A stretch of DNA of 41,302 nt, taken from contig JASEEX010000016.1 of NCBI GenBank assembly GCA_030019415.1, positions 1-41,302 of the forward strand, given 5' to 3'. How positions within the stretch are numbered: position 1 is the first letter of the stretch; the number at the start of each line of letters is the position of its first letter. The notes beneath the pieces are model-generated. The model made no database searches. It was not told the origin of the DNA and saw nothing but the letters and a program-made list of their open reading frames with translations. The position numbers and the translations under genes were made by a program. The DNA is from Thermodesulfovibrionales bacterium. GTDB lineage: Bacteria; Nitrospirota; Thermodesulfovibrionia; Thermodesulfovibrionales; SM23-35. Positions 1-41,302 of the stretch are shown piece by piece.

Positions 1-59
1 TTTTTAAATGAGGCAACGATTCAGTTTTATATAGATTTTTGATGAGGCAATTCGTGGAC

Positions 60-107
60 TTGACAAAATATGATCAAATCTTTATAATGACAATGAAAAT
101 CATTATC
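60..107 (+). promoter_or_regulatory. Sigma-70 promoter with overlapping Fur box
   Basis: A perfect -35 (TTGACA, 60-65) and a perfect -10 (TATAAT, 83-88) are separated by 17 bp. Directly downstream, at 89-107, lies GACAATGAAAATCATTATC, which matches 17 of 19 positions of the E. coli Fur box consensus. A Fur dimer here would cover the transcription start, so the promoter should be strong and repressed by iron-loaded Fur. An AGGAGG ribosome-binding site follows at 111-116, before the ATG at 124. Confidence 0.88.
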
Positions 108-123
108 AAAAGGAGGGGTTCTC

Positions 124-492
124 ATGGCAAAGAAAAGAATAGCAGTTATAGCATGTAAAAATATTAAAGGTATCAGTTGTGTTGGTGGCTGTCTCAAGTG
201 TTTCAAGGGTATAGCAGAGAAGGCGGGAGAATACGAGCGTTGGAAGGATTATGATATAGAGGTCATTGGTATGGACGACTGCGGAGGTTGCCCCGGTGTG
301 TTAATGCCAAAGGTTGCACTTATAATGGACATGTGCAAGCTGTATGACAGAGACGTGGATGCTATTCATCTTGGGACTTGTGTTATGAAAGCTACTCAAA
401 CCGCCAAATGCCCGATTGATGTTGAAGACATCAAAAAGAAGATTGAGACTAAGTTTAATAAAGAGGTAATACTCGGTACACATCCTTATTAA
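124..492 (+). CDS. CGGC-domain protein
   Basis: A 122-residue cysteine-rich protein. Nine Cys are visible (11, 19, 23, 26, 53, 56, 71, 86, 96), including the CGGC signature at 53-56, which defines the CGGC domain family of small, probably metal- or redox-binding proteins of anaerobes. There is no signal peptide, so it is cytoplasmic. The start is fixed by AGGAGG eight bases upstream. It sits behind a strong promoter with a Fur box, so it should be induced by iron limitation. The biochemical role of the family is not established; a metal-handling role is inferred from the Cys pattern and control. Confidence 0.85.
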   Translation: MAKKRIAVIACKNIKGISCVGGCLKCFKGIAEKAGEYERWKDYDIEVIGMDDCGGCPGVLMPKVALIMDMCKLYDRDVDAIHLGTCVMKATQTAKCPIDVEDIKKKIETKFNKEVILGTHPY

Positions 493-526
493 ATAAAATA
501 TAGTGTTAGGTAAAAAGTTTGTATAT

Positions 527-609
527 GTCATGCTGAACCATGTGCTGAGTTTATTTCAGTATCGTTTCAGCATCTTAAAAAAAGTCCTGAATCAAGTTCA
601 GGGTGACAG
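527..609. repeat. Dispersed repeat, GTCATGCTGAAC...GGGTGACAG type
   Basis: Intergenic sequence made of short inverted segments (TGCTGA..TCAGCA, CTGAA..TTCAG) that recur in other order at about 5117-5252 and 10188-10330. It fills the gap between the CGGC gene and fur and looks non-coding. Confidence 0.6.
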
Positions 610-628
610 TTATTAGGAGAGACTATTA

Positions 629-1102
629 ATGCCTTGGAGAGATGGAACCGGCCCACCCTGGTGGCATGGGAAATTTAGAGGGTGCGGTTACAGATTAACC
701 GCATCACGACAGGCAATCCTGGATGTCTTAAGTAAGACCTCAAAACATCTGAGTGCAGAGGATATATATTTAAAGGTTCATAAGATCTATCCTGCTATTG
801 GACTTACCACTGTTTATCGAACTCTGGAATTACTTGTTCAAACAGGGATGGTCTTTAAATTTGACTTTGGAGATGGTAAAGCAAGATATGAGTTATCTGA
901 AGGACCCAGAAGTATTGGACACCATCACCACTTGGTATGTACAGGCTGTGGAAGGATTGTTGATTACACTGACTTTATAGATGATGAAATAGAACTGCTC
1001 AATCAGACAGAGAAGGGGCTTTCAAAAAAATACAACTTTAAAATTACAAATCATCTCATCCAATTTTATGGATTATGTTACAGATGTCAGAATATAAAAT
1101 AA
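629..1102 (+). CDS. fur: Fur-family metalloregulator with unusual N-terminal extension
   Basis: 157 residues, Fur superfamily. The winged-helix DNA-binding part spans about 20-90, with the recognition region around residues 57-70 (GLTTVYRTLELL). The metal/dimer region has a His run followed by CTGC (residues 98-107) and a C-terminal CYRC (150-153), the two CxxC pairs of the structural zinc site. The first 15-20 residues (MPWRDGTGPPWW...) are not usual for Fur and resemble the start of DUF5320 proteins such as the one encoded just downstream. A GGAGA precedes the ATG. With Fur boxes at 89-107 and 1121-1139 flanking the gene, it is the likely regulator of both. Iron specificity is inferred; Zur or PerR cannot be excluded. 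Confidence 0.88.
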   Translation: MPWRDGTGPPWWHGKFRGCGYRLTASRQAILDVLSKTSKHLSAEDIYLKVHKIYPAIGLTTVYRTLELLVQTGMVFKFDFGDGKARYELSEGPRSIGHHHHLVCTGCGRIVDYTDFIDDEIELLNQTEKGLSKKYNFKITNHLIQFYGLCYRCQNIK

Positions 1103-1120
1103 TTTTTTTTCTTTATTAAT

Positions 1121-1139
1121 GATAATGATTGTCATTAAC
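1121..1139 (+). promoter_or_regulatory. Fur box upstream of the DUF5320-NifX genes
   Basis: GATAATGATTGTCATTAAC matches 16 of 19 positions of the E. coli Fur box consensus. It lies 19 bp after fur and about 120 bp before the DUF5320 gene, so it probably controls the downstream unit. No good -35 is seen; a TATTAAT at 1114-1120 could be the -10. Confidence 0.7.
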
Positions 1140-1158
1140 ATTAAACTTTCAAATTAAA

Positions 1159-1232
1159 GTCATTCCTGCGAAGGCAGGAATCCAGAAACAATTGAAGAAT
1201 AACCTAGATTCCGTGTCAAGCACGGAATGACA
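1159..1232. repeat. Dispersed inverted repeat (GTCATTCCTGCG...GGAATGACAG)
   Basis: Starts with GTCATTCCTGCGAAGGCAGG and ends with CACGGAATGACAG, so the ends are inverted and each end can also fold on itself. The same family occurs near 2842, 4305, 8259, 16620, 20304/20632, 30237 and 36190. It lies between the Fur box and the DUF5320 gene, probably in its 5' untranslated region. Confidence 0.75.
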
Positions 1233-1256
1233 GGCTGTGAAAGGAGGTGACTGAAG

Positions 1257-1667
1257 ATGCCATTTGGAGACAGAACAGGTCCCCTTGGATTAGGGCCAAG
1301 GACAGGAAGGGCAATGGGTTACTGTGCTGGGTTTGGTATGCCTGGGTATGCGAACCCGGTTCCCGGTAGAGGAGGGTTTGGTTTTGGCCGTGGCTGGGGT
1401 AGAGGTCGCGGCTGGTTTGGCAGGGGTCGTGGCTGGAGACACTGGTACTGGGCAACCGGTTTACCTGGCTGGGCAAGATATGGCTATACCCCTTTTGGGG
1501 CATATCCTTATGCTCCTCCCCCCTTTTGGGGATATCCTTATGCTCCTACCGCCAAAGAGGAAATGGATATCCTGAGAGATCAGGCTGAATTTCTAAGGAA
1601 GGAGCTGGACGAAATTCAGAAGCGTATCAGCACATTAGAGAAGGCTCAGGCACAGAAGAGTGAATAA
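1257..1667 (+). CDS. DUF5320 domain-containing protein
   Basis: 136 residues. It has the family's typical start MPFGDRTGPLGLGPRTGR, then a Gly/Arg/Trp-rich stretch (residues 35-65), a Tyr/Pro-rich stretch with repeated AYPYAPPPF units (about 80-98), and a charged C-terminal coiled coil from about residue 100 with Leu heptads. There is no signal peptide. DUF5320 proteins commonly occur next to NifX and Mrp/MinD genes in anaerobes; no biochemical function is established. The start is supported by AAGGAGG. It lies under a Fur box. A shorter relative is at 11939-12151. Confidence 0.85.
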   Translation: MPFGDRTGPLGLGPRTGRAMGYCAGFGMPGYANPVPGRGGFGFGRGWGRGRGWFGRGRGWRHWYWATGLPGWARYGYTPFGAYPYAPPPFWGYPYAPTAKEEMDILRDQAEFLRKELDEIQKRISTLEKAQAQKSE

Positions 1668-1680
1668 AGTTTATTAAAAA

Positions 1681-1747
1681 TGTCATTGCGAGTGAGACAA
1701 AACGACTTAAGGGGTTACCGCATTACGCTTTGTTCCTCGCAATGACA
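1681..1747. repeat. Small inverted-repeat element (TGTCATTGCGAG...CTCGCAATGACA)
   Basis: A 67-bp element with 12-bp terminal inverted repeats (1681-1692 and 1736-1747). It is a MITE/REP-like sequence of a type common in Nitrospirota and deltaproteobacterial genomes. No coding capacity. Confidence 0.75.
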
Positions 1748-1796
1748 GTGAAGTCGTAAATTTTGAACAGGATTTTGAAAAGGAGGTGAAGGGATT

Positions 1797-2201
1797 ATGC
1801 AAATAGCTATATCAACTGACGGTGATTTTGTATCAGAGCACTTTGGCAGATGTCCGTATTTTACTATTGTAGATATTAAAGATGGCAGAGTTACTCATAA
1901 AGAAGTGATAGCAAACCCAGGACACCAGCCCGGGTTTATACCTCAATTTTTGCATCAGAGGGGTGTTGAATGCATAGTTGCTGGCGGTATGGGAATGCGA
2001 GCGCAGGGTTTTTTTGCTGAAGCTGGTATACAAACTATTCTCGGTGCAAGCGGAAAAATTGACTTTGTAATTAAGGAGTTACAGAAAGGGACACTGAAAG
2101 GTGGTGAAAGTCTCTGTAAGCCTGGTGCAGGTAAGGGTTATGGTCTGGACAAAGCCGTATGTGACCATTCTCACGAAGAGCATAAAAAGTGTAAACATTA
2201 A
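1797..2201 (+). CDS. NifX/NifB-type dinitrogenase iron-molybdenum cofactor family protein, with His/Cys tail
   Basis: 134 residues, single NifX-like domain (dinitrogenase Fe-Mo cofactor biosynthesis family, also the fold of the orange protein ORP). The family's N-terminal strand and the SEHFGRCPYF motif are at residues 1-22, and the GIQ...GASG region is near 92-105. The C-terminal 20 residues are rich in His and Cys (CDHSHEEHKKCKH), a likely metal-binding tail. Proteins of this fold bind Mo- or Fe-containing clusters. The AAGGAGGTGA ribosome-binding site is very good. A second NifX-like gene follows after 13 bp, suggesting co-translation and a paired role. Confidence 0.88.
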   Translation: MQIAISTDGDFVSEHFGRCPYFTIVDIKDGRVTHKEVIANPGHQPGFIPQFLHQRGVECIVAGGMGMRAQGFFAEAGIQTILGASGKIDFVIKELQKGTLKGGESLCKPGAGKGYGLDKAVCDHSHEEHKKCKH

Positions 2202-2214
2202 AAGAGGTTACAAT

Positions 2215-2577
2215 ATGAAAATTTGCGTTACTTCACAGGGAAATTCTTTAGATTCACCTGTTGATCCACGTTTTGGTAGATGTCAGTATTTTATTCTTGT
2301 TGATACTGACACCTTAGAATTTGAGGCTATAAAGAATCCCAACATCGAAGCCATGGGCGGAGCTGGAATCCAGTCCGGGCAAATCATGGTAAATAGGCAG
2401 GTAAGGGCTGTTGTCACGGGAAATATTGGACCAAACGCCTTCCAGACACTCCATACAGCAGGAATTGTGGTTATTACAGGTGTATCAGGCATTGTTAAAG
2501 AGGCAATTGAAAAATATAAAAAAGGCGAATTGAAACCAACTGATGAACCTACAACAGGTCCCGGGCATCCAAGGTAA
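2215..2577 (+). CDS. Second NifX/NifB-type cofactor-binding protein
   Basis: 120 residues, single NifX-like domain: MKICVTSQGNSLDSPVDPRFGRC at the start (signature RFGRCQYF), then the GGAGIQSGQ loop and the NIGPNAF..L..AGI segment that form the cofactor-binding side of the fold. The reading frame is open further upstream, but the ATG at 2215, behind AAAGAGG, gives the family's standard length and N-terminus. Together with the preceding gene it forms a NifX pair typical of ORP/Mrp/MinD clusters. A role in holding or delivering a metal-sulfur cluster is inferred. Confidence 0.88.
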   Translation: MKICVTSQGNSLDSPVDPRFGRCQYFILVDTDTLEFEAIKNPNIEAMGGAGIQSGQIMVNRQVRAVVTGNIGPNAFQTLHTAGIVVITGVSGIVKEAIEKYKKGELKPTDEPTTGPGHPR

Positions 2578-2611
2578 GAATAACAAATATGAAATCAGGG
2601 AGGTGATTGAA

Positions 2612-2830
2612 ATGCCATTAGGTAGAGGAAAAGGACAGGGAGGTCAAGGTCAGGGCAGAGGAATGGGCAGAGGCGGTGGAAGAGGCAGGATGGGTGGAAC
2701 CCGACCAGGCGCTGGGCCAGGTGGGTATTGCATCTGCCCAAGCTGTGGAGAAAAGGCTGTCCATCAGCCAGGAGTCCCCTGTTATTCAGTTAACTGCCCT
2801 AAATGTGGAGCACAAATGGTGAGGGAATAG
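2612..2830 (+). CDS. Small Gly/Arg-rich zinc-ribbon protein
   Basis: 72 residues. The first half is a low-complexity Gly/Arg/Gln stretch (GRGKGQGGQGQGRGMGRGGG). The second half carries two Cys pairs, CPSCG (about residues 42-46) and CPKCG (about 63-67), which would form one zinc ribbon or a rubredoxin-like site. The ATG at 2612 is preceded by GGGAGGTGA; an upstream in-frame ATG lies inside the preceding NifX gene and is less likely. Such proteins are recurrent neighbours of NifX and DUF5320 genes. Function unknown; nucleic-acid or metal binding is possible. Confidence 0.75.
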   Translation: MPLGRGKGQGGQGQGRGMGRGGGRGRMGGTRPGAGPGGYCICPSCGEKAVHQPGVPCYSVNCPKCGAQMVRE

Positions 2831-2841
2831 ATTTTACCCTT

Positions 2842-2883
2842 GCCGTCATTCCGACTCCGTATAAAATACGGGGGAGGAATCTT
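2842..2883. repeat. Partial dispersed repeat (GCCGTCATTCCGACT...GAGGAATC)
   Basis: A short, diverged member of the GTCATTCC family with an internal stem (CTCCGTAT / ATACGGGGGAG). It separates the zinc-ribbon gene from the next gene. Confidence 0.5.
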
Positions 2884-2922
2884 ATTCAACAGAAAGAGAG
2901 ATACGATACCAGGACATCAAAA

Positions 2923-3279
2923 ATGAATAAATTGCTGAAAGAAAAAGAAATAAACTCCTTGAGAGGTTTGAGTTTTGTATTTGGGGTCTTATTATACCTT
3001 GAGAGTGATCCTGTTTGCAGGGAGTGCAGCTATTTCGATGAGAGTATCGATGTGGCAAAAGATAAATTTTTGTCTATCGAGAAATTAATTAATGGAAAGA
3101 ATTTATCTGAGGAAATGAGAAGGATTCTTTCGGGTATTTATGCTGTCCTGGCAGGTTTGAATATCCCTGACAATCCTAAAGATCAGAAAAAAGCAGAAAA
3201 CTGTAAACTCCCTAAAAGGGTTTGTTTACCAAAGTTAGCACTTTCAGTTTATAGAAGGATAAATAGTGCCAGTGTATAG
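2923..3279 (+). CDS. Hypothetical protein, mainly helical
   Basis: 118 residues and not recognised. The open frame runs upstream into the dispersed repeat, so the ATG at 2923 is the most reasonable start, although its ribosome-binding site is weak. The protein is helical and charged, with Cys pairs CRECSYF (about residues 33-39) and two later single Cys (near residues 96 and 103). No signal peptide or membrane segment. It lies between the NifX pair and the Mrp ATPase in one orientation, which suggests an accessory role in the same system; that is inference only. Confidence 0.6.
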   Translation: MNKLLKEKEINSLRGLSFVFGVLLYLESDPVCRECSYFDESIDVAKDKFLSIEKLINGKNLSEEMRRILSGIYAVLAGLNIPDNPKDQKKAENCKLPKRVCLPKLALSVYRRINSASV

Positions 3280-3354
3280 TGTCGTTGTCAGCTAATATAT
3301 TTTTTCTGACACTAATCACTGACACTGACACTCATGAGTTGAAAGGAGTAGATT

Positions 3355-4275
3355 ATGAGTAAAGAGAACGAATGCAAAAGTGGAGAGGTTTGTCCGTCTA
3401 AAAAAACCCTTAGCAGGGAGGAAATTGAAGATCTCAAAGAAAGGCTTGCACTCCAGGACAATCTCAGTGGAGTCAAGCACAAAATCATTGTCCTTTCCGG
3501 AAAGGGTGGCGTGGGCAAGAGTACTATTGCTACAAATATTGCTGCAGCCTTATCGATGAAAGGGAAGAAGGCTGGATTGATAGATATTGATATCCACGGT
3601 CCCAGTATCCCGAAGATGTTAGGGCTTGAAGGCAGACCATTGAGAGGGTCTGAGGAAGGCATGCTGCCTATAGATTACAGTGATAACCTGAAGGTAATCT
3701 CCATTGGATTTATACTCCGGACTCAGAATGATGCAGTTATATGGAGGGCACCTCTAAAGCATAGTCTGATAAGGCAATTTCTGAGAGATGTAAGATGGGG
3801 AGAGCTCGATTACCTTGTTATTGATTCTCCCCCTGGAACTGGAGACGAGCCCCTCTCTGTAATTCAGCTTCTTGAAGATGCTGATGGGGCGATAGTAGTT
3901 ACCACACCTCAAGATGTAGCATTGGCGGATGTCCGAAAGGCCATAACATTCTGCCGTCAGGTGAATTTACCCATTATAGGCGTTATTGAGAACATGAGTG
4001 GATTCGTCTGCCCTTATTGTGGCAAGACTGTAGATATATTTAAAAGCGGGGGCGGACAGAAAATGGCCTTAGAAATGGGTGTACCATTCTTAGGGAAAAT
4101 ACCTATTGAACCTAAAATAGTTGAAACGGGAGACAGCGGAAAACCCTATCTTCAGTATTATCATGACTCGGAAACTTCAAAGGCTTTTGACTTAGTCATA
4201 ACGCCCTTACTGGCTTTAAGTGATGAACGAAAATATAGTGAAAACGTAAAGACATGCATGAGATGCAAGGAATAA
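3355..4275 (+). CDS. mrp: Mrp/NBP35-family Fe-S cluster carrier ATPase
   Basis: 306 residues. The deviant Walker A motif GKGGVGKS is at 49-56, the Switch I aspartate region DIDIHGPSIP at 78-87, and DSPPGTGD (Walker B/Switch II) at 157-164. The CPYC motif at 219-222 is the bridging [4Fe-4S] site shared by dimeric Mrp/Nbp35/ApbC scaffold proteins. There are extra Cys at 7 and 13 and a C-terminal CMRC (301-304), also candidate cluster ligands. Members bind and transfer [4Fe-4S] clusters to apo-proteins in the cytoplasm. A good GAAAGGAG precedes the ATG. It probably works with the NifX pair and the two MinD-type ATPases downstream. Confidence 0.93.
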   Translation: MSKENECKSGEVCPSKKTLSREEIEDLKERLALQDNLSGVKHKIIVLSGKGGVGKSTIATNIAAALSMKGKKAGLIDIDIHGPSIPKMLGLEGRPLRGSEEGMLPIDYSDNLKVISIGFILRTQNDAVIWRAPLKHSLIRQFLRDVRWGELDYLVIDSPPGTGDEPLSVIQLLEDADGAIVVTTPQDVALADVRKAITFCRQVNLPIIGVIENMSGFVCPYCGKTVDIFKSGGGQKMALEMGVPFLGKIPIEPKIVETGDSGKPYLQYYHDSETSKAFDLVITPLLALSDERKYSENVKTCMRCKE

Positions 4276-4304
4276 ACAATCTGGATGAAAAATATACCTT
4301 ACTT

Positions 4305-4428
4305 ATCATTCCGCACTTGCCTGCCCTGCTTCGCAGAGCGAGGCCAGGGATGCGGAATCCAGATTCCTCATGTTTTCTGGATTCCTGCTGGAGTTTACCC
4401 CGTACTTTGATACGGGGCAGGAATGACG
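4305..4428. repeat. Dispersed repeat, GTCATTCC family, with internal hairpins
   Basis: About 124 bp made of TCATTCCGCA..GCGGAATCC and GGATTCCTGC..GGCAGGAATGACG arms around CCCCGTACTTTGATACGGGG. It separates mrp from the FmdB-like gene. Confidence 0.7.
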
Positions 4429-4509
4429 ATAGAAGAGTAGAAATGAGTAAAAACAATTATACCCCAAAGCAAAGCTTCGAGGAATTCTTTTGATTAAAGG
4501 AGTATTGTA

Positions 4510-4764
4510 ATGCCAACTTATGAATACAAATGTGAGCATTGCGGGTATTTATTCGAGGTTCGTCATTCAATGACCGAGAATCCCGGCATATTATGTCCCG
4601 AGTGTAAATCTGAAGCCAAACGGATTATCACAGGAGGAAGCGGGTTCATCTTAAAAGGTTCGAGCACAAGCAGTATGAAAGACAATCTGACTACTAAATG
4701 TGGAAAAGACCAGACCTGCTGTGGAAATGCAAGTCCCTGTGAGATCAGACCATGTGAGAGATAA
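4510..4764 (+). CDS. FmdB-family zinc-ribbon protein
   Basis: 84 residues beginning MPTYEYKCEHCGYLFE, the FmdB/CxxC_CXXC_SSSS signature: CEHC (8-11) and CPEC (29-32) form the zinc ribbon. The rest is a linker with Cys-rich ends (CGKDQTCCG...CEIRPC). FmdB-type proteins are small putative regulators or zinc-binding adapters; their exact role is not established. AAAGGAG precedes the ATG. A broken relative is at 13556-13648. Confidence 0.85.
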   Translation: MPTYEYKCEHCGYLFEVRHSMTENPGILCPECKSEAKRIITGGSGFILKGSSTSSMKDNLTTKCGKDQTCCGNASPCEIRPCER

Positions 4765-4809
4765 GTACGAAGTTCGAATAATCCCCAAGGAGCATAGGTT
4801 TAAAAATTG

Positions 4810-5076
4810 ATGGATGGCTACAAGGTTCGGCACAGAAATGCTAAATTTTCTAACCAGAAGATTGAACTGGATGGGAAATCCTTTATTCATTGTGAATTCG
4901 AAAATTGTATTATCGTTCTCGAAAGAGGAGAAACAGAAATACCGGGTTGTACTTTTAAAAACTGTAAACTGATGCTCAAAGGGAATGCATACACTGTGGG
5001 AAAGATCATAAAACTCTTCACACGGGAGAGTCCATTAAAGGTTCTGGATATAGAAGAACCATTGTTTGAAAAGTAG
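4810..5076 (+). CDS. Small beta-rich hypothetical protein
   Basis: 88 residues from the ATG at 4810 (a TTG three bases upstream is an alternative). The pattern SFIHCEFENCIIVL...GCTFKNCKLML looks like two turns of a pentapeptide-repeat or right-handed beta-helix type fold, with Cys-Thr-Phe-x-Asn-Cys units. No signal peptide. I do not recognise a named family. It follows the FmdB-like gene in the same direction. Confidence 0.6.
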   Translation: MDGYKVRHRNAKFSNQKIELDGKSFIHCEFENCIIVLERGETEIPGCTFKNCKLMLKGNAYTVGKIIKLFTRESPLKVLDIEEPLFEK

Positions 5077-5116
5077 TTTAACCCGAATTACGCAAGGTAT
5101 AAATAGAAACCTTTAT

Positions 5117-5252
5117 AAACTGTCACCCTGAACTCGTTTCAGAGTCTCCAAATAAGTGGCGTTTAAGAGATGCTGAAACAAGCTTGCCCTGAAGAGATGC
5201 TGAACCGAGTTCAGCATGACACTTTCAGGGTTCAGCATGACATTCGTTAGAA
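5117..5252. repeat. Dispersed repeat block, CTGTCACCCTGAAC...TTCAGCATGACA type
   Basis: About 136 bp of short inverted and direct copies (GAGATGCTGAA twice, TTCAGCATGACA twice), the same family as 527-609. The gap 5077-5301 holds nothing else recognisable. Confidence 0.65.
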
Positions 5253-5301
5253 ACCCTTTCGTAATTTGGGTTTAATTCAAAGGGAAAATAAAGAGGGTTG
5301 A

Positions 5302-5582
5302 ATGCCAATAATGAGTATGAATGTGGAAAAAGCTTTTTTTGAACAAAAGAAAAGGCAAGAGGATGGGAGAAAAGTTGCAGCGTCTCTAAAATGGAGAAGG
5401 GTAAGGGAATAAGACTTGCAGAACTCCTTGTGGAAAAAGGGGTTGATATCCTTTATGCAAAAAAACATTTTGAGGGCAAGGGTCCAGAATATGTATTCTC
5501 TAATTCTGAGGTTGAGGTGAGAATAACTGATCTAAAAACCATTAAAGAGCTTGTAGGATTTAAAAAAGAATTTCCTCGATGA
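5302..5582 (+). pseudogene. Remnant of a NifX-like domain of cation diffusion facilitator type
   Basis: The second part (5391-5582) reads MEKGKGIRLAELLVEKGVD, then LYAKKHFEGKGPEYVF. This is the pattern I know from the C-terminal NifX-like domain fused to some cation diffusion facilitator transporters (LEKGKGxxVAxxLVEKxVD...GKGPxYVF). The expected N-terminal half and the transporter are absent. Another frame, starting with the ATG at 5302, gives 36 residues of charged helix and stops at 5412, so the region looks frameshifted or truncated. A small intact protein starting at 5391 cannot be fully excluded. Confidence 0.5.
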
Positions 5583-5625
5583 AGTATGTTTATGGATCTG
5601 TGATTTAAGGAGATCAGGTTTTTTA

Positions 5626-5652
5626 CCCCCGCTTTTACGTGTAAGGGCGGGG
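5626..5652 (+). other. Hairpin upstream of the nifU-like gene
   Basis: CCCCGCTTTTAC pairs with GTAAGGGCGGGG, a 12-bp stem with two G-U pairs and a 2-base loop. It is followed by TTTACAG rather than a clear T-run, so it is either a weak terminator or a 5'-UTR structure. Confidence 0.5.
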
Positions 5653-5695
5653 TTTACAGAAAGGAAATCTTACGGCGAAAAGGAGGTATACTTCT

Positions 5696-6160
5696 ATGAC
5701 TATAAAATTTAACGAACTTCAAGAATACATCAAAAACAGGATGAGGGAGGTCTATTCTGAGACAGTTATAGAACATGCCACGAACCCCAAAAATTTTGGG
5801 AATATGGAGGATGCTGACGGCTTTGCCAGTATGACCAGCTCCTGTGGCGACACCATGGAGATATGGCTCAAGATAAAGAATGATATCATTATCGGAGCTA
5901 CTTTCATGACCGATGGTTGTGGAACCACCATCGCCTCAGGAAGCATGGTTACTGAAATATCAAAGGGGAAAAATATCAAAGAGGTCCTGAAAATCAGCCA
6001 GCAGGATGTCCTGGATGCCTTAGGGGGGCTACCTGAGGATAGTCAGCATTGTGCCCTTCTGGCGGCAAATACGTTAAAGGAGGCTATAAGTGAGTACATG
6101 GCGGTGAAAAGGGATCCATGGAAAATGGCTTACCGGAAATATTTTCGAAGTAGAATATAG
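5696..6160 (+). CDS. NifU/IscU-type Fe-S cluster assembly scaffold
   Basis: 154 residues. The three scaffold cysteines are present: C50 in SSCGD, C75 in DGCGTTIASGSM and C119 in QHCALLAANTL, with the conserved Asp52. The start YSETVIEHATNPKNFG is the family signature. It builds [2Fe-2S]/[4Fe-4S] clusters on the three Cys in the cytoplasm. The AAAAGGAGG site is strong. No cysteine desulfurase (nifS/iscS) is present in the window, so sulfur must come from a gene elsewhere. A supply of clusters to the Mrp/MinD/NifX proteins is inferred. The gene ends 3 bp before the next start. Confidence 0.9.
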   Translation: MTIKFNELQEYIKNRMREVYSETVIEHATNPKNFGNMEDADGFASMTSSCGDTMEIWLKIKNDIIIGATFMTDGCGTTIASGSMVTEISKGKNIKEVLKISQQDVLDALGGLPEDSQHCALLAANTLKEAISEYMAVKRDPWKMAYRKYFRSRI

Positions 6161-6163
6161 CTG

Positions 6164-6952
6164 ATGAAAAAGCTATTCATTTGGCTATTTCTCTTTATTT
6201 GCCTTGAAATGTCAGTGTCAGGGGAGACCAGAAATCCAATTATCACAGTCATTTATGACAATAATCCCTATAAAGAAGGATTGGAAGCGGGATGGGGGTT
6301 TTCCTGTGTTATAAAGGGAGTGGAAAAAACTATACTTTTTGACACAGGAGGGGACGGCCAACGATTACTGGCGAATATGAAGAAGTCAGGCATTGACCCG
6401 AAACAAATAGATGTAATTGTCCTTTCTCATATCCATGGAGACCATGTTGGTGGATTGCAAAGTGTTCTCAGAAAAAATCCCAAGGCTATTGTCTATCTCC
6501 CGATATCGTTTCCAAATAGTTTTAAAGATGAAGTCAAAGGCTATGAAGCGAAGGTCATCGAGGTCCAGAGGCCTTTGAAGATATGTGAAAACGTTCATTC
6601 AACAGGTGAGCTTGGAACAGGTATAAAAGAGCAATCCCTAATTGTGCGTACAGATAAGGGATTGATAGTAATAACTGGATGTGCACATCCTGGAGTTATA
6701 GAAATACTAAATAAAGTAAGAGATTTGATGAAGGATGATTTTCTCCTATTAATGGGAGGTTACCATTTAGGTGGGAAAGGCATAGGTGAATTGGAAAAAA
6801 TCGTTTCGAGTTTCAAGAAATTAGGTGTATGCTACGTTGGGCCCTGCCATTGTACAGGAGATGGAGCGAAAGAATTGTTTAAAAAAGAATATCAAACAAA
6901 TTTTATAAATATAGGTGTTGGAAAAGTAATAACTATGGAGGATCTGAAATGA
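6164..6952 (+). CDS. Exported MBL-fold metallo-hydrolase
   Basis: 262 residues. A hydrophobic N-terminus (1-19, ending SVSG-E) looks like a Sec signal peptide or anchor. The metallo-beta-lactamase motif SHIHGDHVGG gives H89, H91, D93 and H94; further ligands are likely in ITGCAHPG, MGGYHLGG and GPCHCTGD. The architecture matches the family of MBL proteins annotated as dihydropterin ribofuranosyl-aminobenzene phosphate synthase-like, which often accompany MinD/NifX genes. Substrate unknown. Its stop overlaps the start of the next gene by 4 bp (ATGA), so translation is coupled. A cytoplasmic relative is at 13751-14593. Confidence 0.85.
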   Translation: MKKLFIWLFLFICLEMSVSGETRNPIITVIYDNNPYKEGLEAGWGFSCVIKGVEKTILFDTGGDGQRLLANMKKSGIDPKQIDVIVLSHIHGDHVGGLQSVLRKNPKAIVYLPISFPNSFKDEVKGYEAKVIEVQRPLKICENVHSTGELGTGIKEQSLIVRTDKGLIVITGCAHPGVIEILNKVRDLMKDDFLLLMGGYHLGGKGIGELEKIVSSFKKLGVCYVGPCHCTGDGAKELFKKEYQTNFINIGVGKVITMEDLK

Positions 6953-7812
6953 TTATTTCTGTTGCAAGCGGAAAAGGCGGGACAGGTAAAACTACAGTAG
7001 CGGTTAATTTAGCATTAGCCCTGAATAATGTCCAGTTTCTTGACTGTGATGTAGAAGAACCCAATGCCCATCTATTTCTGAAGCCAGATATAAAAGATAG
7101 AAAAATCGCAACTGTCCCGGTTCCTGTGGTTGATGAGTCAAAATGTGATTATTGTGGAAAGTGCAGGGATATCTGTGCATATGGTGCTATTGCTGTAATC
7201 CCACAAGACGAAGAAATGAAAGGAAGCATTTTAATCTTTCCACATCTCTGTCATAGTTGCGGGGGATGCAGTTTGTTGTGCCCCCAAGACGCAATAAAAG
7301 AGGGCAACAAGGAAATCGGTATTATCGAGGTGGGAAGTTGCGGAGGTATTCAGTTCGTCCACGGGAAATTAAATATTGGTGAGATAATGTCGCCTCCTCT
7401 AATCAAACAAGTCAAAGAATACATTAATCCTGCACGTACTGTTATAATTGATGCTCCTCCGGGAACATCCTGTCCCGTTATTGCCTCAGTCAAGGGGAGT
7501 GATTTTTGTATACTCGTCACTGAACCAACTCCTTTTGGTTTAAATGACCTGGTTTTAGCAGTTGAGGTTCTGGAAAAATTACAGATTCCCCATGGGGTAG
7601 TGGTAAATCGTTCGGATATCGGAGATAATAAAGTAGATTTATATTGTAAGGAAAAAAACATCTCCATCCTCATGCGCATTCCTTTTAATAAAGAGATTGC
7701 TCTTTTATACTCAAGGGGAATACCTATAGTTGAAGAAAAAAAGGAATACGTAAGGAAGTTCCAGGAGATGTTTAATCTAATAGAAAATAGAAACTATCAA
7801 TATGAGATTTAA
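6949..7812 (+). CDS. MinD-type P-loop ATPase with inserted 2[4Fe-4S] ferredoxin domain (first of two)
   Basis: 287 residues. The deviant Walker A GKGGTGKT is at 8-15 and DAPPGTSCPV is the Walker B/Switch II region. A ferredoxin module is inserted at about 60-115 with two CxxCxxCxxxC motifs (C66, C69, C72, C76 and C101, C104, C107, C111). This is the architecture of the paired ATPases in ORP operons of Desulfovibrio and of related archaeal and bacterial clusters. Members probably couple ATP hydrolysis to cluster or electron transfer; the reaction is not proven. It overlaps the upstream MBL gene by 4 bp and the downstream trmO by 11 bp. Its partner is at 8407-9255. Confidence 0.92.
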   Translation: MIISVASGKGGTGKTTVAVNLALALNNVQFLDCDVEEPNAHLFLKPDIKDRKIATVPVPVVDESKCDYCGKCRDICAYGAIAVIPQDEEMKGSILIFPHLCHSCGGCSLLCPQDAIKEGNKEIGIIEVGSCGGIQFVHGKLNIGEIMSPPLIKQVKEYINPARTVIIDAPPGTSCPVIASVKGSDFCILVTEPTPFGLNDLVLAVEVLEKLQIPHGVVVNRSDIGDNKVDLYCKEKNISILMRIPFNKEIALLYSRGIPIVEEKKEYVRKFQEMFNLIENRNYQYEI

Positions 7813-8236
7813 ACCCATAGGAATAATTCATTCACCCTTTAAAAGCATACAGGAGTGCCCGATTCAGCCATCCAGATCAAAGGCAATTGGCGAGGTTGAA
7901 ATATTCAAAGAATATCAAGAGGGACTGGAAGATATCGAGGGTTTTTCCCATTTGATCCTGATATACCGTTTTCATAAGTCAAAAGGATATTCTTTAAAAG
8001 TAAAACCCTTTTTAGATGATAAAATACGGGGATTATTTGCCACGAGGTATCCAAGGAGACCAAATCAGATAGGTTTATCCATAGTGAAGTTATTAAAACG
8101 TAAAGAAAATATCTTATCCGTAGAAGGTATAGATGTAGTCGGTAAGACACCTTTATTGGATATAAAGCCCTATGTGCCGGATTTTATTCCAGCAGGAAAA
8201 GTTAAAATCGGCTGGTTGAAAGGAAAAATAAAGTGA
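7802..8236 (+). CDS. TrmO-like tRNA-methyltransferase family protein (first of two)
   Basis: 144 residues, TsaA/TrmO (YaeB/VirR) family: FKPIGIIHSPF at the start, the core FSHLILIYRFHKS, and ATRYPRRPNQIGLSIVKLL, then GIDVVGKTPLLDIKPYVP. E. coli TrmO methylates N6 of t6A37 in tRNA with SAM. Many short relatives sit in metal-cofactor clusters of anaerobes and may do something else. It overlaps the upstream ATPase gene by 11 bp, so it is part of that operon. A paralogue is encoded at 17427-17876 on the other strand. Confidence 0.85.
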   Translation: MRFKPIGIIHSPFKSIQECPIQPSRSKAIGEVEIFKEYQEGLEDIEGFSHLILIYRFHKSKGYSLKVKPFLDDKIRGLFATRYPRRPNQIGLSIVKLLKRKENILSVEGIDVVGKTPLLDIKPYVPDFIPAGKVKIGWLKGKIK

Positions 8237-8258
8237 ACTGGAATTTTTTTAATCAAAG

Positions 8259-8383
8259 TGTCATTCCCGTTTATTGGGAATCTTTCTTAAAAAAGAAGGA
8301 TTCTGGACCGATCCCCGACAGAGCGGGGACAAGAGCCAGAATGAGGAATAGGGAAGAAGGATTTCGGACAAGCCGAAATGACA
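8259..8383. repeat. Dispersed repeat, GTCATTCCCG family
   Basis: About 125 bp starting GTGTCATTCCCG and ending CAAGCCGAAATGACAA, with an internal GATCCCCGACA..GCGGGGAC stem. It fills the gap between trmO and the second MinD-type gene. Confidence 0.65.
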
Positions 8384-8406
8384 AAAAAGAATAGGGGTAT
8401 TTTCAG

Positions 8407-9255
8407 GTGAAACAAATAGTCATAATCAGCGGAAAAGGTGGTACAGGAAAAACGGTATTAACTGCATCCTTCGCTGCCTTGGCCACAAATAAGGTCATGG
8501 TGGATTGTGATGTAGATGCAGCAGATTTACATCTACTATTACAACCTGAAATAAAAGAGAGACATGAATTTAGAAGTGGTGTAACCGCCATGATTGATAA
8601 AGAGCTATGTCAGGAGTGTGGTGAGTGTATTTCTGTTTGTCGTTTTGACGCCATAAGTGAAAATTTTATAGTTGATCCAATATCATGTGAGGGATGCACT
8701 ATTTGTAGTTATGTCTGTCCGGCAGGCGCCATTACACTGGAAGAAAATATTTCCGGCGAATGGTTTATTTCTGATACAAAGTATGGCCCTCTCGTCCATG
8801 CGAAATTAGGCATTGCCGAAGAGAATTCCGGAAAACTCGTAAGCGTAGTAAGGCAGAAAGCAAAAGAAATTGCCGAAAAAGAAAATCTGGATTATGTAAT
8901 CATTGATGGACCTCCAGGGATCGGTTGCCCTGTAATTGCTTCCCTATCAAATGTAGACTTAGCCATGATAGTTACCGAGCCAACACTTTCAGGGATTCAT
9001 GACATGGAGAGGGTTGCCAAGGTATCAAAACACTTCGGAATTCCCACAAAGGTTGTCATAAATAAATTCGATATTAATCCGGAAAACAGTGAAGATATTA
9101 AGAGAATTTGTCAGAAAGAAGATATAGAGGTTTTAGCACATTTGCCCTTTTCTCAGAGAGTGAGTGAGTCAATAGTTCAGGGTATACCACTTGTTGAATT
9201 TTGCAACGACAGAATAGTGGAGGATATATCTCTTTTATGGGAAAGGATCAGATAA
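8407..9255 (+). CDS. MinD-type P-loop ATPase with inserted 2[4Fe-4S] ferredoxin domain (second of two)
   Basis: 282 residues, starting with GTG. The Walker A GKGGTGKT is at 9-16, DGPPGIGCPV is the Switch II region, and the inserted ferredoxin module is at about 62-110 with C68, C71, C74, C78 and C94, C97, C100, C104. It is clearly a distant paralogue of the ATPase at 6949-7812. The two-ATPase arrangement is conserved in ORP-type clusters, where they may form a heterodimer; heterodimer formation here is inferred. The ribosome-binding site is weak. A radical SAM gene follows after 3 bp. Confidence 0.92.
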   Translation: MKQIVIISGKGGTGKTVLTASFAALATNKVMVDCDVDAADLHLLLQPEIKERHEFRSGVTAMIDKELCQECGECISVCRFDAISENFIVDPISCEGCTICSYVCPAGAITLEENISGEWFISDTKYGPLVHAKLGIAEENSGKLVSVVRQKAKEIAEKENLDYVIIDGPPGIGCPVIASLSNVDLAMIVTEPTLSGIHDMERVAKVSKHFGIPTKVVINKFDINPENSEDIKRICQKEDIEVLAHLPFSQRVSESIVQGIPLVEFCNDRIVEDISLLWERIR

Positions 9256-9258
9256 TAC

Positions 9259-10179
9259 ATGAGATATGTGTACGGCCCTGTGCCTTCAAGAAGATTAGGT
9301 TTTTCTTTAGGTGTAGATATAGTTCCGTATAAAACCTGCACTCTTGATTGCGTTTATTGTCAACTTGGAAGGACGACTCAAAAGAATGTTGAAAGAAAAA
9401 TGTATACTCGAAAGAACGATATCCTCGAAGAAGTAAAAGAAGTTTTGAACAAGAAACAGCGTATAGATTATATAACCTTTTCTGGCTCTGGAGAGCCAAC
9501 ACTAAATTTAGATATCGGTGAATTAATAAGAGAGATAAAGGCGCTAACCTCTATTCCGGTGGCAGTTCTCACAAATGGCACATTGCTTTTTATGGAGGAC
9601 GTACAGAAAGACCTCCTGGGAGCAAATATGGTTCTTCCTTCTCTGGATGCTGCTTCTCAGAAGGTATTTGAAAAGATAAATAGACCTCATAATTATTTAA
9701 AAATAGAATCTATTATTGATGGTCTAAAAAGATTTAGAAAATTTTACAGAGGTCAGATATGGCTCGAGATTATGTTAATAAAAAATTTTAACGATAATAC
9801 AAAAGAACTTTTTAGAATAAAAAATGCTATATCCGAGATACAACCCGATAGGGTTTATCTGAATACTGTTGTCAGACCCCCGTCTGAATTTTATGCAAAA
9901 CCACTTAGCAGAGATGAAATGATGGCTGTAAAAAATTTTTTAGATAAAAGTTGTGAGGTTATTGCGGAGTTTCATGGCCAAAGGGCTGAAGAACCCCAAA
10001 ATGTTGAAGATGCTATCGTCGAAATGACAAAAAGACGTCCGGTAACAATTGTCGATATATCGAATGTTCTTGGAATCTCCGTAGCTAATGCTAAACAAAT
10101 GATAAAAAGACTAAAGGCAAAAGGCAGGCTTAAAGAAAAGCAATATCAGGGGGAAAAATACTATTCATATTATAAATAA
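9259..10179 (+). CDS. Radical SAM protein with C-terminal winged helix
   Basis: 306 residues. The start YGPVPSRRLGFSLGVDI, followed by CTLDCVYC (C27, C31, C34), is the CxxxCxxC [4Fe-4S]-SAM site. SGSGEPTLN is the SAM-binding GGE-like motif. The last 60 residues (TIVDISNVLGISVANAKQ...) form a winged helix. This subfamily is very often encoded beside MinD-type ferredoxin ATPases and is related to wyosine/Elp3-like radical SAM proteins by its first motif; its substrate is unknown. The 3-bp spacing to the ATPase indicates one operon. The winged helix suggests nucleic-acid binding. Confidence 0.88.
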   Translation: MRYVYGPVPSRRLGFSLGVDIVPYKTCTLDCVYCQLGRTTQKNVERKMYTRKNDILEEVKEVLNKKQRIDYITFSGSGEPTLNLDIGELIREIKALTSIPVAVLTNGTLLFMEDVQKDLLGANMVLPSLDAASQKVFEKINRPHNYLKIESIIDGLKRFRKFYRGQIWLEIMLIKNFNDNTKELFRIKNAISEIQPDRVYLNTVVRPPSEFYAKPLSRDEMMAVKNFLDKSCEVIAEFHGQRAEEPQNVEDAIVEMTKRRPVTIVDISNVLGISVANAKQMIKRLKAKGRLKEKQYQGEKYYSYYK

Positions 10180-10187
10180 CCAAAATA

Positions 10188-10330
10188 AGAGATGCTTCAC
10201 GGAGTTTACCCTGAATAATATAAGAGATTTTTCCCCGAATTCATTTCGGGGTCGAGTGACAGTTGGTAAAGGGTTCAGCATGATATGCTGTATATTTGTC
10301 ATTCTGAGGCAAAGCCGAAGAATCTCTAAC
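10188..10330. repeat. Dispersed repeat block between the radical SAM and ABC genes
   Basis: Contains GAGATGCTTCACGGAG, CCCCGAATTCATTTCGGGG (perfect stem), GGGTTCAGCATGATATGC and GTCATTCTGAGGCAAAGCCG arms, i.e. a mosaic of both dispersed families. No coding sequence is evident in 10180-10388. Confidence 0.6.
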
Positions 10331-10388
10331 TCAGGACGGGCTCAACCAATCCCGTTTTAAAGAATAAGCCGATATCATAAAAGAATTT

Positions 10389-11081
10389 ATGGAGAACGAT
10401 TTCATATTAAAAGTGGAAAACCTGTGGGTGAGGTTAGATAATCAAAATATTATAGAAAATCTGTCTTTTCAGGTAAAGAAAGGGGATGTGGTTACAATTT
10501 TAGGCCCCAATGGAGCGGGGAAGACAGTTTTACTCAAAGCCTTATTGGGTTTCTTACCATATAAAGGAGAAATAAAATGGAAATCAGGTATTAAAATCGG
10601 TTATGTTCCCCAGAGACTACCATTCATAAAGGACATCCCTTTAAGCGTGAATGATTTTTTTAAATTGAAAAAATCTTCTGAAAAAGAAACAAAAGAGATC
10701 TTAGATTCTGTTGGATTCAAAGAGGATTTTCTGAAGAAAAAAATAGGCGATTTATCTTCAGGACAGTTTCAGAGAATATTGATAGCATGGGCTCTTATCA
10801 GAAACCCGCAGGTCTTACTCTTTGATGAACCGACTACTGGTATCGACATCAGCGGTGAGGAGACTGTTTATAATCTTTTAGCGAGATTGAAGCAGGAAAG
10901 AGACTTAACAATGTTATTGATTACACATGATTTAAGCGTTGTGTATAAGTTTTCGACTGATGTTATCTGTTTAAACAAGCACCTGATATGTTATGGCCCT
11001 CCCCAGGAGGTCTTAACCTTGGAGAGTTTGCGGGAACTTTTCGGTGAAGAAGTAAAGTATTATCAACATAAACACTATTAG
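10389..11081 (+). CDS. Metal ABC transporter ATPase, ZnuC/MntB-like
   Basis: 230 residues. Walker A GPNGAGKT at about 38-45, Q-loop GYVPQR, signature LSSGQFQR, Walker B VLLFDEPTTGID, switch His in LLITHD. The short length and closeness to the ABC-3 permease that follows after 4 bp place it in the zinc/manganese/iron chelate import family. No periplasmic binding protein or regulator gene is adjacent, which is unusual. The metal is not predictable from sequence. It acts at the cytoplasmic face of the inner membrane. Confidence 0.9.
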   Translation: MENDFILKVENLWVRLDNQNIIENLSFQVKKGDVVTILGPNGAGKTVLLKALLGFLPYKGEIKWKSGIKIGYVPQRLPFIKDIPLSVNDFFKLKKSSEKETKEILDSVGFKEDFLKKKIGDLSSGQFQRILIAWALIRNPQVLLFDEPTTGIDISGEETVYNLLARLKQERDLTMLLITHDLSVVYKFSTDVICLNKHLICYGPPQEVLTLESLRELFGEEVKYYQHKHY

Positions 11082-11085
11082 GAAT

Positions 11086-11850
11086 ATGGGGAATCAACTT
11101 TTATTAAGCTTAACTGCTGGAATTTTTATTGGGGGTGTAGCCGGATATTTGGGTTCTCTAATGTTAAGCAAAAGAATGGCTCTGGTGGCAGGTCCACTTG
11201 GTCACTTGACGCTGCCAGGAATAGCTCTTGCCTTACTATATGATTTTAATGTCTCTTTAGGTGCCTTTCCTTTCGTTATCTTAGGGATAGTCTTGATCTG
11301 GTTATTTGAGATAAGAACGAAATTACCAATCGAGGCTTTAACAGCTATTGTTTTTGCCTCAGGGGTAGCTATTACTTTCTTATTTTTACCCATTGAACAG
11401 GCAGAAACAGCCTTAGTGGGTGATATTTCCAGGGTAACTTTCTGGGAAACAGTTATCTCTGTCATTGTAGCCCTTTTTCTCTTTTTAGTATTAAAAAAGA
11501 TTTATTCAGAAATGGTTCTGATTAATATTTCTGAAGACTTAGCCAAATCTGAGGGTATAAGTGTTAAGAAATATAATCTTGTTTATTTAGTTTTGATTGC
11601 AATTATTGTTGCATTAGGAGTGAAAATGGTCGGTGGCCTCTTAACAGCCGCATTAGTGGCAATTCCAGCTTCTGCTGCAAGAAACATAAGCGGAAAATTA
11701 GCTCATTATACCTTTGGGGCAATGATTATTGGAGCGGTATCTTCTTCACTTGGCATTCTACTCGCTGAACTATCAGAATTTCCTGCCGGTCCTTTGATTA
11801 TATTGGTCAATGCGTTAATCTTTTTGATTTCGATTATTTTTAAAAGATAA
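11086..11850 (+). CDS. Metal ABC transporter permease, ZnuB-like (ABC-3 family)
   Basis: 254 residues with about 7-8 hydrophobic segments. Typical ABC-3 features are LVAGPLGHLTLPGIALA near the N-terminus (a conserved Gly-His region in TM2) and KMVGGLLTAALVAIPASAAR near residue 185, the conserved coupling and pore segment. It pairs with the ATPase encoded just upstream to form an importer for Zn, Mn or Fe. A broken ABC-3 permease tail occurs at 38533-38781. Confidence 0.9.
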   Translation: MGNQLLLSLTAGIFIGGVAGYLGSLMLSKRMALVAGPLGHLTLPGIALALLYDFNVSLGAFPFVILGIVLIWLFEIRTKLPIEALTAIVFASGVAITFLFLPIEQAETALVGDISRVTFWETVISVIVALFLFLVLKKIYSEMVLINISEDLAKSEGISVKKYNLVYLVLIAIIVALGVKMVGGLLTAALVAIPASAARNISGKLAHYTFGAMIIGAVSSSLGILLAELSEFPAGPLIILVNALIFLISIIFKR

Positions 11851-11938
11851 GGAAGGAGGTGGTCTTATACAGAATACGAAAGTGATAGCTGAATCTGTAA
11901 GCAAGTGTTTAAAAAGTTTCAACTGAAAGGAGAGAAAG

Positions 11939-12151
11939 ATGCCTGTAAGATTAAGAAGGCGTTTGAGAATGTGGCCTTATTGTCGTTATTGGGGTTGGTG
12001 GCACCATCCTTATGCTCCTCCACCTCCATGGTGGATGGAAAGGCCAACCCCTGAAGAAGAAATAGAAGACCTTAAGGAACATATTGAGATGCTGAAGGAA
12101 GAATTGAAGGCTGCTGAAGAAGAGTTAAAGGAGTTAGAAGAGTCCAAATAA
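11939..12151 (+). CDS. Short DUF5320-like protein
   Basis: 70 residues: a Trp/Tyr/Pro-rich first half (WPYCRYWGWWHHPYAPPPPW) and a highly charged coiled-coil second half (EEEIEDLKEHIEMLKEELK...). It shares the YAPPP + coiled-coil layout of the DUF5320 protein at 1257-1667 but lacks the MPxGDxTGP start. A good GAAAGGAG precedes the ATG. Function unknown; self-association through the coiled coil is likely. Confidence 0.7.
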   Translation: MPVRLRRRLRMWPYCRYWGWWHHPYAPPPPWWMERPTPEEEIEDLKEHIEMLKEELKAAEEELKELEESK

Positions 12152-12225
12152 CGCACAAAAAATAAGATAGAAAGAAAGGTGCTGTGGAATCCAGCTGTCC
12201 AGAATTGAAAAACTGAGGTAAGACT

Positions 12226-13437
12226 ATGAAAAAAAGTTTTCAAAGAGAAATAAAAGATCTCTCTCGCATTTACAATCTTTCTCCTGCTATATCTGCCTCG
12301 ATCATACCTTTAAGAGAGGCTGAAAGTAGAGGACTAATTTTAGACCTCGGAGAACCTCATGATCTTGCTTCTATGATCTCCGGATACGATGCCCTTTTTT
12401 CAACTGGATTGTCGAAAGATTATATTGACAAAAGAGGATTTAATTTGTTCATATCACTGAGGGAATTACTTCAGAATGCTCTGGATGAAGAGGAGATGGT
12501 AACCGGGAAGCCTTATGCCCAGCTCGAACAGGACAGCCTCGGAACATGGATCATGGACAGGGGTCGTGGTATTACATTGGAAGCACTTCGCATGGGCGAG
12601 AGCAACAAGGAATGCTGGTTAAGGGGATACTACGGAGAGGGATTAAAACTGGCAGCATCTTACCTCACTCTTAATCAAATCCCTGTCTATATATTCACAC
12701 AGAATATGGTTTTTAGATTTAAAGTTCTTCCGCAAGATGCGAAAAATCCCGGAATATTTATTCTTCTGGGCAGGGCTAAAGAGGAAGTAAAGGGAACGAG
12801 AATTCTCTTGGCTGGTTACAGGCCAGACCCAGAATTTATTAAAAAGATGGTACGCTTCCGGAATAATGAACTCGAAGGTAAACTCATCGCAAAAGAAAAA
12901 TTTTTCTCTGAGGATTGCCCTAAAAAAATGCCTTCTGCAATCTTTGACTTTCCCAATTTGCTTTATATAAGAAATATGTATGTTGGCGAGATGAGCCAGG
13001 TCGCTAAAAGGAAATCCCTACTGAGCTATGATCTCTGGTGGGTCCGGCTTGATGTCTCCAGAAAGCTCATGACACAAACTACACCACAACTATTTTTGGA
13101 GATTGCAAAGTTGCTTGAGCTTTCAGCAGTTGCAAGGAGAAAGTTCGTTGAGAAGCTGGTAGAAACGGGAATGCTCAAGAAAAAACCTATTGAAAAGGGA
13201 TTCGTAATTGAGTTTATGCCAATATTCTCTATCGTTGAGGGACACCTTTTTGTATATGCCTTTCCAGATGGAATGTTGGATGCCTTTGCCGATGTCCTGG
13301 GACTTGCAGAGAAAAGAGATCTCATACGTCGGGTTACTTCGCATGAAGAAGTAGAAAGAGCTATTTCACAAGGACTGATTCCATTATTACTTCCTTACGA
13401 AATTTCTGATAGATTTAGTAGCATCCCATCATTATAG
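12226..13437 (+). CDS. GHKL (Bergerat-fold) ATPase-like protein of unknown function
   Basis: 403 residues. The three ATP-binding boxes are visible: N-box LRELLQNALDEEE (E80, N84, D87), G1 box MDRGRGI (D111, G113, G115) and G2 box GYYGEGLKLA (134-143). This is the fold of Hsp90, MutL, gyrase B and histidine kinases. There is no kinase H-box, no GyrB/MutL transducer motif and no membrane segment. The C-terminal 250 residues match nothing I recognise. The start is placed behind GAGGTAAG. It stands alone after the DUF5320-like gene. An ATP-driven conformational or chaperone-like role is possible, but no function should be assigned. Confidence 0.7.
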   Translation: MKKSFQREIKDLSRIYNLSPAISASIIPLREAESRGLILDLGEPHDLASMISGYDALFSTGLSKDYIDKRGFNLFISLRELLQNALDEEEMVTGKPYAQLEQDSLGTWIMDRGRGITLEALRMGESNKECWLRGYYGEGLKLAASYLTLNQIPVYIFTQNMVFRFKVLPQDAKNPGIFILLGRAKEEVKGTRILLAGYRPDPEFIKKMVRFRNNELEGKLIAKEKFFSEDCPKKMPSAIFDFPNLLYIRNMYVGEMSQVAKRKSLLSYDLWWVRLDVSRKLMTQTTPQLFLEIAKLLELSAVARRKFVEKLVETGMLKKKPIEKGFVIEFMPIFSIVEGHLFVYAFPDGMLDAFADVLGLAEKRDLIRRVTSHEEVERAISQGLIPLLLPYEISDRFSSIPSL

Positions 13438-13555
13438 AACAAAGATTTGGTAAGGTTTACATGGGATAAATTGTGTGATATATATAAAGAAAAGAAAATT
13501 CCAATCAGACTTCAAGAGATTAGGTGTACGCTATAAGGACATGGTGGTTTAAAAA

Positions 13556-13648
13556 ATGCCTATCTATGAGTATGAATGCCGAAGCTGTAAAGAAAGATTT
13601 GAGGTATCTGTTAAATCTTCTTATATTTGTTCAACGGGGCCTACTTGA
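13556..13648 (+). pseudogene. Truncated FmdB-like zinc-ribbon remnant
   Basis: An open frame of 30 residues begins MPIYEYECRSCKERFE, the FmdB start with its first CxxC, and stops after YICSTGPT, where the second CxxC should be. The normal FmdB length is 60-110 residues. Damage by mutation or deletion is likely. The interval 13438-13750 otherwise contains only the next remnant. Confidence 0.6.
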
Positions 13649-13656
13649 ACGATTAA

Positions 13657-13740
13657 TTAGGAGGCAGGTTACCTCCCTGTGTTATTGAAAGTGGAGATGT
13701 AAAGGTAGGAGATTCTATAAAAGTAATGAGAGAACAATGA
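13657..13740 (+). pseudogene. Possible C-terminal remnant of a MOSC-domain protein
   Basis: A frame bounded by TAA (13654) and TGA (13738) reads CVIESGDVKVGDSIKVM near its end. This resembles the end of short MOSC domains (xVxxGGxVKVGDxIxV), which carry sulfur or bind molybdenum cofactor. No start and no N-terminal part exist. Identification is tentative. Confidence 0.4.
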
Positions 13741-13750
13741 AGAGGTAAAG

Positions 13751-14593
13751 TTGAAGAAAATACGAATAACGATATTATGTGAGAATTTAGTAGGTCGATT
13801 AGTCGGTTCAGGGGAACACGGATTTTCTGCTTTTATTGAAATTGATAAAGAAAATTACCTCTTCGATACAGGCAGTGGTCATTCCATAGTGGCAAACTCT
13901 CTTGTCTTGGGTAAAGACCTCCGAACAGTCCGAAAAATCTTCCTCAGCCATGGACACTATGACCATACAGGAGGACTTCCTGAAGTCCTCAGATTGAGGG
14001 GGAAAGTGAATGTTTATGCCCATCCTCACGTTTTTTTAGACAGAATAGCAGTCCTTAAAGAAGAGACTAAAGAAACAAAACGATTTGTGGGAATTCCTTT
14101 TAAGAAAGGTTATCTCGAATCCTTAGGAGCAGATTTTGTTTTTAATACAGAATTTATTGAGGTGGAGAACGAGATATTTTTGACCGGGGAAGTGCCAAGA
14201 AAAACCCCTTTTGAGAAACCGGATCCAAGACTATTCGCCGAAGTGAATGGAAAGATAACTCAGGATATTTTCCTTGACGATCAATCTCTTATCATCGATA
14301 CTGAAAAAGGGCTTATCCTGATTCTCGGATGTGCCCACTCTGGAATGATTAACATCATTAATCATGTTATCAATAAAACAAGGGAAAAGAAGTTCTACGC
14401 CATTCTGGGTGGAACCCATTTAGATTTTTTAACTTCAGAACAAATGGAAGAATCGATCAAGTCTCTTAAGAAAATTGAAGTTGAAAAAATTGGAGTCTCT
14501 CATTGCACGGGTATGAAGGCAGCGTTTCGACTCCATCAGGAATTCGGGGACCGATTCTTCTATGGATGTGTAGGGAGTGTTTTAGAGATTTAA
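13751..14593 (+). CDS. Cytoplasmic MBL-fold metallo-hydrolase
   Basis: 280 residues, TTG start behind AGAGGT. SHGHYDHTGG gives the metal ligands H67, H69, D71 and H72; ILGCAHSGM and GGTHLDF add later His ligands; a C-terminal SHCTG matches the end of the exported relative at 6164-6952 (GPCHCTG). Unlike that protein, it has no signal peptide. It belongs to the same dihydropterin-synthase-like MBL group; its reaction is unknown. Confidence 0.87.
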   Translation: MKKIRITILCENLVGRLVGSGEHGFSAFIEIDKENYLFDTGSGHSIVANSLVLGKDLRTVRKIFLSHGHYDHTGGLPEVLRLRGKVNVYAHPHVFLDRIAVLKEETKETKRFVGIPFKKGYLESLGADFVFNTEFIEVENEIFLTGEVPRKTPFEKPDPRLFAEVNGKITQDIFLDDQSLIIDTEKGLILILGCAHSGMINIINHVINKTREKKFYAILGGTHLDFLTSEQMEESIKSLKKIEVEKIGVSHCTGMKAAFRLHQEFGDRFFYGCVGSVLEI

Positions 14594-14612
14594 GTGTGGA
14601 AAACTTAAGATC

Positions 14613-15392
14613 ATGAAGGTTGCGAGCTTTAATGTCAATTCCATAAGGGCAAGATTAAAAATAATTCTTGAATGGTTGAAAAAAGAATCTCCTGACGTTC
14701 TCTGTCTTCAAGAAACAAAGATAGCCGACAAAGACTTTCCTCAAAAGGCATTTGAGGATATACATTATTATTCAGTCTTTTGTGGCGAGAAATCATACAA
14801 TGGAGTAGCCATACTGAGTAAAAGGCCTATAGAAAATATCAGAATAGGGTTTGATGAATATAAATCAGAAGGCACACGGATAATTACCGCCACAATAGAT
14901 AAAATCCCTACAGTCAATACCTATGTGCCTCAGGGTTTCTATCCCCTCTCAGAAGAATTCAGGGAAAAACTGGATTGGCTTGAGAGGTTATGCTATTACT
15001 TCAAAGAATATTTCAGTCCTGACAAACCACTGATCTGGGTGGGAGATTTCAATGTTGCCCCTGGACCGATAGATGTATATGATCCGGAATTTCTACTTGG
15101 TCAGGTAGGCTTTCATCCTGATGAACATACACACCTGCAGAGAATAAAAGATTGGGGCTTTGTTGATGTTTTCCGATTACACCACCCTGAGCCTGAGCAA
15201 TACACCTTCTGGGATTATCGTATAAAAAATGCTGTCAATCGCAAAATGGGCTGGAGGATTGATCACATCTGGGCAACCAAACCTCTCGCAAAAAAATGTA
15301 ACAAAGTATGGATAGACATCGCTCCGAGACTTGCAGAAAAACCGTCGGATCATACATTTATTGTTGCAGAGTTTAAGAATAGACGGGAATGA
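14613..15392 (+). CDS. xthA: Exodeoxyribonuclease III
   Basis: 259 residues, full length for the family. Motifs of the AP-endonuclease/exonuclease/phosphatase fold are MKVASFNVNSIRAR, LQETK (catalytic Glu), WVGDFNVAP (Asp and Asn), FWDYR, MGWRIDHIW and the C-terminal PSDH. It cuts DNA at abasic sites and degrades 3' ends in base excision repair, in the cytoplasm, with a divalent metal. It follows the MBL gene by 19 bp. Confidence 0.95.
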   Translation: MKVASFNVNSIRARLKIILEWLKKESPDVLCLQETKIADKDFPQKAFEDIHYYSVFCGEKSYNGVAILSKRPIENIRIGFDEYKSEGTRIITATIDKIPTVNTYVPQGFYPLSEEFREKLDWLERLCYYFKEYFSPDKPLIWVGDFNVAPGPIDVYDPEFLLGQVGFHPDEHTHLQRIKDWGFVDVFRLHHPEPEQYTFWDYRIKNAVNRKMGWRIDHIWATKPLAKKCNKVWIDIAPRLAEKPSDHTFIVAEFKNRRE

Positions 15393-15419
15393 AAGCATCA
15401 ATTACAGAAAGGCAAGAAA

Positions 15420-16553
15420 TTGGAATGGCTGAGGAAATATGTTGAAAAGATTAAAGTCAGGAGAAGGCCTTTTATTGCCTTTCAGATAGAACCCACTTCA
15501 AGGTGTCAACTCAAATGCATTATGTGTCCAAGAACCGTTTTTTCGGAAGAATGGGAAAATGGGGACATGCCCCTTTCTGTTTATGAAAGGATAAGCAGGC
15601 ATTTCTATCTCGTCGACAACGTTCATCTTCAGGGGTGGGGAGAACCGCTTCTTCATCCGAATATCTTTGACATGATCCAGATTGCAAAAGAAAAACATTG
15701 CAAAGTTAGTTTAACCACTAATGGTTTCTTACTTGATTCTAATGTTTCAACTATGCTCATTAAAGAAGGCGTTGATATTGTTGCCATTTCTATTGCAGGT
15801 GCATCAAAAGATACACATGAAAAGATAAGGAAGGGATCTAATTTCGATCATCTTCTTCATAATATAAAAGCTTTAAATAATTTTAAACATAAGATGAAAT
15901 CAAAAAACCCAAAATTAGTACTCTCTTTTCTTATGACAAAGACAAATATTGAAGATCTCCCAGAAATCGTGAACCTTGCAAAAGAAATAGGTATAGATGA
16001 GATTGTGGCTACTAATTTAGACTATACACCGACTCAATTGCAGGATGACTTAAAGGCATTTTCCTGCGATGCAGACGACAACAGCTTTAAAAAATTTATT
16101 GAAATAACTATACAACATGCAAAAAAGATAAAACTGCCTCTCCGGATTTATCCGCTTGAAATGGAAGAAGTAGTTATGTGTGAGATGAACCCTCTGAAGA
16201 TTGTCTTTATCTCACAGGATGGAAGCGTTTCACCCTGTGTTTATCTGAATATGACAAAACAGGGTCCGATCTCCAGGATTTTCTGCGGGAAGCAATATGA
16301 AATAGAAAGGCAGTGTTTTGGAAATATCGGAGAATACGATTTCATGGAGATATGGGAACAGGAAGATTATAAAAACTTTAGAAGATTATACAGTAAACGA
16401 CTATCAATCAACAGGAAAATCTTCGACTTTATTGAAGACTTTAGAAATAGAAACGAGGCTATGGATGAATTTGAAAAACGTCTGGAAACCATGCTGAGCG
16501 AGAATCCTTTGCCGTCGGTTTGTAATACATGTTATAAGGCATATAATATTTGA
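15420..16553 (+). CDS. Radical SAM/SPASM-type protein
   Basis: 377 residues, TTG start (no in-frame ATG fits the conserved N-terminus). The radical SAM site CQLKCIMC has C29, C33 and C36, and GWGEPLLHP is the SAM-binding motif. A C-terminal Cys-rich region (PLKIVFISQDGSVSPCVY...CFGNIGEY...VCNTCYKAY) looks like a SPASM/twitch auxiliary Fe-S site. Such enzymes modify peptides or small molecules. No precursor peptide is obvious nearby, so the substrate is unknown. Confidence 0.87.
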   Translation: MEWLRKYVEKIKVRRRPFIAFQIEPTSRCQLKCIMCPRTVFSEEWENGDMPLSVYERISRHFYLVDNVHLQGWGEPLLHPNIFDMIQIAKEKHCKVSLTTNGFLLDSNVSTMLIKEGVDIVAISIAGASKDTHEKIRKGSNFDHLLHNIKALNNFKHKMKSKNPKLVLSFLMTKTNIEDLPEIVNLAKEIGIDEIVATNLDYTPTQLQDDLKAFSCDADDNSFKKFIEITIQHAKKIKLPLRIYPLEMEEVVMCEMNPLKIVFISQDGSVSPCVYLNMTKQGPISRIFCGKQYEIERQCFGNIGEYDFMEIWEQEDYKNFRRLYSKRLSINRKIFDFIEDFRNRNEAMDEFEKRLETMLSENPLPSVCNTCYKAYNI

Positions 16554-16570
16554 ATCTAAATTGATCACGC

Positions 16571-16754
16571 AATCCCCCTCAATCCCCCTTTAATCATAGC
16601 GTCATAATAATTGCCGCATAGTTGTCATTCCCGCTTGTCGGGAATCTTTCTTGAAGAAGGATGCCGGACAAGCCGGCATGACAGTTACATGTGCTTTATT
16701 CGGCATAATTTATGTCGCTCTGTATAGTAAAGGGGGAATTAAAGGGGGATTTAT
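16571..16754. repeat. Nested repeat: C-rich/G-rich inverted ends around a GTCATTCCCG repeat
   Basis: The outer arms are TCAATCCCCCTTTAAT (left) and ATTAAAGGGGGATTTA (right), inverted with one mismatch. Inside, at about 16623-16682, lies an intact GTCATTCCCG...GCCGGCATGACAG repeat. This suggests one small element inserted into another. It precedes the methyltransferase gene. Confidence 0.6.
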
Positions 16755-16779
16755 TAAGAAATTTATATTTATTTGTAAT

Positions 16780-17430
16780 ATGGACAATATTTTTAATGTT
16801 CTAACCGGGGAGTATGATGCATGGTATGATTCAGAAGATGGTAAACCCCTCTATGAAAGTGAGCTTTTGTGTTTAAAACCACTAGTTGAAAATTGTATTT
16901 CGCCTATCCTTGAGATTGGGGTCGGTACAGGAAGATTTGCAAAATGCTTCCCAGGAACAATTGGAATTGATCCCGCTTTCAATGCCTTAAGATTAGCTCA
17001 ACAAAGAGGCGTACAGGTAGTTCAGGCTGTTGGAGAGATGCTGCCCTTCAAAGATGAAACCTTTGGATGTGTTTTACTCATAGTTACCCTTTGTTTTGTT
17101 CAAAATCCGGTGCATGTGCTCAGTGAAGCTAAAAGAGTGTTGAAACAAGATGGTAGCATTATAATAGGACTCATTCCAAAGGATTCACCATGGGGAATTT
17201 TTTATGAAGAAAAGAAGAGGCAGGGACATCCATTTTATGGAGAAGCGACGTTTTACAGCCTTCCAGACATGGAAAAGCTTCTGGAAGAAACAGGCATGAT
17301 GATCATGAGCATCAGAAGTACACTTCTACAGAGACCTGATGAACCACGAAGAATTGAAGAGCCAGTTGAAAGCTACAGTAAAATAGCAGGATTTCTCTGT
17401 ATCGAAGCAAAAATAAAATATAACCCCTAA
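16780..17430 (+). CDS. SAM-dependent methyltransferase (class I)
   Basis: 216 residues from the ATG at 16780. An upstream in-frame ATG (16651) would encode the dispersed repeat and is rejected. Motif I LEIGVGTGRFA is at about 44-54, the acidic loop IDPAF at 63-67, and the later ALLIVTLCFVQ-type motif precedes PVHVLSEAKRVLKQDG (motif III region). This is a Methyltransf_11-type fold. Substrate unknown. Its stop overlaps the end of the convergent trmO-like gene by 4 bp. Confidence 0.82.
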   Translation: MDNIFNVLTGEYDAWYDSEDGKPLYESELLCLKPLVENCISPILEIGVGTGRFAKCFPGTIGIDPAFNALRLAQQRGVQVVQAVGEMLPFKDETFGCVLLIVTLCFVQNPVHVLSEAKRVLKQDGSIIIGLIPKDSPWGIFYEEKKRQGHPFYGEATFYSLPDMEKLLEETGMMIMSIRSTLLQRPDEPRRIEEPVESYSKIAGFLCIEAKIKYNP

Positions 17431-17876
17431 GCTATATCCCTTTTTAAACCTGTCAGTGGTTTAATATCCAGAATGGGTGTTCCATCCAGCATGTCCAAGC
17501 CTTTTACATGGATGACGTTCTCAATGATATCGAGAACTTCTACGACTGACATGCCTATTGGGTTGGGTCGGATTGGCGAACAGGTACTGAAAACACCCAG
17601 TCTCTCATTACTATGAGGAGGTGTCTGGACGAGGTGGCGTAGATCAAATTCTCTACTTTGATGGAAGTGAAAAATCACAATTATATTTTCGCCAATTTTA
17701 ATATCCTTAAGCCCTTCGGTATACATCCTGTCAATGATTATCATTCCCTCCACATCAGAAATTGTCCAATGCCGGGGAACTGTTGAGACATCAGTTTTCA
17801 CAAAACCTATGGGCTTGAATTCGATTTTCACAGTATATTTTTCCTGCTCCGGATTAAAGCTTTCCTTGCTATGCAA
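17427..17876 (-). CDS. TrmO-like tRNA-methyltransferase family protein (second)
   Basis: 149 residues, TsaA/TrmO family: EFKPIGFVKTDV, GENIIVIFHFHQS, FSTCSPIRPNPIGMSVVEVLD and GLDMLDGTPILDIKPL. It is clearly a different subgroup from the relative at 7802-8236. The first 15 residues are outside the conserved domain, so a slightly later start is possible. It is convergent with the methyltransferase gene. Confidence 0.82.
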   Translation of the reverse strand: MHSKESFNPEQEKYTVKIEFKPIGFVKTDVSTVPRHWTISDVEGMIIIDRMYTEGLKDIKIGENIIVIFHFHQSREFDLRHLVQTPPHSNERLGVFSTCSPIRPNPIGMSVVEVLDIIENVIHVKGLDMLDGTPILDIKPLTGLKRDIA

Positions 17877-17901
17877 AAAGTATAACCTTTACTTCTTTTG
17901 C

Positions 17902-18420
17902 ATGTCCAGCTCCATCCCTTTCTTCACCATTTTTTATTTCATCATTTATATACTGAACATCAAAGGTTATAGTTATTATTTTTATGAGCTCCACACCAAT
18001 GGCCCACCAGCGGTTGATCCATGTGGTATTTACGCCTATAAGTCTCCTCAACATGCCTTCACAGATCCTCTATTTAGAATACTTCCCACCGGTGTGGTTT
18101 TTGGAAAGGTTAAGTTGTGGGGGAAGATCCAGCAGCACCAATTTGGATATCGAGCCCAATTTGCTTATCCTTTTTCTCTTATGATAGCTATTTGCGATGA
18201 ATGTAAGCGACCTTTTGATCTTGAATCTGAATTTTTTCTCCTTAGAGTTTTTAGCGTTTTTAAGGAAAAGAAAAGAACTTTTGCTTTTCCTCGATTTCTT
18301 TGCAGGAATTGTCTTCGTCTGGAGGATTTATCAGAAAGAGATCTCGAAGGTAAAAGAGTGATCCAATTGCTTCAAAACAAATATGGCGTTCAAATCGAAA
18401 AAATTGAAAAAGAACTTTAA
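17902..18420 (+). pseudogene. N-terminally truncated conserved protein (CGIYA / zinc-ribbon type)
   Basis: Recognisable sequence starts at about 17992: HTNGPPAVDPCGIYAYKS, then VVFGKVKLWGKIQQH and GYRAQFAYP, followed by a zinc-ribbon-like pair CDECKRPF...FLCRNCL and a charged helix. I have seen this pattern (CGIYA...V.G.V.LWG...GYRA..AYP) in hypothetical bacterial and phage proteins, always with a longer N-terminus. Upstream codons (from the ATG at 17902) give an implausible aromatic stretch, so the 5' end is probably lost. Function unknown. Confidence 0.5.
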
Positions 18421-18565
18421 TTTCCATGTGAAATATTTTCCTCTACCTCTTCCTCGATATCTCCAGTGAAGAGGAATGTGCCTCGCCTTTTTATTTTTCG
18501 ATTGTGTCATGCTTTCTTTTGTGATATATTTTTGCATTCACTTTTTACGTTAATCGTTTACTATT

Positions 18566-18724
18566 ATGCAACATTTTAAGATTCAATCCCTCCGCAATTC
18601 AGGTTTAATTGTGGCTCTTTTGATTGTTTTACTCGGTTGTGTTACCGAGAAACAGGTGTCAACGCAAAATGAAAATGTCACTTATTTGCAAAATGATTAT
18701 GTCACACCACAGAATTCAGCCTGA
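18566..18724 (+). pseudogene. Lipoprotein gene start interrupted by the insertion sequence
   Basis: The ATG at 18566 opens a typical lipoprotein signal peptide: hydrophobic LIVALLIVLLG followed by lipobox Cys25 (LLGC). After about residue 31 the frame enters the left end repeats of the insertion sequence (from 18664) and stops at 18722-18724. The original gene was therefore split by the element. To the right of the element, at 20156, an open stretch of about 42 codons is seen, but I cannot show that it continues this gene. Confidence 0.6.
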
Positions 18725-20155
18725 GGCTCTGCCTCCTTTCTCAAAAAGTCTTTAAGATTAAATCTCTTTGGTTTCTCTATCTGCCTTTTTGGTTTTTCAG
18801 GGATTTCTCTAACTACCAATTCCTTACCTTTATATAGGATATGTATTGTCCTATCAGTCCATTCCTGCACCTCTACCTTTGCCCTTGTATAGCTCATCCT
18901 TCCGTTTTGAGGAATTATCTGAAAGATTCTTCCTCTGTAGGAAATCGTATTATCCCCTTGGACTGTCCTCTCTTCTTTTATGCAAAATATTGAATCAAGG
19001 TTAATCCTTGAGGGAAGTTTTCTATAGGCAGAACCTTTCTTTGCAGGAGTAACAGTAAATCTCTTATTGTGGTCAGGTAAGAACTCTCCATGAAGAAATC
19101 TGTTTGCATCTTCTTTTGCGGAGATCTTCTTTAATCTCATCTCGCTGATGAGTCTATCCTGGAATGTCCCAAAGAGCCTCTCTATCCTTCCCTTTGCCTG
19201 TGGACTTCCAGCTATTATCAGGTTTATGCCAAGTTCTCTTAATGCCCTCTCTATCTGTGTCTCCTTGTACTCACCTTTGAGATTGTAATGTATTCCCCCT
19301 TTTCTATGTGTCTTATTGTAACTTGCTCCATCCACATAAAACTTCATCGGTATCCCTTTCAACCTTATAATCTGTTTCATGACCTCCATATTTGGTAACG
19401 TACCATCTGCTTCTACAAAAAGAGCATAGGGAACTTCATTATTTGCATCATCTATGGATGCTATCAGTTTAATCTCTGGTCCCCTGCCCTCAAGCCAATC
19501 ATGCTCAGAGGTGTCATGCTGAAGCATCATGCCCACCATAGGCATCCTCTCCCTTCGACTCCTATGTTTAGGTGCATGCCTCATCTCACCTATTAAGTTG
19601 TGTTCCCTTAAATGTTTCCTTACCGTCTCTCTTGATATGTCTATCTCTTCAATCTCATTAAGCTTCTCTGTAAAGTGAGTTATATTGAAACCCTTGTATA
19701 ACTTCTGATAGAGATCCCGTATCTTCTTCATAAGTCTTTCAGGCTTTGCGGTGACAGGTACTTTACTACGGTTGCCATGGATGATCCCTTCTGGCCCTGA
19801 GGCCACTACCTTCGCCTTTAGCCGAAAGACCTGTCTTGTACTTAGATTTAAACTCTCTGCTGCTTCCAGTGTAGTCATCCTTCCTTCAAGGACTTTACTC
19901 ATAACATGATACCTCTGAAGTTCCTTCTGGCTCATAAGAAATTTTCTCTGCCCCCATTTAGACCTCCTAAAAGAAATCTCTGATTCTCCCTTAGAAGGTC
20001 TATGTTGACTGAAAAGGCGGATTTCGGAGGTAAGCTTAAAAAACCGGCTTTGCTAAATTGCCATAGAGCCTTTTTCTTGAGGTGATCCATATCTAACTAT
20101 ACCCCCTAACTATGACATTTTCATTTTGCAGATAACTATGACATTATCATTTTGC
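18664..20155 (-). mobile_element. ISNCY-like insertion sequence with doubled end repeats
   Basis: About 1492 bp with one transposase gene. The left end has two 17-bp repeats, GCAAAATGAAAATGTCA (18664-18680) and GCAAAATGATTATGTCA (18688-18704). The right end has the inverted exact copy of the first (20113-20129) and an inverted copy of the second with one mismatch (20139-20155). Thus each end carries two transposase-site-like repeats. I see no clear target-site duplication. Confidence 0.8.
18697..19935 (-). CDS. ISNCY-family DDE transposase
   Basis: 412 residues. The N-terminal helix-turn-helix (MTTLEAAESLNLSTRQVFRLKAK, about residues 20-42) recognises the ends. The DDE/RNase H-like core has HDTSEHDWLEGRG (first Asp, about 140), FYVDGASYNK (second Asp) and SPQAKGRIERLFGTFQDRL (Glu). 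It is the only gene of the element at 18664-20155 and has full length, so it may be active. The gene's 3' end reaches into the left end repeat. Confidence 0.9.
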   Translation of the reverse strand: MSQKELQRYHVMSKVLEGRMTTLEAAESLNLSTRQVFRLKAKVVASGPEGIIHGNRSKVPVTAKPERLMKKIRDLYQKLYKGFNITHFTEKLNEIEEIDISRETVRKHLREHNLIGEMRHAPKHRSRRERMPMVGMMLQHDTSEHDWLEGRGPEIKLIASIDDANNEVPYALFVEADGTLPNMEVMKQIIRLKGIPMKFYVDGASYNKTHRKGGIHYNLKGEYKETQIERALRELGINLIIAGSPQAKGRIERLFGTFQDRLISEMRLKKISAKEDANRFLHGEFLPDHNKRFTVTPAKKGSAYRKLPSRINLDSIFCIKEERTVQGDNTISYRGRIFQIIPQNGRMSYTRAKVEVQEWTDRTIHILYKGKELVVREIPEKPKRQIEKPKRFNLKDFLRKEAEPQAEFCGVT

Positions 20156-20303
20156 AATAACAGTAGATTTTTACGTGAAGCAACAGGTTTTATAATTAAC
20201 ATGTGTTACGGAAATATTATTTGTGTACTATTGGTAAAAATCATAATTGGACATGTTAAGCTGACCACTTGTTTCTTTGATTGAAAACTGATACATTAGG
20301 TTT

Positions 20304-20658
20304 GTCATTCCTGCGAAAGCAGGAATCCAGAGATGTTGAATGAAGAAATTTTATGTTTATATCCTTTGTAACAAACGAAATGGTACTTTATATACAGGCA
20401 TTACATCTGATCTTATTAAGCGTATTTACGAACACAAAAATAATCTGGTTGAAGGTTTTTCTAAGAAATATAATGTTCACCGTTTAGTCTGGTATGAGAT
20501 ACATGAAACAGCAGAGACTGCCATTAGTAGAGAAAAACAAATAAAGGCATGGAAACGGCAGTGGAAACTAAGACTTATAGAGGAGAATAATCCTGAATGG
20601 AATGATTTATATGATATTATTTGTGAAGGCACTGGATTCCTGCCTCCGCAGGAATGAC
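20304..20658. mobile_element. GIY-YIG gene cassette bounded by inverted dispersed repeats
   Basis: Two 27-bp arms (20304-20330 and 20632-20658), inverted with 25 of 27 matches, bracket a single nuclease gene; the right arm supplies its last codons and stop. The same arms occur as lone repeats in at least six other places in the window. A shared history of nuclease and repeat is inferred, not shown. Confidence 0.5.
20340..20657 (+). CDS. GIY-YIG family endonuclease-like protein
   Basis: 105 residues. YVYILCNKRNGTLYTGITSDL is the GIY-YIG motif (Y5/I7 and LYTGIT), followed by RIYEHK (catalytic Arg) and a conserved Glu in ETAISREKQIKAWKR. It is a single-domain COG2827-type protein. The last residues (TGFLPPQE) are encoded by the dispersed repeat, and the start lies 9 bp after the other repeat arm. 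Family members are predicted DNA nucleases; cell role unknown. Confidence 0.88.
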   Translation: MKKFYVYILCNKRNGTLYTGITSDLIKRIYEHKNNLVEGFSKKYNVHRLVWYEIHETAETAISREKQIKAWKRQWKLRLIEENNPEWNDLYDIICEGTGFLPPQE

Positions 20659-20977
20659 ACAATAAAGAGCAAGAACTTTACCTAACAATATGTCCACAAA
20701 TAGTTTCCCACATGTGCACAAATGATTTTTACGTAACATTTATAATTAACATTTATAATTAACATGCAAAAAGATATGTTATTGGGTAAAATATAAATCA
20801 TGTGTCAATATTGCGGAAATACAGGGCTTTGCTACATTATTATTAGCTATCTCTTATCTCGGATATTCCCTAATGTAAAGAGAATATCTAGGTTTATCAA
20901 GCACTCTCAAAAAATAATAATGAAAACCTTGCCCAGATTCCTCCGCTAAATTTACCCATGGACTTTACCTTTCATCG

Positions 20978-21688
20978 TTACTCTACCCAGACCTTTTTAG
21001 CAATGCCATAGCCAATAGTTACCATTTGTTCTCCTAATCTGACTCGCACATATCCCCCTCTCAGAGGAATCGGGGGGGCTATCATCTCCTTATCTACTAA
21101 GGTGATTTCTGCACCTTCCTCAAAACCCATTTCATCCAGTCTCTGCTTAACATTTGCCCCACCAATAATCCTGGTTACCTTAGCCTTTTCACCCTTCTTT
21201 AGATAATTAATCTGGATGGCTTTCCCCTCATGCTCTGCCAGAACCTTGGATGCTATCCCCTCTCCAATCATTATTTCTTTATCCGCAACATTAAATATCA
21301 GTGTCTGAACAGGCATATGCCTTAAAAATTCTACCTCGGTTCCCTCTTTAATTCCTAATTCATGAAACCACGTAGAAAAATATCTCCCTCCTCCGAAGGA
21401 TTTGACAACTCCTCTGTCACCTTCTTCCAGCTCAAGGAGAGTGGTCATAGAGCCTGCCTTTTCCAGATATATCTTCTCAGCCATTCCATGCCCAAGGATA
21501 ATCTCTTTACCCTCAATCCTTATTGAAATGGCACCCCTGTGTTCATGGGCAGGTACCTGTTCCATTACATTAAGCTCAACACCTTCTATGATGCTAAGGT
21601 CATCGAGGTGCTTTCTCACATCAGTCCCTCCATCGATCTTCTTAACTGTTACCTTTGCCCCGGGCTCCGCATCGGTTAGCGATCTCAT
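20978..21688 (-). CDS. Three-domain FeoA fusion protein
   Basis: 236 residues made of three successive FeoA (SH3-like) domains, about 1-77, 80-153 and 158-236. Each has the layout LxxLxxGxxxxVxxxxGGxxxxxxLxxLGIxEGxxVxxxxxxP...I.....ExxIGxGxAxKVxVE. Normal FeoA is one domain of 75-85 residues and acts beside the FeoB iron transporter. No FeoB is next to this gene; instead its start overlaps the end of the P-type ATPase gene by 4 bp, so it probably serves the P-ATPase operon. A repeat of such a gene survives only as a remnant at 37114. Confidence 0.88.
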   Translation of the reverse strand: MRSLTDAEPGAKVTVKKIDGGTDVRKHLDDLSIIEGVELNVMEQVPAHEHRGAISIRIEGKEIILGHGMAEKIYLEKAGSMTTLLELEEGDRGVVKSFGGGRYFSTWFHELGIKEGTEVEFLRHMPVQTLIFNVADKEIMIGEGIASKVLAEHEGKAIQINYLKKGEKAKVTRIIGGANVKQRLDEMGFEEGAEITLVDKEMIAPPIPLRGGYVRVRLGEQMVTIGYGIAKKVWVE

Positions 21689-23778
21689 AGACTTATCCCT
21701 CCCATGGCATTCAACAATATGACAACAGTTGTGCCGTTATGAAGGACGGCAGATGCTACGGGACTCAGGATTCCAGAAGATGCGGCAAGAAAGACTGCGG
21801 TGTTAACCCCGACAGATATATTAAAATTGGTATTTATTAATCTCATGGTCTTTTGTGCAAACTCCGTCGCATCCGCCACAGCATTGAGAGAATCAACATT
21901 TAAGACAACATCCGCTGTCTCTCTGGCAATGTCAGCACCTCTGGTCATGCATATGCCAACATCGGCTGATATAATTGCCGGGGCATCGTTGATGCCATCT
22001 CCTACAAAGGCAACCTTTTTCCCCTTATTTCTAAACTTCCTGACGATATCGGACTTATCCTCCGGCATGAGTTCATAATAGACCTCATCAACAGGGAGGC
22101 CGGAGGCAATGGCCATTGTCCTTTCACGGCTGTCCCCTGACACCATCACAACGGATCTGACTCCATAATCTTTGAGGCGTTTCAATGCTACAGCACATTC
22201 TTCCCGCAGCTGATCCCGTAAGGCTATCATCCCCAATGGTTCTTTATCTATAGCCATAAACAATACTGTTTTCCCCTGTTCATCGAGTCTCTGGATAATA
22301 TCATCATATTCGGAAAAGGAGATATTCTCATGTTCTTCCATAAAATGGCGGCTACCCAGAAGCACCCGACGGCCATTTATATGCGTGCTCAGTCCGTGGG
22401 CCAGGATTAGATCAACTTCCGAATGTTCCGGAAAGGGAAGGAACATCTTTCTCGCACTACGCACAATAGCCTCACCGATAGGGTGTAAATAATGTTCTTC
22501 CATAGAAGCGGCCAGTGCAAGGAGGGTAGCGCTTTCCCACCCCTCTTTCAAGGCTATACAATCGGTCAATTCAGGTATTCCCAGTGTAATAGTGCCTGTC
22601 TTGTCAAAGATGAAGATATCTGCCTTTGCAAGGTTTTCAATGGCCTCACCCCCTTTTACGAGGATCCCGGAGGAGGCAGCCTTGTGCATCGTTGATTTAA
22701 AGGCTACCGAAGGGGCGAGTTTTGTGCTACAGGCATAATCAACAAACAGAACTGATGCGACCCTGTTGAGATCCCCTGTCAGGGCAAACACAATTGCTGC
22801 AAGGCCGAGTGTAATGTAGACACTCCTGTTTCCCATCTCATCGGCTCGCCTTTCTGTTTTTGACTTCCTCATAAGGGAATGTTCGACAAAACGTGTTATC
22901 CTTGCAGTAGTTGTCTCGTCACCAACAAAGTCAGCTGAAATCTTTATCCTTCCCTCTTCAATAACTGTACCTGAAAGGACATAGTCACCAATCTCCTTTT
23001 TCAAAGGAATGGATTCTCCTGTAATGGATGCCTGATTAACAAGGGCTACTCCATCGATGATCTCCCCATCTACCGGGATTATGTTTCCTGCCCCGCTGAT
23101 TACAATATCCCCTACCTTTATATCTCCTGAAGGGATCTGTATTTCAATTCTATCCCTTTCAACCCAGGCCATTCCCATATCAGGCCTCAGCAGGCTGCGG
23201 ATGAGCCTGTCGGATTGTCTCTGGGTTGTATGTTCTATATACTCGCCTATTTCAGTGAGGAGATATGTTACATTGGCTGCAAAATAGTTCCTTCTCAGGA
23301 AGGAAAGGCTAACGGCCGTGGCACTGAGGACATCAATCTTTATCCCCTCTGTGATAAGTGTGCGAAAACCCCTGAAAAGGAGAGGAGAAATTGAAACAAG
23401 GGTAACCATTGCACGGATACGCCGTGGTAGCATGGGAGAGACCAGAAGGACAATGCCTGCCTTAATTATATTAAAGGTACCCTTTTTCTCCCTCTCTTCA
23501 GGGGATATGAGTTTGTATCCAGGTATTGCCATTGAAAAGAAGGATAATCTTTCAATGACTCTCTCTTTAACTTCAGGCCTACCATCATAACTGACAGCGA
23601 TAGAAGAGGCCTCCCTGTTGATTCTCACCTCTTTAACTCCATCTATGGCTTCAATATAGGCCTCTATGTAAGCCACATCGCATGAACGATCCCTGAGGAT
23701 AAGCATCCTGAATCTTATGCGATCAGGAAGTTCGTGAATCAGGGATATGCTAAAGTATGTGGGGTGGACGGTAGACAT
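21685..23778 (-). CDS. P1B-type metal ATPase with ACS instead of CPC (FezB/P1B-6-like candidate)
   Basis: 697 residues. The N-terminal 80 residues form an HMA-like domain without CxxC but with HELPDRIRFRM. Catalytic motifs are intact: TGES (253-256), phosphorylated D392 in DKTGT, HP (432-433), GDGINDAP (593-600). In the membrane helix before the P-domain the usual CPC is replaced by DYACSTKLAPS (Ala-Cys-Ser, 349-351), so it is not a classical Cu or Zn/Cd exporter. Ferrosome ATPases (FezB, P1B-6) also lack CPC; assignment to that class is inferred. Iron is the likely metal given the FeoA fusion that overlaps its end. Confidence 0.8.
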   Translation of the reverse strand: MSTVHPTYFSISLIHELPDRIRFRMLILRDRSCDVAYIEAYIEAIDGVKEVRINREASSIAVSYDGRPEVKERVIERLSFFSMAIPGYKLISPEEREKKGTFNIIKAGIVLLVSPMLPRRIRAMVTLVSISPLLFRGFRTLITEGIKIDVLSATAVSLSFLRRNYFAANVTYLLTEIGEYIEHTTQRQSDRLIRSLLRPDMGMAWVERDRIEIQIPSGDIKVGDIVISGAGNIIPVDGEIIDGVALVNQASITGESIPLKKEIGDYVLSGTVIEEGRIKISADFVGDETTTARITRFVEHSLMRKSKTERRADEMGNRSVYITLGLAAIVFALTGDLNRVASVLFVDYACSTKLAPSVAFKSTMHKAASSGILVKGGEAIENLAKADIFIFDKTGTITLGIPELTDCIALKEGWESATLLALAASMEEHYLHPIGEAIVRSARKMFLPFPEHSEVDLILAHGLSTHINGRRVLLGSRHFMEEHENISFSEYDDIIQRLDEQGKTVLFMAIDKEPLGMIALRDQLREECAVALKRLKDYGVRSVVMVSGDSRERTMAIASGLPVDEVYYELMPEDKSDIVRKFRNKGKKVAFVGDGINDAPAIISADVGICMTRGADIARETADVVLNVDSLNAVADATEFAQKTMRLINTNFNISVGVNTAVFLAASSGILSPVASAVLHNGTTVVILLNAMGGISL

Positions 23779-23935
23779 TATAGTGCCAAACAGAAAAACC
23801 TATCAGTGCGATCCCTGCTATGGTATGCAACTGGAGATTTATGTATCCCCTTCCCAGGCCAGTCCAGACCAGTATGGCCATGGATGTCACCATTCCTATC
23901 TTTGTCAGGTTACGGATGTCATCCCTTTCAAGCAT
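23750..23935 (-). CDS. Small two-helix membrane protein
   Basis: 61 residues with two hydrophobic helices (about 15-30 and 38-54), a tryptophan- and histidine-containing loop (HTIAGIALIGFSVWHYNVYRP) and a charged N-terminus (MLERDDIRNLTKIG). The ATG at 23935, behind AAGGAG, is preferred to a TTG further upstream. It ends 29 bp inside the start of the P-ATPase gene, which suggests coupled translation. Small membrane proteins next to the P-ATPase are a feature of fez operons; this one is not recognisable as a known Fez protein. Confidence 0.65.
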   Translation of the reverse strand: MLERDDIRNLTKIGMVTSMAILVWTGLGRGYINLQLHTIAGIALIGFSVWHYNVYRPPHIL

Positions 23936-23936
23936 A

Positions 23937-24584
23937 TCAAACTCCTTCGCCCTCAACCTTTTTCTCCGCCTCTTCTATCTTTTCCTTTTTCTTTTTGTAC
24001 AGGATTTCAGCCTTCAAATCCTCAAACTTCTCCTTGAGTTCCTCAACACCTGACTTGGCTCCAGTCCATACCTTTGCCACTCCCTTCATCAGGGTCTCCC
24101 GCACAGTCTCACTTGTTATAAGAATTGTGAGGAGTGAACCCAGTACGACCCCTTTCCAGAACTGGTCATTGTGGAAGTCTAAGCCCAGCCATGTATTATC
24201 TACACGGGCAGGCGCCTCGGGAGGAAAGGGAGTGAATGAAGTGCCAAACCTATATGCCTCGTGCAGGTATGGGTGAGGCATTGCTGCCGGTGTGAATCCC
24301 TGTTGTCCTATGGGGTCTCCAGGATGAGTGTGATGCCCCATGGAAGAATGACCCTCCATTCCTGATTGCATTGTTGGTCCCGGCATCATTGGAGATGGGG
24401 GCCATGGGGAAGGTGTAGGACCAGGGAACATACCTCCAGGCATACCATGGACTGATTGCATTGTTGATCCTGGCATCATTGGAGATGGAGGCCATGGAGA
24501 AGGTGTAGAACCAGGGAACATACCCCCAGGCCCTCCAGGCGTATTGCATGCTGAATGATTAATAAAAGGATTAAACTGTTCCAC
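23937..24584 (-). CDS. Pro/Met-rich membrane protein with tandem repeats and charged tail
   Basis: 215 residues, GTG start behind AAGGAGG. Residues 1-80 are low complexity with two 30-residue repeats (GGMFPGxTPSPWPPSPMMPG). Then comes a His-rich stretch (MEGHSSMGHHTHPG), and around 130-165 the module LDFHNDQFWKGVVLGSLLTI...TSETVRE, containing one hydrophobic helix with small residues. A long charged helical tail follows (KSGVEELKEKFEDLKAEIL...). The module recurs in the protein at 25056-25649. I do not know a family. Met, His and Pro content suggests metal contact or a flexible, phase-forming part; that is inference. Confidence 0.75.
   Translation of the reverse strand: MEQFNPFINHSACNTPGGPGGMFPGSTPSPWPPSPMMPGSTMQSVHGMPGGMFPGPTPSPWPPSPMMPGPTMQSGMEGHSSMGHHTHPGDPIGQQGFTPAAMPHPYLHEAYRFGTSFTPFPPEAPARVDNTWLGLDFHNDQFWKGVVLGSLLTILITSETVRETLMKGVAKVWTGAKSGVEELKEKFEDLKAEILYKKKKEKIEEAEKKVEGEGV
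24363..24532 (-). repeat. Coding tandem repeat, 90-bp period
   Basis: Two copies, beginning at about 24363 and 24453, about 90 bp (30 codons) apart, inside the Pro/Met-rich protein gene. The copies differ at scattered positions, so they are not a recent duplication or assembly artefact. Confidence 0.8.
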
Positions 24585-24607
24585 TTTGTACCTCCTTAAA
24601 AAAGTTT

Positions 24608-25033
24608 TTAAGTCTTAATCTGACCGGCCTCTGCCGGTACTTCCGGTTTAGGCCTCCCAATAGAAGTCAGAAGGTATCCGACCCCTGTAGCAGTGGCTAT
24701 CAAGATAACAAAAGGGACAAGACCCCTGCTATTAATGGATGAGACCACTACTGCGGCGGCTGATGTAGCCACACCGGCAACTACCCCTTTAGCAAGGCTG
24801 TCGGTAATAGCCTGCGGCATGGTTATCTGTTTTTCCTTCACTCGATGGAGATTCAGTGCAAAGGCAGTTGTCCCGCCCACGAATGTACCAAAAAGACCTG
24901 AGGAAAGGATTGCCCTTGGGTAGAACGGATCTACGCTTTGCACAGGATAACGCGATGCCTGCACAGGATAGGAATGTACCACAGGATAAGGATTATGCAT
25001 TACAGGATAAAATTGATGCGGGTTATTCTTCAT
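24608..25033 (-). CDS. Membrane protein resembling magnetosome protein MamC/Mms13
   Basis: 141 residues. The N-terminus carries four YPV units (MHNPYPVVHSYPV...RYPV). Residues 46-125 contain two helices joined by a charged loop: GLFGTFVGGTTAF, then LHRVKEKQITMPQAITDS, then KGVVAGVATSAAAVVV. MamC of Magnetospirillum, as I remember it, reads GVLGALVGGAAAL, LLKEKRITNTEAAID, then VGAGLATALSAV; spacing and KEKxIT match. In MamC this loop touches the growing magnetite crystal. Homology is argued from motif and layout, not from a database search. The gene has a GGAGG site and lies in the P-ATPase operon. Confidence 0.6.
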   Translation of the reverse strand: MKNNPHQFYPVMHNPYPVVHSYPVQASRYPVQSVDPFYPRAILSSGLFGTFVGGTTAFALNLHRVKEKQITMPQAITDSLAKGVVAGVATSAAAVVVSSINSRGLVPFVILIATATGVGYLLTSIGRPKPEVPAEAGQIKT

Positions 25034-25055
25034 TATTGTTACCTCCTTTTAGTGG

Positions 25056-25649
25056 CTATTGTTTCTTCCCCTCTTCTTCTGCCTCTTTCTTTCTGAAGAC
25101 AGATTTCACCGTTTCGCTTTTAAGTAGCAGGGTTGTCACAGCCCCGACGATTAAACCCTTCCAGAACTGGTCATCGTGGAAGTTGATGTTAAAAAGCCCT
25201 GTAACCATGTCACCCATGTCCGCCTGACCATTAACAATCCTGCTCACTGTATCAATTACCTGACCATAGCGATGCTGTTCATGCTTTGGATACTGGCTTT
25301 GATAGTACTGCCAGAAATGGGGCGTCATGGCCGGATTGATTGCGGCCTGTTGTGCCATTGCCTGCCACCAGGCATTCCATGCAGCAAAATCATGCTGCCC
25401 TGGATGTGGATAGTGACTTCCCATCGGGTGTGTGTAATGCCCTCCTGCCATGCCAGCGGACTGGCCCATGGACTGACTTCCCCCAGGATTCTGACTCCCT
25501 GTGCTGGGTTGCTGTGGCGGATCCATAGTTGGCTCTGTCGGTTGCTTTTGCCCCACAAAACCAGGTATAGGGTTGCCAGGTTCATCGCCTTTTGCTCCCA
25601 TAGGAGTCCCCGCCTGCCCTGCCATTTGAAAGTCCATACAGTTTTCCAT
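25056..25649 (-). CDS. Low-complexity membrane protein sharing the DQFWKG module
   Basis: 197 residues from the ATG at 25649, which has AAGGAGGTGA; an in-frame start 24 bp upstream is less likely. Residues 1-90 are rich in Pro, Gln, Gly, Met and His; 90-130 are aromatic and Gln-rich (AAWNAWWQAMAQQ...FWQYYQSQYP). The module INFHDDQFWKGLIVGAVTTLLLKSETVK (split here: FHDDQFWKG, then SETVK) is near residues 158-186, followed by a charged tail. It is a diverged paralogue of the protein at 23937-24584. The membrane helix fits YtxH-like small anchors. Function unknown; a structural role at a membrane compartment is inferred. Confidence 0.7.
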   Translation of the reverse strand: MENCMDFQMAGQAGTPMGAKGDEPGNPIPGFVGQKQPTEPTMDPPQQPSTGSQNPGGSQSMGQSAGMAGGHYTHPMGSHYPHPGQHDFAAWNAWWQAMAQQAAINPAMTPHFWQYYQSQYPKHEQHRYGQVIDTVSRIVNGQADMGDMVTGLFNINFHDDQFWKGLIVGAVTTLLLKSETVKSVFRKKEAEEEGKKQ

Positions 25650-25656
25650 TTCTTGC

Positions 25657-26010
25657 TCACCTCCTTTCTGCATTTATATTTAACTGCCATAGGGTACGGA
25701 GCCGGCCTGCAATGTAATCAGAACGCTCAGGTTTATATCGCAGACTGACAAGATCTTCCCATATTTCTGGTTCAATGATCTCGGGGTCATATTCCACAAC
25801 TGAAGTGAGGGCCAGTTGATTGACCCTCACATTGAGTATCCCCGGAAATTTTTCAGCAATACGCTTCGGATCAACTTTTTTAAGTTCCTGGACGACCATG
25901 GGTGAAAACTTCAGACGTACCCTGCCGGGGATGTGATGCGCAATCTCTGCAAGCTGAGAAAACCTCATGATCGCCTGGATGATGTCCTCTCCTTCTGTAA
26001 TACTAATCAT
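25657..26010 (-). CDS. Free HMA-like domain protein
   Basis: 117 residues from the ATG at 26010 (a GTG at 26034 is an alternative; both overlap the end of the upstream ATPase gene). The core AHHIPGRVRLKFSP...AEKFPGILNVRVN...VVEYDPEII is a ferredoxin-like HMA fold without the metal-binding CxxC. It shares H-x-[IL]-P-x-R-x-R with the N-termini of both P-ATPases in the operon. It may dock on the ATPases or act as a membrane-organising subunit. Seven bases separate it from the next gene. Confidence 0.75.
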   Translation of the reverse strand: MISITEGEDIIQAIMRFSQLAEIAHHIPGRVRLKFSPMVVQELKKVDPKRIAEKFPGILNVRVNQLALTSVVEYDPEIIEPEIWEDLVSLRYKPERSDYIAGRLRTLWQLNINAERR

Positions 26011-28213
26011 GCTGATTAATCTCTTTTTGTTCACTGAGACCCGGCGCTTCCCAGCCTACAAGGCGGCCTGAATTGAGCAAAATCCCTAAGGTATGGACAA
26101 CGTGGAGTACTCCCCCCATTAGAGGTGAAAACCAGCCTGCGGCACCCAGTATAGTCCCTATTAGATTTGTGGATATCGCCATCCAGTGATTTTGCTCTAT
26201 GACACGAATTGTCTGACGACTGAGCTGCCGTAGTGCCACCAGTCGCTCAAGGCCATTGTCTACCAGGGTAATATCTGCTGCCTCAATTGCCACCTCTGAG
26301 CCACCTGCACCCATGGCAATGCCGATGTTCGCCTGTGCTAATGCCAATGCATCATTAACCCCATCTCCCACCATGACTACCTTCTGACCCTTGTCCTTAA
26401 GTTCCTTTACATAGCGGGCCTTCTCATCTGGGGGAAGTTCTGCCCGATAATCGTCAAAGCCAAGGGATTTTGCCATTGCCCTTGCCACAATCTCGGCATC
26501 CCCTGTAATGAGGTGCTGGCTCTTAACTCCATCATTCCTCAGCCAATCCAGAGTAACCATAGCATCTTCACGAACGGTGTTGGTTACACCAATCATTCCC
26601 AGTGCCCTTCCATTTCGTGCCACATAGACCACTGTGTATCCTTTCTCGATGAGGTCTCTGGTGCGTCCCCTGAAATATCTTATATTTACTCCTTCCTCAT
26701 CCATGAATCTGTCGTTGCCCACACGTATTATGTTCTTTCCAAGGCGTGCGCGTACCCCCCTGCCAAGGATAAACTCGCAGACCGCATGCCGTTCAGGTGT
26801 GATATTTCGCTCAGAAGAGGCCTTAATAAGGGCGCGTGCAAGTGCGTGCTGGTTGTGTGCCTCAGCCGTAGCGGCAAGGGATAATATCCGATCTGGATTC
26901 TGTCTTGGCCCTGGCACTATCTCAGACACAGAGGGAACTTCGGTAGTCAGGGTCCCGGTTTTATCGAAACAAAAACAATCTGCCTCTCCAATATGCTCCA
27001 GATAAAGGCCGCCTTTGATCAGGATGTGGTTACGGGCTGCATTGGCAATAGAGGCTGTAACTGCAGTGGAGGCCGCAAGCACAGTGGCGCATGGGCAGGC
27101 CATTACAAGCATAACGGTAAAGGCTCGGATAGGATTCAATGTTACAATGAGGGTTCCTATTGTGGCAATCCCACCGAGTCGCATCAATCGTGATGCCAGG
27201 ATATCGGCCCGTTTCTCGGCAGGTGCCTTGTTGGACAGGGATTCCTCTACGAGATAAAGTATGCGGGACAGATATGTTTCATCTCCCACCTTTTCAGCCC
27301 TGATAAAGATCCGTCCCTGCTGTACAATGGTGCCTGCAAAGACCCGCTCCCCGACCCGGCGTACCTCCGGCTCTGCCCGCCCTGTAATGGGGGCTTCATC
27401 TACAAGGGCCTCCCCCTCTGTCACCATGCCGTCCACCGGTATTTTCTCTCCTGTGTGAAGCACCACTGTGTCATTGACCCTGACCTCTGCCACTGGCACC
27501 TCCACCTCAATACCTTCTACCAAGATAAAGGTATTTTTGGCTGCTACATGGAGGATTTCCCTTATCGCCTTTCTGGAACGCTCGGTTACATAGTCTTCAA
27601 GGAGCATTCCTATTCGAAGAATCCAGATCACCTCAAGGGCAGCTAAGGACTCCCCGAGGAAGATTGCAAGAAAAGTGGCAATAGTTAAAAAAGGGAACAG
27701 GCTCGTGTATCTGCCTCTCCGCAGATCTTTCCATGTCTTACGTATCAGCGGGATTGCTCCAACCACTGCCACTACTGCAACCAGGCTGAAGGGCCCTTGA
27801 GGGACTGGGGTTTTTAAAATTAACTTTCTTATCAGGACGAAGGCCATAAAGCCTGTAAGGGCTATAACCTGTATCAGCCCGGCCAATAATGATTTTTTAG
27901 GCTCAGACCTATAGACCCTGTGCACTGAATCAGGCAGGGATTCCCGGTCTGATGTAGGACCCTGATTTTCCTTAAGCCATAAGTCCAGCGACCTCAGAAG
28001 AGATGAGGTTTTTATCCTTTCCGGGTTATAGTAGAGTATTACACTCCCTGTCAGTGGTCTTGCCTCGACATTAATTCCCTCAGCTTGATTAGCCAGCCAG
28101 TTTCTGAGGGTTGAGGCCTTATTCTCATCATAAAGGATGGCAACTATCCTGACCCGCAAACGACCGGGTATCGAATGTCTTACCCTTAGCCCTTTATGAT
28201 AATTGTTGCTCAT
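26003..28213 (-). CDS. P1B-type ATPase with CPC but altered catalytic motifs
   Basis: 736 residues. The N-terminal HMA-like domain HSIPGRLRVRI lacks CxxC. The membrane motif MACPCATVLA has CPC (373-375) and the phosphorylation site D417 (FDKTGTLT) is intact. Three other sites are changed: TGES is TGRA (277-280), so the glutamate that drives dephosphorylation is Arg; the P1B His-Pro pair is QHALAR (H456-A457); GDGxNDAPA is GDGVNDALA (616-624). It may therefore be slow, regulatory or inactive as a pump. It is the first gene of the proposed compartment operon and is followed by the free HMA protein with an 8-bp overlap. Confidence 0.85.
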   Translation of the reverse strand: MSNNYHKGLRVRHSIPGRLRVRIVAILYDENKASTLRNWLANQAEGINVEARPLTGSVILYYNPERIKTSSLLRSLDLWLKENQGPTSDRESLPDSVHRVYRSEPKKSLLAGLIQVIALTGFMAFVLIRKLILKTPVPQGPFSLVAVVAVVGAIPLIRKTWKDLRRGRYTSLFPFLTIATFLAIFLGESLAALEVIWILRIGMLLEDYVTERSRKAIREILHVAAKNTFILVEGIEVEVPVAEVRVNDTVVLHTGEKIPVDGMVTEGEALVDEAPITGRAEPEVRRVGERVFAGTIVQQGRIFIRAEKVGDETYLSRILYLVEESLSNKAPAEKRADILASRLMRLGGIATIGTLIVTLNPIRAFTVMLVMACPCATVLAASTAVTASIANAARNHILIKGGLYLEHIGEADCFCFDKTGTLTTEVPSVSEIVPGPRQNPDRILSLAATAEAHNQHALARALIKASSERNITPERHAVCEFILGRGVRARLGKNIIRVGNDRFMDEEGVNIRYFRGRTRDLIEKGYTVVYVARNGRALGMIGVTNTVREDAMVTLDWLRNDGVKSQHLITGDAEIVARAMAKSLGFDDYRAELPPDEKARYVKELKDKGQKVVMVGDGVNDALALAQANIGIAMGAGGSEVAIEAADITLVDNGLERLVALRQLSRQTIRVIEQNHWMAISTNLIGTILGAAGWFSPLMGGVLHVVHTLGILLNSGRLVGWEAPGLSEQKEINQHD

Positions 28214-28240
28214 AAGATTTGCCCTTCCAATATTGTTTCA

Positions 28241-29335
28241 TTAAAAATATGCGTTTAACCTAATCCCATAAATGACTCCTTTGTTATCCTCGCCAATCTT
28301 CATATTGTCATTTAAATATTGGACATCAAAGGTAATGTCGCTGAAATCGGAGATTTTAAACTTGGCATAGGCTTCGAAAGCATTGGTATCATCTATTTCC
28401 GCCCTATCCGCACCATTCAGATATGCGTAACCAAGACCTATTTCGTCGTTTTCTCTTCCCCACAGTTTACCGTTAATATTCAGGCCACCTGAGTAGACTG
28501 CATCGTGAACCACAGCAGCAGCCTTATCATCCTGCCATCCTAGTCTTGCAAATACCCCTAATATTTCGCTTAATTTTTGATCCGCAGAGATTCCAAAACC
28601 CTGGAGGCTCTCTTCATCTGTTTCATCCCAGTTTTGAAATCTTTTGTTTGTTGTAAAGCCATAGATTCTGTAATTGCCTTCACCCATAGGGGTATCCATT
28701 TTGTAACCCAGTTGCAATGCATAATAATTGTATTCCCTTCCTTCCTCATTTTTTGAACTCATTGCTAAACCCCTTAAGGAAAAGCTTGATATATCCAGTT
28801 CAGCAACACCTCCGAGGTCATAAGAAGGCAGGTTTGCGAGGGTGCTATTAACAAATATGTCATTCATAAACTGTGCAACCTCATCATTTGCAAAGGCATT
28901 GTCATCTAAGTATCCTGTAGAATCTATGATCCCGAATGTTATTCCGAGCGATGTATCTTTGTTAAAGGTAAAGGTGTGCTTATACCAGGCCTCGAGGAGG
29001 TAATCCCTATTTCTTCCATTTATGTTTTTGAGATCATCCTCAAGGTCGTCTGCGTATGGTGCCAGAGAAAAGGGAACAATCGGGTTTAATGCATTTCCGG
29101 CTGCATAACTGAGTGTCACCTGAAATTCATCGCTTTCTGTAGGATGGAAGTTTACCCCAAGATCTAAAACAGCAGCTCCCCTATCAGTGTCTTTAATTCC
29201 CTCAATATCAAAATCGCCATACTGATAAACACCTGTTAAAGTACCCTCTATCGATAGTTTTTCGTTTACATCATATGCTAAAGCTACAATCGGTGTTAAA
29301 AACACCAATAAAACTGTAAGCAATGCCTTTTTCAT
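28241..29335 (-). CDS. Outer-membrane porin-like beta-barrel protein
   Basis: 364 residues with a clear signal peptide (MKKALLTVLLVFLTPIVALA, cleavage before YDVNEK). The rest alternates polar and hydrophobic residues in strands with aromatic girdles and ends in ...GVIYGIRLNAYF, a C-terminal Phe typical of barrels inserted by the BAM complex. The layout (DLGVNFHPTESDEFQVTLSYAAGNAL..., NRDYLLEAWYKHTF, LPSYDLGGVAELDIS) resembles carbohydrate-selective/OprB-like porins encoded beside metal transporters in anaerobes. Transport of iron or other metal complexes is inferred from its neighbours. A good GGAGATTCAAG precedes the ATG. Confidence 0.8.
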   Translation of the reverse strand: MKKALLTVLLVFLTPIVALAYDVNEKLSIEGTLTGVYQYGDFDIEGIKDTDRGAAVLDLGVNFHPTESDEFQVTLSYAAGNALNPIVPFSLAPYADDLEDDLKNINGRNRDYLLEAWYKHTFTFNKDTSLGITFGIIDSTGYLDDNAFANDEVAQFMNDIFVNSTLANLPSYDLGGVAELDISSFSLRGLAMSSKNEEGREYNYYALQLGYKMDTPMGEGNYRIYGFTTNKRFQNWDETDEESLQGFGISADQKLSEILGVFARLGWQDDKAAAVVHDAVYSGGLNINGKLWGRENDEIGLGYAYLNGADRAEIDDTNAFEAYAKFKISDFSDITFDVQYLNDNMKIGEDNKGVIYGIRLNAYF

Positions 29336-29353
29336 CTTGAATCTCCTTCCCGG

Positions 29354-29389
29354 AAGTGAAACTCCTGCCTTAGGCGAGGAGTTTCACTT
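29354..29389 (-). terminator. Strong hairpin between DUF4198 and porin genes
   Basis: AAGTGAAACTCCT (29354-29366) pairs perfectly with AGGAGTTTCACTT (29377-29389), extended by GCC/GGC. There is no T-run in the minus direction, so it is a weak terminator or an RNA-processing/stability element separating the porin from upstream genes. Confidence 0.55.
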
Positions 29390-29439
29390 TCCCGAATTTT
29401 GAATTGTTATCTTGCAATTTAAATTTTGCATTTTAAATT

Positions 29440-30222
29440 TTATTTCATATCTCTAACCTGAACCCAGATGACAGCCCCGACTTCACTATCCTTGCCTTCA
29501 ATCTTTTCACCTTCCATAAGTGCAGCGAAGCCCCACCAGCCGGCCTTCGGGATAGCATAGGCAAACTCTCCGTCCTTATTTGCCTTTATGGTCTGTGTAA
29601 CAAATGCATCCTGTGGTGCCGTTACTTTTGCCTTTTTCAGGAAGGCATTTCCCTTTATATCGTGATTCAGGTATTCCACCTCGACCTCGGCAAAGGGGAC
29701 AGGCTTACCCTCAAACTTGACAATCCCCCTGAAGACATTCCCGGTCCAGAGGGCATAGGGTTTGTCCAGTGGGACAATCTCGGCAGGAAGCCCAACTTCC
29801 GCATCCCAGTCAGTAGGTATGCCAGCCACATTTACTATCATCTTTGTATGCTGTGTGATGTACTTACTCTCAGACTCTTCCCAGTAAGGTGCAGGGCTTA
29901 GATAGAAGATATAGTCGCCCATGCCTTTAAGCCTGTAGGTTACTTCAAAGGCCTTGCCTTTGTTGGTCAGACTGGTGAATTCGATGGATTTGAGTTGCTT
30001 AAGTAGATCCGTCTTCTCACCTTTCTGCATCACCCCAAATGCATTAGGCTGGCCCATATCCATTGTGTGCCCTGCCTCAAATGGGTGTGTAAAAACAAGC
30101 TTGAGGTTTATTTCCTTTCCTTTAGTCAGGGCACTTTCATCTGTGTAAATGAGCTGAAAGTGTGCAAAGGCATAGGTCGGCAAAAGGACAAATATTGCCA
30201 TTAAAAGTAGAATCTTTTTCAT
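29440..30222 (-). CDS. DUF4198 periplasmic metal-uptake-associated protein (first)
   Basis: 260 residues from the ATG at 30222, which follows AAGGAGGTAATAAG. The signal peptide is MKKILLLMAIFVLLPTYAFA, then HFQLIYTDES. The first mature residue is His, as is common in DUF4198 proteins, where the N-terminal amine and His can bind metal. The domain LVFTHPFEAGHTMDMGQP...GNVFRGIVKFEGKPVPFAEVEVEY...GWWGFAAL is the family pattern. DUF4198 proteins accompany Ni/Co/Fe transporters. It lies in the feo region between the porin and a small periplasmic protein. Confidence 0.87.
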   Translation of the reverse strand: MKKILLLMAIFVLLPTYAFAHFQLIYTDESALTKGKEINLKLVFTHPFEAGHTMDMGQPNAFGVMQKGEKTDLLKQLKSIEFTSLTNKGKAFEVTYRLKGMGDYIFYLSPAPYWEESESKYITQHTKMIVNVAGIPTDWDAEVGLPAEIVPLDKPYALWTGNVFRGIVKFEGKPVPFAEVEVEYLNHDIKGNAFLKKAKVTAPQDAFVTQTIKANKDGEFAYAIPKAGWWGFAALMEGEKIEGKDSEVGAVIWVQVRDMK

Positions 30223-30236
30223 CTTATTACCTCCTT

Positions 30237-30392
30237 CTGTCATTCCGTACTTGATACGGAATCCAGACCTCTTATTTAGAGTCTGTCCATAAATGCCGAT
30301 TTCAACTCAAATGCGTCATTCCCGCGAAGGCAGGAATCCAGTGTTTTCAATAGGTTCTGGATTCCCCGGTCATGCCGGGGAATGACAAAACC
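30237..30392. repeat. Tandem pair of GTCATTCC-type dispersed repeats
   Basis: One short copy (CTGTCATTCCGTACTTGATACGG) is followed by a full copy (GCGTCATTCCCGCGAAGG...CGGGGAATGAC). It separates DUF4198 from the small periplasmic protein gene. Confidence 0.7.
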
Positions 30393-30410
30393 TGAGTTTA
30401 TGAACAGACA

Positions 30411-30725
30411 CTATTTAATGTTCTTACCTTCTACTTTGACTACATGGCCGGGGCCTGCATCAAAGATGACTGTGTAAGGCACATTCGGTTTTTTGAATGT
30501 GAACTCACTATTCTTATCCATCTTTCCTTTTACAAGCACCTTACCGGCCTTGTCCACAACACTCATATTTACGCCGGCAGCAGAAGAGCCATCAGAAAAT
30601 CCACCCTCGCATGTAATTGTTCCATCTCCGTTATCGAAGCAATTGCATATCGGCGTGTGGGCAAAAGCCCAGGTGGCCAGGAAGGTCATTGTTAGAATGA
30701 CCAGACAAGCTAAAATTTTCCTCAT
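30411..30725 (-). CDS. Small secreted Cys-containing protein
   Basis: 104 residues with a signal peptide (MRKILACLVILTMTFLATWAFA), maturing to HTPICNCFDNGDGTITCEGGFSDG. The mature N-terminus starts with His and contains CxC plus another Cys, a likely metal or disulfide site. The rest looks like a carboxypeptidase-regulatory-like beta-sandwich (VNMSVVDKAGKVLVKGKM...YTVIFDAGPGHVVKVEG). AAAGGAGGTGAG precedes the ATG, 17 bp after feoB, so it is in the feo operon. It could be a periplasmic iron-binding partner; inference only. Confidence 0.75.
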   Translation of the reverse strand: MRKILACLVILTMTFLATWAFAHTPICNCFDNGDGTITCEGGFSDGSSAAGVNMSVVDKAGKVLVKGKMDKNSEFTFKKPNVPYTVIFDAGPGHVVKVEGKNIK

Positions 30726-30742
30726 ATTGTCTCACCTCCTTT

Positions 30743-33226
30743 CTATTCCATTTTCGGTTTTCTCTTAATAAGCCCCATTACTGTGGTCACGGCAATTGCC
30801 AGGATATAAAAGGCAATCATGGCCTGAAGGCCTGAAAGGCCTAATAGATTTCCTCCTGTGAAAACAAGAATTGCAAACATGAGTCCCAGAACAATAGGAT
30901 AAATACCTGCAAAGAGCATCCATTTTGTGCTTCCTGCCTCCAGCCTTACCATGATAAGAGTAGGTATGCATGGAGGATACATCGCCATAAAGAGCATTAT
31001 TGCCAGTGCATGAAGTGGGTTCCAGCCCTTCTCCTTCTCCTTTATCCTCTCCTCAAGCATCTTTTCTTCTCCAATCTCCTCAGTCTGGTAGATACTTCCA
31101 AGGGTTGCCACAGAGCTCTCCTTTGCTGCAAAAGAGCTCAAAAGGGCAATATTTACCCTCCAGTTAAAGCCTGCAAACCTTGTAAATGGCTCCATAAAAT
31201 AACCTGTTCGACCGAGAAGACTCCCCTGAATAGTCTCCTCCCTTTTTTCCATTCTGAGCTGCTTTCTTTTTCTTTCAAGTTTCTTATAGGCCCTGTTAAC
31301 CTTTGCTGCCTCTTTATCCTCACTTTTTACAATCTTGAAGAATTCAGGGTTTCTCTCCCGGAATTTTTTATCAATTGCCTCTTTTTCTTCATCTCCTTTA
31401 GCAGCTATCCCGGCCTTTTTATAATCATCCCAGTATATAGAAAACTCCTCAAATCCTGCTCCTGAAAGGGTTCCTGCATAGGGGTTTTCATCTCCTATCT
31501 CTTTAAAGAAGATCTGTCTTATCTCACTGGCCTGGTTACCGTAGTAGGCATCCCTTTCTTTACTCAAGCCGGGGAAAGAGATCAGAAAATAGACGATAAT
31601 AGCAACCGCAATAATGATGGTTATAACCTTTCTGACAAAAAGCCATGTCCTTTCAAGGCAGCGGCGCAGTACACCCTGAACTGTAGGAAGATGATAGGCA
31701 GGCATCTCCATGACAAATGGGGCCATTTCCCTTTTCCTCAGGACAGTGAGGTTTAATATCTTTGCTACGGAGAGGGCTATGATGATAGTAATTGTGGCTA
31801 TAAAGAACATTGCAAAGCCTTTATGTTCAGCAAAGAAGATGCTGATAAGGAGGACATAAAGCGGGACCTTTGCCATACAGTTCATTAAAGGTACAGTCAT
31901 GATGGTTGCCATACGGCTCCTCTCGCATTTTATGCCACGACATGCCATTACCCCCGGGATGGCACAGCCGCCTACATATACGCCACCAAGTATCAAAGGG
32001 AGGGTGGATTGCCCGTGAAGGCCAAAATATCTGAAGATTCGATCCAGTATGAATGCCATCCTTGCCATATATCCTGTATCCTCAAGTATGGCTATAAGTG
32101 TAAAGAGGATCAAAAAGATAGGTACATAGTTTAGCACTGCTATGATTCCATTTATTACCCATAAAGGCATAGCCCGGAGAAAGGGGTCATGAATAAAACC
32201 TTCAGCAGGAAGTACAGAGGCGATAAGATCACGAAATGATGCAAGGAGAGGCCACGTATAATTGGTTAATTTCCAGCCATAACCTATGGAGAGTTTATAT
32301 AAGAGATAGATGATTACTGCAAGGATAACAGGGCCTGAGAATCTATGACATACAATCTGGTCAATCCTGTCCGATAGTGTCCACAGGACTTCTTTTTTTC
32401 TCTTAACAGTGGCCTCAGCAATCCCTGAGGCAGTGAGATAGCGCCTTTCAGCAATAACCTTTTCAGGTGCATCTCCATATTGTGAAATAAACCAATCTCT
32501 CTTACTTTTCAGAAGGCTTAAGATATTACCTTTTTCGGAATGTTTATCTATAAGTTTTCGCACCTCGCTGTCATTTTCCATAAGCTTTATAGCAAGCCAT
32601 CGTGGCTGATAATGGCTTGAAAGGTTTTTATCCTCTGACAGTTTTTGCTCAAGCTCATTCAGAATTGGCTCAATAGATTTTCCATAATCAATATGGATTG
32701 GAGTAAAACGGGTTTTATCTTTTGATGTCTCCCTTATGGCTTCATAGAGCTCCTTTTTGCCTTTGCCCCTGTTTCCAACTGTGGGGACTACTTTAGCCCC
32801 GAGCCTTCTGCTCAGCTCCTCTACATCAATCTCAAGACCACGTCTTTCTGCAATATCCATCATATTGAGATCAATAACTAAAGGGATGCCCATCTCACTT
32901 AATTGGAATGTGAGATAGAGATTCCTCTCAAGATTTGAGGCATCCACTATGTCAACAACTAAGGCAGGCTTTTCATGAAGGAGAAAATCCCTTGCAATAC
33001 GTTCCTCAAGGGAATAAGAGGTGAGGCTGTAAGTCCCTGGAAGGTCTACCAGTTCAAATCTTTCTCCTTTAAAACGATAAGAGCCAGTCTTTTTCTCCAC
33101 CGTTACACCAGGGTAATTAGCCACATGCTGCCTTGCCCCTGTTAAGAGATTGAAGATGGTGGATTTGCCAGAATTTGGCTGACCAGCTACTGCTACAACT
33201 GTCTTTTCTTCGGATGCCTTTTTCAC
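30743..33226 (-). CDS. feoB: Ferrous iron transporter FeoB
   Basis: 827 residues. The G-domain has GQPNSGKST (15-23), TVEKKTG (Switch I region), DLPGTYSL (61-68) and the NxxD motif LNMMD. The membrane part shows the two Gate motifs: LILGGVYVGGCAIPGVMACR and the second with AAKESSVATLGSIYQ. It is longer than the usual 700-770 because of a charged insert of about 120 residues after the SFPGLSKERDAYYG segment. FeoB imports Fe(II) across the inner membrane. It overlaps feoA by 4 bp. Confidence 0.97.
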   Translation of the reverse strand: MKKASEEKTVVAVAGQPNSGKSTIFNLLTGARQHVANYPGVTVEKKTGSYRFKGERFELVDLPGTYSLTSYSLEERIARDFLLHEKPALVVDIVDASNLERNLYLTFQLSEMGIPLVIDLNMMDIAERRGLEIDVEELSRRLGAKVVPTVGNRGKGKKELYEAIRETSKDKTRFTPIHIDYGKSIEPILNELEQKLSEDKNLSSHYQPRWLAIKLMENDSEVRKLIDKHSEKGNILSLLKSKRDWFISQYGDAPEKVIAERRYLTASGIAEATVKRKKEVLWTLSDRIDQIVCHRFSGPVILAVIIYLLYKLSIGYGWKLTNYTWPLLASFRDLIASVLPAEGFIHDPFLRAMPLWVINGIIAVLNYVPIFLILFTLIAILEDTGYMARMAFILDRIFRYFGLHGQSTLPLILGGVYVGGCAIPGVMACRGIKCERSRMATIMTVPLMNCMAKVPLYVLLISIFFAEHKGFAMFFIATITIIIALSVAKILNLTVLRKREMAPFVMEMPAYHLPTVQGVLRRCLERTWLFVRKVITIIIAVAIIVYFLISFPGLSKERDAYYGNQASEIRQIFFKEIGDENPYAGTLSGAGFEEFSIYWDDYKKAGIAAKGDEEKEAIDKKFRERNPEFFKIVKSEDKEAAKVNRAYKKLERKRKQLRMEKREETIQGSLLGRTGYFMEPFTRFAGFNWRVNIALLSSFAAKESSVATLGSIYQTEEIGEEKMLEERIKEKEKGWNPLHALAIMLFMAMYPPCIPTLIMVRLEAGSTKWMLFAGIYPIVLGLMFAILVFTGGNLLGLSGLQAMIAFYILAIAVTTVMGLIKRKPKME

Positions 33227-33447
33227 TGGAGCTCCACCTCCACACCCTTTGCCTCTGAATGGCGAAGGCTCACATGATATCCTCTGACATTAAATTCGAC
33301 TGGGTCCACCAGGGGTGCATTTCGAATAACTCGTACCTTGGTTCCGGGTATAAATCCCATATCAAGAAGCCTTTGACCTGTGGCACCGCCTATGTTTACC
33401 TTCAAGATACGGCATTCCTGGCCAGGCTTCATTTCATCAAGGGTCAT
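33223..33447 (-). CDS. feoA: FeoA, partner of FeoB
   Basis: 74 residues from the ATG at 33447 behind GGAGGTGG (a TTG at 33471 would lie in the terminator T-run). A single FeoA SH3-like domain: MTLDEMKPGQECRILKVNIGG, LLDMGFIPGTKVRVIRNAPL, VEFNVRGYHVSLRHSEAKGVEVE. It overlaps feoB by 4 bp (ATGA). Expression is probably set by the leader with an intrinsic terminator just upstream. Confidence 0.95.
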   Translation of the reverse strand: MTLDEMKPGQECRILKVNIGGATGQRLLDMGFIPGTKVRVIRNAPLVDPVEFNVRGYHVSLRHSEAKGVEVELQ

Positions 33448-33469
33448 TATGTTTTCCACCTCCAAAAAC

Positions 33470-33574
33470 AAAAAAGGCGCAACCTGACTTTTTACCTCTC
33501 AAGTTACGCCTTCACTTTCCACGCCTTTATCCCGATGCTTCGGGATCATGCGAGACCGTAAGACATCCCTCACC
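33470..33574 (-). promoter_or_regulatory. feoAB leader: conserved core plus intrinsic terminator (copy A)
   Basis: On the minus strand the leader reads GGTGAGGGATGTCTTACGGTC, a variable hairpin (GATCCCGAAGCATCGGGAT), GGAAAGTGAAGGCGTAACTTG and then TCAGGTTGCGCC + six T. The last part is an intrinsic terminator: a 12-bp stem with two G-U pairs (33476-33487 / 33499-33510), about 22 bases before the feoA ATG. The core is repeated almost exactly at 37256-37337. The layout is that of a riboswitch or protein-controlled attenuator. I do not match it to a known class. Confidence 0.65.
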
Positions 33575-33614
33575 CCCCTTAATCCCCCCTTGCTAAGGGG
33601 GGATTAAGGGGGGT
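33571..33614. repeat. Long C-rich/G-rich palindrome in the feo leader
   Basis: CACCCCCCTTAATCCCCC pairs with its complement across a short GC loop, giving a stem of about 20 bp. The same palindrome, slightly diverged, precedes leader copy B at about 37335-37379. A related C-rich arm is at 16571. It is probably a dispersed element placed in the 5' part of the transcript. Confidence 0.7.
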
Positions 33615-33649
33615 GTTTTATTTTTCTAACTTAATTTTATATCCCAAAC

Positions 33650-33678
33650 AACATAGCAGAAAGCTAAATTCCTGTCAA
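33650..33678 (-). promoter_or_regulatory. Promoter of the feoAB operon
   Basis: On the minus strand TTGACA (33678-33673) and TATGTT (33655-33650) are separated by exactly 17 bp, a good sigma-70 pair. Transcription would start near 33642, giving a 5' leader of about 195 nt that contains the palindrome, the conserved core and the terminator. No Fur box is evident here. Confidence 0.7.
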
Positions 33679-33695
33679 GAGTTAATTCGCAGATT

Positions 33696-34226
33696 TTAAG
33701 ATATCTCTTTCAACCTTATACTCAACCCCTCAATCACCTCAAACTCCTCATCAAACCCATATAGTAGAACTTCTCTTTTGCCTTTCTGATAAACATTTAC
33801 AGTCTCGGTCTGAGGGTCTACAAGGACTACCCTTCCTGTCCCGATTGAAAGATAGTCCTTTACTTTATCCGTAACCTCCCATGATGTATTGCTTTCTGAA
33901 ATTATCTCTATTATCAAATCAGGTGGGATTTCGAGGATTCCCACTGGTTCTTCAGGCGAGGTCTCTTTGCTGATATAAACAACATCAGCCGCTCGAATTC
34001 TTAACGGTTTCCGGGTTATGACAACGCCTATTTCGCCAACGGCAATATGGCCCTTATCTCCTAAATGCCTTCGTAGCAGTTCATAAAAAATTCCCTCAAA
34101 CTTTCCGTGTCTAAATCCTGTTGGTGTCATATCTCTACGCTCCCCATCGATGATTTCATAATTACCCTCTGGCAGGAAATTTATGTCTTCATAAGTGAAT
34201 ATCTTTTTTCCTAATAAAGTAGTCAT
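33696..34226 (-). CDS. Uma2-family (DUF820) putative endonuclease
   Basis: 176 residues. The PD-(D/E)xK-like Uma2 pattern is present: YEIIDGERRDMTPTGFRHG near the N-terminus, AADVVYIS (D81), PPDLIIEIIS (D103, E107) and the DKVKDYLSIGTGRVVLVDP region. Uma2 proteins are abundant in cyanobacteria and other bacteria, usually without a methyltransferase partner; their role is not established. There is none here either. It is unrelated to the metal genes around it and separates the feo operon from broken genes. Confidence 0.87.
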   Translation of the reverse strand: MTTLLGKKIFTYEDINFLPEGNYEIIDGERRDMTPTGFRHGKFEGIFYELLRRHLGDKGHIAVGEIGVVITRKPLRIRAADVVYISKETSPEEPVGILEIPPDLIIEIISESNTSWEVTDKVKDYLSIGTGRVVLVDPQTETVNVYQKGKREVLLYGFDEEFEVIEGLSIRLKEIS

Positions 34227-34345
34227 TATGACCCCCTTGAAATCGATTATCTCTAATTTTTAAGGCAATGTTATTACCGTCTTTTACTCATAATATCAGA
34301 GTAAGATGTTGGTGTCAAAGATATTGTCCACTCGAGAATCCAAAA

Positions 34346-35032
34346 TCAATGCCTTCTCATCCCCTTCCACAATCCACGCCCTACCAGAGCGACAATCCCA
34401 ATTACAATCAATATAGCTGCCACTGATACCCCTGATGCGGGAAGTTCTGTATCGGTTTCATCTTTTTTCTCTTTCATCTCATAGCCCTTTACATACTCCA
34501 ATTTTTTAGAACCAGCGTCCTCTTTCACTTTACCTGGTGCTATTCCTGCACTGGTCTCGAACTCCTTTTTCCCTGCCTCCTTAACCCAATCCGGCGTCTT
34601 GATATCAAGTCCTGTGGTTATTTTGACCTGATTCTGGAATTTGAGCATAGTCCTCGGGCTAACCACACCATATATAGATATAATATTGGCGGCAAGCTGA
34701 TTCAAGGCAATATTATTGCAGGTAAGCTCACAGCAGGCCATTCCCTGGGTAGCAACAGATTCAATATATTCTTTGGCAAGCTTGTTAAGCATTTTTTCAT
34801 CGAACTTCTGATACCCCTTTCTTTTAACTTCTAAGATTCTGGCAACAACAGCCTGAAAGGCATGGGGACTATTCTTTTTGAAGAACTCCTTAAGCTCCAT
34901 TTTAGTCTCCAGGGTATGTAGCCGGACAAAATTTTCATATTTCTCTTTCTCTGCATTAATTACAAGCTGCACCGCATCATCAATAGCGTGTCGAAGGGTG
35001 ACACTGATGTCATGGTTCGACTGGCTTATCAT
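34346..35032 (-). pseudogene. C-terminal part of a CobN-like chelatase with membrane anchor
   Basis: 228 residues. The segment FFKKNSPHAFQAVVARILEVKRKGYQKFDEKMLNKLAKEYIE, broken here before SVATQGMACCELTCNN, matches the extreme C-terminus of CobN-type subunits. There NP-A....I...EA..RGYW and GxxCCxxTCxN are followed by a linker and one TM anchor (PASGVSVAAILIVIGIVALVG). Full CobN proteins exceed 1100 residues; all catalytic parts are missing. The first 15 codons come from the partial MITE copy at 34985-35070, so the 5' end was replaced. Membrane-anchored CobN-like (HmuS-type) proteins occur with TonB systems. Confidence 0.65.
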
Positions 35033-35070
35033 GACATTATCGCTTCATTACGACAAATTTATCGCTGGAT
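34985..35070. repeat. Partial MITE copy at the break of the CobN-like gene
   Basis: About 86 bp, nearly identical to the right part of the complete element at 36243-36381 (from AGCGTGTC to TTTATCGCTGGATT). The left 50 bp and left terminal repeat are missing. One side joins the CobN-like tail, the other side the end of the gene at 35075. Confidence 0.8.
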
Positions 35071-35074
35071 TGTT

Positions 35075-35299
35075 TTAAATTAACTTGCCTTCCCTTTGCC
35101 GGTAAGAGAGGCGGGACCTATGCCCCATATCATCATCAACAAATAGCGCTATCTTTCCGTTGTGCGTCCTTATTGTAGCTATTCTTCCACCTGATATAAG
35201 CCTGCGCTTCTCGAACACCAGCCAGTCTATAACCTGTATCCTCCCGTACTGAGTATCAATTATCTCATCAGGGTCGGACCATTTATAAAGCTGTTTCAT
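35075..35299 (-). CDS. Small hypothetical protein
   Basis: 74 residues from the ATG at 35299, behind AGGTGAT; a GTG 15 bp upstream is an alternative. It is a basic beta-rich protein (YKWSDPDEIIDTQYGRIQVI...LISGGRIATIRTHNGKIALFVDDD) without signal or membrane segment. I do not recognise the family. Its stop lies 4 bp from the end of the partial MITE copy, so the C-terminus could be truncated. It lies 22 bp after the DUF4198 gene and may be co-transcribed. Confidence 0.55.
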   Translation of the reverse strand: MKQLYKWSDPDEIIDTQYGRIQVIDWLVFEKRRLISGGRIATIRTHNGKIALFVDDDMGHRSRLSYRQREGKLI

Positions 35300-35321
35300 T
35301 ATTATCACCTGCACGGTATAA

Positions 35322-36149
35322 CTAAGGCTTTACCTCAAAGGTCAAAGTGGCCTGATAACTATATACATCAGCTAATTTAGTATCCGGATAAGGAAGCTTA
35401 TGGTTGACAAATATCATCCAGATTCCTGGTTGAATCAGTCTTATCTCTGCCAGTCCTTCCTTATAAGAGGATGCCCAGCAGGTATAGGCAAAGACATCTG
35501 TCTCATTGCTGAAGCCCATATATGTAGCATAGACCATTACAGATTCTTCAAGTGGCTTTCCATTATGAAGAACCTTTATTGGCAGGATATCATTTGTACG
35601 CAATTCAGCCGGGTCTTTAAGAGGAACAATCTCAAGTCCATGTCCGAGTATCTTTGAATAACTTCCTTTACCACCCTTTCCTCCTACATTTACAATGGCC
35701 TTACAGTAGTTCCGGGAAAAGATAACATCTCCCTTTACCTCTTCACCTTTCAATTCAGCTTTTGATTTACGCTGCCAACCTTTAGTGGTTATAGCTCCAA
35801 AATTCCCTTTACTTTCCATAACAAGTAGATATGTCCCATCCTTCAATTCATCCTTTGATTCAAATTGCACCTGGGATAACTTTTCCCCACCAAGAACCCT
35901 TGGACCCACTTCCTGCCTTTTACCCTCAGGGTCTAACATGTAGAGATTTTCTATCCGCTCACTGTCAAAGAAGCTATGGCCAAAGGGAAAATTATGCCCA
36001 TAGGCGATGTGGAACCTAATGGTATCCTTTTTTGTTAATCCGTATTTGTTTGCATTGATCCATGGATGGCATGGAAAGACCGAACTGGCATAAAGAACTA
36101 CTGTCAATATTGCTAACAATCCGACCAGGCTTAATCTTTTAAAATGCAT
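35322..36149 (-). CDS. DUF4198 periplasmic metal-uptake-associated protein (second)
   Basis: 275 residues from the ATG at 36149 behind AAGGAGGAG; upstream codons in frame belong to a dispersed repeat. Signal peptide MHFKRLSLVGLLAILTVVLYASSVFP, then CHPWINANKYGLTKKDTIRFHIAYGHNFPFGHSF, with the family's early His and GHxFPFGH pattern. The C-terminal part (GIWMIFVNHKLPYPDTKLADVYSYQATLTFEV) matches other DUF4198 proteins. The Cys after the hydrophobic stretch (FPC) might be a lipobox. It stands in the TonB/ExbB region, so it probably helps periplasmic metal or metallophore handling. Confidence 0.85.
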   Translation of the reverse strand: MHFKRLSLVGLLAILTVVLYASSVFPCHPWINANKYGLTKKDTIRFHIAYGHNFPFGHSFFDSERIENLYMLDPEGKRQEVGPRVLGGEKLSQVQFESKDELKDGTYLLVMESKGNFGAITTKGWQRKSKAELKGEEVKGDVIFSRNYCKAIVNVGGKGGKGSYSKILGHGLEIVPLKDPAELRTNDILPIKVLHNGKPLEESVMVYATYMGFSNETDVFAYTCWASSYKEGLAEIRLIQPGIWMIFVNHKLPYPDTKLADVYSYQATLTFEVKP

Positions 36150-36189
36150 CTGACTCCTCCTTCTTAGTAGTTTAGGTTTTAAAAATCTG

Positions 36190-36214
36190 AATTCCTGCCT
36201 CCGCAGGAATGACA
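36190..36214. repeat. Short GTCATTCC-family repeat arm
   Basis: GAATTCCTGCCTCCGCAGG followed by AATGAC, a single self-pairing arm, identical in its core to the right arm of the GIY-YIG cassette. It lies just upstream of the second DUF4198 gene. Confidence 0.7.
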
Positions 36215-36242
36215 AAAAGTGCGTAACTCGTGTTAATTATTC

Positions 36243-36381
36243 CCCAAATCCAGCGATAAACGTGCAAACCATTGCTATTGTGTCACCCTGAGCGTGTCAA
36301 AGGGTGACACTGATGTCATCGTTCGACTGGCTCACCATGACATTATCGCTTCATTACGACAAATTTATCGCTGGATTTGGG
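36243..36381. mobile_element. Complete MITE, 139 bp, 18-bp terminal inverted repeats
   Basis: The left end CCCAAATCCAGCGATAAA (36243-36260) is exactly inverted at 36364-36381. Inside is a hairpin, TGTCACCCTGAGCGTG...AAAGGGTGACA. There is no coding capacity, so it must have been moved by a transposase elsewhere. It is inserted in exbD, whose last codons are read from the element. A partial copy is at 34985-35070. Confidence 0.85.
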
Positions 36382-36578
36382 TATATGTTTCCATTCCTGT
36401 CTATCTCTATGGTCTGTGTCCTGAGTGTCTCTTCATGGCTCTTCGATGCCTTCGGAAGCTCAACAGGTATAACCCCTGTAGCAATAAATGTAGAGGTCAT
36501 AAGAACTATGGTAAGAAGGACCAGCATAACATCTACAAAGGGAATAACATTTATATAATCAAACTCTTTCTCTTCCAT
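36354..36578 (-). pseudogene. exbD: ExbD truncated by MITE insertion
   Basis: 74 residues. The first 66 or so are normal ExbD: cytoplasmic start MEEKEFDYINVIPFVDVMLVLL with the conserved Asp (DVMLVLL) of the TM proton path, then the periplasmic GVIPVELPKASKS. After IYP the frame enters the MITE (NPAINLS stop). Normal ExbD has about 130-140 residues, so the periplasmic TonB-binding domain is missing. The lost 3' half is not found on the other side of the element. It overlaps exbB by 20 bp. Confidence 0.85.
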
Positions 36579-36993
36579 TCTTTATCTCCCATTGCATTAT
36601 GAGAACCTTCACATTTCTTAAGAGAAAGTTATAAAGGGCAACAGATGGTATCGCCACAAGGAGACCTATAGCAGTTGCCTTCAGGGCGAGGGCAAGACCG
36701 ACCATTATCTTATCTGTGTCAACAAACCCCTCTTTTCCCATTGTATAAAATGTGAGCATGATCCCGAGGACTGTCCCTAATAGACCTATATAAGGTGCAT
36801 TACTTCCTATGGTTGCGATAATGTGGAGCTTCTTTGTTAGCTCAAGCTCAAGTTCCCTTCTGTCAGAGAAATTATCCGACTTAATATGTCTGTATAGCAG
36901 ATATCTTTCGATGGCAATTGCGACAGCGATTATACTCAGGATAATTAAAAACCCGATTATTGCATAATCAACCGTAACCTTAAGCCATTCCAT
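36559..36993 (-). CDS. exbB: ExbB/TolQ/MotA-family proton channel
   Basis: 144 residues, short form. Three membrane helices are visible: about 10-32, 62-82 (APYIGLLGTVLGIMLTFYTMG) and 98-122 (GLALALKATAIGLLVAIPSVALYNFL). GLLGTVxG and the TATAIGLLVAIPA-like segment are the family hallmarks. With ExbD it would use proton-motive force to energise TonB for outer-membrane uptake. The partner exbD is truncated and no tonB is present nearby, so the system may be broken or completed elsewhere. Confidence 0.93.
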   Translation of the reverse strand: MEWLKVTVDYAIIGFLIILSIIAVAIAIERYLLYRHIKSDNFSDRRELELELTKKLHIIATIGSNAPYIGLLGTVLGIMLTFYTMGKEGFVDTDKIMVGLALALKATAIGLLVAIPSVALYNFLLRNVKVLIMQWEIKNGRERV

Positions 36994-37029
36994 TGCTCCT
37001 CCTCGTTAGTCCCTCGAGTCCCTACCTTA

Positions 37030-37071
37030 AAAAGCCCCCGGGGTAAGGCACTGTCAGCCTTTACCCCAGGG
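37030..37071 (-). terminator. Intrinsic terminator after the NifX/FeoA remnant
   Basis: On the minus strand CCCTGGGGTAAAGGC pairs with GCCTTACCCCGGGG and is followed by GCTTTTT. A strong stem plus a T-run ends the unit that starts with leader copy B, upstream of exbB. Confidence 0.75.
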
Positions 37072-37113
37072 AAGGAGGGTTAGCAGGTGGCTCTATCTGA
37101 ACCACCATCTCTG

Positions 37114-37220
37114 TTATTCCACCCAAACCTTCTCGGCTACACCATGCCCAATAGTTATAAGCTGCTCCCCTCGATACCTAATTCAGAGTCTGTTCCTTCA
37201 GATGGTATGGCTAACTTCAT
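37114..37220 (-). pseudogene. Remnant joining a NifX-like start to a FeoA-like end
   Basis: An ATG at 37220, with AAAGGAG upstream, opens MKLAIPSEGTDSELG, the usual start of NifX-like proteins, but stops at 37155. Overlapping it in another frame (to 37114) is EQLITIGHGVAEKVWVE, almost the same as the end of the three-domain FeoA protein (EQMVTIGYGIAKKVWVE). It looks like the scar of a large deletion that joined two genes. It lies between leader copy B and an intrinsic terminator. Confidence 0.6.
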
Positions 37221-37255
37221 CTCTTCAACTCCTTTCCTTTTCAGCAATCCCAAAT

Positions 37256-37379
37256 AAAAAAAGGCGCAACCTGATTCTATCCAAGTTACGCCTTCACTTT
37301 CCCCGCCTTATGCGGTGACCGTAAGACATCCCTCACCCCTCTTAATCCCCCCTTGCTAAGGGGGGAATGAGGGGGGTGT
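37256..37379 (-). promoter_or_regulatory. Second copy (B) of the feo leader with intrinsic terminator
   Basis: Same order as copy A: C-rich palindrome (about 37335-37379), GTGAGGGATGTCTTACGGTC, a shorter variable hairpin (CCGCATAAGGCGG), GGAAAGTGAAGGCGTAACTTG, then CAGGTTGCGCC with seven T. The terminator stem is 11 bp (37263-37273 / 37282-37292) with a different loop (8 nt) from copy A. Core and terminator are conserved while loop and internal hairpin vary, as expected for a functional RNA. It precedes the NifX/FeoA remnant. Confidence 0.65.
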
Positions 37380-37385
37380 TTAAAA

Positions 37386-37673
37386 TTATGAACTTTCAGC
37401 CAGAACTTGCATCAATCTTTTCCGCAGTTCCTCCAATCTCTTTGACTTAAATGCCTTCTTTGTATCTTCCAGAACCTCTATAGTCTCGGTCAGAGTCTCT
37501 TCCAGCATTCTTCTGTGCGGGCAATCCAGGTATGCACAAAGGTTACAGATTTCCCCACTTACCTTTTTACTGAGTACGCTGAGGAGGATATGGCGCTGCA
37601 CATCTATCCGATGATGGAGGTCCTCGGTGCTCCTGTCAATGATTTTAATCAAATCTGTTTTACTGTCTTCCAT
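37386..37673 (-). CDS. Small helical Cys protein overlapping FeoA
   Basis: 95 residues from the ATG at 37673 (TTG at 37679 is an alternative). Long amphipathic helices surround a central CNLCAYLDCPHRR motif (CxxCx4C plus His), a likely zinc or Fe-S site. It overlaps the end of the feoA-like gene by 14 bp, so translation is coupled. Its position after FeoA recalls FeoC, a small Cys-containing Feo protein, but there is no visible winged helix. I do not recognise it. Confidence 0.65.
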   Translation of the reverse strand: MEDSKTDLIKIIDRSTEDLHHRIDVQRHILLSVLSKKVSGEICNLCAYLDCPHRRMLEETLTETIEVLEDTKKAFKSKRLEELRKRLMQVLAESS

Positions 37674-37902
37674 TGTCAACTAAAATCTTGTAGGCCATTC
37701 CGCGACCAAGGGCAAGTCTCGTGTCCCTCACTGCCACCATTAATGGACCCGCTCCATTATTGTTCAAAATTCTCATCTTTACACCAGGAACCAATCCCAT
37801 GCTGTAAAGCCTTGACTGCACCCCTCTACCCCCATTTATACCTATCAGAATCACCTCTTTTCCCGGTGTAACCATAGTAAGCGGTATAAGTCTTCCTTCC
37901 AT
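37660..37902 (-). CDS. Stand-alone FeoA-like protein
   Basis: 80 residues from the ATG at 37902 (TTG at 37905 is an alternative), GGAGGT upstream. Single FeoA domain: MVTPGKEVILIGINGGRGVQSRLYSMGLVPGVKMRIL...LMVAVRDTRLALGRGMAYKI. No FeoB is adjacent, so this is a free FeoA, the third FeoA-type gene of the window. A 33-bp palindrome upstream and the DtxR-type regulator gene just before it suggest control by that regulator. Confidence 0.9.
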   Translation of the reverse strand: MEGRLIPLTMVTPGKEVILIGINGGRGVQSRLYSMGLVPGVKMRILNNNGAGPLMVAVRDTRLALGRGMAYKILVDNGRQ

Positions 37903-37920
37903 CAAAGTACCTCCATAAAA

Positions 37921-37953
37921 TTAGTTTTATATAACCATGTTAAATATATCTAA
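37921..37953 (-). promoter_or_regulatory. Palindromic operator candidate upstream of feoA-like gene
   Basis: TTAGATATATTTAAC and GTTATATAAAACTAA are inverted with 12 of 15 matches around a 3-bp centre. The TTAG...CTAA ends resemble DtxR/IdeR-type operators. It lies in the 71-bp gap between the DtxR-family gene and feoA. Confidence 0.5.
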
Positions 37954-37973
37954 CTATAGAGACAAAAAAAATA

Positions 37974-38465
37974 TTACAGGACTTTAGCCTTTTGTTTTAA
38001 CTGCCCGACCTCACACTTCAGCCGTCTGCCAGTTTTAAAGTAATGGTCAAAGCTTTTCAACCAATCCGGCCTATCACGTTTGGGGCAGGTCTCCACAAAT
38101 TCTATAAACTTTATAAACTTCTCAAGGGTCTCGGGACTGATCGAGTGCTCCATCTTACAGGCATCGACTTCGGCTATTTTTGGGTCAATATTTAAAATTC
38201 CCGATAGAAACTTAAATAGGGTGTCATGCCTCTTCTGAACACCCTGGGCTAACCTTTCCCCTTCTGTGGTAAGTTCTACATACTCATATCTTTTATGGGA
38301 AACGAGCCCTTTTTGAATGAGGGTATTTAGCATACTCGTCACAGTTGGTAGCTTGACATTCATAACCCTGGCAATATCCTTGACCCGGACAGCCTTTACC
38401 TCTTTTTCGAGGTTAGAGATGGCCTCTAAGTAATCCTCGACTGTAGGTGTTAAAGACTCAATCAT
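37974..38465 (-). CDS. DtxR/IdeR-family iron-dependent repressor
   Basis: 163 residues. The winged helix spans about 8-70 (TPTVEDYLEAI...VRVKDIARVMNVKLPTVTSMLNTL). The dimer/metal domain has H80 (KRHDTLFKFL) and DACKMEH (C103, E106, H107). This Cys-x2-Glu-His set is the primary metal site of DtxR/IdeR; MntR proteins carry Asp/Glu instead of Cys, so Fe(II) sensing is the better guess. A third SH3-like domain is absent. It likely controls the adjacent feoA and itself. Confidence 0.9.
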   Translation of the reverse strand: MIESLTPTVEDYLEAISNLEKEVKAVRVKDIARVMNVKLPTVTSMLNTLIQKGLVSHKRYEYVELTTEGERLAQGVQKRHDTLFKFLSGILNIDPKIAEVDACKMEHSISPETLEKFIKFIEFVETCPKRDRPDWLKSFDHYFKTGRRLKCEVGQLKQKAKVL

Positions 38466-38486
38466 TAGATTCCCAAAACTAAATTA

Positions 38487-38520
38487 GATAATTCTTATCA
38501 TAGACAAAGATTTTTGTCAA
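38487..38520 (-). promoter_or_regulatory. Promoter and operator of the DtxR-family gene
   Basis: On the minus strand TTGACA (38520-38515) is followed about 17 bp later by a -10-like TAAGAA. It overlaps the inverted repeat GATAAGAATTATC (38499-38487). This fits autoregulation. The neighbouring TTAGATAATTCTTAT on the plus strand resembles the half-sites of the palindrome at 37921. Confidence 0.5.
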
Positions 38521-38532
38521 GTATTTTTTGTA

Positions 38533-38781
38533 TTAAGTCTTCCATAGGCGCAACAAAAAGGACAGTATAAAAAGTAAGCTGTATATACCTACAATTGTCG
38601 GGCCAGAAGGTAAATCCCATGTAAAAGAAAGAAAAAGCCCGATCATAACGCATAAGGCAGAAGCTATGCATGAAACGAAAAAGATCATACCTATCCGCCT
38701 GGCAGAAATAAGCCCTATCAGGGCAGGAATTATGAGTGAAGCAAAGACAAAGATTATCTTGCCAAGTTTTCTAGCCATCAT
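38533..38781 (-). pseudogene. C-terminal fragment of an ABC-3 metal permease
   Basis: 82 residues with two to three helices: FASLIIPALIGLISARRIGMIFFVSCIASALCVMIGLFLSF, split here before TWDLPSGPTIVGIYSLLFIL. This is the end of ZnuB/MntB-type permeases (LLIIPAxxAxLLARRxxxML...GLxxSxxxDLPxGPxIVxxxxxLF). The first 170-190 residues are missing and no ATPase is adjacent. Confidence 0.75.
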
Positions 38782-38804
38782 TGGATAAACTGGCGTTTCT
38801 CTCC

Positions 38805-38984
38805 TTAAGAAAGCGGGAGCGCCGCTCGAGCCGAATTCTGTCTCGATGAGAGAAGATTTACCTGATGACGATCAGGCCTGCCATCACTATTTGAATCCCT
38901 TTCGATTATCCCTGCAAGGGTATTTGAGGCATATAAAAGGGATATCAGTATCACCACTGCCCTTATGACGTTAGAAGACCCCAT
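38805..38984 (-). pseudogene. Truncated exported protein with an EF-hand-like motif
   Basis: 59 residues: signal peptide MGSSNVIRAVVILISLLYASNTLA, then IIERDSNSDGRPDRHQVN, where DSNSDGRPD looks like a calcium-binding DxNxDGxxD loop. The rest (LLSSRQNSARAALPLS) is abnormal and ends early. AGGAAGG lies 7 bp before the ATG. It starts 15 bp after the receptor gene, so it was probably part of a TonB operon before a deletion joined it to the permease fragment. Confidence 0.5.
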
Positions 38985-38998
38985 CTTTCAATACCTTC

Positions 38999-41056
38999 CT
39001 ACCATGAATAAGAAACACTGGCATAGATAAACCGTCCTGGCTCATTGACTATTTTTACGTTTGCTCCACCCGGATCAGTCGGGTCGTATTCGTAGGAATT
39101 GGCAACCACGTATTTTTTATCAAACATGTTGTCAATACCGAAATTCAGGCTAAGACCGTTCAAGAAAGATAAATTCCCCTCTTTCTCTGCAAACTGATAA
39201 CCTGCCCTAAAGTTAAACACATCCCATCCTTTAAGAGGTGTTTCCCCGGCGTCACGGTCGATGTCTTTACTATCCTCTGAATGTACCCACTCGAACGTCG
39301 CAAAAAGACCGTTCTTATCATAGTTTAAGGCGAGTTTGGTCTTAAGCGGTGCAATCTCGGCGAGGTCTTTGTCGTTGTTGTTTTCAGGCTGGTCAAGTTT
39401 TCTTCCTCTCTGATAAGCCACTCCGCCTTCCACAGCAAAACCATACCCTAAATCAAAGTCTGCGGTTATATCTCCTCCAAAGAGGTAGGCGTCAATATTT
39501 GTATATGTCTTGACACCACTTGTTTTCTGCTCCTGATAAATGAAATCGCTTAAATAGCTGTAAAAACCTTTTGTTTTGAGTTTTAAGCGTTCCAGCATTG
39601 TTGTCTCAAAACCTAAATCTATTTCAAGATTATGCGACGGTTTAAGCTCAGGATTACCGTAATATGTAGCCCCCTCCTGAACGTAGCGTTCAACCGCCGT
39701 AGGTGTGCGGGTCGTTAAGCCTATGCCACCGAATATATTAGTATCATCTTTTAGAAAATACTTCAGGGATAAATACGCGCTGGGAAAGACATCGGTCTGC
39801 GCGTTTTCATTAGTCATTGATTTGCTGAATTTTAAATCCTCCTGCGCCTTAGTATGAAAAACATCCGCACGCAATCCGGCTGCCATTGATAACTTACCAA
39901 TATCGCGCTCCGCTTTGATATATGCCCCAAAATCAAGTTCATTAACATCCGGGAAGAGCTCATCGTTTACAATCGCTCCTGTGTTCCTATCAATTATGTC
40001 TCCATACCAGTTGCGATGATAAAAGTCGGTTCCATACGTTAATAACCCTATACCCGAGGCTGCTTTATTTTCAATTTGCGCTCCTGTAATATAAGAAATC
40101 GCTTCAATTCTTCTCTCAGGAATCATGCCCGGGCCAGTTCTATACTTACCGTATGGATAATGCTCAATACGGTTGTAGTAAGCCGAAATACCGAGCTGTT
40201 CTGAAATGGGGCTAAGGTTATCTATCGTATATTCAACTTTATTAAGATATGTTTTTTCTTTCTCCGTATCCATAGCAACGCGGGGAGTCATAATGTCGTG
40301 TGCCTCGCCATACGATGATGAAAAAAGAAGCTTTTGGTTCTCTGCCGGCTTAATCAATACCTTCCCCCAAAAATCATGTTTCTTAAACGCATCTAGATTT
40401 TTCCCATCGTCATTATAATTCGGATTAAAGCTACTTAACTTATTACCCGCTCCATCTTCATATTGGCCAGATTTAGAATAGTTATAACCAAGCAAACCCT
40501 GTAATTCTTTGCTTCCCCCAGAAATGAATCCTCCTTGGCTCAAATACTCGTATGAACCAAACTTAGAAAGGATCTCTCCGTGAAGGCCTTCATAGGGATT
40601 TTTTGTGATGACATTGATGCTACCACCAAGTGCGCCCGGCACGCTTACATCATAAGGGCCTTCTTTTACTTCTATTTTCTGTATTGTTAAAAGATTAATG
40701 TGAGAAAGCGGTGGATCTTTGCGGCTTCCGCAGGAACCTTCTATAAGCGTACCGTCCTGAGTGAAGCGCAGATTACTTTTGGTAAAACCTCTTAAACCCA
40801 CTTCGTTACCATACCCGCTTTTACGGATCATTGACGCTTCAATAAGCTCATCGGACAGTATTTCTGCCAGATCCACAACCTTGTGTGTTTTAAGAACCTT
40901 GGCATCTATCTCTTTTCTTTCATCTCCTTCATCTTTTTCTGCCGTTACAACAACCTCTCCTAACTTAAAAATTGTTTCACCTATTTCTTCTGCATAGACT
41001 GATATCCCTTGAATAAGGAATATAAATGCACAAATTAAATTTAGCAATTTTTTCAT
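38999..41056 (-). CDS. TonB-dependent outer-membrane receptor
   Basis: 685 residues from the ATG at 41056 behind GAGGAGG. Signal peptide MKKLLNLICAFIFLIQGISVYA, then the TonB-box-like KLGEVVVTAEKDEG (about 33-46), plug domain (LAEILSDELIEASMIRKSGYGNEVGLRGF ... broken here; GPYDVSVPGALGGSINVITK) and a beta-barrel ending LNFGIDNMFDKKYVVANSYEYDP...GRFIYASVSYSW, with C-terminal Trp. Such receptors import siderophores, haem, cobalamin or metal chelates. Substrate cannot be read; CobN-like and DUF4198 genes nearby favour haem, cobalamin or a metallophore. Confidence 0.94.
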   Translation of the reverse strand: MKKLLNLICAFIFLIQGISVYAEEIGETIFKLGEVVVTAEKDEGDERKEIDAKVLKTHKVVDLAEILSDELIEASMIRKSGYGNEVGLRGFTKSNLRFTQDGTLIEGSCGSRKDPPLSHINLLTIQKIEVKEGPYDVSVPGALGGSINVITKNPYEGLHGEILSKFGSYEYLSQGGFISGGSKELQGLLGYNYSKSGQYEDGAGNKLSSFNPNYNDDGKNLDAFKKHDFWGKVLIKPAENQKLLFSSSYGEAHDIMTPRVAMDTEKEKTYLNKVEYTIDNLSPISEQLGISAYYNRIEHYPYGKYRTGPGMIPERRIEAISYITGAQIENKAASGIGLLTYGTDFYHRNWYGDIIDRNTGAIVNDELFPDVNELDFGAYIKAERDIGKLSMAAGLRADVFHTKAQEDLKFSKSMTNENAQTDVFPSAYLSLKYFLKDDTNIFGGIGLTTRTPTAVERYVQEGATYYGNPELKPSHNLEIDLGFETTMLERLKLKTKGFYSYLSDFIYQEQKTSGVKTYTNIDAYLFGGDITADFDLGYGFAVEGGVAYQRGRKLDQPENNNDKDLAEIAPLKTKLALNYDKNGLFATFEWVHSEDSKDIDRDAGETPLKGWDVFNFRAGYQFAEKEGNLSFLNGLSLNFGIDNMFDKKYVVANSYEYDPTDPGGANVKIVNEPGRFIYASVSYSW

Positions 41057-41302
41057 TTGAGTATACTCCTCCTCATAGTTCTGTTTTGACAAAACTTGGA
41101 ACTAAAAATAAAAATTATAAATTTTTATCCTGCACAGAAACTAAAGGAGGGCCACGGATCAGGTTACTTTTACAGAAAGGCTGAAGGTAGGATTGTTGGG
41201 AATAAAAAAAGATTTGATAACCTATTGGGTACAAAATAGGTGTAATAACTTAAGTTCAACAACCTCTACACGAAAAGCCTTGATATTAAAACATTTGTCT
41301 TT
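41057..41302 (-). promoter_or_regulatory. AT-rich upstream region of the receptor gene
   Basis: No gene is seen in 41093-41302. An almost perfect AT palindrome (ATAAAAATTATAAATTTTTAT, about 41108-41128) lies 52 bp before the start and could be an operator. I looked for a cobalamin riboswitch (B12 box GCCACTG) and did not find one. Confidence 0.35.

Follow-up and report, generated by a model that had tools for sequence, protein, structure and literature searches.

The iron gene cluster and its two leader elements

The window, the whole stretch of 41,302 nucleotides from a Thermodesulfovibrionales bacterium analysed here, contains an iron gene cluster read from the minus strand. The first controlled gene is feoA (33223..33447, ATG at 33447), an ORF with a tblastn match to FeoA in an island, and it is followed by the feoB ORF (30743..33226), whose product is 54–68% identical to the FeoB proteins encoded behind copies of the RNA elsewhere. 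On the other side lie the gene for a DtxR-family iron-dependent repressor (37974..38465, minus strand; Pfam PF02742/PF01325 and tblastn), an ORF for a FeoA-like small protein (37660..37905, minus strand; family assigned by eye) and an ORF for a 97-aa orphan protein (37386..37679, minus strand), which is the candidate trans-acting partner of the RNA and ends about 52 nt before the second copy of the element. Behind feoB, genes for NikL-like (30411-30725) and DUF4198 (29440-30243) proteins follow on the minus strand, as they do in many Desulfobacterota islands; their annotation hints at nickel/cobalt uptake, yet the context is that of iron. Further downstream of feoAB (21685-28213, minus strand) there are genes for two P1B-type ATPases, which carry HMA_2 domains at their N termini, and for a small protein with HMA_2, along with small ORFs rich in proline, a set reminiscent of ferrosome (fez) clusters, and similar ATPases are encoded in two Desulfosarcina islands. 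A ferrosome link was rejected as the defining context, since HMA_2 P1B-type ATPases occur in some islands only.

The whole genome to which the window belongs holds only two copies of the element, both in this cluster, and they are members of one structured leader RNA. Copy 1 (33571-33466, minus strand) lies in the feoA leader, for which the preliminary description, made from the sequence of the window, had placed a promoter at 33650..33678; the consensus scan recovered there a sigma-70-like promoter on the minus strand (TTGACA-17-TATGTT, 10/12 matches) with an extended TG. The antiterminator form of copy 1 (33500..33571, minus strand), seen in the folds and scored at 60.7 and 54.6 bits by the covariance models R1 and R2, respectively, pairs the 5′ strand GGGAUGUCUUACGG (33569-33556) with the 3′ strand AAGUGAAGGCGUAACUUG (33517-33500), and its apical stem bears an additional inner hairpin. 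The intrinsic terminator (33470..33512, minus strand), recognised by sequence, folds, terminator alignment and prefix folding, consists of the 5′ arm AAGGCGUAACUUGA (33512-33499), which is common to the lower helix, the 3′ arm UCAGGUUGCGCCUU (33487-33474) and a U-run (33475-33470), whose end is separated from the feoA ATG by 22 nt, the very spacing that had been claimed. Copy 2 (37334-37256, minus strand) lies behind the 97-aa ORF; its antiterminator form (37282..37334, minus strand; 81.3 bits with R1, 64.9 bits with R2, and folds) has a short apical hairpin, and its intrinsic terminator with the U-run (37256..37294, minus strand) was recognised by sequence, folds and prefix folding. Both cores reported earlier are present in the two copies exactly as they had been written: GGAAAGTGAAGGCGTAACTTG at 33500-33520 and 37282-37302 on the minus strand, where shuffled sequences lead one to expect 0 such matches, and GATGTCTTACGGTC at 33554-33567 and 37317-37330, a 14-mer that is less distinctive taken alone. 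Moreover, the folding of each copy beats all 200 dinucleotide shuffles, with z-scores of −4.6 (copy 1) and −4.2 (copy 2).

A perfect, GC-rich palindrome of 20 bp (CCCCCCTTAATCCCCCC) is joined to the 5′ end of every Nitrospirota copy of the RNA, three in all, and forms a hairpin at the 5′ end of the leader; in the window it occupies 33571..33615 (minus strand) and 37332-37379, directly 5′ of the two copies, and it looks like a terminator if read on the opposite (plus) strand. It is a feature separate from the RNA element, and it was rejected as the functional unit because the Desulfobacterota copies are without it.

Distribution and covariation of the RNA

In a Nitrospirota relative of the same family (G014) the element stands at the orthologous place, with an apical stem that is completely different and yet perfectly paired. 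The model R1 was built from three copies, namely the two of the window and that of G014, and its search of 176 genomes of the window's order gave no further strong match. A pattern scan of the genomes of 84,980 species, in which exact cores were required, yielded 89 stretches, and about 80 of these matches, nearly all from Desulfobacterota, were confirmed by R1 at 22 bits or more. The confirmed hosts include Desulfosarcina alkanivorans, D. widdelii, D. cetonica, NaphS2, Eth-SRB1, Eth-SRB2 and many metagenome bins. The second covariance model, R2, was run on an even sample of 146 genomes from the order to which D. alkanivorans belongs and found the RNA in 24 of them, with 1–8 copies each. Altogether, 102 distinct elements were collected by the pattern scan and the covariance searches, nearly all from Desulfobacterota, plus those of two Nitrospirota, the window genome and its one relative. 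Matches in viral contigs were set aside as mostly due to chance (best R1 score, 23.2 bits), and weak pattern matches in Planctomycetes, Mycobacterium and others were rejected with R1 scores of 18.7 bits or below.

The consensus lower helix is made of the nearly invariant strands CUUACGG and AAGUGAAGGC, with a bulged purine and a GG/AA internal loop, and is prolonged outwards by a weaker extension (AAGGGAU/GUAACUYG). About 17 nt in and around this one internal loop are near-invariant, an invariance partly imposed by the first survey, which demanded exact cores, while the apical stem above varies freely in sequence and length. In the R2 genome sample the centre CUUACGR...AAGUGAAGGC was confirmed, and the core variants ACCUUACGG, GGCUUACGG and UCCUGCGG were found. 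For the apical stem, an alignment of 98 distinct rows (A6) contains double changes at all six of its six pairs; there are 135 double-change cells, whereas shuffles give 37 ± 12 and slid controls no more than 22, and 95.6% of the apical cells are paired, against 34.7–66.3% in the slid controls. The constraint at the RNA level, first suggested from the two copies of the window, is thus borne out by covariation across about 100 homologues.

The lack of a match to known riboswitch classes, also remarked on in the preliminary description, agrees with the scans against Rfam 15, in which no family reached the gathering threshold in the window, and no model was matched by cmscan in 18 homologous loci rich in the RNA (139,649 bases); scans by E-value returned low-scoring chance matches, mostly to the GC palindrome. 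A known Rfam family, metal riboswitches included, was rejected on this ground. No paper on this RNA was found in the open-access articles searched, and the main texts of the 26-genome and 50-genome RNA discovery papers contain no feo or ferrous-iron motif; the latter does describe one Desulfobacteraceae motif (gcsH). Relative to Rfam 15 and the open-access articles searched, the RNA is previously undescribed.

Overlap of the lower helix with the terminator

In 95 of the 101 copies compared, the intrinsic terminator starts with AAGGC, the very letters that the lower helix uses as its 3′ strand. The six exceptions comprise some copies with a weaker terminator (judged by eye), one chance match and one copy without a terminator. 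The distal arm of the terminator changes in a compensating manner, with the pairs U-G, U-A and C-G at position +2 and C-G, U-G, U-A, G-C and A-U at position +7. Moreover, prefix folding of five examples predicted that the lower helix forms at first and is then displaced by the terminator once the 3′ arm of the latter appears; likewise by thermodynamic prediction, truncated RNAs fold into the helix and full-length RNAs into the terminator. Read-through would need a helix stabilised by something. With a structured leader on the same strand upstream of the genes, and a terminator that excludes an alternative helix, the RNA is very probably a transcription attenuator, i.e. a switch between terminator and antiterminator.

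Gene context

The next gene lies on the same strand as the RNA in 84 of 90 cases, and a few copies are without a close gene on the same strand. Among 74 proteins encoded first or second downstream, Pfam recognised FeoA (13), DUF2325 (12), FeoB (6), DUF3450 (4), the TonB plug (4) and the FeMo-cofactor type (3), as well as HD, OprB porin, ExbB, ECF sigma factor and flavodoxin-like types, and many further proteins match no Pfam family. In the R2 genome sample, 20 downstream proteins included FeoB (4), DUF2325 (3) and FeoA (2). The assignable families are mostly of iron-homeostasis types. In the genomes examined, the copies are concentrated in one iron island, which recurs in the order dtxR, a small gene, the RNA, DUF2325/CPVVG, HD, the RNA, feoA and feoB, and then NikL-like, DUF4198, the RNA and a porin. 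The DUF2325/CPVVG gene encodes a conserved 417-aa 'CPVVGxCL' protein with a coiled-coil-like middle and a C-terminal DUF2325 domain (CPVNCNSHAAC), and it is a common first gene behind the RNA (loci L063, L074, L078, L081, L096, L037 and L062). By tblastn, most of the islands examined have a close homologue of dtxR in the vicinity of the RNA. In addition, 8 of 97 copies have an inverted repeat TTAGA..TCTAA in the 60 nt that precede the RNA, where shuffling leads one to expect 0.12, for example at the Desulfobacterota loci L081, L062 and L194; it is a possible operator, perhaps for the neighbouring DtxR.

These results bear on a reading of the element as a dispersed repeat or MITE that has the CCCCCCTTAATCCCCCC palindrome as its centre and no regulatory function. 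In favour of such a repeat, each of the three Nitrospirota copies has the palindrome in front of it, and similar palindromes exist elsewhere in the window genome. However, the Desulfobacterota cores have no palindrome, the window genome has its two copies in the iron cluster only, and the genomes examined hold 1–8 copies clustered at iron genes; a covariance search, which had been named as the check on this very point, found the element mainly before iron genes and in no known family. The survey contradicts the repeat, which we consider most improbable. The mutually exclusive terminator, the covariation and the iron-gene context together argue for a terminator/antiterminator switch of an iron regulon, so that the initial proposal, a novel RNA that regulates in cis and lies ahead of feoAB, holds with about 100 homologues and a predominantly iron-related gene context.

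A candidate partner protein

The 97-aa protein encoded ahead of copy 2 belongs to a family with an invariant FKSKxxExLR motif (FKSK..E.LR..L...L), in which the Cys cluster of the window member (CNLC-AYLDCPH) is not conserved. Four members matched no family in Pfam or NCBIfam, and no convincing relatives were found in PDB sequences, plasmids or PDB folds, with weak matches only in PHROGs. The predicted structure, of moderate confidence, consists of three helices and has no recognisable RNA-binding fold or informative structural neighbours.

Homologues of this gene end a few tens of nt before many copies of the RNA. In the 146 genomes of the R2 sample, the protein is present in 22, the RNA in 24 and both in 19, so that the protein occurs in 19/24 RNA-positive and 3/122 RNA-negative genomes (odds ratio 151, p about 2e-16), counts in which related genomes are non-independent samples. 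In one of the three protein-only genomes the gene lies at a contig end. As a control, the island gene CPVVG/DUF2325 was found in 14/24 RNA-positive and 16/122 RNA-negative genomes (odds ratio 9, p 7e-6), and it was rejected as a trans factor because its co-occurrence with the RNA is far less specific than that of the small protein. Moreover, among the Nitrospirota relatives searched, protein and RNA occur in exactly the same two genomes. Linkage and joint transfer account for part of the co-occurrence, since the partner gene is often beside the RNA, while in four genomes (G466, G534, G571 and G586) gene and RNA are apart, which is compatible with a trans-acting factor. Four other genomes (G473, G495, G497 and G574) have good RNA matches and no detectable partner protein even at an E-value of 0.05; fragmentary metagenome assemblies among them might explain its absence.

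Possible mechanisms of the switch

In view of the tight co-occurrence, a switch that works through a protein is no less likely than the sensing of iron by the RNA itself, and we put a probability of about 0.55 on the whole of a mechanism in which the small FKSK protein is the antiterminator of the attenuator and iron is the signal. After the polymerase has left the promoter, the nascent leader would fold into the lower helix capped by the variable stem, and AAGGC(G), on the 3′ side of that helix, doubles as the 5′ arm of the strong terminator that closely precedes the gene. A hairpin that is held would block the terminator, and the iron-uptake genes would be transcribed; without that hold, transcription would stop. 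The FKSK protein, encoded with dtxR and feoA beside the RNA, would bind the hairpin and hold it whenever expression of the iron genes is required, and in this way one protein could switch several scattered operons together. The iron signal may reach the switch through DtxR-controlled synthesis of the protein or directly. We infer that in the cell the hairpin corresponds to the ON state, with the protein as its ligand and iron as the signal. As regards protein-dependent antitermination in general, a co-occurring partner is at hand, and the binding of this particular protein is our proposal.

It is also possible, albeit rather less than probable in our judgement, that the RNA is a riboswitch, in which Fe2+, another metal or an iron-related metabolite would bind the GG/AA loop and the bulge directly and either stabilise the antiterminator (ON) or shift the RNA to the terminator. 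At the level of sequence, an aptamer-like conserved core, a classic expression platform and a consistent gene context are all found: the near-invariant nucleotides gather at a single internal loop below a freely varying stem, several copies per genome precede metal genes, unrelated phyla share the RNA, and it exists in genomes without the partner protein. Yet the element, a simple hairpin, has neither a junction nor a pseudoknot, and the co-occurrence of the partner protein would be left without explanation. The apparent polarity, with a formed aptamer meaning ON, is moreover opposite to what iron uptake needs if iron is the ligand; with hairpin formation as ON, the ligand of a riboswitch must signal iron shortage, or the scheme is inverted. 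An unlikely alternative, in which DtxR regulates the promoter, takes the terminator as a constitutive, partial one that sets the basal read-through, or the short terminated transcript as a stable, iron-responsive sRNA that acts in trans. The dtxR genes near most islands, the inverted repeats in excess over expectation and the few copies lacking a close gene on their strand are in its favour, but a plain terminator has no need of an invariant competing helix, and the position and strand of the copies are strongly biased relative to the iron genes.

Comparison with known regulatory systems

In the LicT/SacY systems the RAT is a short hairpin whose internal loops are small and which shares sequence with the 5′ arm of an intrinsic terminator, and the RNA described here has the same build. 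Further parallels concern the protein, here a candidate one: the gene for it stands beside the RNA site, and several operons can share one protein. The two differ in that our RNA has no sequence similarity to the RAT and precedes iron genes instead of sugar genes, and that the candidate partner has no recognised domain, the CAT and PRD domains of LicT being absent from the four members compared with Pfam and NCBIfam. ANTAR sites consist of two hexaloop hairpins, whereas the present leaders have one hairpin with a core at its internal loop and a partner without an ANTAR domain. By the tests made, the element belongs to none of the RAT/LicT, PyrR and ANTAR attenuators and appears to resemble them in logic only. 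In LicT-type control the neighbourhood of gene and site is documented in the account of licT, which adjoins its RAT site (PMC1489936). Like the NiCo (czcD) and yybP-ykoY (Mn2+) riboswitches, the RNA is a leader whose expression platform would control metal-homeostasis genes; it differs from them as a simple hairpin with no Rfam match in the 18 loci. The NiCo and yybP-ykoY RNAs are multi-helix junction or docked-loop structures with other conserved sequences.

In most accounts, bacterial iron uptake is controlled by the DNA-binding repressors Fur and DtxR. The regulon logic is the same here, with feoAB, porins and other iron genes as targets and dtxR beside the RNA, while Fur and DtxR differ in acting by DNA binding at the level of the promoter. 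The delta-proteobacterial regulon survey of 2004 gives FUR boxes at feoAB, lists only RFN, THI, B12 and S-box as riboswitches, and gives no RNA element at feo (PMC545781, Table 11). In environmentally important sulfate reducers, a whole iron regulon appears to bear an additional RNA switch at its operons. A protein that binds the hairpin would represent a new family of RNA-binding antiterminators; direct binding of iron or an iron signal would make the hairpin a new class of riboswitch. The chances are about even that the system constitutes either a new two-part control of the iron regulon, with FKSKxxExLR as an iron-responsive antiterminator and the leader hairpin acting together with DtxR on operons of sulfate reducers such as those for FeoAB, TonB and DUF3450, or a new riboswitch class of the iron type.

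Remnants of the element and of neighbouring genes

Copy 2 precedes a 22-codon remnant (37155..37220, minus strand) of a FeMo-co-binding-type (NifX-like) gene, as found by comparison with locus L008; this target gene is intact in G014. Through a deletion behind copy 2 (37020-37220, minus strand), the first codons of the NifX-like gene are joined to the C-terminal tail (GHGVAEKVWVE) of a FeoA-type gene, and the FeoA-type gene of this fusion is likewise intact in G014 (L008 1516-2817). Elsewhere, the last approximately 25 codons of the partner gene alone persist directly upstream of some RNA copies (G445:C17:1645-1716 and G449:C114:7154-7231), as if partner tail and RNA had been duplicated as one unit. 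Just past the partner gene of G586 (locus L207) there is a broken copy of the RNA, in which AAGGGATATCTTACGACC is kept and the 3′ half and the terminator are lost.
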